Shown here in pieces: positions 1 through 64,000 of a DNA stretch of 64,000 nt. How positions within the stretch are numbered: position 1 is the stretch's first letter; the number at the start of each line of letters is the position of its first letter. The position numbers and the translations under genes were made by a program. This stretch comes from Microbacterium sp. SD291 (GTDB lineage: Bacteria; Actinomycetota; Actinomycetes; Actinomycetales; Microbacteriaceae). Location: positions 62,001-126,000 of the forward strand of contig NZ_JADIJR010000006.1 in the NCBI RefSeq assembly GCF_017355365.1. The letters are read 5' to 3'. The notes below the pieces were generated by a model. That model was not told where the DNA came from. It made no database searches and saw only the letters and a list, made by a program, of their open reading frames with translations.

Positions 1-285
1 GCGGTGATCGCCGGTGCGCCGGTACCTGCAGACCCTGACGAGATCGTCGTGCTCATCGACACGATCCTGCGTGGCGCGTTCCGCGGCGACTTCGCGGTGG
101 CACTCGATCGCGCCGCCGCCTTCGCGCGGGTGCAGGCCTCCGGCGCCACGCACACCGCGGACGACTACGAGCGGACCGAGCCGGGTCGGGCGAGCGAGCT
201 CACCAGGCGGGCGCTGCGGCTGAGCAGCTACGCGCAGGACCTCTCAGCGGCCGCCGCACTGTGGCGCACGGGTGCGCTGGCCTGA
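1..285 (+). CDS. C-terminal fragment of an unrecognised protein (5' end outside window)
   Basis: The frame is open to the left edge, so this is the last 94 codons of a longer gene that ends with TGA at 283-285. The GTG at position 4 could be an internal valine and is not chosen as a start. The fragment is rich in alanine and arginine and looks helical. I see no catalytic motif, no membrane segment and no signal peptide. It is followed by 181 bp before pabC that contain a strongly base-paired stretch, so a shared transcript with pabC is not obvious. I do not recognise the family; pabB-like C-terminal motifs are absent. Confidence 0.6.
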   Translation, partial: AVIAGAPVPADPDEIVVLIDTILRGAFRGDFAVALDRAAAFARVQASGATHTADDYERTEPGRASELTRRALRLSSYAQDLSAAAALWRTGALA

Positions 286-333
286 GCGCCGCTTCGGGCA
301 GGCATCCGGAGACGGGCCCCTGACATGAGAAGA

Positions 334-409
334 CCGGGCCGCAAGAACGCCTCTCGGCGGAAGGCCGCTCAAAGCGGCAAAAATTGGAGCCCGGGGTTAT
401 GCGGCCCGG
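334..409. other. Strongly structured intergenic segment (candidate RNA element or cruciform)
   Basis: A perfect 10-bp outer stem pairs CCGGGCCGCA (334-343) with TGCGGCCCGG (400-409). Inside are two further stem-loops: CGCC-TCTC-GGCG at 348-359, and GCCGC/GCGGC at 364-378. A purine-rich single-stranded stretch, AAAAATTGGAG, follows. The arrangement resembles a multi-branched RNA rather than a simple terminator, and there is no T-tract. The probable pabC promoter (-10 at 454-459) lies downstream, so this is unlikely to be the pabC leader. It could be an independent small RNA or the 3' structure of the upstream gene. I cannot assign a known RNA family. Confidence 0.45.
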
Positions 410-466
410 CCGTTCAATTGTAACGCGATACGCCCGTGGCTATTCCCGGCCCCTAGGCTCGGTCTC

Positions 467-1351
467 ATGACCCGGCGCTTTGCTCTGATGATCGATCCCC
501 TCGCGTCCGACGAGACGCGCGAAGATTACGCGGACACCTTCACCCAGGTGGATGCCGCGGCACCCGCGCTGAGCGTGGGCGAGCTGAGCACGCAGCGCGG
601 GGACGGCGTCTTCGAATCCATCGGCGTGGTCGGCGGGCACGCGCAGGAGGTCGTGCCGCACCTGGAGCGCCTCGCTCATTCCGCCCGGCTGTGCGACCTC
701 CCCGTTCCCAACCAGGCGCAGTGGCGGCAGGCCGTCGAGCGTGCGGCCGAGCAGTGCGGTTCGGGGGAGTCGGTGATCAAGCTCATCCTCAGCCGCGGTG
801 TCGAGCACGGCCCGACGCCGACCGCCTGGGTGACGGCGGCTCCTGCCGCCGATTTCACGGCCCCGCGGCGCGACGGCATCCGCGTCGTCACCCTCGACCG
901 CGGCTACGACCTGGGTGCTGCCGAGCGGGCTCCCTGGCTGCTGCTCGGCGCGAAGACCCTCTCGTATGCGGTGAACATGGCGGCTCTGCGCGAAGCGCAC
1001 CGTCGCGGCGCGGACGACGCGATCTTCCTCTCCAGCGACGGCTTCGTGCTCGAGGCGCCCACGGCATCGCTGATCCTGCGCTTCGGCGACCGATTCGTCA
1101 CGCCGGCGCCGAACGGCGGCATCCTGCACGGCACCACCCAGCTCAGCGTCTACGATCACCTCGCCGCTCGCGGGTTCGAGGCCGGGTACGACCGCATCCC
1201 GGCATCCGATCTGACCGGCGCGGATGCCGCCTGGCTGGTCTCCAGCGTCCGCCTCGCAGCTCCCATCACCGCGATCGACGGAGTCGAACTGCCCGTGGAC
1301 GCCGCGCTCACCGCCGACCTGAACGAGTACCTGCTCTCGCCCCGCGACTGA
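467..1351 (+). CDS. pabC: Aminodeoxychorismate lyase, PLP class-IV aminotransferase family
   Basis: This 294-residue protein has the class-IV PLP fold. The expected enzyme converts 4-amino-4-deoxychorismate to p-aminobenzoate and pyruvate in cytoplasmic folate synthesis. Visible signals are an N-terminal GDGVFESI segment, the PLP-binding lysine near residue 163 in LLGAKTLSY, the downstream LEAPTASL segment (residues about 199-206) and NGGILHGTT. The length fits the family. The ATG at 467 lies 7 nt after a TAGGCT -10-like hexamer (454-459), which suggests a leaderless transcript. A branched-chain or D-amino-acid aminotransferase would share the fold; the overall pattern and length fit PabC-type proteins better. 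No folate neighbour is present to confirm it. Confidence 0.75.
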   Translation: MTRRFALMIDPLASDETREDYADTFTQVDAAAPALSVGELSTQRGDGVFESIGVVGGHAQEVVPHLERLAHSARLCDLPVPNQAQWRQAVERAAEQCGSGESVIKLILSRGVEHGPTPTAWVTAAPAADFTAPRRDGIRVVTLDRGYDLGAAERAPWLLLGAKTLSYAVNMAALREAHRRGADDAIFLSSDGFVLEAPTASLILRFGDRFVTPAPNGGILHGTTQLSVYDHLAARGFEAGYDRIPASDLTGADAAWLVSSVRLAAPITAIDGVELPVDAALTADLNEYLLSPRD

Positions 1352-1382
1352 CGCGGCCGGCTGGGGCCCGCCGGCTTCAGGA

Positions 1383-1462
1383 GGAAACGGGGACGAGACC
1401 GCGAGGATCCGGCGTGTCGTGCTCGGACACGCCGTGCCGATCACGGATGATCCCGGCTTTCC
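1383..1462. repeat. 80-bp palindromic element, copy A (downstream of the DUF559 gene)
   Basis: The core is GGCGTGTC (1411-1418), seven bases, then GACACGCC (1426-1433). The right arm contains GATGATCC (1446-1453) and ends TTTCC (1458-1462). The left arm starts GGAAA (1383-1387). A second element with the same plan, length and orientation lies at 2457-2536, on the other side of the DUF559 gene. Copy A ends 19 bp from the stop codon of that gene and starts 31 bp after pabC, so it may also act as a terminator. Confidence 0.65.
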
Positions 1463-1481
1463 ACGGCGGACGTCTTGGAAG

Positions 1482-2333
1482 TCAGGCCGCCGGCAGCAGG
1501 TGGGCGCCGCGGGCGATCGCGCCGAGGATCGCGTTCTCCACGACCTGCCAGTTGTGGACGATCATCGCGTACGTGAACCGCAACGTCATGTATCCCGCAG
1601 CGGCGGCCGCCGCGTCACGGTAGAGGTCCTTGGCACGCTCCTTCTCCCGCTCGTGGTTCTCACGGCCGTCGGCCTCGATTATCAGGCGATCGCCGACGAG
1701 CAGATCGACCTCGCCGACCCCGACGATGTCCACCTGCGTGCGGACGTGGATGCCGAGCCGATGAAGACGCAGACGGACCAGGGACTCGAGCCCGCTGTCG
1801 GCGTCGGGTCGGGCGAATCCGAGCAGCCAGCGCATGGAGATCGGCAGATGCCTCCACAGCCAGGCGACGTCGGCGGGGGAGAGCAGCGACTGGCGCAGCG
1901 CTGATTCGAGCGCAGCGAAGAACGTGTCTTCGTCTGCGCACTCCGCGATCTGCAGCAGCACGTTGGCGACCGGTGGCAGGATGCCGACACGGACGCGACC
2001 GGCATCCCAGTGCAGACGGCAGTTCTCGCAGGCGGAACGGTGCGTCCCGGAATCACCCATCCAGATGTGGTGCTCCTCCGGGACCTCCACGATCCAGAGC
2101 CCGAGCGATGCACCGGCTTCGCAGCAGCCGATCGTCCCACCGTGGGACGCGGCGTGCCTCAACCGCTTCGAGGTCTCCGGAAGGCAGTACACACCCTGGC
2201 GGGGGCGCAGCACCTCGCGAGCACGGACCGCGCGAGTGAGCTCGGACGCCGTCACACCCTGTCGCTTCAGCTCAGACGTGCGCGCCATCCGCCCGAGAGA
2301 ACGAAGGGTGGCGTCTGCGCGGACGAACGACAT
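1482..2333 (-). CDS. DUF559 (Vsr-like endonuclease fold) protein with N-terminal AbiEi-like HTH
   Basis: From the ATG at 2333 the product is 283 residues. The N-terminal part (MARTSELKRQGVTASELTRA and on) is the winged-helix segment found in AbiEi-type antitoxins. The C-terminal half carries the DUF559 pattern: a glutamate before LVRLRL, VGEVDLLVGDRLIIEADG, NHE, then KD and RD pairs. This is a PD-(D/E)XK/Vsr-type nuclease core. GGAGG sits directly against this ATG; an upstream GTG (2435) or a downstream ATG (2288) are alternatives. No cognate toxin gene is adjacent. The gene is closely bracketed by two 80-bp palindromic repeats. The fold assignment is family knowledge; nuclease activity and mobility are inference. 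Confidence 0.7.
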   Translation of the reverse strand: MSFVRADATLRSLGRMARTSELKRQGVTASELTRAVRAREVLRPRQGVYCLPETSKRLRHAASHGGTIGCCEAGASLGLWIVEVPEEHHIWMGDSGTHRSACENCRLHWDAGRVRVGILPPVANVLLQIAECADEDTFFAALESALRQSLLSPADVAWLWRHLPISMRWLLGFARPDADSGLESLVRLRLHRLGIHVRTQVDIVGVGEVDLLVGDRLIIEADGRENHEREKERAKDLYRDAAAAAAGYMTLRFTYAMIVHNWQVVENAILGAIARGAHLLPAA

Positions 2334-2456
2334 CCTCCGATCGTGGACGGGAGGGCAGTCGCCCGGTGGGCGCTGGTGCCACGGTGCCCACACGCTGGGG
2401 ATGATCCGCAGCATCCGCCACCCGTGCAGATCCACTCATCCGACCTGCGCAGCATG

Positions 2457-2536
2457 GGAAAACCCGGACCATCTGCTCGGCGACCGGCGTGTCACACGTC
2501 GACACGCCCAGTCGCGATCAGATGATCCGGGTTTCC
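2457..2536. repeat. 80-bp palindromic element, copy B (upstream of the DUF559 gene)
   Basis: Nested inverted repeats: the outer arm GGAAAACCCGGACCATCTG (2457-2475) pairs, imperfectly, with CAGATGATCCGGGTTTCC (2519-2536). The inner arm GGCGTGTC (2486-2493) pairs with GACACGCC (2501-2508) across a 7-nt loop. Length, core stem, GATGATCC box and TTTCC end match copy A at 1383-1462 in the same orientation. The loop sequence differs, while the stems are kept. Confidence 0.7.
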
Positions 2537-2556
2537 GAGACGAGAGAGACCGAGAG

Positions 2557-3336
2557 TTACCCGAAGCGGCCCGAGACGTAGTCCTCGGTCGCCTGCACGC
2601 TCGGCGTCGTGAAGATGGTCGAGGTGTCGTCGTACTCGATGAGGTTGCCGGGCTTGCCGGTGCCGGCGATGTTGAAGAACGCCGTCCGGTCCGAGACGCG
2701 CGACGCCTGCTGCATGTTGTGCGTGACGATCACGACCGTGTACTCGTTCTTGATCTCGGCGATCAGCTCCTCGATCGCGAAGGTCGAGATCGGGTCGAGG
2801 GCCGAGCAGGGCTCGTCCATCAGGATCACGTCGGGGGAGACGGCGATCGCGCGCGCGATGCAGAGGCGCTGCTGCTGGCCGCCGGAGAGGCCGGAGCCCG
2901 GCTTGTCGAGGCGGTCCTTCACCTCGTTCCAGAGGTTCGCGCCGCGGAGCGACTGCTCGACCAGGGCGTCCTGGTCGCTCTTGGCCATCCGCGAGTTGTT
3001 GAGCTTGACGCCCGCGAGCACGTTCTCCTTGATGGACATCGTGGGGAACGGGTTCGGACGCTGGAAGACCATGCCGACCTGACGGCGGACCAGCACGGGG
3101 TCGACGTTCGGGCCGTACAGGTTGTTGCCGTCGATGAGGACCTCACCCTCGACGCGAGCGCCGGGGATCACCTCGTGCATGCGGTTGAGGGTGCGCAGGA
3201 AGGTCGACTTGCCGCATCCGGACGGGCCGATGAAGGCGGTGACGGTGTTGGGCTTGATGTCGATGCTGACGCCCTCGACGGCGAGGAAGTCGCCGTAGTA
3301 GACGTTGAGGTCGTTGACTTCGATGCTCTTGGACAC
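2557..3336 (-). CDS. pstB: Phosphate ABC transporter ATP-binding protein PstB
   Basis: This 259-residue ATPase of the high-affinity phosphate importer sits on the inner face of the membrane and powers PstA-PstC. Walker A is GPSGCGKST (residues 37-45), the signature is LSGGQQQRL, Walker B is [13 protein letters not shown], and the switch histidine is in [10 protein letters not shown]. The start is GTG at 3336 with AAGGA upstream. It is the last gene of the pstS-pstC-pstA-pstB operon and begins 35 bp after pstA. Length and motifs match PstB exactly. Confidence 0.97.
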
Positions 3337-3371
3337 GAGAGATCCTTCTTCTTCAGTCGGGTTGATCCGGC

Positions 3372-4472
3372 TCAGCGGCCGTTAGTCTTCGGGGCGAACA
3401 CCTTGGCGATGACGCGCGCCAGCAGGTTCAGCACCATCACGATCAGGATGAGCGTGAGGGCGGAGGCCCAGGCGCGATCGAGATATGCCTCGACCGGGAT
3501 GCCGGGGTACTTCGCCTGCATGTAGGAGAACACGGGGAGGGTGGCCATCTGCCCGCTGAACATGTTCAGGTTCATGCCCTGCACGATGCCGACGGTGAGC
3601 AGCAGCGGGGCCGTCTCGCCGATGACACGCGAGATCGCCAGCATGATGCTCGTCGTGATGCCCGCGATGGCGGTCGGGAGGACGACCTTGATGATGGTCA
3701 GCCACTTCGGCACCCCGAGGGCGTACGCGGCCTCTCGGAGCTCGTTCGGCACGATCCTCAGCAGTTCCTCTGAGCCGCGGACGACGACCGGGATCATCAG
3801 CACCGACAGCGCCAGGGAGCCCATGATTCCCATGCGGGTTCCGGGTCCGACGATCAGCGCGAACACCGAGTAGATGAACAGACCGGCGACGATCGACGGG
3901 ATGCCGGTCATGACGTCGACGAGGAAGGTGATCCCGCGGGCGATCCTGCGGCCCTCGCCGTATTCGACCAGGTAGATCGAGGTCATCAGGCCGATCGGGA
4001 CGGAGATCACGGTAGCGCCGAGCGTGATCAGCAGCGTGCCCCAGACGGCGTGCACGGCGCCGCCGCCCTCGCCGACGATGTTGCGCATCGAGAAGCTGAA
4101 GAACTCTCCGTCGAAGCGGGCCAGGCCGTTGATGAGGACCGTGTAGAGCAGCGAGACGAGAGGAAGCAGCGCGACGACGAAGGCGCCGGAGACGAGCGCC
4201 GTCATCAGGCGGTCGATCGCGTGGCGCCGGCTCTCGATCAACGAGGACATCACGACGATGAGCGCCATGTAGAAGATCAGCCCGACGACGAGCGTGAGCG
4301 CGATGTTGAAGTCGGCAGGATCCCCGCCGCTGTTGGCGAAGGCGAAGATCGTCGCGGAGATCGCGAACGACACGAGCAGAAGCGCCCACGGCGCCCACTT
4401 GGGCAGGTGGCCGGCGGTGGTGGTGTGCGTGGCCGGCGCGATCGCGACGGGGGGAGTGGCTGTGGCGGTCAT
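3372..4472 (-). CDS. pstA: Phosphate ABC transporter permease PstA
   Basis: This 366-residue inner-membrane permease forms the phosphate channel with PstC. The N-terminus (residues about 28-120) has three predicted membrane helices preceding the usual permease core, so the protein is longer than a minimal PstA; such N-terminal extensions occur in actinobacteria. The core holds the binding-protein-dependent transport (EAA) loop, [20 protein letters not shown], which contacts PstB. The ATG at 4472 is one base from the pstC stop codon, indicating translational coupling. Confidence 0.95.
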
Positions 4473-4473
4473 G

Positions 4474-5442
4474 TCAGTTGGCTCCCGAGAACTCGGCGCG
4501 GCGCGAGACGATCCAGCGGGCCACGAAGTTGACCGCGAAGGTCACGACGAAGAGGATCAGGCCGGCCGCGATGAGCGTGTTGACGCCCTCGTCGTGGGCC
4601 TCGGGGAACCGCAGCGCGATGATCGCGGGGATCGTCGTGGGGTTCTCAGGGTTCAGCAGGTTGAAGGTGACGATCCCGAGCGGCGACAGCACGAGCGTCA
4701 CGGCCATGGTCTCGCCGAGAGCGCGGCCGAGACCGAGCATCGCACCGGAGACCATGCCGCTCCTGGCGAAGGGGAGGACAGCCATGCGGACCATCTCCCA
4801 GCGCGTCGCGCCCAGCGCGAGCGCGGCCTCCTCGTGAAGCTTCGGGGTCTGCAGGAACACCTCACGGCAGATGGCCGTCATGATCGGCAGGATCATGACG
4901 GCGAGCACCAGTGCAGCGGTGAGGATGGTCTTGCCCGTGCCTGAAGGGGTGCCGCCGAAGAGCGGGAACCAGCCCATGTTCGTGTTGAGCCACTTGTAGA
5001 AGGGCACGAGCATCGGGGCGAAGGTGAGTGCGCCCCACAGGCCGAAGACCACGGAGGGCACGGCCGCGAGAAGGTCGATCACGTAGCCGAGGAGCCCGGC
5101 GAGCTTGCGCGGGGCGTAGTGCGAGATGAACAGCGCGATGCCGATCGCGATCGGGGCGGCGATGATCAGCGCGATGAAGCTCGACCACAGGGTTCCGAAC
5201 ACGAACGGCCACACCCAGGACAGGAACGACTCGCCCTCGAGGATGTGGTTGCCGGAGGTGTCAGGAGCGAACGCCGGGATCGCCTGGACGATCAGGAAGA
5301 GGGCGACGGCGGCGAGCGTGACGAGGATGATCATGCCCGCCCCGAGCGCGGTGCCGGAGAAGATGCGATCACCCGGCCGGCGCACGGCCGTGCGGGGCCT
5401 GGAGGAACGGGCGGTATCGGGGCCCGTTGAGGTGGTGGTCAT
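4474..5442 (-). CDS. pstC: Phosphate ABC transporter permease PstC
   Basis: This 322-residue permease partners PstA. About six membrane helices are visible, starting near residue 33 (TALGAGMIILVTLAAVALFL). The EAA-type loop is HEEAALALGATRWEMVRMAV (about residue 205), followed by LGRALGETMAVTLV, a typical PstC signature. The gene follows pstS after a 152-bp gap that contains a very strong hairpin, so PstC is probably made in smaller amounts than the binding protein. Confidence 0.95.
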   Translation of the reverse strand: MTTTSTGPDTARSSRPRTAVRRPGDRIFSGTALGAGMIILVTLAAVALFLIVQAIPAFAPDTSGNHILEGESFLSWVWPFVFGTLWSSFIALIIAAPIAIGIALFISHYAPRKLAGLLGYVIDLLAAVPSVVFGLWGALTFAPMLVPFYKWLNTNMGWFPLFGGTPSGTGKTILTAALVLAVMILPIMTAICREVFLQTPKLHEEAALALGATRWEMVRMAVLPFARSGMVSGAMLGLGRALGETMAVTLVLSPLGIVTFNLLNPENPTTIPAIIALRFPEAHDEGVNTLIAAGLILFVVTFAVNFVARWIVSRRAEFSGAN

Positions 5443-5510
5443 CTGAGCGGCTCCACGTTGCTGGTTGAGAGGCGGCGTGCTGTGAGGCGTACGGGGGTCT
5501 TCATGCGGGT

Positions 5511-5557
5511 GCCCCCGCGGTTCCGGTCGAGATCCTGTCGACCGGAACCGCGGGGGC
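5511..5557 (-). terminator. Strong intercistronic hairpin between pstS and pstC (attenuator or processing site)
   Basis: Arm 5511-5530 (GCCCCCGCGGTTCCGGTCGA) is perfectly complementary to 5538-5557: 20 bp around a 7-nt loop. No long T-run follows on the minus strand, so it is probably a partial terminator or an mRNA-stabilising structure that raises PstS above PstCAB rather than a full stop. A smaller stem (GCTCAG/CTGAGC, around 5570-5588) lies between it and the pstS stop codon. Confidence 0.75.
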
Positions 5558-5594
5558 GACGGTGTCGGAGCTCAGCGTTCGGCTGAGCGTCCGG

Positions 5595-6695
5595 TCACTC
5601 CGTGACGATCGCGTCGATCGCGGCAGTGATCTGCTCGCGCAGGCTGTCCGAGATCGGCGCGCTGCCTGCGGTCTCAGCCGCGACGTCCTGGCCCTCGGCC
5701 GAGGCGATGAACTCGAAGTACGCCTTGACGACGGACGCGATCTCGGCGTCTTCGTACTCGACGCAGCCGATGAGGTAGGAGACGAGCGCGATCGGGTACG
5801 AGCCGGCGGGCGCGGCCGCGGGGTCGACGTCGAACGCGAGGTCGTGGGCCGAGCGGCCCTCCTCGAGCGGCGAGGCCTCGACGAGAGCAGCGGCTGCCTC
5901 GGCGGAGTAGGCGACGTACTCGCCCTCGACCTCGACTGCGACCTGTCCGAGCTCGGAGGTGCGGGAGGCATCGGCGAAGCCGATGTAGCCGGCGCCGTTG
6001 GTGATGGCATCGACGACGCCCGACGTGCCGTCTCCGGCCTCACCGGTCGCCAGCGGCCATTCGTCTCCGGCCTCGTAGGTCCAGACGTCCGGGGCGACGG
6101 CGCTGAGGTACTTGGTGAAGGTCTCCTGCGTGCCGGACGCGTCGGCGCGGTGCACCGGGACGATCGCCAGGTCGGGGAGCTCGACGCCCTCGTTGAGTGC
6201 GGCGATCGCCGGGTCGTTCCAGTTGGTGATGCCGCCTGCGAAGATGCCGGCGATCGTCTTGCCGTCGAGGTTCAGCGCGTCGATGCCCTCGAGGTTGAAC
6301 GCGACGGCGACCGGCGAGATGTAGACGGGGATCTCGACGATCTCGTCCGACGCGCAGGAGCCGAAGCCGCCTGCGGCGAGCTCCTCGGCGTTGAACGCAC
6401 GGTCGGAGCCGATGAAGTTCGAGGAGCCGGCGATGAAGTTCTCGCGGCCGGTGCCGGAGCCCGTCGCCGTGTAGTTCACGGTGGTCTCGGGGTTCGCGGT
6501 CTGGAACGCGGCGACCCAGGCCTGCTGGGCTGCTTCCTGCGAGGAGGCGCCGGTCGCGCCGATCGTGCCGGAGAGTGCGGATGCCGAGGGAGCCTCGGTG
6601 GAGTCGGTGGGGCCTTCGTTCGCGGCACAGCCGGCGAGAGCGAGAGCGGCCACGGCGCCGACGGCGCCGATACGTGCGATTCGGGAGATCTTCAC
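5595..6695 (-). CDS. pstS: Phosphate-binding lipoprotein PstS
   Basis: This 366-residue extracytoplasmic solute-binding protein captures phosphate for PstCAB. The GTG at 6695 is preferred: AAGGATC precedes it and it places a lipoprotein signal right at the N-terminus (VKISRIARIGAVGAVAALAL then LAGC). The conserved phosphate-binding segments GATGASS, FIGSDRAF and HRADASGTQETFTKYL are present. It is first in the pst operon, with Pho-box repeats upstream, so phosphate-starvation induction is expected. Confidence 0.95.
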   Translation of the reverse strand: MKISRIARIGAVGAVAALALAGCAANEGPTDSTEAPSASALSGTIGATGASSQEAAQQAWVAAFQTANPETTVNYTATGSGTGRENFIAGSSNFIGSDRAFNAEELAAGGFGSCASDEIVEIPVYISPVAVAFNLEGIDALNLDGKTIAGIFAGGITNWNDPAIAALNEGVELPDLAIVPVHRADASGTQETFTKYLSAVAPDVWTYEAGDEWPLATGEAGDGTSGVVDAITNGAGYIGFADASRTSELGQVAVEVEGEYVAYSAEAAAALVEASPLEEGRSAHDLAFDVDPAAAPAGSYPIALVSYLIGCVEYEDAEIASVVKAYFEFIASAEGQDVAAETAGSAPISDSLREQITAAIDAIVTE

Positions 6696-6746
6696 TGTGG
6701 ATCCTTCGATCTTGGTTGGGTGGGGCCCGGTGCAGGGCACACAGTG

Positions 6747-6801
6747 ACGCTAGGTGCGGCGGTTAACGAGACTCTCCCGAGCAGGTGAACGGCAGGTGAA
6801 C
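6747..6801 (-). promoter_or_regulatory. pstS promoter with two direct Pho-box repeats
   Basis: Reading the minus strand, GTTCACCTGCC and GTTCACCTGCT (6801 to 6780) are tandem 11-nt units, the spacing used by actinobacterial PhoP/RegX3-type regulators. A -10-like TAGCGT follows at 6752-6747, about 28 bp past the repeats. CGTTAACC lies between them. The remainder of 6696-6895 shows no gene. Confidence 0.75.
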
Positions 6802-6895
6802 GACCGGCGACTCTCTGGGGCACGCACAGCGGATGCCCAGCTACCGCGGTGACCCGGACGATCGCCGCGGCCGTGGCGTGGGAGGCGAGTCGGGC

Positions 6896-7897
6896 TCAGT
6901 CCTTCGGGACGTGGGTCTCGATCGCGATGATCCCGGAGCCGGGGTTGGAGGTCGAGAGGTGGACGACCGAGAAGGCGGCGGGTTCCAGATCGGAGGCGCT
7001 GCCGACGTAGGAGCCGTGCACGGTGGCGGTGGCCAGGACGATCTCCGACAGAAGCGCCGGCAGGACAGGGCTGTGGCTGCAGAGCACGGCCGGCTTGCCC
7101 GCGCGCACGCGACGCCCGACCACCGAGCGGAGGTCGGCGGTGCCGCTCTCCCAGGCTTCCTGGCCGATCTGGTCGGTGATGACGGGCTTTCGTCCGAGCG
7201 CCCACGCGAGCGGCTCGATCGTCTCGATGCAGCGGACGGCGTCGCTGGTGATGATCTTGCGGACGCCGAACGCCCGAAGCGGCCCGACGATGGACTTCGC
7301 CTGCCTCCGTCCGCGCTCGGTCAGCGGGCGCGCGGCATCCGCGCCGTCCCACTCCGATCGCGCGAGCGCCTTGCCATGCCGCAGCGCGACGATCGGGAAG
7401 GTGCGCAGCACGCCGTCCTCGACCAGGTTCGCGAAGAAGTCGAGGATCTCCTGATCCACCGGGTAGCTCAGCCGCGACCTGGCCTTCTTGACGCTGACCC
7501 ACTCGATCGCGGCGATCTCGCGGTTGGGTACGAAGGTCGACGCGCGGATCGCGTCGTCGGTCGCCTCGGCCGCCCAGTAGTGCACGACCTTCTGCTTGTT
7601 CGACGGCAGGTGATAGCGGCTCACGCCGACGGGCACGCCGAGGCGGACGCTGATGCCGGTCTCCTCATGCACCTCGCGGACGGCTGTCTCTGCGAGCATC
7701 TCGCCGGGGTCGACCTTGCCCTTGGGGAGCGTGACGTCGCGGTACTTGGTGCGGTGGATCAGCAGGATCCGCAGCTTGCCCTCGACGATGCGCCAGACGA
7801 CGGCGCCGGCCGCGTACACGGCCTTGTCCGTCCATTTCGAACGCGCGGCCGCGTCATCTCGCTTCGCCCGCTCGGGAACGGTCTTCGATGCAGTCAT
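6896..7897 (-). CDS. Nudix hydrolase fused to a histidine-phosphatase (SixA/PGAM-like) domain, MutT1 type
   Basis: The 333-residue protein has an N-terminal Nudix domain, with its box at residues about 60-82 ([11 protein letters not shown] then REVHEETG), and a C-terminal histidine-phosphatase domain starting at [13 protein letters not shown] (about residue 165). This is the architecture of mycobacterial MutT1, which acts on 8-oxo-dGTP/GTP and dinucleoside polyphosphates. I choose the ATG at 7897 because it overlaps the ppk stop (ATGA) and begins a convincing domain; the frame upstream of it is a shadow of ppk. Coupling to ppk suggests a role in nucleotide or polyphosphate housekeeping, but the substrate is inferred. 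Confidence 0.85.
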
Positions 7898-10059
7898 CGA
7901 ACCGCCCGCGCCCGGCGCCGCCGTTGGATCAGCCCCATCGTCATATCCTGCAGGTCGATCAGCGGCTTGCCGTCGGCATCCTCGGCGTGGCGTTCCCACG
8001 TCCCCTCCGCGCCCAGGTGCCACGACGTGGTGCCTGGGTCCATCGCGAGGTCGAAGAAGGCGAGCAGCTCGCTCAGATGGGCGGGCTCGGTGACGCGGAC
8101 CAGCGCCTCGACGCGGCGGTCGAGGTTGCGGTGCATCATGTCGGCGCTGCCGATGTACACCTGGGGGTCGCCGCCGTTGTGGAAGGCGAAGATCCGGGAG
8201 TGCTCCAGGTAGCGGCCGAGGATGCTCCGGACGGTGATGTTGTCGCTGATGCCGTCGAGATCCGTGCGGAGGCTGCAGATGCCCCGCACCCAGACGTCGA
8301 CGGTCACACCTGCGGCGCTCGCACGGTACAGCGCGTCGATGACCTCCTCGTCGACCATCGAGTTCACCTTGATGCGGATGCCTGCAGGCTTGCCCGCCTC
8401 GGCGTTCTTGCGCTCGTGGTCGATCTGGCGGATGAGCCCCTTGCGCAGATGCAGGGGAGCCACGAGAAGGCGCTTGAACTTCTTCTCGATCGCGTAGCCG
8501 CTGAGCTCGTTGAACAGGCGGGTGAGGTCCTTGCCCACCTGGGCGTCGGCCGTGAACAGGCCGAAGTCCTCGTAGATCCGGCTGGTCTTCGGGTTGTAGT
8601 TGCCCGTCCCGATGTGGGAGTAGTGCCGCAGCATCCCCTCCTCCTCGCGGATGACGAGGGCGAGCTTGCAGTGCGTCTTGAGGCCGACCAGGCCGTAGAC
8701 GACGTGGACGCCCGCCTTCTCGAGCTTGCGCGCCCAGACGATGTTGTTCGCCTCGTCGAAGCGCGCCTTCACCTCGACGAGCGCGAGGACCTGCTTGCCG
8801 GACTCGGCGGCGTCGATCAGCGCCTGCACGATCGGGCTGTCACCCGAGGTGCGGTAAAGCGTCTGCTTGATCGCGAGCACGTGCGGGTCGCGCGCCGCCT
8901 GCTCGAGGAACGCGACGACGCTGGTCGTGAACGACTCGTACGGGTGGTGCACGAGCACGTCGGACTTGCGGATCGCCTTGAAGATGTCGGCGCGGGTGCT
9001 GGAGCCGGTGGGCTGGAAGGCCACGGCAGTGGTCGGCACGTGCGGCGGGTAGCGCAGGTCGGGCCGGTCGATCCGGGACAGGTCGAAGAGACCGCGCAGG
9101 TCGAGCGGGCCGGGGAGGCGATAGACCTCCTGGTCGGTGATGTCGAGCTCGCGGACCAGCAGGTCCATCGTGACGTCGTCCATGTCGTCGGTGATCTCGA
9201 GCCGGATCGGCGGGCCGAACCGGCGGCGCAGCAGCTCCGCCTCCAGCGCCTGGATCAGGTTCTCGCTCTCGTCCTCCTCGATCTCCACGTCCTCGTTGCG
9301 GGTGAGTCGGAACGCGTGGTGGTCGAGCACCTCCATCCCGGGGAAGAGGTCGCCGAGGTGATTCGCGATGAGCTCCTCGAGACGCAGGAACCGCTTGATC
9401 TCGCCCGACCCCGGCACCTCGACGAAGCGTGGGAGCATGGGCGGCACCTTGAGCCGCGCGAATTCCTGACGCCCGGTGCGAGCGTTGCGGATGCGGATCG
9501 CGAGGTTCAGGGAGAGCCCGGAGATGTACGGGAACGGATGCGCGGGGTCCACGGCCAGCGGCATCAGCACCGGGAACACCTGCAGCTGGAAGTACTCGGA
9601 CAGCGTCGCCCGCTCGCCGTCCGTGAGCTCCGACCATTCGGTGATCTCGACGCCGGCGTCCGCGAGCGCCGGGCGTACGAGCTGCGTCCACGCGTCGGCG
9701 TGACGCAGCTGCAGGTCGTGGGCACCGCGGGAGATGTCCGCCAGGGCATCCACGGGGGAGCGCCCGATGTTGGTCGGCACCGCGAGGCCGGTCATGATGC
9801 GGCGCTTGAGCCCGGCGACTCGCACCATGAAGAACTCGTCGAGGTTGCTGGCGAAGATGGCCAGGAAGTTCGCCCGTTCGAGTTCTGGCAGCGACGGGTC
9901 CTCCGCGAGTTCCAGCACGCGCTGGTTGAAGGCGAGCCAGCTCAGCTCCCTGTCCAGGTAGCGGTGGTCTGGCAGCTGGGCGTCAGGGGCCTCGACGGAG
10001 TCGAAGTCGTCGTCTTCGGCGTCGCCGAGTCCTGCGTCGGCGAGTGCGGGATCGATCAT
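7894..10059 (-). CDS. ppk: Polyphosphate kinase 1
   Basis: This 721-residue enzyme reversibly polymerises the ATP gamma-phosphate into polyphosphate. Landmarks are the N-terminal [19 protein letters not shown], the active-site histidine region [20 protein letters not shown] and the second histidine region [17 protein letters not shown]. The length is normal for PPK1. The ATG at 10059 sits 6 nt after TTAGAT, a leaderless-type arrangement. A GTTCAC-like half-site lies in the -35 area but has only one weak neighbour unit. The downstream Nudix gene overlaps by 4 bp. Location near pst and phoU genes fits phosphate storage. Confidence 0.96.
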
Positions 10060-10108
10060 GGGTACATCTAAGCACCGTGAGGTGTCGCGCGTGTGAACGG
10101 AGCTCGCG

Positions 10109-10792
10109 TCACCGCGTCGCGGCGACCGCCTCGTCGTCGTACACGTTGAACCGGTAGCCGACGTTGCGCACCGTGCCGATGATCTGCTCCTGGTCGCCCA
10201 GCTTGGCGCGCAGTCTCCGCACGTGAACGTCGACCGTCCTGGTGCCTCCGAAGTAGTCGTAGCCCCACACCTCGCTGAGCAGCTGCTCACGGGTGAACAC
10301 GCGCGACGGGTGGGTCGCGAGGAAGTGCAGCAGCTGGAACTCCTTGTAGGTGAGATCCAGCGGCTTGCCGTGCAGCTTCGCCGAGTACGACTGCTCGTCG
10401 ATCGTGATGCCGGAGGCCTGCACCCTGGAGGGCTCGGCGATCTCGTCGCGGCGCGCGATGGCCAGTCGCACCCTGGCGTCCGCCTCCGCGGGGCCGGCGG
10501 TCGCGAGCAGCACGTCGTCGATGCCCCAGTCGCCGGACAGTGCGCTCATGCCGCCTTCCGTGACGACCAGCAGCAGCGGAGCGTCCTGTCCGGTGGCGCG
10601 CAGCAGACGGCACAGCGACTTCGCCCCGACCAGGTCATGGCGGCCGTCGACGAGCACGATGTCGTACTCGGGGGCGTTCACGAGCTGGGCCGGCTCTGCG
10701 GGAATCTGGCGGACGCGGTGGCTGAGAAGCTCCAGGGCGGGCAGAACGTGCTCCGAGACCGGAGCGTTCGTCAGGACCAGCAGCTGGGCCAC
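10109..10792 (-). CDS. glnR: Nitrogen-regulation response regulator GlnR (OmpR-type winged helix)
   Basis: This 227-residue regulator closely follows Streptomyces GlnR. It has the atypical receiver with [20 protein letters not shown], the [21 protein letters not shown] segment, and the C-terminal winged helix [20 protein letters not shown]. Known GlnR proteins control ammonium uptake and assimilation, and are not activated by a classical sensor kinase. Start: AAGGA lies 6 nt before GTG at 10792, which is better spaced than the ATG at 10798. A -10-like TATCAT at about 10837-10832 gives a short leader. It lies 49 bp upstream of ppk on the same strand. Confidence 0.9.
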
Positions 10793-10864
10793 GCGCATTC
10801 CTTCCCGGCGAGGATCGACGCCGTGCCGCAATGATACCGGCACGGGATACGCAACAATGGAGTC

Positions 10865-11155
10865 ATGTCGGAACCAGCACTCGCACCCCGCAACGCCGCG
10901 ATCGGCGTCATGGTCGTGTGGGCGGCGGCGTTCATCGCTTCCGTCGCCGTGGGCGTCTTCGTGCCCGAGGAGTGGCGCGTCTCCTGGCTTCTCGTGGCAT
11001 TCGGCGGGATCGTGCTGCTCTCGTTCGCCGTGCAGCTCTGGTACGGCCGCACCCAGGGCTTCATCTTCCGGGTGGCGGGAAGCGTGACGGGTGCGCTGCT
11101 GCTGATGGGCATCATCTCGGTCGGATTCGGCCTCGCGGCGCTCGCTCCCGCCTGA
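10865..11155 (+). CDS. Small membrane protein of unknown function (3 predicted helices)
   Basis: The 96-residue product has three hydrophobic segments: residues about 11-30, 40-58 and 70-93. A short polar loop containing WYGRTQGF lies between the second and third. No catalytic motif is visible. It is divergent from glnR and begins 72 bp away, so the two promoters share that gap. It is followed by a 37-codon membrane peptide gene and a nitrobindin gene in the same direction. I do not recognise a named family. Confidence 0.7.
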
Positions 11156-11185
11156 GCCTCCCCGCGACGGGGTAATGTGGGGGAC

Positions 11186-11299
11186 ATGGATCTCGTCGCG
11201 CTCGAATTCTTCTTCATCGGCCTCCTCGGCCTCGCGAGCCTTGCGATCGCGTTCGTCTCGGTCGTGGTGCTGCGCAACCTCTTCCGCGGCCAGCGCTGA
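11186..11299 (+). CDS. 37-residue single-pass membrane peptide
   Basis: ATG at 11186 to TGA at 11299. The peptide begins [20 protein letters not shown], continues hydrophobic through FVSVVVL, and ends with a basic RNLFRGQR tail, giving one membrane helix with the positive end predicted inside. A TAATGT hexamer lies 7 nt before the start, matching the leaderless promoter pattern of neighbouring genes. It sits only 4 bp before the nitrobindin ATG, so the two are probably co-expressed. Too short for most gene callers. The function is unknown. Confidence 0.6.
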
Positions 11300-11303
11300 G
11301 CAC

Positions 11304-11903
11304 ATGCTCGAACTCCCGACCGATCTTCCCGCAGACCTGGCACCGCTCGCCTGGCTGATCGGCGTCTGGGAGGGAACCGGGGTCATCGACTACCCGGTCG
11401 GCGACGGCCACTTCCAGGGCGAGTTCACGCACCGCGTCAGCTTCAGCCATGACGGCGGCCCCTTCCTCAACTACGCGGCGACGGCGACCTTCATCGGCGA
11501 CGACTCGGCGTCGGTCCCGCTCGTGGCCGAGACCGGTTTCTGGCGGCTCATCCGCCCGCTCACCCCGGCGGACTCGGGGCCGGCGCTTCTGCCGCCGATC
11601 GCGGATCCGGTGCCGCGGACCGTCGACGAGGTCGAGGAGCTCCGGACGGAGTCCGGCGGCTTCCCGCTCGGCGTCTCGGTCGCGCACTCGGACGGCATGC
11701 TGGAGCTCTACCTCGGCGAGGTCAACGGCCCGCGCATCGACATCGCCTCCGATGCGATCGTCCGCGGCGCGGGATCCAAGGAGTACAACGCGGCGTCGCG
11801 CATGTACGGACTCGTCGACGGGCATCTGCTGTGGGCATGGGACATCGCCGCGTTCGGCACACCGCTGCGCTCGCACGCATCGGCGCGGCTTGCCCGCGTC
11901 TGA
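11304..11903 (+). CDS. Nitrobindin-like / FABP-family heme-binding beta-barrel protein
   Basis: This 199-residue protein belongs to the peroxynitrite isomerase (THAP4/nitrobindin) family, a small cytoplasmic beta-barrel that binds heme b in characterised members. Visible hallmarks are [17 protein letters not shown] near the N-terminus (the GxWxGxG loop), [10 protein letters not shown], the SGGFPLGVS strand, and a C-terminal barrel end with the likely heme-ligand histidine in [12 protein letters not shown]. The start at 11304 immediately follows the small membrane peptide. A neighbouring ygfZ gene follows 16 bp later. Heme binding is family knowledge, not seen directly. Confidence 0.85.
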
Positions 11904-11919
11904 GAGACGGGAAGCTGAG

Positions 11920-13041
11920 ATGACAGGTTTCGAGAGCATCGACGGAGCGGTCGCCGGCAGCGCCGGGATCGATCATTTCGGTGACGCCTTCCGCGAGCAG
12001 CGTCGGCTCGCGACAGGAGACGCCATCGCGCCGCTGGGCGACAGGACCGTGATCGAGGTCGGAGGCCCGGAGCGTCTCGGCTGGCTGGACTCGATCACCT
12101 CGCAGGCCGTGGGCCGGCTCGCGCCGGGGGAGAGCACGGAGCTGCTGGTCCTCGACCCGCAGGGGCACGTGGAGCACGCGGCCGGCGTGATCGAGGACGG
12201 CGAGTCGACGTGGCTGATCGCGGATGCGGCCGACGCCGAGCCGCTCGCGGCGTGGCTGACGCGCATGAGGTTCCGCACGCAGGCCACGGTGACCGTGCGC
12301 CCTGAGCTCGTGCTGATCGGGTTCGTGGACGGCGGCTCCGCGGCGCAGACCGCCCGCGCCGCGGCAGCCGCTCCTCACGGCGTCCCGCTCGTCTGGGCCG
12401 ATCCATGGCAGCGCGTGAGCGCCGGAGGCCACCAGTACGCCGAGGTCGATGAGCACCCGGGCGCCACCCTCGCGTGGCGCGTCGCGATCGTGACGCCGGA
12501 TGCCGCAGACGCGCTCGCCGAGGACCTCGCAGCGGATGCCCTGGCAGGGCTGCTGGCTGCGGAGGCGCTCCGCGTGGCCGCGTGGCGACCTCGCTGGGCA
12601 GCCGAGGTCGACGAGCGATCGCTGCCGCACGAGTCCGACTGGATCCGCACCGCGGTGCACCTGAGCAAGGGCTGCTATCGCGGGCAGGAGACGGTCGCCA
12701 AGGTGCACAACCTCGGGCATCCGCCTCGCCGCCTCGCCGCCCTCCACCTCGACGGCAGCGATGCCGTGCTGCCGTCGCCCGGAGCGCCCGTGTTCGCGGG
12801 CGACGACGAGGTGGGGCACATCACCTCCGTGGCACGTCATCACGAAGACGGCCCGATCGCCCTGGCGATCCTCTCCCGCAGAGCGGCGGCCGGCGACCTC
12901 GTCGTCCGTGCGGACGGCACCGACATCGCGGCCTCCCAGCAGGTGATCGTGCCGGCCGACGCCGGGGCCACCGCCGACATCCCGCGCCTCACCCGGCTCT
13001 CGCGCCGGCCGACGGCGCAGGATCCGCGCGACGTCGGCTGA
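11920..13041 (+). CDS. ygfZ: YgfZ/GcvT-domain folate-binding protein
   Basis: The 373-residue protein carries the YgfZ signature KGCYRGQETVAKVHNLGH (about residues 248-265), whose cysteine is required in E. coli YgfZ for tetrahydrofolate-dependent maintenance of some Fe-S enzymes. The N-terminal region (PLGDRTVIEVGGPERLGWLD and on) matches the GcvT-like folate-binding fold. It follows the nitrobindin gene on the same strand. Its TGA at 13039-13041 abuts the reverse-strand stop of the methyltransferase, giving TGATCA with no spacer. Confidence 0.92.
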   Translation: MTGFESIDGAVAGSAGIDHFGDAFREQRRLATGDAIAPLGDRTVIEVGGPERLGWLDSITSQAVGRLAPGESTELLVLDPQGHVEHAAGVIEDGESTWLIADAADAEPLAAWLTRMRFRTQATVTVRPELVLIGFVDGGSAAQTARAAAAAPHGVPLVWADPWQRVSAGGHQYAEVDEHPGATLAWRVAIVTPDAADALAEDLAADALAGLLAAEALRVAAWRPRWAAEVDERSLPHESDWIRTAVHLSKGCYRGQETVAKVHNLGHPPRRLAALHLDGSDAVLPSPGAPVFAGDDEVGHITSVARHHEDGPIALAILSRRAAAGDLVVRADGTDIAASQQVIVPADAGATADIPRLTRLSRRPTAQDPRDVG

Positions 13042-13866
13042 TCAGGGGAGCGGGGCGACGGCTGCCCAGGGGAGCGTGAGCTCGCCCAGCCGCCAGCGCG
13101 TGCGACCGCCGAGTACCGGCCAGCCCTGATCACGCAGCGCCGCGACCGCGGCGAGGAAGCGCTGCGTGGCGCCGAACGTCGACAGCGGAGCAGCCCTGTC
13201 CCATTCCCGGTCGAGCCCGGCGAGGAGCTCGTGCACGCGCTCGCCCGGCACGTTGCGGTGGATCAGCGCCTTCGGCAGCCGCTCGGCGACGATGCTCGGA
13301 CGCTCGAGTTCCGCCAGGCGGAGCGAGACCGTGAACCGCGCGGGCGTGCCGTTCTGCCGCACGTCCACCCAGCTGGCGACGCGCCCGATCTCGTCGCAGG
13401 TTCCCTCCACCAGCAGCCCGCCATCGGCGAGACGCGACGCCATCGCGTGCCAGGCGGCGGGCACGTCCGTCTCGTCGTACTGCCTGAGGACGTTCATCGC
13501 CCGGATCACGGCCGCCCGCCGGCCTCCCGGCACGGGTGTCTCGAAGCCGCCGCGGGCGAAGGAGACCCGCAGGTCCGGCGCGAACGGCGTCCGCCCGGTC
13601 CTGACCTCGGCGAGCTGCTCGTCGGCGGCGGCCACCCTGGCGGGGTCGATCTCGAGGCCGAGGATCTCGGCATCGGGGCGCACGCGCCGCAGCCGGGTCG
13701 CCAGCTCGAACGCGGTGACGCCGCTGGCGCCGTAGCCGAGGTCGACCACGAGCGGGTCGGCGGCGCGGCGGAATGCGTCCGACGCGGCGATCCAGCGGTC
13801 GTTGCGTCGCAGCCGGTTCGTCCCGGTGGTGCCGCGGGTCGGCCTGCCGAGGGGAGATGACGCCAT
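13042..13866 (-). CDS. Class I SAM-dependent methyltransferase
   Basis: This 274-residue protein has a Rossmann methyltransferase fold. Motif I is VVDLGYGASGVTAFELATRL, an acidic ribose-binding residue lies in ILGLEIDPARVAAADEQL, and later segments include VIRAMNVLRQY and GGLLVEGTCDEIGR. An N-terminal basic stretch (RPTRGTTGTNRLRRNDRW) precedes the domain. The start at 13866 has GGGAGGA upstream. The gene is convergent with ygfZ with no gap. The substrate cannot be told from the sequence; a small molecule or RNA are both possible. Confidence 0.8.
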   Translation of the reverse strand: MASSPLGRPTRGTTGTNRLRRNDRWIAASDAFRRAADPLVVDLGYGASGVTAFELATRLRRVRPDAEILGLEIDPARVAAADEQLAEVRTGRTPFAPDLRVSFARGGFETPVPGGRRAAVIRAMNVLRQYDETDVPAAWHAMASRLADGGLLVEGTCDEIGRVASWVDVRQNGTPARFTVSLRLAELERPSIVAERLPKALIHRNVPGERVHELLAGLDREWDRAAPLSTFGATQRFLAAVAALRDQGWPVLGGRTRWRLGELTLPWAAVAPLP

Positions 13867-13923
13867 GCGTCAATCCTCCCAGGGTCGGCGGTGCGTATCG
13901 GTCGCCGTCGATAAACTGGCCTC

Positions 13924-14673
13924 ATGACTGCGACGCGCACCCTGATCCTGCTCCGCCACGGCCGGAGCGAGTGGAACGAACTGAACCTGTTCACCGGATG
14001 GGTGGACGTCCGCCTGAACGCGCAGGGCGAGCGTGAGGCCCGCCGCGGTGGCGAGCTTCTCGCCGAGGCCGGCATCCTGCCCGACGTCCTGCACACCTCG
14101 CTGCTGAGCCGCGCCATCCAGACCGCGAACATCGCGCTGGACGCCGCCGACCGCCTGTGGATCCCGGTGACCCGCTCCTGGCGCCTGAACGAGCGCCACT
14201 ACGGCGAGCTGCAGGGCAAGGACAAGGCCGAGACGCTCGAGCAGTTCGGCCCCGAGCAGTTCCAGCTGTGGCGTCGCTCCTTCGACGTGCCGCCGCCTCC
14301 CCTCGACGACGCCAGCGAGTTCAGCCAGGTCGGCGACCCCCGCTACATCGGCATCGACGGCGAGGTGCCCCGCACGGAGTCGCTGAAGCTCGTGATCGAC
14401 CGCCTCCTGCCGTACTGGGAGAGCGCGATCGTCCCCGACCTCGAGGCCGGCAAGACGGTGCTCGTCACTGCGCACGGCAACTCGCTGCGAGGCCTCGTGA
14501 AGCACCTCGACGGCATCAGCGACGAGGACATCGCCGAGCTGAACATCCCCACCGGCATCCCGCTCGTCTACGAGCTCGACGAGAACAACGTCCCCACGGG
14601 TCCCGGTCGCTACCTCGACCCCGAGGCTGCGGCCGCAGGAGCCGCGGCGGTGGCTGCGCAGGGCAAGAAGTAG
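13924..14673 (+). CDS. gpmA: 2,3-bisphosphoglycerate-dependent phosphoglycerate mutase
   Basis: The 249-residue glycolytic enzyme interconverts 3- and 2-phosphoglycerate. The catalytic [20 protein letters not shown] segment opens the protein and contains the phosphohistidine. [16 protein letters not shown] and the second-histidine region [19 protein letters not shown] follow. Length and motifs match the dPGM family. The start codon follows TAAACT (13912-13917) by 6 nt, so the transcript is probably leaderless. It is convergent with phoU across a shared terminator. Confidence 0.96.
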
Positions 14674-14679
14674 GCGGAT

Positions 14680-14721
14680 ACGACGGAGGCCGGATGCTGT
14701 TCAGCATCCGGCCTCCGTCGT
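14680..14721. terminator. Bidirectional terminator between gpmA and phoU
   Basis: An 18-bp perfect stem (14680-14697 with 14704-14721, arm ACGACGGAGGCCGGATGC) with a 6-nt loop lies between convergent genes. There is no long T-run, as is common in high-GC genomes. Confidence 0.8.
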
Positions 14722-14734
14722 GTCAGACGATGTC

Positions 14735-15445
14735 TCAGGCGTGCCCGTGCTCCTGCTGGCTGAGCTCCTGCTGCTCGACGGCGAGGGCGATGTCCTCCTC
14801 CTCGACGTGCCAGTCGCCGGTCGCGAGGTAGACGACCTTCTTCGCGACGGCGACGGCGTGATCGGCGAAGCGCTCGTGGTACCGGCTGGCGAGCGTCGCG
14901 TCGACGGTCGCGGTGGCCTCGCCCTTCCAGTTGTCGCTGAGAACCTTCTCGAAGACGCTCGCGTGCAGCTCGTCGATGTCGTCGTCGGTGTTGCGGATCG
15001 CGTCGGCGAAGCGCAGGTCCTGCGTCTTGAGCAGCTGGGAGAGCGTGCGCGAGATCTCGACGTCCAGCTCGCCCATCTTGGTGAACGTGCCCTTGAGTCC
15101 CTTCGGGACGGCGCGCTCGGGGAAGCGCAGGCGGGCGAGCTGAGCGATGTGCTCCGACATGTCGCCCATCCGCTCGAGCGACGCGCTGACGCGCAGCGCG
15201 GTGACGACGATCCGCAGGTCGCGCGCGACCGGCTGCTGACGGGCGAGGATCTCGATGGCCTGCTCGTCGAGGGCGACGGCGAGCCCGTCGATCTTCGCGT
15301 CGTCTGCGATGACCTCCTCGGCGAGTGCGACGTCGCTCGTGGCGAAGGCACGGGTCGCCTTGTCGATCGAGACGGTCACGAGATCCGCGATCTCGACGAG
15401 ACGGGACTGAAGGTCCTCGAGGGACTGGTGGAAGACTTCGCGCAT
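14735..15445 (-). CDS. phoU: Phosphate signalling protein PhoU
   Basis: This 236-residue helical-bundle protein links the Pst transporter to the sensor kinase and holds Pho signalling off when phosphate is plentiful. It begins MREVFHQSLEDLQ, the usual PhoU N-terminus, and contains two repeats with the metal-binding E/D-rich pattern (DDAKIDGLAVALDEQAIEIL and DTDDDIDELH-like segments). The ATG at 15445 is preferred over an upstream TTG (15457). It is divergent from senX3-regX3, with three 11-bp Pho-type repeats between, consistent with control by RegX3. Confidence 0.95.
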   Translation of the reverse strand: MREVFHQSLEDLQSRLVEIADLVTVSIDKATRAFATSDVALAEEVIADDAKIDGLAVALDEQAIEILARQQPVARDLRIVVTALRVSASLERMGDMSEHIAQLARLRFPERAVPKGLKGTFTKMGELDVEISRTLSQLLKTQDLRFADAIRNTDDDIDELHASVFEKVLSDNWKGEATATVDATLASRYHERFADHAVAVAKKVVYLATGDWHVEEEDIALAVEQQELSQQEHGHA

Positions 15446-15561
15446 GATGGGGCGCAACCTTTCATTCGGGTCTCGGCTGTGTTGTCAGCGCGAGACGGCG
15501 GGCCGTCCGCGGAAGAGGCGAGCGCCGCGCTCCCGCACAGGCCCGAAGCGATTGTGTGCCC

Positions 15562-15594
15562 CGAAGGTTAACGAACGGTGCCCGTCACGTGAAT
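15562..15594 (-). promoter_or_regulatory. Three Pho-box-like 11-bp repeats between phoU and senX3
   Basis: Read on the minus strand, ATTCACGTGAC, GGGCACCGTTC and GTTAACCTTCG follow one another at 11-bp spacing (15594 to 15562). They match the GTTCAC-type units in front of pstS. A single AGGTGAAC (a reversed unit) lies at about 15641-15648, next to the senX3 -10. Confidence 0.65.
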
Positions 15595-15666
15595 AGTACT
15601 TCTCGCCTTGCCGCCGTCGCGCGAGAACCCGCCGAAGCTCAGGTGAACGCACTCTACGCTGGTGTC

Positions 15667-16887
15667 ATGACCCTGCCGCAGATCGCGCTGTTCGCGCTGG
15701 CCGTCGGGATGCTGATAGGCGTCGGCATGTCGCTGCTCGTGGCCTGGGCGTACCGTGCGAGGGCGCGCGTCGTCGAGGAGACGTCGAACGTCGTCCCCGA
15801 CGGCGTGGCCGATGTCCTCGCCAGCATGGACGACACCGCGTGCGTGGTGGATGCGTCCGGTCTCGTGCTCGCGGCGTCGAAGTCGGCCGCGCGGTTCGGG
15901 ATCTCCGTCGGCTCCCCGCTCGAGAACCCGGAGCTGCGTCAGCTGATCCGCAGCGTGCGCGCCTCGGGGGCCTCGGCGACCGAGTCGCTGCGCATCACCC
16001 GCGGGGGTCTGAGTCTCGACCCTCGGCTGGTGTCCGCCCGTGCGAGCGCGATCAGCCCGCGGATGTCGCTGCTGATCGTCCGGGACGTCACCGAGCAGGA
16101 GCGCCTCGACCAGATGCGTCGCGACTTCGTCGCCAACACGAGCCACGAGCTGAAGACGCCGGTGGGGGCCGTCACGCTGCTCGCCGAGGCGATCGAATCG
16201 GCGGCGGATGACCCGGCCCAGGTCAGGATCTTCGCGGCGCGCATCTCGGCCGAGGCATCGAGACTCGGCCAGCTCACCGGCCGCATCATGAGCCTCTCGC
16301 GGCTCCAGGCCGAGGACGCGCTCTCCGATGTGCGGCCGGTGGCGATCGACGAGGTCATCGCGGCATCGATCGAGGGGCATGTCGTGCAGGCCGATTCCGC
16401 CGGCGTCGAACTCGCGCGCGGCGGCGACCGTGGCGTCTGGGTGCACGGCGACCCGCAGATCCTCATCGAGGCGTTCGGAAACCTCATCGCCAATGCGATC
16501 GTGTACTCGCCGAAGGGCTCGCGGGTCGGTGTCGGCGTGCGTGCGGACGGCGACGTCGTCGAGATCGCGGTCTCGGATCAGGGCATCGGCATCGCCGAGA
16601 GCGATCGCGAGCGGATCTTCGAGCGGTTCTACCGCGCCGATGAAGCCCGTTCGAGGCGAACAGGCGGAACAGGCCTCGGCCTGTCGATCGTCAAACACGC
16701 CACACAGCGCCACGGCGGCGAGGTCCGGCTGTGGTCCCGCCCAGGGAGGGGATCCACCTTCACCATCAGGCTTCCGCGGATCGACCCTCCCGTGAGGGAC
16801 GACGACAAGAAGAGCAAGAAGAAACGCGAGCGCAAGGCGGCCAGGGCCGCGGCATCCGCTCGCGCGCGAAATGGAGACAGAGCATGA
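15667..16887 (+). CDS. senX3: Phosphate-responsive sensor histidine kinase, SenX3-like
   Basis: This 406-residue kinase has an N-terminal membrane segment (residues 5-27), a PAS-like region (about 45-140) and a HisKA domain with the phosphohistidine in FVANTSHELKTPVGAVTLLA. This last matches the mycobacterial SenX3 consensus. An HATPase domain with DQGIGIAESDRERIFERFYR and TGLGLSIVKH follows, then a basic tail. The ATG at 15667 follows TACGCT by 6 nt (leaderless type). Its stop overlaps the regX3 start (ATGA). Partner PhoU is divergent, so it is the likely sensor of the Pho regulon here. Confidence 0.93.
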   Translation: MTLPQIALFALAVGMLIGVGMSLLVAWAYRARARVVEETSNVVPDGVADVLASMDDTACVVDASGLVLAASKSAARFGISVGSPLENPELRQLIRSVRASGASATESLRITRGGLSLDPRLVSARASAISPRMSLLIVRDVTEQERLDQMRRDFVANTSHELKTPVGAVTLLAEAIESAADDPAQVRIFAARISAEASRLGQLTGRIMSLSRLQAEDALSDVRPVAIDEVIAASIEGHVVQADSAGVELARGGDRGVWVHGDPQILIEAFGNLIANAIVYSPKGSRVGVGVRADGDVVEIAVSDQGIGIAESDRERIFERFYRADEARSRRTGGTGLGLSIVKHATQRHGGEVRLWSRPGRGSTFTIRLPRIDPPVRDDDKKSKKKRERKAARAAASARARNGDRA

Positions 16888-17567
16888 CCCGCATCCTCCT
16901 CGTCGAAGACGAGCCCGACCTCGCTGACCCGCTGGCGTATCTGCTGCGCCGTGAAGGGTACGAGGTGGAGATCGCCGAAGACGGCCCCGGCGCGCTCACC
17001 GCCTTCCGCGACCGCGGAGCCGACATCGTCCTGCTCGACCTGATGCTGCCGGGCATGCCCGGCACCGAGGTCTGCCGGCAGATCCGGTCGACGTCGGCCG
17101 TGCCGATCATCATGCTCACGGCGAAGGACTCCGAGGTGGACATCGTCGTGGGGCTCGAGCTCGGGGCCGACGACTACATCACGAAGCCGTACTCCTCGCG
17201 CGAGCTGCTGGCCCGCATGCGGGCGGTGCTTCGGCGCGTCGTGCAGGCCGACAGCGAGCTCGACGAGCGGGTCCTCGACGGCGGGCGGGTGTCGCTCGAC
17301 ATCGACAGGCACACGGTGTCCGTCGCCGGGGAGCAGATCAACATGCCGCTGAAGGAGTTCGAGCTCCTCGAGGTGCTGATGCGCAACTCCGGCCGCGTCC
17401 TGACCCGCGGTCAGCTCATCGACCGGGTCTGGGGCAGCGACTACTTCGGCGACACCAAGACGCTCGACGTGCACATCAAACGCATTCGCTCGCGGATCGA
17501 GGAGAACCCGGGCGAACCGGTCATGCTCGTCACGGTCCGCGGTCTCGGTTACCGCTTCGAAGGCTGA
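16884..17567 (+). CDS. regX3: Response regulator RegX3 (OmpR family)
   Basis: This 227-residue regulator has a receiver domain (acidic pocket EDEPD, phospho-Asp in DIVLLDLMLPGMPGTEV, lysine in YITKPYSSRELLARMRAVLRR) and a winged-helix DNA-binding domain with VWGSDYFGDTKTLDVHIKR. Its length equals mycobacterial RegX3. It is translated in overlap with senX3. Pho-type repeats before pstS and phoU are its likely targets. In related bacteria RegX3 activates phosphate uptake genes when phosphate is low. Confidence 0.94.
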   Translation: MTRILLVEDEPDLADPLAYLLRREGYEVEIAEDGPGALTAFRDRGADIVLLDLMLPGMPGTEVCRQIRSTSAVPIIMLTAKDSEVDIVVGLELGADDYITKPYSSRELLARMRAVLRRVVQADSELDERVLDGGRVSLDIDRHTVSVAGEQINMPLKEFELLEVLMRNSGRVLTRGQLIDRVWGSDYFGDTKTLDVHIKRIRSRIEENPGEPVMLVTVRGLGYRFEG

Positions 17568-17597
17568 TCGTCCGACGGCTCGGGAACCGGGCGGACG

Positions 17598-17637
17598 AGA
17601 GGAGGCCGGTCACCCCGCGGGGCGACCGGCCTCCTCT
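17598..17637. terminator. Bidirectional terminator between regX3 and lpqE-like gene
   Basis: A 14-bp perfect stem (17598-17611, AGAGGAGGCCGGTC, with 17624-17637) encloses a loop that itself contains CCCCGCGGGG. It lies between convergent genes. Confidence 0.8.
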
Positions 17638-17679
17638 GTCGTATGGACCGGCGTCAGTGCGCCGTCGCGCAATGAGCGG

Positions 17680-18165
17680 CTACTGAGCTTCCTGATCGCC
17701 GTCCGGCACGAGGTCGGCGTAGTAGGGGAGCGAGCCGTCGAGGACGGGGACCTCGGTCTTCGTGCCGGTGCCGTCGCCCGACTGGAAGTGGATCTCGACA
17801 GTGGCACCGGGCAGGGTGTCGAGGTCGACGAGGCGCAGCGGCTCCTCATCCGCGCCGAGGCTCACGACGCCGCCGGCGGGGACGGTCACCGCGAACGGCT
17901 CGTTGCCGGCCAGGGTGATGGTGAGGGTCTCGCGCTCGTCCGTCGGGTTCACGACCGCGACGACGAGGTTGCCGACCGAGCCGTCATCGGTGGCGACGAC
18001 CAGGGCATTGCGGATGTCGAGCGGCCCGCTCTCAGAGGAGACGTTCACCCCGTCGGAGGCGGAGTATTCGATCGTCGTCGCCTGCGGAGAGATGAACGTG
18101 CAGCCGGTGGCGCCGAGGACGACGACGGCGCTGATGGCGGCAGACGCAACAAGGCGCGATTTCAC
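17680..18165 (-). CDS. lpqE: LpqE-like lipoprotein
   Basis: From GTG at 18165 (AGGAGGA ideally spaced upstream) the product is 161 residues. It has a lipoprotein signal, SRLVASAAISAVVVLGATGC, with a lipobox ending LGATGC. The mature part is a predicted beta-sandwich (GNLVVAVVNPTDERETLTITL and on). It is divergent from carD, as lpqE is in mycobacteria, and this synteny is the main reason for the name. Longer frames upstream would run into the carD promoter and lack a signal. The function of LpqE-type proteins is unknown. Confidence 0.75.
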   Translation of the reverse strand: MKSRLVASAAISAVVVLGATGCTFISPQATTIEYSASDGVNVSSESGPLDIRNALVVATDDGSVGNLVVAVVNPTDERETLTITLAGNEPFAVTVPAGGVVSLGADEEPLRLVDLDTLPGATVEIHFQSGDGTGTKTEVPVLDGSLPYYADLVPDGDQEAQ

Positions 18166-18248
18166 GGGTCCTCCTGAGGTCCGGCGGGATATCCGCATCC
18201 ATTCTATGGGTAAGCGGGCGCCGACTTCGGGACGCCGGGGCGCGAACC

Positions 18249-18274
18249 TTAGCGCATATCCCCTGTGGTATCCT
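18249..18274 (+). promoter_or_regulatory. Likely carD promoter
   Basis: TATCCT (18269-18274) is a good -10 hexamer. TTAGCG (18249-18254) is the nearest -35 candidate but with short 14-bp spacing, so the -35 is uncertain. AAAGGA (18286-18291) is the ribosome binding site. Confidence 0.45.
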
Positions 18275-18300
18275 TGAGGTTGCCGAAAGGACACGTTTTT

Positions 18301-18783
18301 ATGCTTTTTGAGGTTGGCGAAACAGTCGTCTATCCGCACCATGGCGCTGCGACCATCATCGAGGTCAAGGAGCGCATAATCAAGGGTGAGGCGAAGAAGT
18401 ATCTGAAGCTCAACGTCACCCAGGGTGATCTGATCATCGAGGTTCCTGCAGAGAACGTCGACCTGGTCGGCGTCCGCGACGTGATCGGCAAGGAGGGCCT
18501 CGACCATGTGTTCGAGGTGCTGCGCGCCCCGTTCACCGAGGAGCCCACGAACTGGTCGCGCCGGTACAAGGCGAACCTCGAGAAGCTCGCCTCCGGTGAC
18601 GTCATCAAGGTGAGCGAGGTCGTCCGCGACCTGTGGCGTCGGGACCAGGACCGCGGCCTGTCCGCGGGTGAGAAGCGGATGCTGGCGAAGGCTCGCCAGA
18701 TCCTCATCTCCGAGCTCGCGCTCGCCGAGAAGATCGACGAGGACAAGGCGGGCGCGCTGCTCGACGAGGTCCTCGCCTCCTGA
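18301..18783 (+). CDS. carD: RNA polymerase-binding transcription factor CarD
   Basis: This 160-residue factor binds the RNA polymerase beta subunit and stabilises open complexes, notably at rRNA promoters. The N-terminal Tudor-like RNAP-interaction domain ([20 protein letters not shown]) is followed by the helical DNA-binding domain, with the conserved tryptophan in [20 protein letters not shown]. Length and sequence are highly typical. It heads the carD-ispDF-cysS-rlmB run, although a strong terminator separates it from ispDF. Confidence 0.97.
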
Positions 18784-18803
18784 GTGCCCCTGAGTGCTTC
18801 GAG

Positions 18804-18834
18804 AAGGGCGGATGCTTCGGCATCCGCCCTTTTC
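18804..18834 (+). terminator. Rho-independent terminator after carD
   Basis: A 12-bp stem AAGGGCGGATGC / GCATCCGCCCTT is closed by a TTCG tetraloop (18816-18819) and followed by a short T-run. Confidence 0.9.
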
Positions 18835-18855
18835 TCATGCCGGTAACGTGAGAGC

Positions 18856-20043
18856 GTGAGCATCCTCCCCGTTCCGGACACGGCGATCATCGTCGTCGCC
18901 GCAGGCTCAGGCACCAGACTGGATGCCGGAGCACCCAAGGCATTCGTCGGCATCGACGCCCGGCCGATCCTGCGCCATGCTCTCGACGGCGTCTTCGCCG
19001 CCCGGCCGGCTCAGGTGATCGTCGTCGCGCCCGCCGGTCACGAGGGGGATGCCGAGACCGAGCTGCGAGCCGCAGCCGGTGAGCGCGCCGACCTCGGTCG
19101 CGTGGTCACCGGAGGCCTGACCAGGCAGCAATCGGTCGCGGCCGGGCTTGCCGCGCTGTGGGGGGATGTCACGACCGTCCTCGTGCACGATGCCGCCCGT
19201 GCGCTCACACCGCCCGCGCTCATCGACGCCGTCGCCGATGCGGTCACCGGCGACGCCGGGGTGATCCCCGCGCTGCCGGTGGTGGACACGCTGAAGCGCA
19301 TCGACGGCGGCGCCGTCACCGGAGCTGTCGACCGGTCGGAGCTCGCAGCCGCGCAGACCCCGCAGGGCTTTCCGAGAGCGCTCCTCGAATCCGCCTACGC
19401 CGAGGCCCTCGCGTCCGGCTCCGAGTACACCGACGACGCCGCGCTGTTCGCCGCGGCCGGGCACCCCGTCCGCCGCATCGACGGATCGGAGCGCGGGTTC
19501 AAGATCACCACGCCGGCCGATCTGGAGCGCGCGCGTCAACTCCTCGCGCCCGCTCGCGTCGGCGTGCCCATCCCTCGGGTCGGCATCGGCACCGACGTGC
19601 ACGCGTTCGGCGGCGAGGGGACGCTCTGGCTCGCCGGGCTCGAATGGCCGGGGGAGCATCCGCTCTCCGGCCACTCCGACGGCGACGCCGTGGCGCATGC
19701 GATCGTGGACGCCCTGCTCGGCGCCGCCGGGCTCGGCGACATCGGCGAGCACTTCGGCACTGCGCATCCGGAATACGCCGGGGCGCATGCCGAGGTCTTC
19801 CTGGCGCGGACCCGCGAGCTGCTGGCGGAGGCCGGCTTCACGATAGGCAACGTGTCGGCGCAGTTCCAGGCGAACCGTCCGCGGTTCAGCGCCCGTCGTG
19901 CCGAGGCCGAGCGCGTGCTGTCCGCGGCGCTCGGAGGCGCCCCGGTGTCGGTGACCGCCACGACGACCGATGGACTCGGCTTCCCCGGTCGCGGCGAGGG
20001 CGTCTCCGTGACTGCGGTGGCGATCGTCATACCGGCGACGTGA
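18856..20043 (+). CDS. ispDF: Bifunctional IspD-IspF (MEP pathway: CDP-ME synthase and MEcPP synthase)
   Basis: This 395-residue fusion catalyses two non-consecutive steps of the methylerythritol phosphate pathway. Residues 1-230 form IspD, with the nucleotide-binding VVAAGSGTRLDAGAPKAFV and later VLVHDAARALTPP. Residues about 235-395 form IspF, with metal ligands in GIGTDVHAF and GHSDGDAVAHAIVDALLGAA. IspE is not in the window. GTG at 18856 follows TAACGT by exactly 6 nt. The separate ispD and ispF genes of mycobacteria occupy the same place, so this is an in-place fusion. It supplies precursors for the carotenoid operon. Confidence 0.96.
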   Translation: MSILPVPDTAIIVVAAGSGTRLDAGAPKAFVGIDARPILRHALDGVFAARPAQVIVVAPAGHEGDAETELRAAAGERADLGRVVTGGLTRQQSVAAGLAALWGDVTTVLVHDAARALTPPALIDAVADAVTGDAGVIPALPVVDTLKRIDGGAVTGAVDRSELAAAQTPQGFPRALLESAYAEALASGSEYTDDAALFAAAGHPVRRIDGSERGFKITTPADLERARQLLAPARVGVPIPRVGIGTDVHAFGGEGTLWLAGLEWPGEHPLSGHSDGDAVAHAIVDALLGAAGLGDIGEHFGTAHPEYAGAHAEVFLARTRELLAEAGFTIGNVSAQFQANRPRFSARRAEAERVLSAALGGAPVSVTATTTDGLGFPGRGEGVSVTAVAIVIPAT

Positions 20044-20080
20044 CGGCTGACGCTCAGCCGTCCCCGAGTAGTCTTGAGCG

Positions 20081-21490
20081 GTGACACTCCGCCTGTATGA
20101 CACCCGCGCACAGCAGCTGCGCGACTTCGTGCCTCTCGACCCCGAGAACATCACGATGTACGTGTGCGGACCCACCGTCCAGTCCGGCCCCCACATCGGG
20201 CATGTCCGGGCCGCTCTCAGCTTCGACCTGCTCCGCCGCTGGCTGGCGCACCGCTACGGCCGCGTGACCTTCGTGCGCAACGTCACCGACATCGACGACA
20301 AGGTGCTCGCGAACGCGACCGCCACCCAGCCGTGGTGGGCGCTCGCCTACCGGATGGAGCAGGAGTTCACCGCCGCATATGCCGGCGCCGGCATCCTTCC
20401 TCCGACGTATGAGCCGCGGGCCACGGCATCCGTGCCGCAGATGCAGGAGATCATCGCCGTCCTCATCGAGCGCGGCCATGCCTACCCCGCGCCGGACGGA
20501 TCCGGTGACGTGTACTTCGACGTGCGCTCGTGGTCGTCGTACGGCGAGCTCACCAACCAGTCGATCGACGCCATGGAGGCGGCCGAGGACGCGGATCCGC
20601 GTGGAAAGCGCAACCCGCAGGACTTCGCGCTCTGGAAGGGCGCCAAGGCCGGCGAGCCGGCGGATGCCACCTGGATGTCGCCCTGGGGCGCCGGTCGTCC
20701 GGGCTGGCACATCGAGTGCTCCGCCATGGCGAAACGCTACCTCGGCTCCGAGTTCGACATCCACGGCGGCGGTCTCGACCTGCGGTTCCCGCACCACGAG
20801 AACGAGCTCGCGCAGTCGACCGCCGCGGGCGACGGATTCGCGCGCTACTGGGTGCACAACGGCCTGGTCACCGTCGGCAGTCAGAAGATGTCGAAGTCGC
20901 TCGGCAACTTCACCCTCGCGGCCGACGTCCTCGCCGCGCACGACCCGCTGGTCGTCCGCTACGCGCTCGCAGCCGCGCACTACCGCTCGAGCCTCGACCT
21001 CACCGACTCCTCCTGGGCCGAGGCGGAGGCGGCGCTCGGGCGCATCCGCACGTTCCTCGAGCGCGGTCAGCGCCTGGCGAACCCGGGAATGGCGCAGTGG
21101 AAAGAGGGCCTGCCGACCGAGTTCTTCGAGGCCATGGACGACGACCTCGCCGTTCCCCGCGCGCTCGCGGCGATCCACAGCAGCATCCGCTCCGGCAACG
21201 CCCTCCTCGATGCGGGCACGCACGATGAAGCGAAGCAGGACGTGATGGACGTCATCCAGATGACGAGCATCCTCGGCATCTACCCGCACGCGCCCGAATG
21301 GCGCACGACTGACACGGGCGCGACGGCATCCGCCCTCGACGCCCTCGTGCAGACGATGATCACCCAGCGCGCACAGGCGCGCGCCGACAAGGACTGGGCG
21401 GCGGCCGACCGCATCCGCGATGCGATCGCCGCCGCAGGAATCACGCTGGAGGACTCTCCAGCCGGAACTCATTGGAGTATCGATGGCTAA
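20081..21490 (+). CDS. cysS: Cysteinyl-tRNA synthetase
   Basis: This 469-residue class I synthetase charges tRNA-Cys. [20 protein letters not shown] contains the first zinc cysteine and the HIGH motif. WHIECSAM and HHENELAQS contain further zinc ligands, and [10 protein letters not shown] is the KMSKS loop. GTG at 20081 follows TAGTCT by 6 nt. The rlmB start codon lies inside its last codons (8-nt overlap), so the two are translationally coupled, as in mycobacteria. Confidence 0.97.
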
Positions 21491-22490
21491 GCCAGGCAAC
21501 CCCTCAGCGGGCAAGGGCAAGAAGAAGGGGCCCAGCAAGGGCACCGGCGGACTCGGACGCAAGGCGCTCGAGGGGCGCGGACCGACCCCGAAGGCGGAGG
21601 ACCGTGCCTGGCACCCGGCCGGCAAGCGCAAGGCCGCGGCCGAGCGCTATGCGGCGTCCGGTGGCAAGGGCAGGCCCGGACAGCGCCAGTCGTCCGGCGG
21701 CAACCCGAACCGCTCGGCACGCGTGAAGGACAACACCACCGAGACCGAGGTCGTGACCGGCCGCAACTCGGTGCTCGAGGCGCTCCGCGCGAAGATCCCG
21801 GCGTCGGCGTTCTACATCGCCCAGCGCGTCGAGATGGACGACCGCACGAAGGAGATGCTGTCTATCGCGACGCACCGCGGCATCCCGGTGCTCGAGGTCA
21901 CGCGACAGGAGCTCGACCGGATGGCGGGCTTCGACGGGGTGCATCAGGGCGTCGCGATCAAGGTGCCGCCGTACGAGTACGCACACCCGCAGGACCTCCT
22001 CGAGCAGGTCATCGACCGTGGCCAGGTGCCGCTGTTCGTCGCGCTCGACGGCATCACCGACCCGCGCAACCTGGGCGCGATCATCCGCTCCGCCGCCGCG
22101 TTCGGCGGTCACGGACTGATCCTGCCGCAGCGCCGCTCGGCCGGCGTGAACTCCGCGGCGTGGAAGACGAGCGCCGGCGCCGCCGCGCGCATGCCCGTCG
22201 CCCTCGCCACGAACCTCACCACGCAGCTCAAGGAGTTCAAGAAGCAGGGCGTCTTCGTGCTCGGCCTGGACGGCGACGGCGACGTCGCGCTGCCGGACCT
22301 GCAGCTCGCCGACCGTCCTGTCGTCATCGTCGTCGGCTCCGAGGGCAAGGGGCTCTCTCGGCTCGTCGCGGAGACGTGCGATCAGATCGTCTCGATCCCG
22401 ATCTCGGCGGCCACCGAGTCGCTGAACGCCGGCATCGCGACGTCCGTCGCGCTCTACCAGGTCTCCACCATCCGCAACGCCCAGAAGTAG
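21483..22490 (+). CDS. rlmB: 23S rRNA 2'-O-methyltransferase, TrmH/SpoU family
   Basis: The 335-residue protein starts with a lysine- and glycine-rich unstructured tail (residues 1-85, RNA-binding in character). A SpoU substrate-binding domain (TGRNSVLEALRAK) and the trefoil-knot SAM domain follow, with NLGAIIRSAAAFGGHG, VVGSEGKGLSRL and ESLNAGIATSVALYQ. RlmB-type enzymes methylate a guanosine of 23S rRNA; the exact target here is inferred. The basic tail is common in actinobacterial members. It is coupled to cysS by an 8-bp overlap. Confidence 0.92.
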   Translation: MAKPGNPSAGKGKKKGPSKGTGGLGRKALEGRGPTPKAEDRAWHPAGKRKAAAERYAASGGKGRPGQRQSSGGNPNRSARVKDNTTETEVVTGRNSVLEALRAKIPASAFYIAQRVEMDDRTKEMLSIATHRGIPVLEVTRQELDRMAGFDGVHQGVAIKVPPYEYAHPQDLLEQVIDRGQVPLFVALDGITDPRNLGAIIRSAAAFGGHGLILPQRRSAGVNSAAWKTSAGAAARMPVALATNLTTQLKEFKKQGVFVLGLDGDGDVALPDLQLADRPVVIVVGSEGKGLSRLVAETCDQIVSIPISAATESLNAGIATSVALYQVSTIRNAQK

Positions 22491-22504
22491 GAAGAGGATC
22501 CCTC

Positions 22505-23146
22505 ATGGCCCGCATCGTCGTCCTCGGAGGAACCGGATACGCCGGTCGTCACATCGTCTCCGAGGCGGTGAGCCGCGGGCATGACGTCGTCGCCGTCTCG
22601 CGCTCCGCTCCTGCGGACCCGGTCGACGGTGCCGCCTACGTGCAGGGGTCGGCGCTCGACGTCGACTCCCTCGCCGGCGCGGTCGACGGCGCGGACGCCG
22701 TGGTCTTCGCGCTCTCGCCTCGGGGCGACATGGCGGATGCGCAGATCGACGCGCTCCGCGGGGTCGCGGCGCACCTCACCGGGACGGCCACCCGCCTCGG
22801 CGTCATCGGCGGCGCGATGGGCAGCCTGTCGGCACCCGGCGGGCCCCGCCTGTGGGACCTCGGGGTCCCCGAGGAGTACCGGCACGAGGCGCAGGTCGGC
22901 ATGGACACGCTGGAGCTCCTGCAGCAGGCGGATGCCGGCCTCGACTGGTTCCTCGTGCACCCGCCGCAGGAGTTCGGCTCCTGGGTGGAGGGCGAGCGCA
23001 CCGGCAGCTACCGCGACGGCGGCGACGTCGTCGTGCGCGACGAGAGCGGCAAGTCGTACATCTCGGGCGCCGACTTCGCCGTGGCGTTCGTCGACGAGAT
23101 CGAGCAGGGCAACCACCGTCGCGAGCGGTTCACCGTCGGCTACTGA
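22505..23146 (+). CDS. NAD(P)-binding Rossmann oxidoreductase, atypical SDR / NmrA-like
   Basis: This 213-residue protein starts MARIVVLGGTGYAGRHIVSEA, a GxxGxxG dinucleotide motif, followed by an SDR-like fold with VVFALSPRGD and GVIGGAMGSL. The classical YxxxK catalytic pair is not evident, so it is best called an atypical SDR. It lies 14 bp after rlmB with GAAGAGGA upstream and probably shares its transcript. The substrate is unknown. Confidence 0.85.
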   Translation: MARIVVLGGTGYAGRHIVSEAVSRGHDVVAVSRSAPADPVDGAAYVQGSALDVDSLAGAVDGADAVVFALSPRGDMADAQIDALRGVAAHLTGTATRLGVIGGAMGSLSAPGGPRLWDLGVPEEYRHEAQVGMDTLELLQQADAGLDWFLVHPPQEFGSWVEGERTGSYRDGGDVVVRDESGKSYISGADFAVAFVDEIEQGNHRRERFTVGY

Positions 23147-23158
23147 CCTGGTTCGGCC

Positions 23159-23219
23159 CGCGAGACTTCACGAATGTCACGTTTCCGCCCGGATTTCGTG
23201 ACATTCGTGAAGTCTCGCG
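23159..23219. repeat. Perfect 23-bp inverted repeat (REP-like palindrome)
   Basis: Arms 23159-23181 and 23197-23219 are exactly complementary, with a 15-nt loop (23182-23196, TTTCCGCCCGGATTT). The arm includes GACTTCACGAATGTCAC. It fills the 79-bp gap between two convergent genes and ends 6 bp before the stop codon of the DUF4032 gene. No T-run follows. It may work as a terminator for both genes, but the arm is AT-richer and longer than other terminators in the window, so a dispersed repeat is possible. Confidence 0.75.
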
Positions 23220-23225
23220 AGCTGG

Positions 23226-24533
23226 TCAGACCAGGTCGCGCCAGTCGATGTTCTCGCTCTCGTCGTCGGCGATCGGCATCACGCCGGTGATCACGGGCAG
23301 GCTCATCGTCTCGGTGGGCGGGCCCATGATCGTGGCCTCGTCGCGCCGGTGGCGCAGAACCTCGTTGATGTAGCTGGTGAGCACTTCGGCGAGCGGCACC
23401 GAGCGCCCTTCCGCCTGCGACAGGTACCACCGGTGCTCGAGCACCTGATGGAAGACCTCGGCCGGCTCGAGCTTGGCGCGCAGCTCGTAGGGGATCGCGC
23501 GCACGACCGGCTCGAACACCCTGGTCAGCCACTCGTGGGCGTACATCTCCTCGTCGGCCCACTGCTTCGTCGAGCGCGCACGGAACTCGTCGAGGTCGTT
23601 CAGCAGCCGCCTCGCCTGGTTCTCCTCGACGTCGAGGCCGGTGAGGCGGATGAGGCGGCGCTGGTGGTGGCCCGCATCGACGACCTTGGGCTGGATCTCC
23701 ACGACTGTGCCGTCGGATGTCGTCGACATCGACATCTCGTCGATGTCGAAGCCGAGCGCGTTCAGGCGCTCGACGCGCTCGGTGATGCGCCACGTCTCGG
23801 CGGCGGAGAAGGACTCCTGCGCCGTGAGCTCGGCCCACAGCGACCGGTACGACGAGACGATGCCGTCGGCGATGGCGATGGCGTCGACCCCGCGCTCCAG
23901 GCGCCCGCCCGCCGCGAGATCCATGATCTCGCCGGCGATGTTCGTGCGCGCGAGGTCGAGGTCGTAGCCGCGCTGGCCGCGTGTCAGGCCCTCCTCGTGC
24001 AGCTCGCCGGTCTCGGCATCCACCAGGTAGGCCGCGAACGCGCCGGCATCGCGGCGGAAGAGCGTGTTGGAGAGCGACACGTCGCCCCAGTAGAAGCCGA
24101 CGTTGTGCAGGCGCACGAGCAGGAGGGCGAGGGCGTCGACGAGTCGTGTCGCGGTGTCGGGACGGAGCACACGGGTGAACAGCGCGCGGTAGGGCATCGA
24201 GAATCGCAGATGCGCGGTCACGAGAGCGGCAGGAAGCTGCTCTCCGTCGGCATCCGCTCGTCCTGCGATCACGGCGACGCGGTCGACGCACGGGACATCG
24301 AGCCGGGCGAGGTTGCCGAGCATGTCGTATTCCCGCTGCGCCATCTCGGCCGTGGTCTCCTTGACAGCGACCACCCGGCCGGAGAGGTCGGCGAAGCGCA
24401 CCAGGTGACGGGAGAGGCCCTTCGGCAGCGACACGATGTGCTCTGACGGCCATTTCGCCAGTGTCGTCGACCAGGGGAGCGTGAGCAGTCCGGGGTCGAC
24501 CTTGCTGGCGGTGATCCGCAGTGCATCCTGCAT
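23226..24533 (-). CDS. DUF4032 protein with kinase-like (LPS kinase/RIO type) N-terminal domain
   Basis: The 435-residue protein has a kinase-like fold in its first half: VVAVKETTAEMAQREYDML carries the ATP-lysine and glutamate, and VRLHNVGFYWGDVSLSNTLF resembles the catalytic loop with an aspartate and asparagine. LVDAETGEL is the metal-binding segment. The second half is the DUF4032 domain, with EIQPKVVDAGHHQRRLIRLTG. Such proteins are common in actinobacteria and uncharacterised. It is followed by the palindrome at 23159-23219, and lies downstream of an orphan ABC ATPase on the same strand with a terminator between. Confidence 0.8.
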   Translation of the reverse strand: MQDALRITASKVDPGLLTLPWSTTLAKWPSEHIVSLPKGLSRHLVRFADLSGRVVAVKETTAEMAQREYDMLGNLARLDVPCVDRVAVIAGRADADGEQLPAALVTAHLRFSMPYRALFTRVLRPDTATRLVDALALLLVRLHNVGFYWGDVSLSNTLFRRDAGAFAAYLVDAETGELHEEGLTRGQRGYDLDLARTNIAGEIMDLAAGGRLERGVDAIAIADGIVSSYRSLWAELTAQESFSAAETWRITERVERLNALGFDIDEMSMSTTSDGTVVEIQPKVVDAGHHQRRLIRLTGLDVEENQARRLLNDLDEFRARSTKQWADEEMYAHEWLTRVFEPVVRAIPYELRAKLEPAEVFHQVLEHRWYLSQAEGRSVPLAEVLTSYINEVLRHRRDEATIMGPPTETMSLPVITGVMPIADDESENIDWRDLV

Positions 24534-24568
24534 GGTGCTCCAGTGGTGAGGGGGTCGGGAAAGCAGAA

Positions 24569-24601
24569 GCGGCGCGGGTGACCGAAGTCAGCCCGCGCCG
24601 C
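24569..24601 (-). terminator. Terminator after the sugar-ABC ATPase gene
   Basis: The hairpin has a 10-bp GC stem (24569-24578 with 24592-24601), one bulged base, then TGAC/GTCA closed by a CGAA loop. Confidence 0.7.
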
Positions 24602-24616
24602 GTCTGGTGGATCCGA

Positions 24617-25720
<1,104 letters not shown>

Positions 25721-25948
25721 TGCTTTTCTCCTTCACCGGCAGGTACGTGCCGGACGATCCGTAGTGATAGAGCGGCGGAGCGATCCACCGTGACCCGCCA
25801 TCGGGTCGGGTTCAGTATGACAGAAACACCGGCACCTGGGTATTTCTCAGCCTGGCTGGTTAACATCGAAGTCGGCCGCGTATCGCGGCGATCGTCGCCA
25901 GGCGGCGGTCGGGGCCACCCTGCCCCCGTGAGACTGTCAAGAGGAACG

Positions 25949-26896
25949 ATGTCGAGCGACGAGACGCCGAACGTCCCCACCACTCGCAATTCGCGCGAGG
26001 CCGTGCGGGAGAAGGCACAGCAGGTGCACGCCCAGCAGTCCAGGGCCCGCCTGATGCGACGGATCATCATCGGCGCGGTCGCCGTCGTCGCCATCGGCGC
26101 CATCGGCACTGCCGTGACCATGGCTGTGTCCGCGCAGGTGTCGAAGCCGCAGCTCACGCCGGGCGGCATGGACGAGGACGGCATCCGGATCACCGACATC
26201 AGCGCCGTCGCCTCCTCGGAGGAGACCCTCGAGACGCCGGCACCGACTCCGTCCGAGGCCGGATCGTCCGAGACGCCTACCCCGGAGCCGACCGCGACCG
26301 GGAGCAGCGTCGACATCCACGTGTACGTCGATTACCTGTCGCCCGACGCCGGCGAGTTCGAGCGCGCGAACGCGCGCCTGCTCGCGAACTGGATCACGGA
26401 GGGTGCGGCGACCGTGACCTATCACCCGGTCGCGCTGCTCACCGCGAGCTCGAACGGCACCAAGTACTCCCTGCGCGCGGCGGCGGCCGCCGCCTGTGTG
26501 GCGACCCACTCGCCCGAGCAGTTCTACGCCTTCAACCACGATCTGCTCGACGACCAGCCCGAGGTGAACACTGACGGGTTCTCCGATGTGGAGCTGGCCG
26601 ACATCGCCGGCGCCGTCGGCGTCGACCACGTGAAGAGCGTCCGCTCCTGCATCGAGGATCAGGACTTCCTGAACTGGGCGAAGGATGCCACCTCGCGCGC
26701 CCTCGAGGGGCCGCTCGTGGGATCCGAGGACCTCGTGCTCACCTCTGCGCCGATGATCGTCATCAACGGCGTGGCGTACGTCGGCGCCCTGGACGACCCG
26801 GCCGAGCTCTCGCAGTTCGTGTTCACGGTCGCCAACGACGCGTACTACGCCGAGGAGACGCAGACTCCGACTCCGACTCCGACCCCCGCGCCGTAG
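25949..26896 (+). CDS. Membrane-anchored DsbA-like thioredoxin-fold protein lacking the CxxC motif
   Basis: The 315-residue protein has a charged cytoplasmic tail, one membrane helix (residues 38-60), a Pro/Thr/Glu-rich linker (95-118) and an extracytoplasmic thioredoxin_4/DsbA-like domain starting SSVDIHVYVDYLSPDAGEFE. In active relatives this loop reads like DYxCPxCxxFE; here residues 131-134 are SPDA, so both catalytic cysteines are missing. The remaining family features are kept: AACVATHSPEQFYAFNHDLL and the cis-proline segment TSAPMIVINGVAYVGA. It ends in a PT-repeat tail. GAGGAAC precedes the ATG. A redox-inactive, scaffold or chaperone role is inferred. Confidence 0.85.
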   Translation: MSSDETPNVPTTRNSREAVREKAQQVHAQQSRARLMRRIIIGAVAVVAIGAIGTAVTMAVSAQVSKPQLTPGGMDEDGIRITDISAVASSEETLETPAPTPSEAGSSETPTPEPTATGSSVDIHVYVDYLSPDAGEFERANARLLANWITEGAATVTYHPVALLTASSNGTKYSLRAAAAAACVATHSPEQFYAFNHDLLDDQPEVNTDGFSDVELADIAGAVGVDHVKSVRSCIEDQDFLNWAKDATSRALEGPLVGSEDLVLTSAPMIVINGVAYVGALDDPAELSQFVFTVANDAYYAEETQTPTPTPTPAP

Positions 26897-26937
26897 GTTC
26901 GGACTCCGTCGCCACCATCGCTAAGCTGGTGGCATCC

Positions 26938-27010
26938 GCCGACTTGGCGCAATTGGTAGCGCACCATACTTGTAATATGGGGGTTACGGGTTCGAGTCCC
27001 GTAGTCGGCT
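26938..27010 (+). tRNA. tRNA-Thr (anticodon TGT)
   Basis: A full cloverleaf is visible: acceptor GCCGACT/AGTCGGC, D-arm GCGC/GCGC, anticodon arm CCATA-CTTGTAA-TATGG and T-arm ACGGG-TTCGAGT-CCCGT, with discriminator T. CCA is not encoded. It lies 1 bp from the stop codon of the convergent response regulator gene. Confidence 0.97.
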
Positions 27011-27011
27011 C

Positions 27012-27683
27012 TCAGACCAGCGGATCTCCGGCGACACCCAGTCGGTGGGCCAGGATCACGGCGTGGATCCGGTCCCGCACATCGAGCTTGGCGAGCACCC
27101 GGCCCACGTGGGTCTTCACGGTGGACTCGCTGACGTAGAGCGATTCGCCGATCTCGATGTTGGACATCCCCCGGGCCATGGCGAGGAAGACGTCGCGCTC
27201 CCGTTCGGTGAGCGCGGCGAGCCGCCCGCCCTCGTCGGCCGCCGGCGTGCCGAGCCGAGGGGACACGTGCTGCAGCAGCGTGCGGGTCACCCGCGGTGAC
27301 AGCACGGCATCCCCTCGATGCACCGCGCGCAGGGCCGCGAGCATCTCCTGGCGATGCGCGTCCTTGAGCAGGAAGCCGCTCGCGCCGGCGCGGATCGCGC
27401 CGAAGGCGTACTCGTCCAGGTCGAACGTCGTCAGCACCAGCACCCTCGTCTGCGGATGCCGCTGCACGATCGACTGCGTCGCCGCGATGCCGTCGAGCCC
27501 GGGCATCCGGATGTCCATGAGCACGACGTCGGGGCTGCAGCGTGCAGTCTCTTCGATCGCGGCCCGGCCGCCGGAGGCCTCGCCGACCACCTCGATGTCC
27601 TCCTCCGCCTCGAGCACCATGCGGAAGCCGACGCGGATCAGCTCCTGATCGTCGACGAGGAGAACCCCGATCTTCCCGGTCAC
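27012..27683 (-). CDS. NarL/LuxR-family response regulator
   Basis: This 223-residue regulator has a receiver domain (VLLVDDQELIRVGFRMVLE, phospho-Asp in DVVLMDIRMPGLDGIAA, lysine in GFLLKDAHRQEM) and a C-terminal LuxR HTH (LTERERDVFLAMARGMSN then ESTVKTHVGRVLAKLDVRDR). It overlaps the end of the neighbouring sensor kinase gene by 4 bp. The kinase gene is frameshifted in this sequence, so the regulator may lack its partner. The ABC exporter genes upstream are the probable target, by analogy with DesKR-like antibiotic or stress exporters. Confidence 0.93.
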   Translation of the reverse strand: MTGKIGVLLVDDQELIRVGFRMVLEAEEDIEVVGEASGGRAAIEETARCSPDVVLMDIRMPGLDGIAATQSIVQRHPQTRVLVLTTFDLDEYAFGAIRAGASGFLLKDAHRQEMLAALRAVHRGDAVLSPRVTRTLLQHVSPRLGTPAADEGGRLAALTERERDVFLAMARGMSNIEIGESLYVSESTVKTHVGRVLAKLDVRDRIHAVILAHRLGVAGDPLV

Positions 27684-28949
27684 CTCTGCATCCCCTCCGG
27701 TGCGGCCGGAAGCTCCGCGCGCACCCTCCAGTATCCGCTTCCGGCGGGCCCGTACTCGATTCCGCCGCCGGCGTGCGCGGCTCGCTCGGCGAGCCCGCGC
27801 AATCCGAACCCCGATGTGCCCGACAGCGCTGCGGCGCCGTCGTTGACGATCTCGAGCGCGACGGTCGCCGGCGTGAAGGCGACGTGCACCGAGACCGAGG
27901 TCGCGTTCGGCGCATGGCGCATCGCGTTCGTGACGGATTCCTGCACGATCCTCGAGATCGCGTGAACGGTGGCCGAGGGCAGCTCAGGGGCGGCGCCCGA
28001 GAGAGTCAGCGACACCGGGTAGCCGGCGCGCTGCGCGTTCTCGACGGTCTCCTGCGGCGAGGGCGCGGTCACCGCCGTGAGCGGGGCGTCCGCGTCGTCG
28101 TCGCGCAGCACGCCCAGCATCGCACGCATCTCGGAGAGGGCGGACCTGCCGGTGGCCGCTGCGGCTGCGGATGCGGCGCGGGCACGCTTCGCGTCGGGCG
28201 TCGCCGCGGCGCCCTCGGACAGCGCGACGATCACCGTCAGCGAGTGCGAGACGATGTCGTGCATCTCGCGTGCGATGCGCGCACGTTCGGCGGCCGCGGC
28301 GAGCTGCGAGTGCTGGTCGCGCTCGACGAGCAGCTGACGCGAGCGGTCGATCACGGCGGCGAGATAGCGCTTGCGGTTGCCGACGTTCGTGCCGAGCAGC
28401 GTGCCGATCAGCCCGAGGACGGTCGTGCTGAGGGCGGCGTCGATGCCGCCCTGGAGGGAGCGCACCGGTCTGCATGAGCACGAGGGCGAGACCGAGCACC
28501 GAGACCGCGCCGATCGCGTAGCCCGTCCAGGCGGCCCTGGAGGATCCGTACACGGCGAGCGAATAGCAGCTGACGAGGATCAGCACCATCCCGGGCATCC
28601 CCAGGGAGACGAACAGGACCTCAGCGGCGAAGGCCGCGATGAAAGGGACGACGGGAGCCCGGCGGCGGAGCATGGTGGCGGCGCACGCCAACACCACGAG
28701 CACCGGAGCGCCTATCGCGAGCACGAGGCCGAACGGCGCCGGCAGTTCGGGGTCGGGCGCCCTGCCGATGAGGGAGACGGCCAGGCAGGTGAGAGCGATG
28801 GCCAGGTCGGCGATGACGGGATGCCGTGCCCAGAACCGCCGGAGCACGCCCGGCGCACGCGGCAGCCGCAGCTCCTCGTCCTCTCGGATCGAGCCGCTGC
28901 GGCCGCCGACGGCCATCACGAGGCCGACTCCACCGGGCCCGCCGGCCAC
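27680..28949 (-). pseudogene. NarL-type sensor histidine kinase, interrupted by a frameshift
   Basis: The N-terminal part (28949 down to about 28470) encodes four to five membrane helices (VIADLAIALTCLAVSLIG through AIGAVSVLGLALVLMQTG). The kinase part (from about 28465 to 27680) is in a different frame: its last membrane helix is STTVLGLIGTLLG, the phosphohistidine region is ARIAREMHDIVSHSLTVIVAL, and the ATPase region is GFGLRGLAERA. One extra base, or two missing, near 28450-28480 would join them. No slippery site is evident. Either a real inactivating mutation or a sequencing error is possible. The start may be GTG 28949 or ATG 28916. Confidence 0.8.
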
Positions 28950-28959
28950 CGGGTGATCC

Positions 28960-29769
28960 TCACGCGTCGCGAGTGCGCAGCACGGCCCAGGCGGCGAGCA
29001 TCCCGCCGAGCACCCATCCGGCGAGGGTCAGGTACGCGATCGGCCCGTCGAGCGTCGCGCCCTCCGGGACGATCGCGCTCTGCGCGGCGGCCACGGGAAG
29101 GTACGCGGCGGCATCCAGCACCCACTTCCATCCCTCGCCGGCGAAGGCGAAGAAGTTCGCCACGATCGGCAGCACGAACAGCACGCCCACAGTGGCGGCG
29201 ATGGCGCCGGCGCCGGACCGCAGCACGAAGCCGAATGCGACGCCGATGAGCGCGAACACGGCCATCGCGAGCGACGAGACGAGGATCGGCAGCAGCGACG
29301 CAGACGGCTCGGACCAGTCGATGCTCTGATCGCGGGGAGCCACGATCGCCGAGACCGCGACGGCCGCGGCCGAGAAGATGACCAGTGACGACACGAAGAG
29401 GGTCAGCGCCACGACCACCGCCTTCGCAGCCAGCACGGAACCGCGTCTGGGGTCGGCGGCGAGAGTGGAGCGGATCATGCCGGTGGAGTACTCGCCGGTG
29501 ACCGAGATCGCGCCGAGGATGCCCGCGAGGAGCATCGTGAACTGGATCGGCATCACGACGGCCTGGATCGGGTCGAATCCCGGCATGTCGACGGCCTGTG
29601 CGATGAGCGCGGCGATGCCGACGGTCATCAGCGCCGTGATGCCGATCGACCACCAGGTCGAACGCAGGGTGGCGAGCTTGATCCACTCGCCGCGCACGGC
29701 GCGCGCGAACGTCAGCCGGCGGCCGGTGTCGACATGCTGAGGCGTGAGTGCGGGGGCCTGGACGGTCAT
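28960..29769 (-). CDS. ABC-2 type transporter permease
   Basis: This 269-residue membrane protein has six predicted helices, for example WWSIGITALMTVGIAALIAQ, QFTMLLAGILGAISVTGEYS and LAGWVLGGMLAAWAVL. The TGEYSTGMIRSTLAADPRR segment is typical of ABC-2 exporters with a separate ATPase. The ATG at 29769 overlaps the ATPase stop (ATGA). It forms an exporter with the upstream ATPase and is followed 10 bp later by the frameshifted kinase gene. The cargo is unknown; bacteriocin, antibiotic or lipid export are possibilities. Confidence 0.9.
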   Translation of the reverse strand: MTVQAPALTPQHVDTGRRLTFARAVRGEWIKLATLRSTWWSIGITALMTVGIAALIAQAVDMPGFDPIQAVVMPIQFTMLLAGILGAISVTGEYSTGMIRSTLAADPRRGSVLAAKAVVVALTLFVSSLVIFSAAAVAVSAIVAPRDQSIDWSEPSASLLPILVSSLAMAVFALIGVAFGFVLRSGAGAIAATVGVLFVLPIVANFFAFAGEGWKWVLDAAAYLPVAAAQSAIVPEGATLDGPIAYLTLAGWVLGGMLAAWAVLRTRDA

Positions 29770-30677
29770 GAGATCTCCTTGGTCCGGTACTCCACGGAGT
29801 CGCCGGTGAGCGCGAGGTAGGCGTCTTCGAGCGATCCGGTCGTGGGGGTCAGCTCGTGCAGGGGGATTCCGTGCGAGGCGGCGAGGTCGCCGATGCGGGA
29901 AGCCGGCAGGCCCACGATGTCGAGGAGGTCGGGGGCTGCGCTCACGATCTCGACCGACGGCCCGCCGACGGCGGCGGCGAGATCGGCGGGTCGCGGCGTG
30001 CGCACGCGCACCGTGTTGGTCGTCCACGCGCGCACCAGCTGCTCGAGCGGGGCATCGGCCAGCACCTGCCCGCGGCCCATGACGATCACGTGATCCGCTG
30101 TCTGCGCCATCTCGCTCATGAGGTGGCTGGAGAGCAGGACGGTGCGCCCTTCGGACGCCGCGTGACGCACGAACTGCCGCACCCAGCGCACGCCCTCGGG
30201 GTCGAGCCCGTTCACCGGCTCGTCGAGGATCAGCGTGTGCGGGTCGCCCAGGAGCGCCGAGGCGATGCCGAGGCGCTGGCCCATGCCGAGCGAGAACTTG
30301 CCCGCGCGCTTGCGGGCTACGGATCCGATGCCGGCCAGGTCGATGACCTCGTCGACGCGTGAGGAGGCGATGCCGTGGGTCGCGGCCATCGCCCTCAGGT
30401 GATCGCGAGCGCTCCGGCCCGAGTGCACGGCCTTGGCATCCAGCAGCACGCCCACCTCGGTGAGCGGTGCCCGGAGCTTCCGGTATTCGCGTCCGGCGAC
30501 GCTCACGCTGCCCGATGTCGGCCGGTCGAGCCCGACGATCATCCGCATGGTCGTGGACTTGCCCGCGCCGTTGGGTCCGAGGAACCCGGTGACGGCGCCG
30601 GGCTTCACCGTGAAGGACACGTCCTGCACGGCCGTCTTGTCTCCGAACCTCTTCGTGAGGCCTTCTGCTGTGATCAT
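29766..30677 (-). CDS. ABC transporter ATP-binding protein (drug-export type)
   Basis: This 303-residue ATPase has Walker A GPNGAGKSTTMRMIVGLDRP, the signature FSLGMGQRLGIASALLG, Walker B LILDEPVNGLDPEGVRWVR and the switch histidine in VLLSSHLMSEMAQ. The C-terminal extension is usual for DrrA/CcmA-like exporters. The ATG at 30677 is preferred because TAGCGT (30690-30685) lies 7 nt before it; the in-frame GTG at 30686 would overlap that hexamer. It forms an operon with the permease, kinase and regulator. Confidence 0.92.
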   Translation of the reverse strand: MITAEGLTKRFGDKTAVQDVSFTVKPGAVTGFLGPNGAGKSTTMRMIVGLDRPTSGSVSVAGREYRKLRAPLTEVGVLLDAKAVHSGRSARDHLRAMAATHGIASSRVDEVIDLAGIGSVARKRAGKFSLGMGQRLGIASALLGDPHTLILDEPVNGLDPEGVRWVRQFVRHAASEGRTVLLSSHLMSEMAQTADHVIVMGRGQVLADAPLEQLVRAWTTNTVRVRTPRPADLAAAVGGPSVEIVSAAPDLLDIVGLPASRIGDLAASHGIPLHELTPTTGSLEDAYLALTGDSVEYRTKEIS

Positions 30678-30766
30678 GGGAACCACGCTACGAGCCGATC
30701 GGCGTCCGCCGCGTCCTCCTCAAGTACCGTCCTCGACCCCCGGGGTCCTCCTACGGACGGACCCGC

Positions 30767-31393
30767 TCAGCGCTTCGGCCGGGCGTGCACCCTCTCGGCC
30801 AGCTCGTCGGACGCCACGATCGCCTGGTCGATCACGTCTCGTTCGGGCGCTGCGGTCAGCCAGTCGTGGCTGAAGGAGGCGGGGATCAGCAGCGGCATCC
30901 GATCGTGCAGCTTCACCAGGTGCGAGGGCGCCGGACGCATCACGATGGAGTAGCACGTGTACCACTCGCCGTCCGGCGTGCGGCCGCGCTGAGTGACGGC
31001 GGCCATCCCGAACAGGGTGCCGTCGCCGATCAGGAACTCGTTCCACCTGCGCTCCGGCTTCTGCATCTCGTACCAGCTCGTCGCGGGGACGATCGCGCGG
31101 CCCTTCAGCCCGCCAGGACGATCCTGCAGCCGCTCGGAGCGGGTGTTGATCGAGGGGAACTTCGACGGCTCGCCGTTGATGAGGAATCCCCACCACCCGG
31201 GCTCCAGCACCGGTGACGACTCGGGTCGGACCACGATCGGGTTGAGGTTGCGCATGTTCCGCCCGGTCGGACGGAGAGTCTCGCCGGCGTTCTCCGCCGC
31301 CCAGGTGCGAAGGCCCTCCAGCACCGCCTCGTCGGCGGCCGCTAGGAGCTCCGAGTCGGTGAACCGGGGATCCAGACCATAGCTCGCGCACAT
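30767..31393 (-). CDS. yedK: SOS response-associated (SRAP/HMCES) protein YedK
   Basis: This 208-residue protein begins MCASYG, giving the catalytic Cys2 after methionine removal. It also has the other SRAP residues: RNMRNLNPIVVRP, the glutamate in ATSWYEMQ, and the histidine in VKLHDRMPLLI. Family members form a thiazolidine link to abasic sites in single-stranded DNA to protect them. The ATG follows TACGCT by 6 nt; no LexA box is obvious. Length is normal. Confidence 0.95.
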   Translation of the reverse strand: MCASYGLDPRFTDSELLAAADEAVLEGLRTWAAENAGETLRPTGRNMRNLNPIVVRPESSPVLEPGWWGFLINGEPSKFPSINTRSERLQDRPGGLKGRAIVPATSWYEMQKPERRWNEFLIGDGTLFGMAAVTQRGRTPDGEWYTCYSIVMRPAPSHLVKLHDRMPLLIPASFSHDWLTAAPERDVIDQAIVASDELAERVHARPKR

Positions 31394-31460
31394 GCCGCCA
31401 GCGTAGTCCCGGCCGCCGACACGGCATCGGCCAGCCCGCGCCCTCGGGTAGGGTCGACTG

Positions 31461-32405
31461 GTGAACTCGCCCCGCCGGATCCCCGCCCCCGTCGCGCTGG
31501 GAGGGGCGGTCGCGATCGGCGTCATGACGGCTGTCCAGGCCAGGGTGAACGGCGTGCTCGGAGTGAAGGTCGACAACGGCATCGTCGCCGGCTTCATCTC
31601 GTTCGTGGTGGGACTCCTCGTGCTGATCGTGGTGATCCCGTGCATCCCCTCGGCCCGCCGAGGTGTCGCGCGCCTGTGGACCGGCATCCGCACGAGACGC
31701 GTCCCTTTCTGGATGCTCCTCGGCGGCGCCTGCGGGGCTCTCACGGTCTCCACCCAGGGGATCACCGCCGGCGTCCTCGGCGTCTCGCTCTTCACGGTCG
31801 GCGTCGTGGCGGGGCAGACCCTGCACGGACTCGTCCTCGACCGCATCGGCTTCGGCCCCGCGGGCGTCGTCGCCGTCACGACCGGGCGCGTGCTCGGCGG
31901 ACTCCTCGCGCTCGCCGCCGTGGGCATCTCGCTCTCCGGCGACGTGCTCGACACGGTGCCGCTGTGGATGCTGCTGCTGCCGTTCGCGACCGGCGTCGGC
32001 ATCGCCTGGCAGGCCGCGGCCAATGGCAGACTCGCGCAGCGCGTGCAGTCGCCGATCGCCGCCACGCTGATGAGCTTCGTCGCCGGGACGGTCGCACTGA
32101 CGCTCGCCGCAGGCATCAGCATCGCGGTCCGCGGCATGCCCGACCCGCCGCCTGCGGAGCCGTGGCTGTACGTCGGCGGCTTCCTCGGCTTCGCCTACAT
32201 CCTGCTCGGCGCCTTCATCGTCGCCCACACCGGCGTCCTGCTGATGGGGCTAGGGTCGGTGCTCGGCCAGCTCGCGGCATCCGTCGTGATCGATCTGATC
32301 TGGCCGGCTGCGGCGGGGCCGGCGCTGTGGCAGCTCCTCGCCATGGTGGTCGTCGCGGTGGCATCCGTGGCTGTCGCCGTGCCCTGGCGACGCCGGACGC
32401 GCTGA
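31461..32405 (+). CDS. DMT-superfamily transporter, YdcZ (DUF606) type
   Basis: This 314-residue membrane protein has about ten helices and two DUF606 repeats. The first opens VQARVNGVLGVKVDNGIVAG; the second opens AWQAAANGRLAQRVQSPIAA, showing the internal duplication. The substrate is unknown. The GTG follows TAGGGT by 6 nt (leaderless type). It is divergent from yedK and convergent with the nitroreductase, whose stop is only 3 bp away. Confidence 0.88.
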   Translation: MNSPRRIPAPVALGGAVAIGVMTAVQARVNGVLGVKVDNGIVAGFISFVVGLLVLIVVIPCIPSARRGVARLWTGIRTRRVPFWMLLGGACGALTVSTQGITAGVLGVSLFTVGVVAGQTLHGLVLDRIGFGPAGVVAVTTGRVLGGLLALAAVGISLSGDVLDTVPLWMLLLPFATGVGIAWQAAANGRLAQRVQSPIAATLMSFVAGTVALTLAAGISIAVRGMPDPPPAEPWLYVGGFLGFAYILLGAFIVAHTGVLLMGLGSVLGQLAASVVIDLIWPAAAGPALWQLLAMVVVAVASVAVAVPWRRRTR

Positions 32406-32408
32406 CCG

Positions 32409-32951
32409 CTACTTCTTCTTCGGCATCCGGGTGACGAGCCTGCGCGCATCGACGGGCTTACGGCGTCCCGGCTTCTTCCCCGCGGGCTTCCCCCCGACGT
32501 ACAGCCAGCCGAGCAGCTCCTCGTTCTTGCCGATGCCGTGCGCCTTCGCGACGGCCTTCGATCGCGTGTAGTGCCCCGTGCGCCAGATCACGCCCCACCC
32601 CGCCTCGTCCAGCAGCAGGCTGAGCACGTGCGCGACTCCGGAGGCCACGGCCTCCTGCTCCCAGCGCGGCACCTTGTCGCTCTTGCGATAGCTGGCGACG
32701 ACGGCGATGAGCAGCGGAGCGCGCAGCGGCTTCGTCGAGGGGGACTTGTCGCCCTCGGCCTTCGCGATCGCAGCGCCGAGCACCTCGCGGTCGGCGCCCC
32801 GCATCTCGATCAGGCGCCACGGCTGCAGCGACGAGTGATCGGCGACGCGCCCCGCGGCGGCCACCAGGTGCAGAAGCTCCTCCCTGGCCGGGGCCTCGTC
32901 CGTCACCTTCGACCAGGACTGCCGCGCGCGGACGGCTTCGAGCGCGTTCAC
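32409..32951 (-). CDS. Nitroreductase-family FMN protein
   Basis: From GTG at 32951, which overlaps the msrB stop (GTGA), the product is 180 residues. It has a nitroreductase-like pattern: RVADHSSLQPWRLIEMRG, LLIAVVASYRK, GVAHVLSLLLDEAGWGVIWR and LLGWLYVGG. It ends in a lysine-rich tail. The protein is shorter than classic NfsB and resembles the small BluB/Nfr-like members that bind FMN. Coupling with msrB suggests a role in oxidative or redox stress, which is inference. Confidence 0.8.
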   Translation of the reverse strand: MNALEAVRARQSWSKVTDEAPAREELLHLVAAAGRVADHSSLQPWRLIEMRGADREVLGAAIAKAEGDKSPSTKPLRAPLLIAVVASYRKSDKVPRWEQEAVASGVAHVLSLLLDEAGWGVIWRTGHYTRSKAVAKAHGIGKNEELLGWLYVGGKPAGKKPGRRKPVDARRLVTRMPKKK

Positions 32952-33352
32952 GAGGCGTCCGGCGTGAAGTTCAGGGCGACCGAGTTCATGCAGTACCGGT
33001 CGCCGGTGGGCGTGCCGAAGCCGTCGGGGAACACATGCCCGAGGTGCGAGCCGCAGTTCGCGCACCGCACCTCCGTCCGCACCATGCCGAGCGTCGTGTC
33101 GTCGATCAGCTCGACCGCGTCGGGGCGGACCGATTCGTAGAAGCTCGGCCACCCGCAGCCCGAATCGAACTTCGTGCCGCTCTTGAAGAGCTCGGCATCG
33201 CACGCGCCGCACGTGTACAGGCCCGAGCGCTTCTCGTCGAGGAGCTCGCCGGTCCAGGCGCGCTCGGTCGCGGCCTGCCGCAGCACTGCGTACTGCTCCT
33301 CGCCGAGCTCGCCGCGCCACTCTTCTTCGCTCTTGTCCACTTTGTAGGCCAT
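32948..33352 (-). CDS. msrB: Peptide-methionine (R)-S-oxide reductase
   Basis: This 134-residue enzyme reduces methionine-R-sulfoxide in proteins. Two zinc CxxC motifs are visible, TCGACDAELF and CANCGSHLGHVF. SGCGWPSFYESV, and the catalytic cysteine in DRYCMNSVALNF, are also present. The ATG at 33352 follows GAGAAT by 6 nt. It is divergent from the DUF2332 gene and coupled to a nitroreductase downstream. Confidence 0.96.
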   Translation of the reverse strand: MAYKVDKSEEEWRGELGEEQYAVLRQAATERAWTGELLDEKRSGLYTCGACDAELFKSGTKFDSGCGWPSFYESVRPDAVELIDDTTLGMVRTEVRCANCGSHLGHVFPDGFGTPTGDRYCMNSVALNFTPDAS

Positions 33353-33407
33353 GGCTCCATTCTCTCGCGTCGCGCGACTGCTCGGGCGCCCACGACAGAA
33401 TGGAAGG

Positions 33408-34400
33408 ATGACGGATGCCGTGCAGCAGCGCTACGCCCGCTTCGCCAGGGAGGAGGCGCCCGGCCGGAGCGACCTGTACGCCGAGTGGGCCGCCGGTGTC
33501 GCAGCGGACGGCGCGCTCCAGGACGTGCTCGCGCGGATCCCGGAGAACCGGCGTCAGCCGCCGCTGGTGTTCGCGGTGACCAGGATGCTGGGTGCGGAGC
33601 TCACCGGCTACCCGCAGTGGCGCTCGTTCGTGCTGGCGCACGCCGACGAGGTGGTCGCCGAGAGCGCGCGGCGGAGGCTGCAGACCAACGAGCCGCTCCG
33701 CCTCGCGCCGCTGCTGCCGGTGCTGGCGGAGATCGACGGGCCCATCGCCCTGCTCGAGGTCGGGGCATCCGCGGGGCTCTGCCTCTACCCCGATCGCTAT
33801 TCGTACCGCTACGTCGACGGCTCGGGGGCGGAGCGCACCTCGCTGGACCCGTCCGCCGGCCCGTCGACGGTGACATTGGTCAGCCGGGTCGACGGACCGC
33901 TGCCCCCACTGCGGATGCCGGAGGTGGTCTGGCGTGCGGGCATCGACCTCGCACCGCTCGATGCCGCAGACGAACGCGACCGTCGCTGGCTGCAGGGCCT
34001 CATCTGGCCGGGGGAGGAGGGGCGCCAGGAGCGCGTCGCCGCGGCGCTCGACATCGCGGCATCCGATCCGCCGCTGCTGGTGGAAGGAGACGCTCGCGAG
34101 CATCTGGGCGCTCTCGCCGCGCTCGCGCCGGCCGGCGCGACGCTCGTGGTGACCACGCCAGGCGTCCTCGTGCACATTCCCCGTCAGGAGCGCCTCGCGC
34201 TCGTCGACGCGATCGGCGAGTCGCACGCACGATGGATCACGATCGACCCGCCCGCGCTGCTCGACGGGTGGAAGCCGCCGGTGGACGCCGCGACCTGGCC
34301 GGGATTCGTGGTCGCGCTGGACGGCGCGGTGCGCGCCGCCGCCGACCCGCTCGGCCGCTGGTGGGAGTGGCGCGCGACCGAAGGGTCGCTCACCGCTTAG
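33408..34400 (+). CDS. DUF2332 family protein
   Basis: The 330-residue protein matches the actinobacterial DUF2332 family: an N-terminal helical part (EEAPGRSDLYAEWAAGVA), NRRQPPLVFAVTRML, and a central IALLEVGASAGLCLYPDRYSY that resembles a methyltransferase motif I. Later segments are WPGEEGRQERVAAAL and the C-terminal GRWWEWRA. Function is unknown; a SAM-binding fold is plausible from motif I only. It starts 55 bp from msrB on the opposite strand. Confidence 0.82.
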   Translation: MTDAVQQRYARFAREEAPGRSDLYAEWAAGVAADGALQDVLARIPENRRQPPLVFAVTRMLGAELTGYPQWRSFVLAHADEVVAESARRRLQTNEPLRLAPLLPVLAEIDGPIALLEVGASAGLCLYPDRYSYRYVDGSGAERTSLDPSAGPSTVTLVSRVDGPLPPLRMPEVVWRAGIDLAPLDAADERDRRWLQGLIWPGEEGRQERVAAALDIAASDPPLLVEGDAREHLGALAALAPAGATLVVTTPGVLVHIPRQERLALVDAIGESHARWITIDPPALLDGWKPPVDAATWPGFVVALDGAVRAAADPLGRWWEWRATEGSLTA

Positions 34401-34409
34401 CCTGAAACC

Positions 34410-34667
34410 ATGCTGGGAGAGCTCACCGAGCGCGATCGCGCCATCCTCGCGCTGGAGACCGCCTGGCCGCGGCACAGCGGGGCGAAGGAGGAGGTCATCC
34501 GCGCGCAGCTGGGAATGAGCGCGGCACGGTACTACCAGCTCCTCGGCCGGCTGATCGACTCGGACATCGCACTCGAGTACGACCCGATGCTCGTGGGCCG
34601 GCTCCGGCGCATCAGGGATTCGAGGGCGATGAGGCGCGCGGCGCGCACCCCAGGGTTCGTCGGCTGA
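34410..34667 (+). CDS. DUF3263 protein, small HTH-like
   Basis: This 85-residue protein has the DUF3263 pattern LTERDRAILALETAWPRHSG, then EEVIRAQLGMSAARYYQLLGRLID, predicted to be a helix-turn-helix. It is common in actinobacteria in this neighbourhood, before a LytR_C protein. Its -10-like TAGCCT (34398-34403) includes the stop codon of the upstream gene, and the ATG comes 6 nt later. The function is unknown; a transcription factor is plausible. Confidence 0.85.
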   Translation: MLGELTERDRAILALETAWPRHSGAKEEVIRAQLGMSAARYYQLLGRLIDSDIALEYDPMLVGRLRRIRDSRAMRRAARTPGFVG

Positions 34668-34738
34668 CGCGGAACTCATGCGGCCGACAGGCACTGTCGC
34701 CGCACGGATCCACAGGCGGGTGCCACTAGCATCGAGGG

Positions 34739-35317
34739 GTGTCCAAGCCGATCCGTGACCGATTCGACGACGTCCCCCGCTCCGCAGGACGCGTGGGTGC
34801 GCACCGCGCCGAGGCGCCGCGGATGAACGGCTGGGTCGTCCTGCTGTGGTCGTTCGTCGCAGCGCTCGTGCTCATCATCGGCGGCATCTTCGGCTCGCTC
34901 GTCGTGATGGAGCGGATCACGCTCTTCCCCGAGGCGGCGCCCACCGCCGTCCCCACCCCTGTGGAGACCGGCGTCGTGGACATGAGCTACTCCGTGATGA
35001 TCCTCAACGCGACACCCGACGAGGGCCTCGACGATCAGTTCCGGGAGGAGCTGATCGCCCAGGGCTGGGCGGCGGACATCGTGTACGCGAGCGACAGCAG
35101 CAGCCAGGACTTCGCCACGACGACCGTGTTCTACGTCGCCGACGACGACGAGCTCGCGGCCATCGGGCTCGCGGGGCTCCTCGACGGTGCGAAGGTCGAG
35201 CAGAGCGACGCCTATGCCGACCTGAACAACACGGAGGGCAAGCAGCTCACCGTCGTGATCGGCCTCGACCGCTCCGAAGCCGGTGCGCCGGCGCCCGAGG
35301 ACACCCCCGCACCCTGA
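34739..35317 (+). CDS. Membrane-anchored LytR C-terminal-domain protein
   Basis: This 192-residue protein has a cytoplasmic tail, one membrane helix (residues about 31-54, WVVLLWSFVAALVLIIGGIF) and an extracytoplasmic LytR_C domain (SYSVMILNATPDEGLDDQFR through KQLTVVIGLD). It lacks the catalytic LytR-CpsA-Psr domain. The GTG start follows TAGCAT by 6 nt. A cell-wall role is inferred from the domain. It lies directly upstream of groEL but is separated from it by its own promoter and CIRCE. Confidence 0.85.
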   Translation: MSKPIRDRFDDVPRSAGRVGAHRAEAPRMNGWVVLLWSFVAALVLIIGGIFGSLVVMERITLFPEAAPTAVPTPVETGVVDMSYSVMILNATPDEGLDDQFREELIAQGWAADIVYASDSSSQDFATTTVFYVADDDELAAIGLAGLLDGAKVEQSDAYADLNNTEGKQLTVVIGLDRSEAGAPAPEDTPAP

Positions 35318-35342
35318 CTGCGGCGCGCGCACTCCCCGCGGC

Positions 35343-35371
35343 TTGCACTCGAAGGGGTCGAGTGCCAGAAT
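35343..35371 (+). promoter_or_regulatory. groEL promoter
   Basis: TTGCAC (35343-35348), 17 bp, then CAGAAT (35366-35371). A degenerate CIRCE-like inverted repeat, GCACTC (35345-35350) and GAGTGC (35360-35365), overlaps the -35 and spacer. Confidence 0.8.
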
Positions 35372-35375
35372 GGCG

Positions 35376-35402
35376 TTAGCACTCTCTCAGTCTGAGTGCT
35401 AA
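35376..35402 (+). promoter_or_regulatory. CIRCE operator (HrcA binding site)
   Basis: A perfect consensus TTAGCACTC (35376-35384), 9 bp, then GAGTGCTAA (35394-35402), just after the -10 and within the 5' untranslated region. This is the known HrcA site for heat-shock control. Confidence 0.97.
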
Positions 35403-37058
<1,656 letters not shown>

Positions 37059-37074
37059 GTCCAGCCCGACTGAC

Positions 37075-37108
37075 AGAGAAGCCCCGGCCTCACGGCCGGG
37101 GCTTCTCT
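37075..37108 (+). terminator. groEL terminator
   Basis: A 15-bp perfect stem AGAGAAGCCCCGGCC / GGCCGGGGCTTCTCT (37075-37089 with 37094-37108) with a TCAC loop. It may also serve the convergent WXG100 gene. Confidence 0.9.
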
Positions 37109-37139
37109 GCGTCCCGGGGGGCGGCGGAACGCTCGGGTG

Positions 37140-37427
37140 TCAGCGGAACAGGCTCGCCGAGTACTGGTCGGCGTCGGCGTACTGCGTCGCCGCAGAGCCG
37201 AGGGCGGTGCCGATCGACTCGAGCACCTGCTCGACGTGCAGCTGTGCGCCGCGCCACTGCTCGGCGCACCCCTGGAACGCGTTGGACGCGGTGCCGACCC
37301 AGGACGACTGCAGCTGAGACAGCTGAGCCATCAGGGTCGTCGACTCGCTCTGCAAGCGCTCCATGGTGGCGCGGGCGGAACCGTGCGCCGCGTGGACGGC
37401 CTCGGTGTCGACGGTGAAGACGGACAT
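37140..37427 (-). CDS. WXG100-family protein (type VII secretion substrate type)
   Basis: This 95-residue helical-hairpin protein carries the WXG motif in QLQSSWVGTASNAFQGCAEQ at mid-length. It has the expected size and an upstream AGAGGAG site. The helix-end YxxxD/E export signal is plausible in YADADQY. No ESX/T7SS core gene (EccC, EccD, EsxB partner) is nearby, so this is an orphan. A TAGCGT-like -10 lies in the 125-bp gap upstream, which holds no other gene. Confidence 0.88.
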   Translation of the reverse strand: MSVFTVDTEAVHAAHGSARATMERLQSESTTLMAQLSQLQSSWVGTASNAFQGCAEQWRGAQLHVEQVLESIGTALGSAATQYADADQYSASLFR

Positions 37428-37552
37428 TGGGAACTCCTCTCGATGGGGTTCCGACGCTATGCGCGGCCGCGCCGCGGCATCCGTCCGGTCCGCAGAGATG
37501 CTCGCCCCCCGTGCGGAACGCGCTCAGTCCGTGCGCGGTGCAGGGGGAGTGG

Positions 37553-39253
37553 TCACAGCTCCAGCGGGTCGAGCGGCTGCGTGTCCCCGAGCAGGTGCGC
37601 CGGAGTCGCCCGCGATGGCGCCAGCGGCAGGGTCACCGTGAAGGTCGCACCGCCGCCTGGGGTCTCCGAGACCGCGACGGTGCCGTGCAGCGCCTTCACG
37701 ATGGAGGCGACGATCGCGAGGCCGAGGCCGGAGCCTCCGGTCTCCCGTGCGCGTGAGGTGTCCGCACGCCAGAACCGCTCGAAGATCTGCTCGCGAATCT
37801 GCGAAGGGATGCCCTCGCCGTGGTCGACGACCGCGATGCTCGCGGTGCCGCGAATCCGGTCGGCATCCACGACGATCTCGATCGGGCTCTCCTCCGGAGA
37901 GAACCGGCGGGCGTTTCCGAGCAGGTTCGTGACGACCTGGCGGACCTTGTTCTCCTCCCCGAGAACGATCGGAGGGGTGCGCACGGGGATGTCCGTCGCC
38001 TCGGTGAAGTCGATCGCAGGCACCTGCTCCACCGCCGTGCGCGGTCGGCGGCGAAGACGGGCCAGGGTCGCCCTGGACAGACCGCGCCCGGTCGGCGCCT
38101 GCGGGGCCACGACGGGCGTGCTGCGTGTCGTCACGTCGATCAGCGGAGCATCCGCGGTCCTGTCGATGACGGTCACGGTGCGGGCCGGCGCCGCCGCTCG
38201 CACGTCCAGTGCCGCGTCCCGCGCGATGGGCCGGAGGTCCAGCGCCTCGATCTGCGGCTCGCGCTCCTCGTCGAGACGCGCGAGGGCGAGGAGGTCCTCG
38301 ACGAGCACGCCCATCCGGATCGCCTCCTTCTCGATGCGCTCCATCGCCCTCGCGGTGTCCTCCTCGCCCTTGATGGCGCCCATGCGGTACAGCTCGGCAT
38401 AGCCGCGCACGCTCACCAGCGGAGTGCGCAGCTCGTGGCTGGCGTCTCCGATGAAGCGGCGCATGTGCTGCACGGTGCGGTCGCGCTGAGCGAGCGAGTG
38501 GTCCACCCGGTCGAGCATGGTGTTGATCGCGGAGTTCAGGCGACCGACCTCCGTGCTGGGCTCGAGGTCGGTGAGGCGCTGGCTGAAGTTGCCCTTGGCG
38601 ATGGCCATCGCGGTGGACTCCACCTGGCCGAGCCGTCGGAAGGTGAGGGTCACCAGCCCCCTGGTGAGCAGCGCGGCGATCACGATCGTGATCAGCGCGA
38701 TCGTGATGTAGATCCCGAAGTACTGGCCGATGATCCGGTCGGCGGCGGCGAGGGGCAGTGCCACCAGCTGGATGCGCACGGCGCCGCCGTCTCTCGGAAC
38801 GACCGCGACGGCCGCGCTGAAGTGGGCGCCCTCCGAGTTCTCGAGGGGGAGGACCGCATCCTCGTTGGCGTTCGCCTCCTGCAGGGAGTACTCCGACGGG
38901 AACAGCTGCGAGGCGCTGCCGGCGATGCCGCCGGCTGTGGCGCCGAGGGTGCCCTCGCCGTCGTGCACGTCGTAGATCGCGAAGTAGAAGTCGCGGGGGG
39001 AGTCGGTCTGCGTGTAGACGGTCTCCCCGCCCGACGTCGACACCTCGAAGTACCTGTCGGCGAGGTCGGTGGACACCAGCGCGGGCAGCTGCGCGTTGAT
39101 GTTCTCCACCAGCGAGTTCCGCAGGATCGGCACGGTGCCCAGACCCGCGATCAGCAGGCCGAGCGCGAGCACCGCCACGGTGACGCCCGTGACCTTCGCA
39201 CGCAGGCTGATCCCGCGCCACCAGCCTGTGACCGCGTCAGGCTTGTGCGCCAT
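37553..39253 (-). CDS. OmpR-partner sensor histidine kinase (PhoR/TrcS-like)
   Basis: This 566-residue kinase has membrane helix 1 at about residues 18-40, an extracytoplasmic sensor domain (about 45-175), helix 2 near 180-205, and HAMP. HisKA carries the phosphohistidine in FIGDASHELRTPLVSVRGYA. The HATPase domain has NLLGNARRFSPEE, DHGEGIPSQIREQIFERFWR and GSGLGLAIV. A proline- and arginine-rich insertion of about 50 residues splits the region before the N-box, which is unusual. It pairs with the regulator 57 bp upstream. Confidence 0.93.
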   Translation of the reverse strand: MAHKPDAVTGWWRGISLRAKVTGVTVAVLALGLLIAGLGTVPILRNSLVENINAQLPALVSTDLADRYFEVSTSGGETVYTQTDSPRDFYFAIYDVHDGEGTLGATAGGIAGSASQLFPSEYSLQEANANEDAVLPLENSEGAHFSAAVAVVPRDGGAVRIQLVALPLAAADRIIGQYFGIYITIALITIVIAALLTRGLVTLTFRRLGQVESTAMAIAKGNFSQRLTDLEPSTEVGRLNSAINTMLDRVDHSLAQRDRTVQHMRRFIGDASHELRTPLVSVRGYAELYRMGAIKGEEDTARAMERIEKEAIRMGVLVEDLLALARLDEEREPQIEALDLRPIARDAALDVRAAAPARTVTVIDRTADAPLIDVTTRSTPVVAPQAPTGRGLSRATLARLRRRPRTAVEQVPAIDFTEATDIPVRTPPIVLGEENKVRQVVTNLLGNARRFSPEESPIEIVVDADRIRGTASIAVVDHGEGIPSQIREQIFERFWRADTSRARETGGSGLGLAIVASIVKALHGTVAVSETPGGGATFTVTLPLAPSRATPAHLLGDTQPLDPLEL

Positions 39254-39310
39254 GCGGTCCTCCTCTGCCGGCGATCACGGATGCGGGTCCGCGGTGGACG
39301 CGGCCTGCGC

Positions 39311-39997
39311 CTACTTGCCGACCTTCAGCATGTAGCCGAAGCCGCGCTTGGTCTGGATCAGCGACTCCTCGGTGTGCGGGTCGATCTTGCGGCGGAGGTA
39401 CGAGATGTAGCTCTCCACGATGCCGGCGTCGCCGTTGAAGTCGTACTCCCAGACGTGGTCGAGGATCTGCGCCTTCGACAGCACCCGGTTCGGGTTCAGC
39501 ATGAGGTAGCGCAGCAGCTTGAACTCGGTCGGGCTGAGCTCGATCGACTCGCTGCCCACCTGGACGTCGTGCGTGTCCTGGTCCATCGAGAGCTCGCCGG
39601 CCCTGATGATCGACTCCTCGTCGGCCTGCATGGTGCGGCGCAGGATGGCCTGCGCGCGCGCGACGATCTCGTCGAGGCTGAAGGGCTTCGTGACGTAGTC
39701 GTCGCCACCTGCGTTGAGCCCCTCGATCTTGTCCTCTGTGCCGTCCTTCGCCGTCAGGAAAAGGATCGGCGCGGTGAACCCGGCGCCGCGCAGGCGCTTG
39801 GTCACGCTGAACCCGTTCATGTCAGGCAGCATGACGTCGAGGATGATGAGGTCCGGCTCCTCCTCGAGGACTGCGGAGATCGTGGCGGCGCCGTTGGCGA
39901 CCGTCTTCACCTGGAATCCGGCGAAGCTGAGACCCGTGGAGAGCAGGTCGCGGATGTTCGGCTCGTCGTCGACGACCAGGATGCGCGCAGCAGTCAT
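39311..39997 (-). CDS. OmpR-family response regulator
   Basis: The 228-residue regulator has a receiver domain (VVDDEPNIRDLLSTGL, phospho-Asp in LIILDVMLPDMNGFSVTKRL, lysine in DDYVTKPFSLDEIVARAQAI) and a winged helix with VWEYDFNGDAGIVESYISYL. This pattern resembles mycobacterial PhoP/TcrA/TrcR regulators. It is first in the operon with its kinase. The targets are not visible. It is separate from the SenX3-RegX3 pair at 15667-17567. Confidence 0.93.
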   Translation of the reverse strand: MTAARILVVDDEPNIRDLLSTGLSFAGFQVKTVANGAATISAVLEEEPDLIILDVMLPDMNGFSVTKRLRGAGFTAPILFLTAKDGTEDKIEGLNAGGDDYVTKPFSLDEIVARAQAILRRTMQADEESIIRAGELSMDQDTHDVQVGSESIELSPTEFKLLRYLMLNPNRVLSKAQILDHVWEYDFNGDAGIVESYISYLRRKIDPHTEESLIQTKRGFGYMLKVGK

Positions 39998-40054
39998 GAC
40001 CCCATTATGGTGACTTCGGTGATGCGAAGGCTGATTATCGGCCGGAGCGGCGAT

Positions 40055-40591
40055 TCAGGAGGCCAGAGCGGCGTCGATCGCCCGCGCGACGACGGAGTCG
40101 ATCGGCGCGCCGGGGTCGACGGTGAGCCGGTGCAGCAGCAGCCCGTCTCCGGTGGCCATCAGGAACGTCGCGTTGTGCGCGGCATCCTCGCCACCCAGGC
40201 GGGACAGGATGCCGCGCACCCACGCCTCCATGCCGATGCGCTGCTCCCGCAGCGGGCGGACGGCGTCGTCATCCGCCTCCAGGAACAGCGCGTACCGCGC
40301 CCTGGTCCGCGCCGCCAGCGGCCCCGACTGCAGCTCGATCATGTGGGTGAGGGCGCCGACGAAGTCGTCCCGCGTGCCGATCTCGGGGATGCCCGCGTCG
40401 CCGATCTCCTGCCGCGCGATCCACTCGGCGACCCCGGCCACGAGCGCAGCCCTGGTGCGGAAATGGTTCGACGTGGATCCGGGCGGCAGGTCGGCCGCGG
40501 CATCCACTCTTCCGTGCGTCAGGGCACGGATCCCCTCTGTGCCGACGAGGGTCATGGCGGCGTCCAGGGCGCGCCGACGGGTCTTGCTCAT
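40055..40591 (-). CDS. TetR-family transcriptional repressor
   Basis: This 178-residue protein has an N-terminal HTH (RALDAAMTLVGTEGIRALTH then LPPGSTSNHFRTRAALV) and a variable ligand domain. The recognition helix SNHF replaces the commoner Y-x-HF, as in a TetR subset. The ATG follows TAGGCT by 6 nt. It is divergent from an alpha/beta hydrolase gene, with a pair of AT-rich palindromes between, so it probably represses both and responds to the hydrolase substrate. Confidence 0.9.
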   Translation of the reverse strand: MSKTRRRALDAAMTLVGTEGIRALTHGRVDAAADLPPGSTSNHFRTRAALVAGVAEWIARQEIGDAGIPEIGTRDDFVGALTHMIELQSGPLAARTRARYALFLEADDDAVRPLREQRIGMEAWVRGILSRLGGEDAAHNATFLMATGDGLLLHRLTVDPGAPIDSVVARAIDAALAS

Positions 40592-40607
40592 CCCTCCAGC
40601 CTAGGTA

Positions 40608-40643
40608 ACTATGTTTCTAGTGACAATCCACTATGAAAATAGT
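40608..40643. promoter_or_regulatory. Twin palindromic operator between tetR-type gene and hydrolase
   Basis: ACTATGTTTCTAGT (40608-40621) and ACTATGAAAATAGT (40630-40643) are related quasi-palindromes with starts 22 bp apart (two helical turns). The second has perfect ACTAT/ATAGT arms. AT-rich sequence is rare in this genome. Confidence 0.65.
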
Positions 40644-40699
40644 AATCTGCGATGAGGGCCGATTCGACCCGGAGAATGCACCGACTGGGAGGTTTCGTC

Positions 40700-41611
40700 A
40701 TGGACACGCCGGCATCCGCGCAGGAATCCGTCGCACACGAATGGTCGCCCCCGCTCCCCGAGGCCGACGGCTTCGAGCACGCGATGGTCGACGCACCGGG
40801 ACTGCGCACGCATGTCGCGTCGATCGGGGAGGGCGACCCCGTCGTGATGCTGCACTGCTTCCCGGGGAACTGGTGGCAGTGGCGCGCCATCGCGCCGGCG
40901 ATCGCAGCCAGGGGCTATCGGGTGATCTGCCCGGACCTGCGCGGCTCGGGCTGGACGGAGGCGGCGGACCCGCGGTTCGGCCCGGACTCGCAGCGCGACG
41001 ACGTCATCGCCCTGCTCGACGTTCTCGGGATCGGGCGGGCGCATTTCGTCTGCCACGACATGGGCGCGATCTCGGGGATGCAGATCTCCTATCTGCAGCC
41101 GGAGCGGGTGCGCACGATCGTCCAGCTCGCGGTGCCGCCCGGCTTCATGGAGTTCACTCCGAAGGTGATGCCCGCGTTCGCGCACATGCCGAAGCTGCTC
41201 ATGCATCGCCCTGGCCGGTCGCTGCGCTACCTGTTCAGCCCTCGCTACATGTCGAAGCGGATGCCGGCGGAGACCGTGGAGGCGTACCTGCGCCCGCACC
41301 AGCGCCCCGAGGTCGAACAGGCAGTGCGGGCGCTGTACCGGGGCCTGGTGATCCCCGTCTCGTTCCGGCTGATGAGCGGGGTCTACAAGAGGATGCGGCT
41401 GCATCCGCCCACCCTCGTCGTCTTCGGCCGCGACGACGGGCCGTTCGCGGAGTCGACCGCCCGCCACATCTCCCGCAAGCACGCCGAACACGCCGACCGC
41501 TTCGAGCTCGCGTTCGTCGACGATGCGGCGCACTTCATCACCGACGATGCGCCCGACGACGTGATCCGCCTCGTGCTCGACTGGTTCCGGCGCGAGGGCG
41601 GCGAGGCGTGA
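40700..41611 (+). CDS. Alpha/beta hydrolase, epoxide hydrolase-like
   Basis: From ATG at 40700 (GGGAGG 7 nt upstream) the product is 303 residues. It has the HGxP-type oxyanion motif as HCFPGNWWQWR, then the nucleophile elbow CHDMGA, where the nucleophile is an aspartate rather than a serine. A late VVFGRDDGPF and histidine in AAHFITDDAP follow. An Asp nucleophile is typical of epoxide hydrolases and haloalkane dehalogenases. A TetR repressor is divergent, suggesting substrate-inducible detoxification. The exact substrate is unknown. Confidence 0.85.
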   Translation: MDTPASAQESVAHEWSPPLPEADGFEHAMVDAPGLRTHVASIGEGDPVVMLHCFPGNWWQWRAIAPAIAARGYRVICPDLRGSGWTEAADPRFGPDSQRDDVIALLDVLGIGRAHFVCHDMGAISGMQISYLQPERVRTIVQLAVPPGFMEFTPKVMPAFAHMPKLLMHRPGRSLRYLFSPRYMSKRMPAETVEAYLRPHQRPEVEQAVRALYRGLVIPVSFRLMSGVYKRMRLHPPTLVVFGRDDGPFAESTARHISRKHAEHADRFELAFVDDAAHFITDDAPDDVIRLVLDWFRREGGEA

Positions 41612-41637
41612 TCGGGCCGCCAGGCGCGAGATCGAGG

Positions 41638-43308
41638 CTAGAGCTCGAACGAGCTCGCTATCGAGAACCGTCTTTCGAGAAAGTCGGTGAGCAGCGTCGA
41701 GACCTGCTCCTGGCCGGCCGCATCCACATCCGTGTCGTTCAGACAGACCACGTCGAGTCGTCCCTGGTACGAGAACCATTCGAGCCTGAGCGCAGCCCTG
41801 GGGCCGGCGATGTCGACGTAGTCGTACGCGATATCACCGACCACCGCCCGCTGCAGCGCGAATGCGTGGAAGTGGTACAGGGAAGACGCGATCGAATGGT
41901 CCTCGGCGGCGCGGAACTTCGATGATGCGACCGAGCGGAAAAGATCCGGATGCTCGGCTTCCATGTCCTGCAGCACACTGCGCAGCTGCGGGTGAGGGGT
42001 GTGCTTGAACTTGTTCGTCACGGTTCTCCCATGGTGGAGGATCATGAACTCGCGTCCGTTCTTCGCCGCCGAGAGCACGGGGAGATCCCGGGGCGATGCA
42101 TCGTCGATGTCGAGGGGTGCCCGTGAAGGGAAGAACTTCGACAGTCCACTGCTTGTGAAGAACAGCTCCGGGCTCACCGGACGCATGAAGAACACGTCGT
42201 CGTTCATGTACACGTACCGTTCGCTGAGCCCGGGAATGTGGTGGAGCTGAGACTCGATCGCGTGCGAATTGAACACCGGCAGCACGCTCGCATCCGAGAA
42301 GATCTCACGATGATCGACCATGGTGATCCTCGGATGCTCGGCGTTCAGCCAGTCGGGCACCTGCCGGTCGGTGACGATGTAGATGTGATCCACCCAGTTG
42401 GCATACGCCTCGACGGAACGCAGCGAGTACTTCAGTTCGTCCCGGTTGGCGTAGCGCGAAGGATTCAGCGCGGTGTCGTTCACCTCTTCATCGTCGATGC
42501 GCCCTGAGGCGCGTCTCTTCCGCGTCTGCCACTGCGGATCATCATCGTTGACCCACGTGTAGACGACATCGATGGGCTCCGTCACGTGATACAGGTGCGG
42601 TCCTGGCCAATCGAGGGCGTGATCGCCGCCGACCGCCCGGATCCATGCCTGCGGAGTCAGGTATTCCACGAACGGTCCGCGCCGTGACGATCGTCGACGC
42701 ACCGTTCCGGCGACGTGCGTCGATCCGTCGGCACGGGCCTCGCCCTCTCGCGTCCGCACCCACGGCTCGATCGCCACGCTCTCCCTCGGCGTGGACATCA
42801 GGTGCCCGCTCGGTCCGACGATGCGCCGCGAGACGACGATGCGGAACACGCCACTCGGTCGACGACGTGACGCTGCCGCAGTGAGCGCTCGGTGTCTCGC
42901 GTCCTCGATGCGAACCGACCACCCGTCTGCAGCTCGCAGCTGCGCCAGCGCATCCAGCGTCGAGTGAAGCTCGTCCTGCCTGATCACCAGAATCGGGTCG
43001 AAGGGCACGAGGTTCGGAAGGCGCACGTACTCGACTCCCGCAGCGCGGAGAGCATCCCCGACCTGCGACACGTTCTGCGAGACCGAGCGGATCGCGTCAT
43101 AGCCTCGCTCCATCACCGTGACCGGACCGCCTGCGGACCTCAGCGTTCGTGAGGCGGCACCGGCAGCGCTCAGATGCGCGCGCAGCGCGCGCTGCCTGCG
43201 CTGCCAGGCGTGCTCTTCGCGACGGAACCGTTTGAGCCAGATCACCAGATCGACGGGAAGCCTGTTGGCTGCCCATCGGATGAAAGCCGGCAGAGTGTCG
43301 TTCGCCAT
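41638..43308 (-). CDS. Stealth-family (CpsY-like) sugar-phosphate transferase
   Basis: This 556-residue protein carries the Stealth conserved regions: CR1 IDVVYTWVNDDDPQW, CR2 NRDELKYSLRSVEAY and later YVYMNDDVFFMRP, CR3 TNKFKHTPHPQ, and CR4 around AAEDHSIASSLYHFHA. Known members transfer hexose-1-phosphate to build phosphoglycan capsules or cell-surface polymers. The N-terminal 240 residues are a variable extension. Base composition is visibly less GC-rich than neighbours, and no other glycan genes are near. This suggests acquisition by transfer, which is inference. Confidence 0.9.
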   Translation of the reverse strand: MANDTLPAFIRWAANRLPVDLVIWLKRFRREEHAWQRRQRALRAHLSAAGAASRTLRSAGGPVTVMERGYDAIRSVSQNVSQVGDALRAAGVEYVRLPNLVPFDPILVIRQDELHSTLDALAQLRAADGWSVRIEDARHRALTAAASRRRPSGVFRIVVSRRIVGPSGHLMSTPRESVAIEPWVRTREGEARADGSTHVAGTVRRRSSRRGPFVEYLTPQAWIRAVGGDHALDWPGPHLYHVTEPIDVVYTWVNDDDPQWQTRKRRASGRIDDEEVNDTALNPSRYANRDELKYSLRSVEAYANWVDHIYIVTDRQVPDWLNAEHPRITMVDHREIFSDASVLPVFNSHAIESQLHHIPGLSERYVYMNDDVFFMRPVSPELFFTSSGLSKFFPSRAPLDIDDASPRDLPVLSAAKNGREFMILHHGRTVTNKFKHTPHPQLRSVLQDMEAEHPDLFRSVASSKFRAAEDHSIASSLYHFHAFALQRAVVGDIAYDYVDIAGPRAALRLEWFSYQGRLDVVCLNDTDVDAAGQEQVSTLLTDFLERRFSIASSFEL

Positions 43309-43405
43309 GATTCGACTGTGCGAGACGGCGCCAGGAAGTCCACTGGGTTGACAACTTCGGCGAGACTGCCGCCGGCTGCTCCTTCGAGCGCGGAGCCCGC
43401 CCTGA

Positions 43406-45046
43406 TCAGGCCGCGATCGCGTCCGCGTCCATGATCGTGTAGCTGTATCCCTGCTCGGCGAGGAACCGCTGACGGTTCTGCGCGTAGTCCTGGTCGATCG
43501 TGTCGCGGGCGACGAGCGTGTAGAAGCTCGCGGTGTGGCCGGACTGCTTGGGCCGCAGAAGCCGGCCGAGGCGCTGCGCCTCCTCCTGGCGGGAGCCGAA
43601 CGACCCGGAGACCTGGATCGCGACGGATGCCTCGGGCAGGTCGATCGAGAAGTTCGCCACCTTCGACACCACGAGCAGCTGGATCTCGCCGTTCCGGAAC
43701 CGCCGGTAGAGGTCCTCGCGCTCGTCGACGGGCGTCGCCCCGGTGATCTGAGGGGCGTCCAGCGCCTCGGAGAGGGTGTCGAGCTGGTCGAGGTACTGGC
43801 CGATCACGAGGATCTGCTCGTCGGGGTGCTTCGCGATCAGCTCGCGGACGGCGGTGATCTTGGCCGGAGCCGAGGCCGCCAGGCGGTAGCGCTCGTCGTC
43901 GGTCGCCGCCGCGTACTCGAGCCGGTCGCTCGGCGGCAGGTCGACGCGCACCTCGTAGCAGACGGCGGGGGAGATGAAACCCTGCGCCTCGATCTGCTTC
44001 CACGGGGCGTCGAACCTCTTGGGCCCGATCAGGCTGAAGACGTCGCCCTCGCGGCCGTCCTCGCGCACGAGCGTCGCGGTGAGGCCGATGCGGCGGCGCG
44101 CCTGCAGGTCGGCGGTGAGCTTGAAGACGGGAGCGGGCAGCAGGTGCACCTCGTCGTACACGATCAGCCCCCAGTCGAGGGCGTCGAGCAGGGCAAGGTG
44201 CGCGTACTGGCCTTTCCGCTTCGCCGTGAGGATCTGGTACGTGGCGATCGTGACCGGCTTGACCTCCTTGGCCTGGCCGGAGTACTCGCCGATCTCCTCG
44301 GGGGTGAGGCTCGTGCGCTTGAGCAGCTCGTCGCGCCACTGGCGGGCGGAGACGGTGTTGGTGACCAGGATGAGCGTGGTCGTCTTGGTCGCGGCCATCG
44401 CCCCGGCGCCGACGATCGTCTTCCCGGCACCGCACGGGAGCACGACGACACCTGAGCCGTCCTTCGAGAAGGCGTCGACGGCATCCTGCTGGTACGGGCG
44501 GATGTGCCAGCCGTCCTCCGCCAGATCGATCTCGTGCGGCGTGCCAGGTGTGTAGCCGGCGAGATCCTCGGCAGGCCAGCCGATCTTCAGCAGCTCCTGC
44601 TTGATCTGTCCGCGCGCCCAGGCGTCGACGACGAAGATGTCCGGGGAGGGGTGCCCGATCAGCAGCGGCTGGATGCGCTTGTTGTTCGCGACCTGCGTGA
44701 GCACGGCGGGGTCGGAGGACCGAAGGATCAGCGTGCCCTCGTCGTCGCGCTCGATGACCAGCCGGCCGTACCGGTTCACCGTCTCGCGCAGGTCGACGGC
44801 GACCGACGGCGGCACGGGGAAGCGCGACCAGCGGTCGAGGGTCTCCAGCATGTCCTCGGCGGAATGACCGGCGGCGCGCGCGTTCCACAGGCCGAGGCGG
44901 GTGATCCGATAGGTGTGGATGTGCTCGGGTGCGCGTTCCAGCTCGGCGAAGATCGCCAGTTCGTGGCGGGCGCTCTCGGCGTCGGCGTGGGCGACCTCGA
45001 GGAGCACGGTGCGATCGCTCTGGACGATCAGGGGTCCGTCAGACAT
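43406..45046 (-). CDS. XPB/Rad25-type DNA repair helicase (ERCC3 family)
   Basis: This 546-residue superfamily 2 helicase has an N-terminal damage-recognition-like region (to about residue 180), Walker A VVLPCGAGKTIVGAGAM, the DEVH box in IVYDEVHLLPAP, the XPB-specific RED motif in LVREDGREGDVF, and motif VI QRLGRLLRPKQSG. It unwinds DNA 3' to 5' in characterised mycobacterial relatives. It is preceded by a helicase-associated gene, as Rv0861c and Rv0862c are in M. tuberculosis. TAAACT lies 8 nt before the ATG. Confidence 0.95.
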   Translation of the reverse strand: MSDGPLIVQSDRTVLLEVAHADAESARHELAIFAELERAPEHIHTYRITRLGLWNARAAGHSAEDMLETLDRWSRFPVPPSVAVDLRETVNRYGRLVIERDDEGTLILRSSDPAVLTQVANNKRIQPLLIGHPSPDIFVVDAWARGQIKQELLKIGWPAEDLAGYTPGTPHEIDLAEDGWHIRPYQQDAVDAFSKDGSGVVVLPCGAGKTIVGAGAMAATKTTTLILVTNTVSARQWRDELLKRTSLTPEEIGEYSGQAKEVKPVTIATYQILTAKRKGQYAHLALLDALDWGLIVYDEVHLLPAPVFKLTADLQARRRIGLTATLVREDGREGDVFSLIGPKRFDAPWKQIEAQGFISPAVCYEVRVDLPPSDRLEYAAATDDERYRLAASAPAKITAVRELIAKHPDEQILVIGQYLDQLDTLSEALDAPQITGATPVDEREDLYRRFRNGEIQLLVVSKVANFSIDLPEASVAIQVSGSFGSRQEEAQRLGRLLRPKQSGHTASFYTLVARDTIDQDYAQNRQRFLAEQGYSYTIMDADAIAA

Positions 45047-45074
45047 AGCTGTCCAGTTTACCGGGCTGTCCGGT

Positions 45075-46778
45075 TCACGGGGCGACGATGGATGCGGCGC
45101 GGATGCTGGACACCGGCAGGGTGCGCTCGACGTCGGCTGCGCGATCTCTCCCGCGCAGGCGACCGCCGCCGAGCCCCGTGGCCTCGAGGAGCAGCTCCCT
45201 GGTCGAGCCGTCCGGCATCCCGACGGTCACCCGGAGCACGGCCCTCGCCCGCACGGCGGCTTCGAGCTCGCGATCCAGCCACGCGGCATCCGCATCGGGC
45301 CCCTGATGCGCACGCAGCGCGGTGATGAGTCTCGTATGGTCCGGGGGAGGGGCGGGTGCGGGCTCCGCGAGCGGATGCCGGTCGCCGGTGATGACCGCGC
45401 CGTCCTCGTCGACGAGGGTGGCGGGATAGCGGGCATCTGTGAGGGCCCAGTACACCGTGTCCCGTCCGACCCGGGTGCTGAGCGAGCCGACGTGCTTCGC
45501 CAGCGCCAGCGGTCGCAGCCCCTGGTCGACGGCCAACGCCTCGATGAGGTGATGGTCTGCGCTCTCGATCCGCGTCCGCCCGGTCTCGGCATCGGTCGAG
45601 ACGCGCACCAGGCCGTGCCGCTGTGCGGTCTGCGAGACGAGGTACCTGAGCGGCTGGGGGATGCCGGTCAGGGAGAGCGTCTCGAGGAAGTCCAGGATCG
45701 ACGTCTCGGTCTCGCCGACGACGAGACCGTGGGCGATCGACTCGGAGGTGAAGCGGTACGACGACGCCTGCGCGGCCGACTCGCGTGCGGCGACCGTGCG
45801 CAGGCGGACGTCGAGGGCCGGAGCGAGAGGGCCGGGAGCGATCGCGGTCAGGTCGTTCTGCAGGAAGATCCGGTCGACCTCGACCGGCAGCAGTTCCGTG
45901 AGCGCCGTCGCGTCGACGGCCTCACCGCGGCGGACGGGGCCCGACCAGGCCGGCTCGGTGTCGTCGTCCGCGGTCAGCCCGAGGAGCCTCGCGTGCTCCA
46001 TGAGAGCGCTGCTGCGATCGGCCCATGCCGGATCCCACGGGTGCGCGAGCGGCCAGGAGTCGACCGGCGTCCATCCGGCGCCTCGGCGCACCCCGCGCGG
46101 GAGCGCGTCACGGAACCCGGTGACCAGCACTCGCCATCTCTCGGCGACGGAGGCGCGCAGCCAGTCCTCGGCTCGGGTGGTGGTGCGGAGCCTGCGCTCC
46201 TCAACCACGGCCAGCCGGGCTGCGAGGGCGATGGCGATCAGCGGATCGACGGAATCCGTCGGCATGCCGGCCTCGACCAGCTGCCGCTTCTCACCCGCGC
46301 TGATGTTGCCGCCGGCGAGCAGCGAGAACGGCCTCTCCCTGGCGAGCAGCAGCAGATCGGCGATGGCCGACACCGTCGTGAACGCCCGCTCGGCGGCGTG
46401 CGCTGCCGCGACATCCCCGGACTCGGCGGGCGTGAGCTCGTCCGCCTGCTCGGGCAGGGGGCGCCCGGTGACGATCGCAGCGACCGGAGGCCACGGGGCG
46501 CCGTCCGGGCGCAGCAGGCCGAGGGCGGTGAGCGTCGCCCGCTCCGGTCCGTCGTCGACCGCACCCGACGCCGCTCGCAGCAGAGCTGAGGCTTCGGCGC
46601 CCGTCAGAGTCTGCACGGCCTTCGTCACGGAGGCCGCGTCCAGCAGCGCCTCCGCGGAGTCGAAGAAGTCCTGCCACGTCGCATCCGCCCGAACGCCCCG
46701 CGCCGCGAACAGCGCCGCCAGATCCGCATCGCTCGCCGCGGCGAGCCATTCGGCCAGCGGTCGGGCGTGCGTGCTCAT
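45075..46778 (-). CDS. Helicase-associated protein (XPB-partner, Rv0862c-like)
   Basis: The 567-residue protein is probably made with the XPB helicase 28 bp downstream. It starts with a helical region (RPLAEWLAAASDADLAALFA), and has a mid-region with winged-helix-like repeats and a C-terminal segment (ALTDARYPATLVDEDGAVI then RELLLEATGLGGGRLRGRDR). There is no Walker motif. The pairing with XPB is conserved in actinobacteria, so it is a likely regulatory or DNA-binding partner; its biochemical role is unknown. Confidence 0.82.
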   Translation of the reverse strand: MSTHARPLAEWLAAASDADLAALFAARGVRADATWQDFFDSAEALLDAASVTKAVQTLTGAEASALLRAASGAVDDGPERATLTALGLLRPDGAPWPPVAAIVTGRPLPEQADELTPAESGDVAAAHAAERAFTTVSAIADLLLLARERPFSLLAGGNISAGEKRQLVEAGMPTDSVDPLIAIALAARLAVVEERRLRTTTRAEDWLRASVAERWRVLVTGFRDALPRGVRRGAGWTPVDSWPLAHPWDPAWADRSSALMEHARLLGLTADDDTEPAWSGPVRRGEAVDATALTELLPVEVDRIFLQNDLTAIAPGPLAPALDVRLRTVAARESAAQASSYRFTSESIAHGLVVGETETSILDFLETLSLTGIPQPLRYLVSQTAQRHGLVRVSTDAETGRTRIESADHHLIEALAVDQGLRPLALAKHVGSLSTRVGRDTVYWALTDARYPATLVDEDGAVITGDRHPLAEPAPAPPPDHTRLITALRAHQGPDADAAWLDRELEAAVRARAVLRVTVGMPDGSTRELLLEATGLGGGRLRGRDRAADVERTLPVSSIRAASIVAP

Positions 46779-46788
46779 GCGAGAGTCC

Positions 46789-47064
46789 TCAGGGCCGCGA
46801 TGCCGCGCGACCCTTCCGGATGAAGCTCATCGCCAGGAGCGAGATGATCAGCACGAATGCGAGCGGGAGGCCCCAGTACGGGATGCCCGCGATGACCGGC
46901 CATGCGCCGTGACCGAAGGCTTCCTGATCCATGCCGACGGCCGTGCCGATGATGATCGCGAAGAAGCAGGCGATGGATGCTGCGGCGATGCCCAGCGCGG
47001 TGAACGCGAGGATCCGGTCCACTCGGCGGACGGGAACCTCCGGCTCCGGACTGTGCGTGCTCAT
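46789..47064 (-). CDS. Small two-helix membrane protein of unknown function
   Basis: This 91-residue protein has a short polar N-terminus, then two membrane helices (residues about 18-43 and 61-80) and a basic tail (FIRKGRAASRP). TAGGCT lies 7 nt before the ATG. It ends 10 bp before the helicase-associated gene starts and could be in its operon. No family motif is recognised. Confidence 0.7.
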   Translation of the reverse strand: MSTHSPEPEVPVRRVDRILAFTALGIAAASIACFFAIIIGTAVGMDQEAFGHGAWPVIAGIPYWGLPLAFVLIISLLAMSFIRKGRAASRP

Positions 47065-47159
47065 CCGTCACAGCCTAGCCGCTCGGCGACCGGTAGGCTG
47101 GTGACGGCCGCTCCCACGCGCGCCGTCCAGCTCCACACCGATTCAGCGAGGTTTCTCCC

Positions 47160-47540
47160 ATGCCCACCGGCAAGGTCAGGTTCTACGACGAAGACAAGGG
47201 TTTCGGCTTCATCGCCACAGATGACGGCCAGGACGTCTTCCTGCATGCCTCGGCGCTGCCCGCGGGCACCGCCGTGAAGGCCGGAGCCCGCGTGGAGTTC
47301 GGCGTCGCAGACGGCAAGCGCGGTCTGCAGGCGCTCTCGGTGCGCGTGCTCGAAGCTCCGCCGAGCCTGGCGAAGGCGAAGCGCAAGCCCGCTGACGACA
47401 TGGCGATCATCGTCGAAGACCTCGTCAAGCTCCTCGACGGCATCGGCGGCGATCTCCGCCGCGGCCGTTATCCCTCCTCCGGACACGGCCGCAAGATCGC
47501 GGCCGTCCTGCGCAAGGTAGCCGATGACCTCGAAGCCTGA
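47160..47540 (+). CDS. Cold-shock-domain protein with C-terminal extension
   Basis: This 126-residue protein has a complete CSD: GKVRFYDEDKGFGFIATDDG with RNP1 (KGFGFI) and DVFLHASAL (RNP2). About 55 extra residues follow (AKAKRKPADDMAIIVEDLVK and on), predicted helical. Mycobacterial CspB-type proteins share this extended form. It binds single-stranded nucleic acid. Its last codons overlap the start of the DUF3027 gene by 17 bp, so the two are coupled, as in other actinobacteria. Confidence 0.93.
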   Translation: MPTGKVRFYDEDKGFGFIATDDGQDVFLHASALPAGTAVKAGARVEFGVADGKRGLQALSVRVLEAPPSLAKAKRKPADDMAIIVEDLVKLLDGIGGDLRRGRYPSSGHGRKIAAVLRKVADDLEA

Positions 47541-48186
47541 GGCCGATCAGCGGCTTCTCGACGCCCACGATCTCGCGCTGGCCGCACTGCGCGAGATCAC
47601 TCCGGCGTCGACCATCGGACCGGCCGCCGGCTACCTCCTCGAGGACGACGGCTCCGTCTCGCTCCGGTTCGCGAACCGGCTCCCCGGCTATCCCAACTGG
47701 TACTGGACCGTCACGGTCGCCCGCGTCGAAGACGAGGAGCCGACGGTGCTGGAGGTCGAGCTGCTTCCCGGCGACGGGGCGCTCCTCGCCCCGGAGTGGG
47801 TGCCGTGGACCGAGCGGCTCGCCGAGTACCGCGCGCACCAGGTCGAGCTCGCCGAGCAGGCGGCCGCGGCTGCCGCCGATGCGGATGAGGTCGACGAGTT
47901 CGTGGCAGGCGAGGACGACGACCTGGACGACGAGGACGACGAGCTCGATGATGACGAGCTCACCGAGACGCGGGTGCTGCACGCAGGGGATCTCGACGGC
48001 GTCGACATCGACGAGCTCGACGACTCTGCGAGTTCCGACGACGACTCTGACGCTGACGAAGAGTCAGAGGATGATGCGGACGACTCCGACGATTCCGATG
48101 ACGAGGACGACTCGGACGACGATTCCGCTGACGAGGACGACTCGGACGACGACTCCGATGACGAGGACGACTCCGAAGAGGAGTGA
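47524..48186 (+). CDS. DUF3027 protein with repetitive acidic tail
   Basis: This 220-residue protein has the DUF3027 domain in its first 110 residues (LLDAHDLALAALREITPAST and GYPNWYWTVTVARVEDEEPT). The last 90 residues are almost only Asp, Glu and Ser, encoded by a tandem DNA repeat whose unit contains GACGAGGACGACTCGGACGA (units about 30 bp apart). The start overlaps the cold-shock gene by 17 bp. The function is unknown. The tail may vary in length between strains. Confidence 0.88.
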   Translation: MTSKPEADQRLLDAHDLALAALREITPASTIGPAAGYLLEDDGSVSLRFANRLPGYPNWYWTVTVARVEDEEPTVLEVELLPGDGALLAPEWVPWTERLAEYRAHQVELAEQAAAAAADADEVDEFVAGEDDDLDDEDDELDDDELTETRVLHAGDLDGVDIDELDDSASSDDDSDADEESEDDADDSDDSDDEDDSDDDSADEDDSDDDSDDEDDSEEE

Positions 48187-48241
48187 CGCGGCGTGACTGC
48201 GCTGCGGCGCGGCATCCGCTCGTGCTGCGGGCTCCGCGTGT

Positions 48242-48335
48242 TCGCGCTGCCGGAGTCCGACTCGCGCTGCTGTTCCCCTGTCGCGCTGCAGAAGTCACAG
48301 CAGCGCGACACGGGATGGACAGCGCGACACGGGAT
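48242..48335. repeat. Regularly spaced 9-bp repeats, 19-20 bp apart, with central inversion
   Basis: TCGCGCTGC occurs at 48242, 48262 and 48281. Its reverse complement GCAGCGCGA is at 48300, and CAGCGCGA at 48320. Spacings are 20, 19, 19 and 20. The last two are part of a 16-bp direct repeat, CAGCGCGACACGGGAT (48301-48316 and 48320-48335). TGTCGCGCTGC (48279-48289) pairs with 48300-48310 as an 11-bp hairpin. It lies between the convergent DUF3027 gene and serC, so it may include their terminator. Confidence 0.6.
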
Positions 48336-48353
48336 CAGCGCCGCGCGCGGCCG

Positions 48354-49475
<1,122 letters not shown>

Positions 49476-49533
49476 CTAGGGCGTGCCGACCGCGCCGTTT
49501 CCCCGTGTGAAGCCGGATGTCCGGCCGGGAATG

Positions 49534-49545
49534 TAGGCTTGCCTA
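49534..49545 (+). promoter_or_regulatory. IdeR/DtxR iron-box-like palindrome at the ideR promoter
   Basis: TAGGCTTGCCTA is a perfect 12-bp palindrome matching the centre-flanking halves of the DtxR box. It begins with TAGGCT, which also fits a -10 hexamer 20-30 bp before the ideR ATG. GGAGG (49555-49559) follows. Confidence 0.6.
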
Positions 49546-49564
49546 AGAAGACCCGGAGGGCCAG

Positions 49565-50266
49565 ATGACCGACTTGATCGACACCACGGAGATGTATCTC
49601 CGCACCATCCTCGAGCTCGAGGAGGAGAACATCGTGCCGCTGCGCGCGCGCATCTCCGAGCGTCTCGGTCACTCGGGTCCCACGGTCTCGCAGACCGTCG
49701 GGCGCATGGAGCGCGACGGTCTCGTCGTCGTGTCGGAGGACCGCACTCTCGAGCTGACGGATGCCGGCCGCCGCAAGGCCGTCGACGTGATGCGCAAGCA
49801 TCGCCTGGCGGAGCGCCTGCTCTCGGACGTGATCGGCCTGGACTGGGCGTTCGTGCACGAAGAGGCCTGCCGCTGGGAGCACGTGATGAGCGAGCAGGTG
49901 GAGCGCCGGCTCGTCGAGCTGCTCGGCCACCCGACGGAATCGCCGTACGGGAACCCGATTCCCGGGCTCGACCAGCTCGGCGACCTCCCCGCCCGCACCT
50001 TCGACGAGGGCGTCATCGGCCTCGTCCAGAAGCTGAACGCCGCAGGCGGGCCCGTGCAGGGCACGGTGCGGCGCCTGGCCGAGCCCGCGCAGGTCGATCC
50101 CGAGCTGCTCGAGCAGCTGCGCGACGCCGGCGTGATGCCCGGCGCGAAGGGCGATTACCGCTTCAGCGAGGGCTACGTGCTGATCCAGATGGACGGCAAG
50201 GACGAGGGCCTGGAGCTTCCGGTGGAGCTGGCCTCGCACATCTTCCTGGTGGGCGACCCGGCCTGA
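49565..50266 (+). CDS. ideR: Iron-dependent repressor, DtxR/IdeR family
   Basis: This 233-residue metalloregulator has an HTH (VPLRARISERLGHSGPTVSQ), a metal-binding and dimerisation region, and a C-terminal SH3-like domain (to residue 233). Metal ligands known from DtxR are present: the Met in TTEMYLRTILELEEE, the His in RKHRLAERL, and the Cys/Glu/His cluster HEEACRWEHVMSEQVERR. This close match favours iron over manganese. GGAGG is well placed. An iron-box-like palindrome at 49534-49545 suggests autoregulation. It is divergent from serC. Confidence 0.94.
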   Translation: MTDLIDTTEMYLRTILELEEENIVPLRARISERLGHSGPTVSQTVGRMERDGLVVVSEDRTLELTDAGRRKAVDVMRKHRLAERLLSDVIGLDWAFVHEEACRWEHVMSEQVERRLVELLGHPTESPYGNPIPGLDQLGDLPARTFDEGVIGLVQKLNAAGGPVQGTVRRLAEPAQVDPELLEQLRDAGVMPGAKGDYRFSEGYVLIQMDGKDEGLELPVELASHIFLVGDPA

Positions 50267-50348
50267 TCCGCGCCCCGCGCCGCGCCTGGGTGAGGACGCC
50301 GAAGGCGACCGGGACGGGCGCTCTGCGTGGATTGCCAGGTTCGCAGGG

Positions 50349-50410
50349 TGACACGATCGTTATCTTCCGGTAACCTCGGACAGGTCGCCAGCGAAGAAGC
50401 CCGCTGGCGA
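50349..50410 (+). promoter_or_regulatory. Promoter and leader hairpin of the M23 peptidase gene
   Basis: TGACAC (50349-50354), 16 bp, then TAACCT (50371-50376) form a promoter. The transcript would start near 50383. A 9-bp stem, TCGCCAGCG (50385-50393) with CGCTGGCGA (50402-50410), opens a leader of about 168 nt before the TTG start. No match to the c-di-AMP riboswitch hallmarks was seen. Confidence 0.55.
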
Positions 50411-50550
50411 TGACCGTGAAGATTCGCCTTCCAGGCTCGTCGTCTTCCCGGCAAGAACGCACAAAGTACCCGAGCTACACACGTGCCACGAGAGCAGAGT
50501 GCCGACGAGCCAGCGCTACCCGAAGCGTGCAGGCGCAGGAGGATCACATT

Positions 50551-51351
50551 TTGGTCAGAGACATCGAATCGCCCGCGAAGAGAACTGAAGATCGAGTGGC
50601 CACCCGCCAGACGGGAGCGCGAGCAGGCTCGCGTAAGGTCGTGAAGCCTCTCCGATCGATCGCCATCTTCGGAGCAGTCGGTGCTCTTGTCGCCGCTGTC
50701 GCCCTGCCGGCGTACGCCGCGACGAAGCCGGCCGAATCCGCGACCACGATCCAGCAGCTGGCTGCGGTCGACGCGCAGTCCCTCGTCGTCGCCTCCGCCG
50801 CGACCGCCGCTCCGCTGAGCCGTGGCACGTTCACCGCCACGACCCCCGATGAGATCGCGAAGAAGAAGGCCGAGGAGGCCGCCGCGGCCCGTGCCGCATC
50901 GGTCGCCAAGACCGCAGGCTTCGACATCGGCAACTACGCTCTGGTCGCACCCGGTTCCGGCGAGGTCCGCTACCCGCTTCCCCAGGGCTCGTACACCGAG
51001 GGCCGGACGATCGGCGGCGGGCACAACGGCGTCGACATGCTGGCGCCGCAGGGCACTCCGATCTACGCCGCCGCGGCCGGTGTCGTGCGAGCCTCGGCCG
51101 AGAGCATCGGCGGATACGGCGTCTGCGTCATGATCGACAGCGTCGTGGGCGGTCAGCGCGTGCAGACCACCTATGGCCACATGACCTACGGCTCGCGTCA
51201 GGTCCAGGCGGGCGACACCGTCGCCGCCGGCCAACTGATCGGCGTCGTCGGCAGCACCGGCCGTTCCACCGCCAATCACCTCCACTTCGAGGTCTGGGTC
51301 AACGGCGGGCTGATGGAGCCGTACTCCTGGCTCGCGGCCAACGCCGGCTGA
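50551..51351 (+). CDS. M23-family metallopeptidase (peptidoglycan endopeptidase, LytM-like)
   Basis: I start at TTG 50551 because AGGAGG lies 8 nt upstream; the frame before it belongs to the leader. The product is 266 residues: a basic N-terminus, a membrane or signal segment (residues about 30-54, SIAIFGAVGALVAAVALPAYAA), a linker with a lysine/alanine-rich helix, and a C-terminal M23 domain. Zinc ligands sit in IGGGHNGVDMLAP and ANHLHFEVWVNGG, with the catalytic histidine in TTYGHMTYG. It is predicted to cut peptidoglycan cross-bridges outside the membrane. The long leader suggests post-transcriptional control. Confidence 0.9.
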   Translation: MVRDIESPAKRTEDRVATRQTGARAGSRKVVKPLRSIAIFGAVGALVAAVALPAYAATKPAESATTIQQLAAVDAQSLVVASAATAAPLSRGTFTATTPDEIAKKKAEEAAAARAASVAKTAGFDIGNYALVAPGSGEVRYPLPQGSYTEGRTIGGGHNGVDMLAPQGTPIYAAAAGVVRASAESIGGYGVCVMIDSVVGGQRVQTTYGHMTYGSRQVQAGDTVAAGQLIGVVGSTGRSTANHLHFEVWVNGGLMEPYSWLAANAG

Positions 51352-51432
51352 GCCGCCGCGCATCCTGCTCCGTCCCTGACACGCCTCCGTCCGTTCACCG
51401 GGAGTTTTCGCCCGATGGGCCGCGGATGGGTT

Positions 51433-51593
51433 AGCCTGAACCCGTTGTCGCACAGGCGGGAGAGGCTGATGGACCGAATACCGAGCATCCGAACCATGGA
51501 TGCCCTCGGTCGTCACGTCCTCCAGCATCGGCCGCAGGGATGCCACGGCGCTGCCGTGCGCGAAAGGCGCTGTCTCTAGACAGCGCCTTTTTT
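51433..51593 (+). ncRNA. Candidate small RNA with three hairpins and a rho-independent terminator
   Basis: The 322-bp gap 51352-51673 holds no convincing gene. TAGCCT (51433-51438) is a -10 candidate. Downstream lie stem-loops at 51481-51509 (CCGAG + CATCC pairing with GGATG + CTCGG), 51544-51558 (CACGGC/GCCGTG), and a terminator at 51563-51593. The expected RNA is about 145-150 nt. A 3' untranslated region of the M23 gene is the main alternative. It matches no RNA family I can name. Confidence 0.5.
51563..51593 (+). terminator. Strong rho-independent terminator
   Basis: The stem AAAGGCGCTGTC / GACAGCGCCTTT (51563-51574 with 51579-51590) has a TCTA loop and runs into six T residues (51588-51593), the clearest T-tract terminator in the window. 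Confidence 0.93.
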
Positions 51594-51673
51594 CATCCCT
51601 TCGGACACTCTGCCGCCCGCGCGATGCCGTGTGAGTCGAGAGTGCCGGGAAGCCGTCCCGGCGGATCGAGAGG

Positions 51674-52177
51674 ATGATGATGCGCACACTGGTCCTGAAC
51701 GCCGGATACGAGCCGCTCGCGGTCGTGTCCTTCAAACGAGCCCTGGTCCTCGTCATGAGCGACAAGGCGACGGTGATCGAGCGCATCGAGGACGACCCCG
51801 TCTGGGGCAGCCACGGCGTGTACGACCGGCCGGCGGTCATCATCCTGTCCCGCTACGTCCGGGTGCCGACGAGCCGGCGGGTCCCGGTGACCCGCCGCGG
51901 CGTGCTGCGCCGCGACAATCACCGCTGCGGGTACTGCGGCAAGGCGGCATCCACGATCGACCACGTGCTTCCGCGCTCCCGCGGGGGAGCGGATTCCTGG
52001 GAGAACCTCGTCGCGTGCTGCCTGCGATGCAACAACGTGAAGAGCGATCGGACGCCGCAGGAGATGCTGTGGCAGCTGCGGATCACCCCGCGCCCGCCGC
52101 ACGGAACGTCGTGGACGGTGCGCGGAACCGAGCGCAGCGATCCCCGCTGGGAGCCGTACCTCGCCCTCGCCGCCTGA
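51674..52177 (+). CDS. HNH endonuclease-domain protein
   Basis: This 167-residue protein starts MMMRTLVLNAGYEPLAVVSF. It carries an HNH motif with zinc-binding CxxC pairs: HRCGYCGKAASTIDHVLPRS, then RGGADSWENLVACCLRCNNV. It resembles widespread actinobacterial and cyanobacterial HNH proteins of unknown role, not a homing enzyme, as no intron or intein is present. The start could be any of the first three ATG codons. Confidence 0.9.
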   Translation: MMMRTLVLNAGYEPLAVVSFKRALVLVMSDKATVIERIEDDPVWGSHGVYDRPAVIILSRYVRVPTSRRVPVTRRGVLRRDNHRCGYCGKAASTIDHVLPRSRGGADSWENLVACCLRCNNVKSDRTPQEMLWQLRITPRPPHGTSWTVRGTERSDPRWEPYLALAA

Positions 52178-52226
52178 CCGGTCTCTGCGGGGCGGGGCCG
52201 ACGCGTCCCTTAGACTGGTTCGGCAC

Positions 52227-52300
52227 GCCCTCGTAGCTCAGCAGGATAGAGCAGCCCTCTCCTAAAGGGCAGGTCGCTGGTTCGAATCCAGTCGAGGGCA
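52227..52300 (+). tRNA. tRNA-Arg (anticodon CCT)
   Basis: The cloverleaf has acceptor GCCCTCG/CGAGGGC, D-arm GCTC/GAGC, anticodon arm GCCCT-CTCCTAA-AGGGC and a T-arm with TTCGAAT. The discriminator is A. CCA is not encoded. It ends 8 bp from the stop codon of the convergent mmpL gene. Confidence 0.97.
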
Positions 52301-52308
52301 CTCTCCCC

Positions 52309-54495
52309 TCAGTCCTCGCCGCGCCGCCACAGCTTCGAGGGCCACCAGATCGCCTTCCCGATGTCGTATGCCAGCGCCGGGACGAGCAGCGAGCGCACCA
52401 CGAAGGTGTCGAGCAGCACCCCGAACGCGACGATGAACGCCAGCTGCACCAGGAACAGGATCGGGATCACCGACAGGGCGGCGAAGGTCGCGGCGAGGAC
52501 GAGGCCCGCCGATGTGATCACGCCTCCGGTGATCGAGAGCCCTCGGAGCACGCCCTCCCGTGTGCCGTGCTCGATCGACTCCTCGCGCACCCGCGTCATC
52601 AGGAAGATGTTGTAGTCGATGCCGAGCGCGACCAGGAAGACGAAGCCGAAGAGGGGAACGGCGGGGTCGGCGCCCGGGAACGCGAGGATGCCGTTGAAGA
52701 CGAGCGCCGAGACGCCCATGGCGGTGCCGAACGAGAGGACGGTGGTCAGGATCAGCAGCACCGGGGCGAGGATAGATCGCAGCAGCAGCATCAGGATGAA
52801 CATGATCACCACGAGGATGACCGGGATGATCAGGGTGCGGTCGTGGATCGACGCATCGTTCGTGTCGATCGCGGTCGCCGTCACCCCGCCGACCACGGCA
52901 CCGAGATCGTCGAGCTCGGTGCGCAGGTCGCGCACGGTGGCTGCTGCGGCATCGGAGTCGGCGGCATCCGTCAGCGTCCCCTGCAGGAGCACCTCGCCGT
53001 CGACGACGGTCGGCTCCGGGGCGGAAGACCCCGGTGCGCCGATCGCCGAGATGCCGTCGTCCGTGACCGGCGCCGATCCGCTGGGCGATTCGGATGCCGT
53101 CACCGAGACGCCGTCGATGCCGTCGTCCGCGAGCAGCACGTCGGCGGCATCCTGCAGCTCCTTCTCCGCGACGACCACATACACCGGACTGCCCGAGCCG
53201 CCGGGGAAGTGCTCGCCGAGGGCGATCTGACCGTCGCGCGCATCCGACGATCCGAGGACCAGATCGGACTGCGGCACGCCGGACGCGTCGAGCTGCCCCA
53301 CGCCTGCCGCGCCGGCGAGGAGGGCGAGCGTGGTGAGGATCCAGATCAGTCGCGGGCGCCGCTTGACGAGACCCGCGACGCCGGCCCACAGTCCGGTCGT
53401 GCGCGTGCCGTGCTCGGCGGCGACGACATCCGGCTCGAACCTCGGGCGCCGGGGCCAGAACACCGCGCGGCCGAACAGCAGCAGCAGCGCGGGCAGCAGC
53501 GTGAGGGCCGCGAGCATGGCGAAGACGATGCCGATCGCGGCCACGGGACCGAGGGTGCTGTTCGATTTGAGGTCGCTGAGCAGCAGGCAGAGCAGGCCGG
53601 CGATCACCGTGCCGCCCGACGCCGCGATCGGCTCGAAGGAGCCTTTCCATGCGGCGAGGACGGCCACTCCCTTGTCCTGGGCCGTGCGCAGCTCCTCCCG
53701 GAATCGCGCCACGAGGAGCAGGGAGTAATCGGTCGCGGCGCCGATCACCAGGATGAACAGGATGCCCTGGGTCTGACCGCTCAGCAGAAGCACCTCGAGC
53801 TTTGCCAGCCACCACACCACGAGCAGCGCGACGCACAGTGCGAACAGGCTCGTCGAGAGCACAACCAGAGGCAGCAGGAACGAGCGGTACACCAATACGA
53901 GGATGACGAGCACGGCGAGCAGCGCGACACCCAGCAGCAGTCCGTCGATGCCTGCGAACCCTGCCACGAGGTCGGCGCTGAACCCGGCCGGGCCTGTGAT
54001 GTGCACCGTCACGCCGTCGGGAGACGCGTCGCGCAGCTGATCGCCCAGTGCGGCGATCGTGTCCGCCAGCTCCGCGTCGTCCTCGATCGGGATGAACGCC
54101 TGGACGCCTCGCCCGTCGTCCGAGGCGAGCGCGGGGGAGACGTCCTCGCTCACGCCCTCCACCGAGGGCGCATCGGCGACGGCATCCGAGATCGCCTCGA
54201 GATCCGAGTCCGAGAGATCGCCATCGGACGTGAACACCGCGATCGAGGGGATGCTGTCGCTGTCGTTGAACTCGCCGAGCAGCTTCTGCACCTGCGTCGC
54301 ATCGGCGGACTCGGGGAGGTAGCTGGTCTGATCGTTCGACGAGACTTCGTCGACCTTGCCGAACAGCGGACCGCCGAGACCCGCGCCCACCAGCCACACG
54401 AGGATCAGCGCGACGGGGAGGAGGACGCGCACCCACGAGTGCCGGCGGGAACGCTCGCGAGGCGGCGGGGTGGGCGCGTGATCGGGTCGGGACAT
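52309..54495 (-). CDS. MMPL/RND-family transporter at the end of the carotenoid operon
   Basis: This 728-residue protein has about 12 membrane helices in two repeats, each preceded by a large extracytoplasmic loop. Hallmark segments are GAATDYSLLLVARFREELRT in the first half and ALGIDYNIFLMTRVREESIE in the second, containing the GxxxDY proton-relay aspartates. It lies 32 bp downstream of crtEb. C. glutamicum also has an MmpL-type gene inside its carotenoid operon. Export or membrane placement of carotenoid or another lipid is inferred. Confidence 0.9.
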   Translation of the reverse strand: MSRPDHAPTPPPRERSRRHSWVRVLLPVALILVWLVGAGLGGPLFGKVDEVSSNDQTSYLPESADATQVQKLLGEFNDSDSIPSIAVFTSDGDLSDSDLEAISDAVADAPSVEGVSEDVSPALASDDGRGVQAFIPIEDDAELADTIAALGDQLRDASPDGVTVHITGPAGFSADLVAGFAGIDGLLLGVALLAVLVILVLVYRSFLLPLVVLSTSLFALCVALLVVWWLAKLEVLLLSGQTQGILFILVIGAATDYSLLLVARFREELRTAQDKGVAVLAAWKGSFEPIAASGGTVIAGLLCLLLSDLKSNSTLGPVAAIGIVFAMLAALTLLPALLLLFGRAVFWPRRPRFEPDVVAAEHGTRTTGLWAGVAGLVKRRPRLIWILTTLALLAGAAGVGQLDASGVPQSDLVLGSSDARDGQIALGEHFPGGSGSPVYVVVAEKELQDAADVLLADDGIDGVSVTASESPSGSAPVTDDGISAIGAPGSSAPEPTVVDGEVLLQGTLTDAADSDAAAATVRDLRTELDDLGAVVGGVTATAIDTNDASIHDRTLIIPVILVVIMFILMLLLRSILAPVLLILTTVLSFGTAMGVSALVFNGILAFPGADPAVPLFGFVFLVALGIDYNIFLMTRVREESIEHGTREGVLRGLSITGGVITSAGLVLAATFAALSVIPILFLVQLAFIVAFGVLLDTFVVRSLLVPALAYDIGKAIWWPSKLWRRGED

Positions 54496-54527
54496 CGGGT
54501 TCCTCTCGGAGAACGGTGCAGGGGGAG

Positions 54528-55415
54528 TCAGGAGTTCCAGGCGAGGACGAGGATCATCGTCGCCAGGAAGCCGCTGAAGTAGTTGAGCAGGATGAAACGG
54601 CGCCACGCCCGATTCGTGCTGCCTGAGCCGTGGTCGGTGACGTTCCACCACGGTGCGGCGTTCACGATGTAAGGGACGGCGAGGAAGCCGGCCAGGGGGC
54701 CCGGCCATGACGTGAACACCATCGCGACGCCGGCCAGCGTCCAGAGTGCGATCGCCAGCCGCACGGTCGCCCTGGCTCCGATCGCGGTCGCGACCGAGCC
54801 GATGCCGGCCTCGCGGTCGGGGGTGATGTCCTGCACTGCACCGAAGGCGTGGGCGGCCATGCCCCACAGGAGGAACGCCACGAGGACGAAGACGACAGTG
54901 GGGGTGACTGCGGCCCCGACCAGGGCGAGACCCACGATCGCGGGCGTCACGAAGTGCAGGCTCGAGGTCGTCGAGTCCAGGAACGGACGCTCCTTGAACC
55001 GCAGTCCTGGCGCTGAGTAGGCGATGACCGCGAACACGCTGACCGCCAGCCAGAACCAGGACGCAGGATTCCCGACTGCGACGAGATAGACGAGGAACGG
55101 CACGTTCGTCACGAGCGCCGCCCACAGAGTGGCCCGATGGAGGCGCGGGGCGAGCAGGGCGCCCTCGATGCCGCCCTTGCGCGGATTCGCGAGGTCCGAG
55201 GCGTAATCGAACACGTCGTTGATGCCGTACATCGCCAGGTTGTACGGGATGAGGAAGAAGAGGGTCCCGATGATCAGGGTCGCGTCGATCTCGCGCGTGG
55301 TGAGGAGGTGGGCGGCGGCGAAGGGGAACGCCGTGTTGATCCAGCTGACGGGGCGCGACGAGAGCACGATCTGGGCGAGATCGTGCCGAAGCGGGCGCCG
55401 GATCGGGGAGGTCAT
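54528..55415 (-). CDS. crtEb: Lycopene elongase, UbiA prenyltransferase family
   Basis: The 295-residue membrane enzyme has about eight helices and the two aspartate-rich motifs of UbiA enzymes: NDVFDYASDLANPRKGG and AVQDITPDREAGIGSVAT. In C. glutamicum CrtEb adds C5 units to lycopene to give the C50 acyclic flavuxanthin. Its ATG overlaps the crtYf stop (ATGA). The lycopene-cyclase neighbours make this assignment firm over other UbiA roles such as ubiquinone or chlorophyll synthesis. Confidence 0.93.
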   Translation of the reverse strand: MTSPIRRPLRHDLAQIVLSSRPVSWINTAFPFAAAHLLTTREIDATLIIGTLFFLIPYNLAMYGINDVFDYASDLANPRKGGIEGALLAPRLHRATLWAALVTNVPFLVYLVAVGNPASWFWLAVSVFAVIAYSAPGLRFKERPFLDSTTSSLHFVTPAIVGLALVGAAVTPTVVFVLVAFLLWGMAAHAFGAVQDITPDREAGIGSVATAIGARATVRLAIALWTLAGVAMVFTSWPGPLAGFLAVPYIVNAAPWWNVTDHGSGSTNRAWRRFILLNYFSGFLATMILVLAWNS

Positions 55416-55753
55416 GCGTCGTCCCCGCCCTCGGCGCCCGGCTGGGCCCGCGCTCGCCGGTTGCGCAGAGCCGACCAGAGCGCCGGAAGGAGCACGGCTC
55501 CGGCGAGCGGGTATGCGAAGTCCTCCAGCGGAGCCAGCCCGATGCGGACGCCGAGAAGGTGCGCTGCGGAGTAGTGGAAGAGCCCGGACGCGATCATCAC
55601 CGTGTCGAACACCGCAGTGAGGAGGACGAGGACGAGGAGCGTCAGTCCGGTCGCGCCGAGGTGAGCGCGGCGCCGCGGCATGATCAGCGCGGGCACGAGC
55701 GCGATCAGGATCGCGCCGGCCACGAACAGGGCGGAGAGCCCGAAGTACGTCAC
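55412..55753 (-). CDS. crtYf: Carotenoid cyclase subunit (heterodimeric lycopene cyclase type), second gene
   Basis: From GTG at 55753 (GAGGAGG upstream) the product is 113 residues with three membrane helices. It contains the conserved GLAPLEDFAYPLAGAVLLPA segment (the PxE(E/D) catalytic motif of this family). Such small subunits work in pairs. It overlaps crtYe (GTGA) and crtEb (ATGA). Whether the ring formed is epsilon, beta or gamma cannot be told by eye. Confidence 0.88.
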   Translation of the reverse strand: MTYFGLSALFVAGAILIALVPALIMPRRRAHLGATGLTLLVLVLLTAVFDTVMIASGLFHYSAAHLLGVRIGLAPLEDFAYPLAGAVLLPALWSALRNRRARAQPGAEGGDDA

Positions 55754-56097
55754 GGTGCCTCCTCGCTGTCGTCGCGACGTCGGCCGCGAGCCTTCAGGAT
55801 GCGCACGGCACCGGTGTAGACGATCATCGTGCACACCACCAGGAACAGCAGGAACACCGGCTCCTCGATGGGCAGCTCAGGTGCCAGCAGCAGCCCGGTG
55901 GCCACCGCGCTCTCCCCCCGGAAGAAGATGCCGGCGGCGATGCCGGCCGCATCCCAGGCCAGGAAGAACAGCACGCCCGCCGCGGTCACGACGGACGCCG
56001 AGACCGCATCCCGCCAGAAGAACAGACGGAAGCGCCGGTCGAGGAGCAGCATGCAGCCGAGGGCGACCAGCAGGGAGGAAAGATACAGGAACCCCAT
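55750..56097 (-). CDS. crtYe: Carotenoid cyclase subunit (heterodimeric lycopene cyclase type), first gene
   Basis: This 115-residue protein has three membrane helices and the LLLAPELPIEEPVFLLFLVV segment with the conserved PxEE motif. It is the partner of the next gene, with which it overlaps by 4 bp, and follows crtI by 2 bp. The two subunits together cyclise the C50 product in decaprenoxanthin-type pathways. Confidence 0.88.
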   Translation of the reverse strand: MGFLYLSSLLVALGCMLLLDRRFRLFFWRDAVSASVVTAAGVLFFLAWDAAGIAAGIFFRGESAVATGLLLAPELPIEEPVFLLFLVVCTMIVYTGAVRILKARGRRRDDSEEAP

Positions 56098-56099
56098 CG

Positions 56100-57695
56100 T
56101 CAGGCCTCCACCCGAGCGGCGCGTGCCGGCTCCGTCAGGGGACCCGCGGAGTGATCGCCCCTGATCCGCTTCAGCACGATCTCCGCGCTGATGAGGCACA
56201 TCGGCACACCGACTCCCGGGGCGGTGGTGGCACCCGCGTAGTACAGGCCCGACACGCGACGCGATGCGTTCTGCGCCCGGAACATCGCGCTCTGCGTGAG
56301 GATGTGGGCGGGCCCCAGCATCCCTCCGCGCCACGAGTTGTAGTCCTCGAGGAAGTCGGCCGGGCCCGTGGTCTTGCGCACCACGATGCGCTCGCGGAGG
56401 TCATCGATTCCCGCCCAGGTCGCGATCCGGTCGATCGCGGCGTCCGCAGCGCGCTCGATCGCGGCAGAGCCGCCGCCGTCGGAGCCTCCTCCGCCCAGAG
56501 CGGCGTCGGCGGGGATCGGCACGAGCACGAAGAGGTTCTCGTGCCCTTCGGGGGCCACCGTGCTGTCGGTTGCGCTCGGCCGGCAGACGTACGTCGACGC
56601 GGGCGAGGGGATCGACGGCGCGTCGCCGAAGATCGCGTCGAAGTTGGCATCCCAGTCCTCGGTGAAGAACAGGGAGTGGTGCGGCAGCTGCGGCAGTGAA
56701 CCGCGGATGCCGAGCATCACCAGAACGGCCCCGGGACCGCTCGTGCGCCGCTGCCACCACGAGTCGGGATAGGTGCGCAGGCCGGGCGGCAGCAGCGCCG
56801 TCTCGGTGTGGTGAAGATCCGCTCCAGAGACGACGACGTCGGCATCCGCGGTGTGCGCGAGTCCGTCGGCGCCCTGCCACCGGATGCCGGTCGCGGCGGC
56901 AGCGCCGGATGCGACGGTCGTGCGGATGGCCGTCACCTCCGCATCCGTCACGATCCGCACTCCCGCGTCCTCGGCGAGCTCGGCGATCCGCTCGACGACC
57001 CGCCAGAACCCGCCCTGCGGATAGCTCACGCCCTCGTCGAGATCGAGAGCGCTCATCAGGTGGTACATCGCGGGCGCGGTGCGGGGGTCGGTGCCGAGGA
57101 ACACCGCGGGGTATCCGAGCAGCTGACGGATGACCGGATCGCGGAAGCGTCGGGCGGCGAACGACTGCAGCCGTGTGCCGAGCAGCGTCAACATGCGGGG
57201 GAGCGCCTTCAACACCTCTGTAGTCATCAGCGTGCGCCACCGCGTGAAGGGGTTGTAGAGGAAGTACCGCTCGGCCATGACGCGTGCATCGTGCGCCGAA
57301 TCGAGATACGAGGCCAGCGCCCGCGCGGCACCGGGCTCGCGCGATTCGAACAGGCGCGACACCGCTGTGCGTCCGGCGGGCACGGTGACGGACGGCGACG
57401 GACGCCCGTCCGCCGCAGGGGACCGGAAGACGCGGTATCCGGGATCGAGGGGCGTGAGATCCAGCTGCTCCTCGGTCGAGGTGCCCATCATCGCGAAGAA
57501 GTGATCGAAGACCTCGGGCATGAGATACCACGACGGCCCGGAGTCGAACCGGAACCCGTCGCGCTCGACGGTGCCGGCGCGTCCGCCGATCCGGCTGTTC
57601 TTCTCGTAGACCGTCACCTCGTGACCGTCCCGTGCGAGCAGGCCTGCGACGGCGAGGCCGGCCACTCCCGCGCCGACGACGGCGACGCGACTCAC
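56100..57695 (-). CDS. crtI: Phytoene desaturase
   Basis: This 531-residue FAD enzyme converts phytoene to lycopene. It starts VSRVAVVGAGVAGLAVAGLL (dinucleotide-binding motif) followed by EKNSRIGGRAGT, and ends with the CrtI C-terminal signature GLYYAGATTAPGVGVPMCLI. Length is normal. GTG at 57695 overlaps the crtB stop (GTGA), so I reject the longer frame upstream, which would shadow crtB. Confidence 0.95.
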   Translation of the reverse strand: MSRVAVVGAGVAGLAVAGLLARDGHEVTVYEKNSRIGGRAGTVERDGFRFDSGPSWYLMPEVFDHFFAMMGTSTEEQLDLTPLDPGYRVFRSPAADGRPSPSVTVPAGRTAVSRLFESREPGAARALASYLDSAHDARVMAERYFLYNPFTRWRTLMTTEVLKALPRMLTLLGTRLQSFAARRFRDPVIRQLLGYPAVFLGTDPRTAPAMYHLMSALDLDEGVSYPQGGFWRVVERIAELAEDAGVRIVTDAEVTAIRTTVASGAAAATGIRWQGADGLAHTADADVVVSGADLHHTETALLPPGLRTYPDSWWQRRTSGPGAVLVMLGIRGSLPQLPHHSLFFTEDWDANFDAIFGDAPSIPSPASTYVCRPSATDSTVAPEGHENLFVLVPIPADAALGGGGSDGGGSAAIERAADAAIDRIATWAGIDDLRERIVVRKTTGPADFLEDYNSWRGGMLGPAHILTQSAMFRAQNASRRVSGLYYAGATTAPGVGVPMCLISAEIVLKRIRGDHSAGPLTEPARAARVEA

Positions 57696-58597
57696 CGGCT
57701 CCGCTCCATCGTCGTGACGAGCACCGACCGCGCGGCCAGCAGCGCCTTCACGGGGTCGGGCACGCGCACCCTGCGCTCGTACAGGGTCGCGACCGGGGTC
57801 TTCGCGACACGCCGTGTCAGAGCGGAGAACAGCGCATGGGCGCTGCGCACGGCGGCGCGGGCGTCCTTGGGCAGGAGGGGGATCGACAGAGCCGCGTCGT
57901 CGAGCTGAGCGGTGATGGTGCGGACCCAACCGTCGCGGTCGGCGTCGGTGAGACGGCCGCGCTCGCCGAGATAGCCGCGCTGCAGTCGCTCGGTGTCATC
58001 GGCGAGGTCGCGCAGGAAGTTGACGTTCTGGAAGGCTGCGCCCAGCCGGCGGGCTCCGTGCGTGAGGATCTCCTGCTCGCGCGTCGCGCGTCTCTCGGCG
58101 CGGAGGAAGACGCGCAGGCACATGAGTCCCACCACCTCGGCCGATCCGTGCACGTAGTCCTCGTGCGCCTCGGCGTCGTACTCGGTGAAGCCCGCGACGC
58201 TCGCGATGTCGGCGGCCATCGAGTCGAAGAAGGGCTGCGTGAGGTCTTCGCCGATCCCGCATTCCCTGGCCGTGCGAGCGAAGGCGTGCAGCACGAGATC
58301 GGAGCTGTAGCCGATCCGCATCGCCCGGTGCGTCTGCGCCGCGTACGACACGAGCGCGCTGGTCTGGGCGGACTCGTCGAGTCCCGCCTGCGCGGCGACG
58401 CCGTCGACGATCTCGTCGGCGATGCGCACCATCGCATAGATGTTGCGGACATGCTGGCGGTGCCGCGCGCCGAGCAGTCGAGTCGCGAGTCCGAAGGACG
58501 TGGAGTAGCTGCGGATGACCTCGGTGGATGCGGTGTCGGCGGCACGGCTGAACCGTCCCAGACTCTCGCCGGGGGCGTCGTGCGGTCCTGGCGTCAT
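57692..58597 (-). CDS. crtB: Phytoene synthase
   Basis: This 301-residue enzyme condenses two geranylgeranyl diphosphates to phytoene. It has the Asp-rich motif region IYAMVRIADEIVDGVA, the second motif in NVNFLRDLADDTERLQRGYL, and the usual SYSTSFGLATRLLG near the N-terminus. ATG at 58597 overlaps the crtE stop (ATGA). Squalene-synthase relatives share the fold, but operon context fixes the role. Confidence 0.95.
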   Translation of the reverse strand: MTPGPHDAPGESLGRFSRAADTASTEVIRSYSTSFGLATRLLGARHRQHVRNIYAMVRIADEIVDGVAAQAGLDESAQTSALVSYAAQTHRAMRIGYSSDLVLHAFARTARECGIGEDLTQPFFDSMAADIASVAGFTEYDAEAHEDYVHGSAEVVGLMCLRVFLRAERRATREQEILTHGARRLGAAFQNVNFLRDLADDTERLQRGYLGERGRLTDADRDGWVRTITAQLDDAALSIPLLPKDARAAVRSAHALFSALTRRVAKTPVATLYERRVRVPDPVKALLAARSVLVTTMERSR

Positions 58598-59676
58598 GCG
58601 CGGCGTCCCTCGAGGCGGGAGGCGGACACGAGGACAGCCCGCGCCGCATTCGCGCTGATCTCCCCGGTCGCCTCCGCCTCGGCCATCAGCGCGCGGACCG
58701 CGTCGAGCTGATCGTCGATGAGGCCCGTGACGAATCGCTCGGCGCCGCACTCGCGGAGCAGGTCGCGCATGCCGATGGTATCCTGCAGGCTCAGCGCTGC
58801 CGAGCCGAAGCGCGGCGCGATGCGCGACCAGGTGCTCGTCGTCCTGGCGAAGGCGATGATCGCCGTCTCCTTGCCCTCGCGCAGGTCCGAGAACGCGTCC
58901 TTGCCGTGCGTGCGGTGGTCTCCGAACGCGCAGAGCACGTCGTCCTGCAGCTGGTAGGCGAGGCCGAGGTGCCGACCGGCCCGGCGCAGGGCCTCGTCGG
59001 CAGCCGGTGATGCGCCGGCGAGGAGCGCGGCGACGCGAAGGGGCAGGGTGAACGAGTAGGCCGCCGTCTTGTTGGCGCTCATGCTGAGGACGGTGCTCAG
59101 ATCGGACCCGAGCATGCCGAGGCTCAGCGCGACGTCCGTGTGCTCGCCCGCGACGGTCTCGCGGATCGCCTCATCGACGAGATCGAGCAGAGCCGATCGG
59201 GTGCCGGAGGGAAGATCCGCGCGCGAGAATCCCATCAGTGCTGCGGAGAGGAGCAGATCGCCCATGAGGATCGCGCTCGAGCGCGCCCAGTGGAGCCGGG
59301 CTTCGTCGTCGCCGGTGCCGCCGCGCGCGGCGAGCTCTCCGATCAGGTTCGGCCGGCCGCGCCTGGTCAGATCGCCGTCGATCACGTCGTCGTGCAGGAG
59401 GAAGGCGTAGTGCAGGAGCTCGATGCAGGTCGCGATCTCCACTGCGGCATGAGGAGGGTGCTCCGCGTCGGCATCCGGCGTGAGCGCGTGATGGACGTCG
59501 AGCAGCAGACACGGCCGGATCAGCTTGCCGCCGAGCGCATGGTCGGCTGCGGTCCGCCACAGCGACGCGAACTCCGCGCCGTAGGCCTCGGCCGCCTCGG
59601 TGTGCTGGGAGAACCTGTCGCGCAGCGCATCCTCGACGCGTGCGCGCGTGTCCTCGCGGATGGCTGTCGCCTTCAT
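58594..59676 (-). CDS. crtE: Geranylgeranyl diphosphate synthase
   Basis: This 360-residue polyprenyl synthase carries the first Asp-rich motif in LHDDVIDGDLTRRGRPN (DDxxD type), the substrate-chain region AILMGDLLLSAALMGFSRA, and the second motif in YQLQDDVLCAFGD. It makes the C20 precursor of phytoene. It lies between idi (2 bp) and crtB (overlap). The ATG at 59676 gives a normal length. Confidence 0.94.
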   Translation of the reverse strand: MKATAIREDTRARVEDALRDRFSQHTEAAEAYGAEFASLWRTAADHALGGKLIRPCLLLDVHHALTPDADAEHPPHAAVEIATCIELLHYAFLLHDDVIDGDLTRRGRPNLIGELAARGGTGDDEARLHWARSSAILMGDLLLSAALMGFSRADLPSGTRSALLDLVDEAIRETVAGEHTDVALSLGMLGSDLSTVLSMSANKTAAYSFTLPLRVAALLAGASPAADEALRRAGRHLGLAYQLQDDVLCAFGDHRTHGKDAFSDLREGKETAIIAFARTTSTWSRIAPRFGSAALSLQDTIGMRDLLRECGAERFVTGLIDDQLDAVRALMAEAEATGEISANAARAVLVSASRLEGRRA

Positions 59677-59678
59677 CC

Positions 59679-60200
59679 TCAGAAGCCGCCCAGGTCGCGC
59701 AGCAGTGGCAGCTGCTCTCTGAACCACGGGCTGAACGCGAAGGGAGCCAGCGAGGCCGCCTCCGACAGATCGCCGGGGTCGGCCCACACCCACTCGGCGA
59801 CCTCCTCGGCGCTGGGCGCGAGGTCGCCGTCGATCACCGCGATGTGCACGGGGCAGTGCTCGTTCTCGACGATCCCGCTCGCATCGACCGCCCGGTAGCG
59901 ATAGTCCGGTATCAGCATGGTGAGACCGGTGAGCCCGATTCCGAGCTCCTCGCGAGCCCGCCGGCGCACGGCATCCGCCATCTCCTCGCCGGGTCGGGGA
60001 TGGCCGCAGAAGCTGTTGGTCCACACTCCGGGCCAGGTGCGCTTCGCGAGCGAGCGACGGGTGACGAGCATCCTGCCCCCGGCGTCGAAGACGTGGCAGG
60101 AGAACGCGAGATGCAGCGGTGTCTCGGTGGTGTGGACCTGATCCTTCGGCATCGTGCCGATGGGCGTGCCGTCAACGGCGAGGAGGGTCACGTCGTCCAC
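59679..60200 (-). CDS. idi: Isopentenyl-diphosphate delta-isomerase, type I
   Basis: This 173-residue Nudix-fold enzyme interconverts IPP and DMAPP. Catalytic Cys is in TNSFCGHPRPGEE, and the Nudix-like DAVRRRAREELGI and NEHCPVHIAV with the catalytic Glu region are present. GTG at 60200 is the start; the ribosome site is weak. It is first in the carotenoid operon and divergent from the MarR regulator, so DMAPP supply is co-regulated with carotenoid synthesis. Confidence 0.94.
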   Translation of the reverse strand: MDDVTLLAVDGTPIGTMPKDQVHTTETPLHLAFSCHVFDAGGRMLVTRRSLAKRTWPGVWTNSFCGHPRPGEEMADAVRRRAREELGIGLTGLTMLIPDYRYRAVDASGIVENEHCPVHIAVIDGDLAPSAEEVAEWVWADPGDLSEAASLAPFAFSPWFREQLPLLRDLGGF

Positions 60201-60275
60201 CGGTTGCTCCGTCCATTTTGCTAGCTTGGCTAATAGTCAACTTATCATGAAGTATTTGATGTGTAGCATGATGCC
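60201..60275. promoter_or_regulatory. AT-rich divergent promoter region idi / crtR
   Basis: This 75-bp gap is strikingly AT-rich. TAGCAT (60264-60269) lies 6 nt before the crtR ATG. On the minus strand TTGACT (60239-60234) is a -35 candidate for idi. TCAA (60237-60240) and TTGA (60256-60259), with partial symmetry between them, form a possible operator for the MarR protein. Confidence 0.5.
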
Positions 60276-60935
60276 ATGGACATCGGATCGGACGCCACCC
60301 CCTTGCCGGGCGGCGCGAGCGATCCGGGCGAGCGCCGGTCTCCTGACGGGCTCACGCACGCCGCGATCTACGATGTCGATGCGAGCGATCCGCGGAGCAC
60401 GCTGATCGACCGGAGCGGCGTGCCGCCGGAGGAGCTGCGCCAGATCGCCCGCCTCATGGGCGCGCTCGGCGACCTGCGCGACGCCGAGCAGCGGCTGTCC
60501 CAGGCATCGCGTCGCTACATGCGGCTGAACGAGACCGACATGCGCGCACTGCACTATCTGATCGTGTGCGCGAATCGCGGTGTGATCGCGACCCCGTCAG
60601 GCATCGCGGGGCATCTGAGCATCTCGACCGCATCCACCACGAAGCTGCTGGACAGGCTGGAGCGGGGCGGGCACATCCTTCGGGCGCCGCACCCCACCGA
60701 CCGGCGGGCCCTCGCGATCACGATCACGCAGACGACGCGTCATGCCGCGATGGAGACGGTGGGGCGGCAGCAGGCGAAGCGCTTCTACTCGGCTGCGCGG
60801 CTGAGTGCGCAGGAGCGCGACGTCGTCATCCGCTTCCTCACCGACATGACTCAGGAGATCTCCCTCACGGACGAGTCCTGGGCGCAGGAGGGAGCGACGG
60901 CTCCGGATCGACCCGGAGCCCCCGCGATTCAGTGA
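60276..60935 (+). CDS. crtR: MarR-family regulator of the carotenoid operon, CrtR-like
   Basis: This 219-residue protein has a MarR winged-helix: SRRYMRLNETDMRALHYLIV, GIAGHLSISTASTTKLLDRL and the wing PHPTDRRALAITIT. An N-terminal extension of about 60 residues precedes it. In C. glutamicum the MarR regulator CrtR, encoded divergently from crt genes, represses them and is relieved by geranylgeranyl diphosphate. Position and family match here. The ATG follows TAGCAT by 6 nt. Its end overlaps the convergent lsr2 gene by 7 bp. Confidence 0.88.
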   Translation: MDIGSDATPLPGGASDPGERRSPDGLTHAAIYDVDASDPRSTLIDRSGVPPEELRQIARLMGALGDLRDAEQRLSQASRRYMRLNETDMRALHYLIVCANRGVIATPSGIAGHLSISTASTTKLLDRLERGGHILRAPHPTDRRALAITITQTTRHAAMETVGRQQAKRFYSAARLSAQERDVVIRFLTDMTQEISLTDESWAQEGATAPDRPGAPAIQ

Positions 60936-61273
60936 GCCGCGTTGTACGCCTCGACGACAGGGGCAGGAATGCGTCCGCGTTCGGACAGCGAATACCCGTT
61001 GTCGTTCGCCCATGCCCGGATGGCCGCCACCTCGGGATTGCGGCCAGGGCGCTTGCGAGGCGAGGCGACGCGCGGGGCATTCGAGGTCCCGGCGCGGCGT
61101 CCGGCTGAGATGTACGGCTCGAATGCCTTTCGCAATTCCTCTGCGTGCGACGCATTCAGGTCGATCTCATAAGAGGCGCCATTCAGCGAGAAATGCACAG
61201 TCTCGCCTTCACCGACTTCGAGGACGCTGCCATCGATATCGTCGACCAGCTGATGCACAATTCTTCTCGCCAT
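60929..61273 (-). CDS. lsr2: Lsr2 nucleoid-associated protein
   Basis: This 114-residue protein starts MARRIVHQLVDDIDGSVLEV (dimerisation beta-hairpin) and ends with the DNA-binding domain RAWANDNGYSLSERGRIPAP, whose RGR is an AT-hook-like minor-groove contact. Lsr2 silences AT-rich and horizontally acquired DNA in actinobacteria, functionally like H-NS. It has its own promoter (61281-61309), and its 3' end overlaps crtR by 7 bp. Confidence 0.95.
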   Translation of the reverse strand: MARRIVHQLVDDIDGSVLEVGEGETVHFSLNGASYEIDLNASHAEELRKAFEPYISAGRRAGTSNAPRVASPRKRPGRNPEVAAIRAWANDNGYSLSERGRIPAPVVEAYNAAH

Positions 61274-61280
61274 GGAAATG

Positions 61281-61309
61281 ACGATACCGTCGTGCGGGAA
61301 TTGCGACAA
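61281..61309 (-). promoter_or_regulatory. lsr2 promoter (leaderless type)
   Basis: On the minus strand TTGTCG (61309-61304), 17 bp, TATCGT (61286-61281), then 7 nt to the ATG at 61273. Confidence 0.7.
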
Positions 61310-61315
61310 GTGCGC

Positions 61316-61642
61316 TCATTCGTGACCGGGGCCGATCAGCTTGAGCCCCACTATGCACCCGACCAGGCCCATCAGCAGCAGGATTCGCAGCCAGGAGATC
61401 TCGGTGTCGCCGGTGATCATCGCCCAGATGACGGTGAGCGTCGCGCCGATCCCGACCCACACCGCGTAGGCGGTGCCCGTGGCGATGTCGCGCATTGCGA
61501 AGGCGAGGCCCAGCATGGACAGGATCAGGCCGACGCCGAAGATGACGCTGGGCCACAGCCTGGTCAGCCCTTCGGACTTGCCGAGCGCTGTCGCCCAGAC
61601 GGCCTCGAGCACTCCGGAGATGATCAGTACGATCCACGACAT
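61316..61642 (-). CDS. sugE: SMR-family guanidinium exporter, SugE/Gdx
   Basis: This 108-residue protein has four membrane helices. The essential glutamate is at position 13 in MSWIVLIISGVLEAVWATAL, followed by KSEGLTRLWPS, the SugE-type loop, and GTAYAVWVGIGA. SugE/Gdx proteins export guanidinium rather than quaternary drugs. A guanidine-III riboswitch directly upstream supports this over the Qac label. GAGAGG lies 6 nt before the ATG, inside the riboswitch's downstream edge. Confidence 0.95.
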   Translation of the reverse strand: MSWIVLIISGVLEAVWATALGKSEGLTRLWPSVIFGVGLILSMLGLAFAMRDIATGTAYAVWVGIGATLTVIWAMITGDTEISWLRILLLMGLVGCIVGLKLIGPGHE

Positions 61643-61653
61643 GACGGTCCTCT

Positions 61654-61698
61654 CGGACCAGTCTTTGCGCTCACCGGGTACTGGTCTGCCTCGTCCGG
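61654..61698 (-). promoter_or_regulatory. Guanidine-III riboswitch (ykkC-III) before sugE
   Basis: On the minus strand: CCGGACGAGG (61698-61689), then GACCAGT (stem arm), TACCCGG (61680-61674, its CCGG pairing back to the first CCGG as a pseudoknot), GTGAGCGCAAAG, and ACTGGTC closing the stem (61662-61656). CCGGACGAGG and TACCCGG are the family hallmarks. The ribosome site GAGAGG follows at once, so translational control is likely. Confidence 0.88.
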
Positions 61699-61793
61699 AG
61701 CCGGGGTTCGCCGACCGCTCTCCATGCTAGCGAACGGGCATCGGCGCCGGCTGGGCAGCGGCAGGGCATCGCTGCGCAGCCGCTCTGCACGGC

Positions 61794-62651
61794 TCAGGGA
61801 AGGAGACCCGACCTTCGCGCCTTCGCGACCGCGGAATGACGCGTGGAGGCGTCGAGCTTCGACATGGCGGTGCCGAGATAGGCCTTCACGGTGCCCTCCC
61901 GCAGGCCGAGCTGGCCGGCGATCTCGGCATTGGTCGCGCCGAGCGCGGCGCACGCGAGCACGTCGGTCTCGCGGCGGGAGAGGTGCACGGTCGGCACCGG
62001 ACCGGTGGCCGGCGACACCGTCTCGCCTGCGAGCGTGACCAGGCGGCTCTCCACCTGGGCGATGCGAGCGCGCAGCTCCGCGTCCTCGACGGACGCCGCG
62101 ATGCTGCGCAGTTCGGCGAAGCTCTCGCGAAGCTCCTCGAGCTGCTGCGGCGCGACGGCATCCTGCGCCGGTGATGCGGAGCGCAGGCGCCGGGCGACCT
62201 CGTCGCGGATGCGGAGCTCGTCGGCGACTGACTGGGCGACCTGCATCGCCGGTGCCGTCGTGACGCCGCCGACCGGTGCCTCCTCCCACGCTCCCGCGTA
62301 CAGCACGCCGCGGGGGCGGCCGCTCACGACGATCGGAAGCGCGAGCAGCGTGCGCAGGCCCTCGCCGAGAACGAAGACGTCGTAGTCGTGCGTGATCTGC
62401 TGCGACGACCCGTAGTCGCTGGTCATCCGCGGGCGCAGCTCCATCATCGCCCTGCCGCCGAGCCCGCGCTCCGGTCGCACGCGGAGTCCGTCCAGGCTGT
62501 GGGTGCGGTTGCCGACGATGCTGGTGACGCTGACGACGCCCTGCTCGATGAGGCCGCCGAAGGCCACAGGGAAGCGGGTGCGTGTCGCGAGCTCGCGCAC
62601 CGCGCGCGCGACCAGCTCGGTCTCGGATTCCATGCCGGCCGGTGTGCTCAC
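61794..62651 (-). CDS. GAF-LuxR transcriptional regulator, RamA-like
   Basis: This 285-residue protein has an N-terminal GAF-like domain (residues about 10-140), a coiled-coil-like stretch (QLEELRESFAELRSIAASVE), and a C-terminal LuxR HTH (HLSRRETDVLACAALGATNA then LREGTVKAYLGTAMSKLDAS). Corynebacterial RamA, the acetate-metabolism activator, has the same size and layout. It is divergent from DUF485-actP acetate uptake genes, which supports the analogy. GTG at 62651 is the start. A CGGGGGT stretch in the gap resembles a RamA site. Confidence 0.8.
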   Translation of the reverse strand: MSTPAGMESETELVARAVRELATRTRFPVAFGGLIEQGVVSVTSIVGNRTHSLDGLRVRPERGLGGRAMMELRPRMTSDYGSSQQITHDYDVFVLGEGLRTLLALPIVVSGRPRGVLYAGAWEEAPVGGVTTAPAMQVAQSVADELRIRDEVARRLRSASPAQDAVAPQQLEELRESFAELRSIAASVEDAELRARIAQVESRLVTLAGETVSPATGPVPTVHLSRRETDVLACAALGATNAEIAGQLGLREGTVKAYLGTAMSKLDASTRHSAVAKARRSGLLP

Positions 62652-62738
62652 GGAATACCTACTTTCGGGGGTGACGGCGTGGTTCCCCGTTTCGTAGCGT
62701 CGACGTTACCACTCGCCCGGCAATCCCGGAGCGAGCCG

Positions 62739-62744
62739 TAGAAT
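62739..62744 (+). promoter_or_regulatory. -10 element of the DUF485-actP operon
   Basis: TAGAAT, followed by GGAGG (62754-62758) and the ATG at 62763. No -35 match is evident, which fits an activator-dependent promoter. Confidence 0.5.
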
Positions 62745-62762
62745 ATGTGGCAAGGAGGCCCC

Positions 62763-63110
62763 ATGAGCGACCAGAACACCGTCGGTACGACCGCGATCGA
62801 TTACATCGCCGTCGAGGAGTCAGCTCGATTCCGCAGTCTCAAACGCACGCAGCGGTCATTCATCTTCCCGCTCGCGGCATTCTTCCTGATCTGGTATTTC
62901 GTCTACGTCCTTCTCGCGGCATTCGCCACGGATTTCATGTCGCAGCGCGTGTGGGGAGATATCACCGTCGGCCTGCTGCTGGGCCTCGGGCAATTCGTCA
63001 CCACGTTCGCTATCACGATGGGATATGTGGCTTTTGCGAATCGCAAGCTCGATCCGATCGCGACAGAGATCCGTGAAGAACTCGAGAAGGCGCAGGGTGG
63101 CCACGCATGA
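62763..63110 (+). CDS. DUF485 membrane protein (YjcH-like)
   Basis: This 115-residue protein has two membrane helices (residues about 36-55 and 68-92) with a short N-terminal polar part (DYIAVEESARFRSLKRTQRS), the DUF485 signature. It is almost always encoded before actP and overlaps it here by 4 bp (ATGA). Its role in acetate transport is not established. AAGGAGG precedes the ATG at a good distance; the longer frame from 62745 would lack such a site. Confidence 0.9.
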   Translation: MSDQNTVGTTAIDYIAVEESARFRSLKRTQRSFIFPLAAFFLIWYFVYVLLAAFATDFMSQRVWGDITVGLLLGLGQFVTTFAITMGYVAFANRKLDPIATEIREELEKAQGGHA

Positions 63111-64000
63111 TCGATGTGCACACGGCCACTGAGCCGGTCGCGGTCGAGAGCAACCCGATCCTGAACATCTCGATCTTCCTCGCCTTCGTCGCGGTCACGC
63201 TGTTCATCGTCATCCGGGCGAGCCGCAACAACAAGACCGCCGCCGACTACTACGCGGCCGGACGCTCGTTCACCGGTCCGCAGAACGGCTTCGCGATCGC
63301 CGGCGACTATCTTTCTGCGGCATCGTTCCTCGGGATCTGCGGCGCGATCGCGATCAACGGCTACGACGGGTTCCTCTACTCGATCGGGTTCCTCGTCGCG
63401 TGGCTCGTCGCGCTGCTCCTGGTCGCCGAACTGATGCGCAACACCGGCAAGTTCACGATGGCCGACGTGCTGTCTTTCCGGCTCAAGCAGCGCCCCGTCC
63501 GGATGGCCGCCGCGATCACGACGCTCGCGGTGTGCTTCTTCTATCTGCTCGCGCAGATGGCGGGCGCGGGCGGCCTCGTCTCGCTGCTGCTCGGCATCGA
63601 CGGCCGGCTCGGCCAGTCGATCGTGATCGCCGTCGTCGGCGTGCTGATGATCGTGTACGTGCTGATCGGCGGCATGAAGGGCACCACGTGGGTCCAGATC
63701 GTCAAGGCGTTCCTGCTGATCGGCGGCGCCATCGCCATGACGATCTGGGTGCTCGCGATCAACGGATTCAGCCTCGACACGCTGCTGGGCGCGGCCGTCG
63801 CGAACTCCGACAAGGGCGAGGCCATCCTCGGGCCGGGGCTCCAGTACGGCGCCAACCCCTGGGACTTCCTGTCCCTGGGCATGGCGCTCGTGCTCGGCAC
63901 CGCCGGTCTCCCGCACGTCCTGATGCGGTTCTACACGGTGCCGACGGCCAAGGAGGCCCGTCGCTCCGTGGTGTGGGCGATCTGGCTCATCGGAGGCTTC
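63107..64000 (+). CDS. actP: Cation/acetate symporter ActP (3' end outside window)
   Basis: The first 298 codons are present, open to the right edge. The protein is a sodium:solute symporter family member with FTGPQNGFAIAGDYLSAASF (substrate/Na site region), LGICGAIAINGYDGFLYSIG and LIGGMKGTTWVQIVKAFLL. Eight or so membrane helices are visible. ActP takes up acetate and similar short acids. The start overlaps the DUF485 gene. The divergent RamA-like regulator is the likely activator. Confidence 0.93.
   Translation, partial: MIDVHTATEPVAVESNPILNISIFLAFVAVTLFIVIRASRNNKTAADYYAAGRSFTGPQNGFAIAGDYLSAASFLGICGAIAINGYDGFLYSIGFLVAWLVALLLVAELMRNTGKFTMADVLSFRLKQRPVRMAAAITTLAVCFFYLLAQMAGAGGLVSLLLGIDGRLGQSIVIAVVGVLMIVYVLIGGMKGTTWVQIVKAFLLIGGAIAMTIWVLAINGFSLDTLLGAAVANSDKGEAILGPGLQYGANPWDFLSLGMALVLGTAGLPHVLMRFYTVPTAKEARRSVVWAIWLIGGF

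Follow-up and report, generated by a model that had tools for sequence, protein, structure and literature searches.

The window, that is, the whole stretch of 64,000 nucleotides of Microbacterium sp. SD291 DNA that was analysed, possesses an AbiEi_4-DUF559 gene (1482..2333, minus strand) which codes for 283 amino acids counted from the ATG at 2333. The gene is placed between two palindromes of 80 bp each, E1 (1383..1462) and E2 (2457..2536). E1 separates its 3' end from that of a convergent pabC-like aminotransferase class IV gene (467..1351, plus strand), recognised by Pfam scan and locus comparison. E2 separates its start from the 3' end of pstB (2557..3336, minus strand), a phosphate ABC transporter ATPase gene with an ABC_tran domain, which forms the far edge of the filled or empty site. 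The pst name of this ABC ATPase neighbour is our assumption from gene order. The pabC-like neighbour is common to relatives with and without the DUF559 gene.

A first-pass annotation of this DNA had described two 80-bp elements of one plan around a DUF559/AbiEi gene, and the elements as well as the gene were found where it had placed them. The elements share the core GGCGTGTC-N7-GACACGCC, their arms outside the core are palindromic and their ends read GGAAA...TTTCC. The 7-nt loops differ between E1 and E2 and the core is kept, again as described before. E2 folds far better than its shuffles (z -8.9), and the folding of E1 is weaker (z -1.7 on the plus and -3.2 on the minus strand). R1, the covariance model of this palindrome type, matches E1 at 1379-1465 (66.1 bits) and E2 at 2454-2540 (72.5 bits), both elements being among its 15 model sequences. 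No Rfam match on E1 or E2 was found at E up to 5 in a search of positions 1-6000; seven loci scanned at the Rfam gathering score gave nothing besides two tRNAs, and a plasmid search using the locus gave no match. Two other inverted repeats were observed nearby. A perfect 20-bp inverted repeat with a 7-nt loop (5511-5557) lies in the gap between pstS (5595-6740, minus strand) and pstC (4474-5442, minus strand) and is likely a terminator or attenuator within the pst operon. A further nested inverted repeat, seen by eye at about 333-411, is situated 5' of the pabC-like gene and has the arms GGGCCGCA ... TGCGGCCC.

The protein is predicted to be composed of an AbiEi-type winged-helix DNA-binding N-terminal part and a Vsr/I-Bth0305I-like nuclease C-terminal part. 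DUF559 and AbiEi_4 scored above the Pfam cut-offs and MTES_1575 below its cut-off; the N-terminal part corresponds to the winged-helix domain of AbiE type IV systems and the C-terminal part to the I-Bth0305I-like catalytic domain of the EDxHD homing endonucleases. Translation likely starts at the ATG at 2333 and not at the GTG at 2435, and the relative of the gene in genome G040 begins in the same way. A Pfam scan of this protein and two same-locus relatives detected AbiEi_4, DUF559 and MTES_1575 only, and no IS200/IS605-type transposase domain (PF01797). A search of solved structures by sequence gave no useful match, none of four proteins of the AbiEi_4-DUF559 kind received an NCBIfam name, and the Pfam entry for DUF559 gives its function as unknown. 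Genes with an AbiEi_4 domain were found in 63 of 79 genomes of the class, and many of them, though not all, also carry the nuclease part.

The match of the N-terminal half to AbiEi suggests another use of the palindromes. According to PMC7319586, the promoters of AbiEi and of Rv2827c contain inverted repeats to which the respective protein binds, and Rv2827c occupies four such repeats simultaneously. The window protein could likewise be a self-regulating DNA binder, with the palindromes as its operators, the scattered copies as a regulon or roadblocks, and the nuclease directed at damaged or foreign DNA, for instance as a defence against phages. One palindrome is indeed upstream of the gene, but the second is downstream, most of the scattered copies are at the 3' ends of genes and not in divergent promoter gaps, and there is no toxin gene among the two window neighbours, which are the aminotransferase class IV and ABC ATPase genes and not a DUF1814 toxin gene. 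We consider this explanation quite unlikely.

The window palindromes in the genus and at the pabC-pstB site

R1 was built from 15 copies of eight genomes and has 90 alignment columns. Besides E1 and E2, its sequences include one pst-locus element each from G040, G069 and G071, and matches to these five are not independent. In the alignment, 28 of the 40 pairs have changed on both sides, a number reached in none of 500 shuffles. The own genome (Microbacterium sp. SD291) contains 10 R1 places including E1 and E2 (E=2e-12 to 0.013, the next two at E of about 8), and matches at E up to 0.01 occur in 37 of 149 Microbacterium genomes, so that elements of the E1/E2 type do recur. The exact core has three occurrences in the own genome, namely E1, E2 and one further place, and the backward-read core pattern has zero. 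With a loop of 4-14 nt it was found in 18 of the 149 genomes; single exact-core matches are partly due to chance, because the backward control also matches in 6.

A close relative of the window gene, defined by E below 1e-70, is present in 11 of the 149 genomes. R1 matches were found in 10 of these 11 against 27 of the 138 genomes without such a relative. Even when the copies beside the gene are excluded the figures are 9/11 and 27/138 (Fisher p 5e-5, uncorrected for genome relatedness), G034 having R1 copies solely beside the gene. The co-occurrence with DUF559 genes, for which the first-pass annotation had proposed a test, is thus seen for close relatives. Several R1 copies are paired about 1 kb apart. 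Among the pairs checked, those in G096 and G034 proved to be the pst locus, while those in G023, in G078 and at a second place in G069 (0.6-1.4 kb apart) enclose no DUF559 gene and count against the main reading given below. G069 also shows a third window-type palindrome past the pabC-like gene (L089:6606-6692), by which two adjacent genes are each framed.

At the close relatives, R1 matches flank the gene on both sides in 9 of the 11 genomes, and five of these elements belong to the sequences of R1 itself. In G145 the matches on both sides of the gene are weak; in G021 those at the gene are unconvincing and the gene has its own matched pair instead. A diverged gene of the family (45-48% identity) adjoins pstB in 8 of 30 further genomes examined, and pabC stands at its usual place in seven of these eight loci, a mere fragment being matched in L120. 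The diverged genes are framed by palindromes with other outer sequence, such as GCACAACTTCGGA...TCCGAAGTTGTGC. In one locus, L130, the gap between the DUF559 gene and pstB holds, next to the palindrome, a single arm repeated in tandem (TCTCCGAAGTTGTGCGCGGGCAGGCGCGGA unit), which looks like an amplification of half of the element.

Empty pabC-pstB sites, which the first-pass annotation had proposed to look for in relatives, were found. At 18 loci, all of them folded, the gap between pabC and pstB is without the gene and measures 34-225 nt. Three of these gaps (L128, L116 and L135) contain one palindrome of the pst-locus types each and a fourth (L117) contains a partial one; the remaining gaps show other hairpins or no long hairpin. 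In L133 and L136 the gap is about 1 kb with no profile match, and in L119 and L129 pabC was not found within range of pstB. Among the loci examined, presence of the gene goes with two palindromes and its absence with one or none. The window pair was also considered as proof of recent mobility of the gene; this was rejected, since gene and two palindromes are retained in place at the pst locus across several species. The flank types of the pst loci follow the divergence of the gene. In type A loci the two palindromes of one genome are more alike (27) than orthologous ones (19.5 and 20.25). In type B loci this does not hold, the value being 36.5 within a genome against 34.5 and 40.5 between orthologues.

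An ordinary hairpin in many of the empty sites, together with the A-rich and T-rich ends at the hairpin base of E1 and E2, would fit the idea that the palindromes are large two-way terminators which any gene may carry. A gene inserted between pabC and pstB would then need one at each end, and the nuclease would be unrelated to them. The place of E2 and its counterparts speaks against such a role, as they lie also upstream of the gene, and further observations on the idea are given with the other genes of the family and the scattered copies.

Matched palindromes at the other genes of the family

Five further genes of the family are present in the own genome at E below 0.001. All six genes possess matching palindromes on both sides, and the palindrome sequence is private to each gene, which is not expected of terminators open to any gene. 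The copy at the contig end in L023 is incomplete, and the pair of L024, unlisted by the repeat search, was revealed by folding and alignment. When the left and right flanks were compared six by six, the own pair was at the top of the row for every gene and above the best of 200 shuffles, the window pair being among the weaker ones (24.5 vs 20). A seventh AbiEi_4 match of this genome (L388, contig 12) is not counted as a family gene because it has no match to the DUF559-family profile.

The flank comparison was extended to 80 loci from named genomes, mostly of Microbacterium and some of Agromyces, of which 76 could be scored and four at contig ends were left out. A score above 24, the best of 76 shuffled pairs, was taken as a matched flank. 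The flanks of one gene scored a median of 39 against 17 for mixed pairs; 69 of the 76 loci exceeded 24 and 63 reached 30, and seven have no matched pair at the threshold. The self-match was the best of 76 in 36 loci and within the top five in 70. As controls, 97 genes from these loci whose flanks lie apart from the DUF559 gene were scored, of which 11 exceeded 24 and 2 reached 30 (25 of 233 exceeded 24 when all controls are taken); as the flanks of these genes often include coding neighbours, they are an easier control than genes with wide gaps. The difference between 69/76 family loci and 11/97 controls again argues against terminators that any gene may carry. Two control genes, L203:4703-5350 (score 53) and L217:5330-5977 (33.5), are not DUF559 genes and yet have well-matched flanks; possibly they, too, have acquired a palindrome at each end.

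Framing was also observed further away. In a second clade 28 of 30 loci scored above 24. For other families of the class 30 loci were considered; 11 lacked a profile match and were left out, as were two genes with short flanks. Of the 17 scorable two-domain genes 10 exceeded 24 and eight reached 30, seven having no matched pair at the threshold. Most of the ten class loci printed show a long palindrome on each side, and L247 does not. Protein identity and palindrome similarity were correlated within the same genomic context (Spearman 0.42) and hardly between contexts (0.08), and this weak correlation is therefore no demonstration of cassettes carried to new places. The alignment A7 comprised 37 sequences, from which L189 and L214, having a stop in the given frame, and, for brevity, others were left out. 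The likeness to the REP/RAYT plan of repeat plus enzyme, here with a Vsr-like nuclease, which the first-pass annotation had drawn from the window pair, gains support from the recurrence of the elements, their co-occurrence with the gene and these other matched pairs.

Positions and half-sites of the scattered copies

Two more palindrome families were modelled from genes of the own genome. The R3 model consists solely of the two palindromes beside gene L026 and their reverse complements, and R2 was made from the palindromes of gene L025. With R3, four additional single copies were detected in the own genome, and 55 of 149 genomes (54 besides the own) gave matches; control loci of 171 kb in total yielded one match (E 0.52). 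R2 is less specific, with 19 matches at E up to 1 in the same 171 kb, and its presence in 100 of 149 genomes is therefore an upper figure; half-sites of the CAGG type were seen by eye in most of the 20 R2 loci printed. The palindromes are in general about 75-100 bp long, and the most copies found in one genome are about 15. Among 20 regions examined, the R2 or R3 pairs 0.7-1.4 kb apart enclose a DUF559 gene in G109, G123, G001 and G029. The R3 pairs of G003:C46 and G051:C1 enclose none, which counts against the main reading; wider pairs also have none between them, and in G051:C5 a DUF559 gene adjoins a single element.

Most of the copies are situated at gene ends. Tandem or convergent gaps hold 19 of 29 R1, 17 of 20 R3 and 19 of 20 R2 loci, some of which are the gene-flanking pairs, and copies in gaps lie at a median of 20-26 nt past a stop codon, whereas 89-97% of random positions in the same loci fall inside called genes. 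For six R1 loci and one R2 locus the call placed the copy within a gene, and divergent gaps hold 4 of 29 R1 and 3 of 20 R3 loci, two of the latter being palindromes beside a DUF559 gene; all these gene calls come from a simple purpose-made caller. The preference for convergent and tandem gaps close after the stop codon is what terminators would show, and the R1 copies in divergent gaps are not.

Copies inside coding sequence were found in a frame that fuses two domains, which we take to be pxpB and pxpC. R1 matches at E below 0.005 occur in 8 of 30 pxpB-pxpC loci, all eight in the linker. Each of these linkers has a length that is a multiple of three, is in frame and contains no stop; termination alone is therefore no full explanation, as a terminator would be harmful there. 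Some linkers of other species are without a palindrome. The linkers vary by presence or absence of the palindrome and do not align to the base. A cleanly bordered insertion flanked by a target-site duplication did not come to light, which counts against the main reading. The fused frame of the own genome (L085:3496-5244, contig 4) has two window-type palindromes that are read in frame, one where the domains join and one close to its 3' end. The presumed pxpC of this genome, which is not a DUF559 gene, thus has an R1 copy at each end, and this is in line with elements that any gene may carry and counts against the main reading too.

The half-sites gave a different kind of information. In R2 and R3 each arm contains two direct half-sites about 19-20 nt apart, and the arms are inverted across the centre; such a clear four-fold half-site was not seen in the window type. 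In R3 the half-site reads GTCG[C/G]AG, and its variable base was identical in all four half-sites of 16 out of 16 elements from 16 genomes, eight with C and eight with G. These are 16 of 20 loci, L253, L259, L263 and L270 having been left out on account of length, register or being the own flank of a gene, and by eye the four look concordant as well. Pairing of the spacers that separate the half-sites is only a little higher than in shuffles (0.69 vs 0.60). Pairing links the arms only, and all four half-sites share the base, which points to a reader of single half-sites, most simply a protein. About half of the R3-type genomes (L261, L262, L265-L267 and L269-L272) have GTCGGAG in place of GTCGCAG, a putative natural switch in recognition.

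Scattered copies of five genomes were compared with the palindromes beside the gene of the same genome, and in 19 of the 20 checked the base agrees. All six copies of G109 are G-type, all four of the own genome are C-type, and the one exception is in G051. The 20 copies were chosen from the listed matches, half-sites that had lost the pattern were skipped in the count, and the contrast rests on G109 as the sole G-type genome against four C-type ones.

All four half-sites change jointly, even the direct repeats, between which there is no base pairing. This is difficult to reconcile with terminators, and for all the points in its favour we regard the idea that the nuclease is unrelated to the palindromes as unlikely. 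As for the window pair itself, its interpretation as mere terminators was rejected, because control genes are mostly unframed, the remaining genes of the family are flanked by different matched pairs and some copies are located within coding regions; with copies in linkers and divergent gaps, these palindromes are also not confined to gene 3' ends as intrinsic terminators are. It might also be supposed that matched flanks arise passively, through gene conversion by the host or local duplication of repeats, with no role for the protein. It is general knowledge that host recombination can keep nearby repeats alike, and G029 has tandem extra copies of its palindrome. This leaves unexplained why genes of the family are framed far more frequently than other genes and why scattered copies follow the variant beside the gene, and we consider it very improbable.

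Proposed mechanism and relation to known systems

We infer, with moderate confidence, that the AbiEi-Vsr protein binds the palindromes framing its gene and spreads or renews them by cutting DNA. This reading is based on the framing, seen at the level of own genome, genus and class, on the existence of scattered copies and of a separate palindrome sequence for each gene, on the joint change of half-sites in one family and, in the few genomes checked, on the identity of the variant beside the gene with the scattered variant. The winged-helix part would contact the half-sites of the cognate palindrome, by analogy with the way AbiEi and Rv2827c contact promoter inverted repeats, and the predicted nuclease part would nick or cut at the palindrome. 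Repair from another copy could then put the palindrome into gene-end sites or convert it there. Such copying would keep the flanking and scattered copies of a genome alike and let enzyme and sites change together; it would also explain why type A pairs of one genome are closer than orthologues, which type B pairs are not. Gene and two palindromes may form the full unit and single palindromes its small offspring, as is thought for rayt genes and REPs, and termination at gene ends may be a useful by-product.

A close parallel is found in the REP/RAYT and REPIN systems, whose enzymes are REP-associated tyrosine transposases. According to PMC2817692 and PMC3116915, RAYT genes are always flanked by two inverted REPs, the REPs co-evolve with them and REP numbers depend on the cognate gene. 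Several features described there were also found here, namely a gene with a palindrome on either side, additional copies dispersed mostly between genes, and more than one pairing of gene and palindrome within a genome. Palindromes of orthologues which change and yet stay matched are described there too; here the flank types of the pst locus, the type A pairs and the 19 of 20 scattered variants would fit a joint change of palindrome and enzyme, and the type B pairs and the low correlation between contexts would not. The enzyme is different, being AbiEi-DUF559 (Vsr-like) here and an IS200/IS605-type transposase there. The present palindromes are about 75-100 bp long, two types having two direct half-sites in each arm, and do not exceed about 15 copies per genome, whereas REPs usually exceed 100 (PMC2817692, accessible text). 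The GTAG/CGTC foot tag described in the available part of PMC3733652 is absent from E1 and E2, which start with GGAAA and end with TTTCC. The system is therefore not a member of REP/RAYT, because the enzyme family differs though the architecture is the same.

Compared with EDxHD homing endonucleases and Vsr, the window gene is a free-standing chromosomal gene with an AbiEi-type N-terminal part, flanking palindromes and metabolic and transport neighbours. It differs from AbiE type IV toxin-antitoxin systems in the joined nuclease domain, in the window neighbours, neither of which is a toxin gene, and in the palindromes, which flank it and recur at other places of the genome. Rickettsia palindromic elements are palindromic inserts read in frame inside protein genes. 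The copies in the pxpB-pxpC linker resemble them in this respect, but here a nuclease gene is framed by the same palindrome family in the genome. A paper on the function of a Vsr-like DUF559 protein of Caulobacter (PMC12907096) does not, in its accessible part, deal with palindromes, and the MTES_1575 nuclease domain is named, in the available text of PMC3710099, in a large HEPN-fused protein of Microbacterium testaceum. A literature search in which few subscription journals were covered gave no paper that ties DUF559, AbiEi_4 or Vsr-like genes to palindromic repeats.

A wider form of this explanation, whose chances we see as evenly balanced, is that a selfish system extends over the class of these actinobacteria. 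In it every AbiEi-Vsr nuclease would have a palindrome family of its own, whose repeated half-sites it recognises and which it copies and homogenises over the chromosome by cutting and repair. This would be an independent invention of the REP/RAYT way by a nuclease of another family, and recognition codes would diverge so fast that most of the genes possess a private palindrome. If each gene is indeed the keeper of a private palindrome family, this would account both for the genes and for a large set of unnamed intergenic repeats, and would provide a second, unrelated partnership of enzyme and palindrome for comparison with REP/RAYT. The dozens of natural enzyme-site pairs, with their co-changing half-sites, would then offer a DNA-recognition code that can be read and tested.
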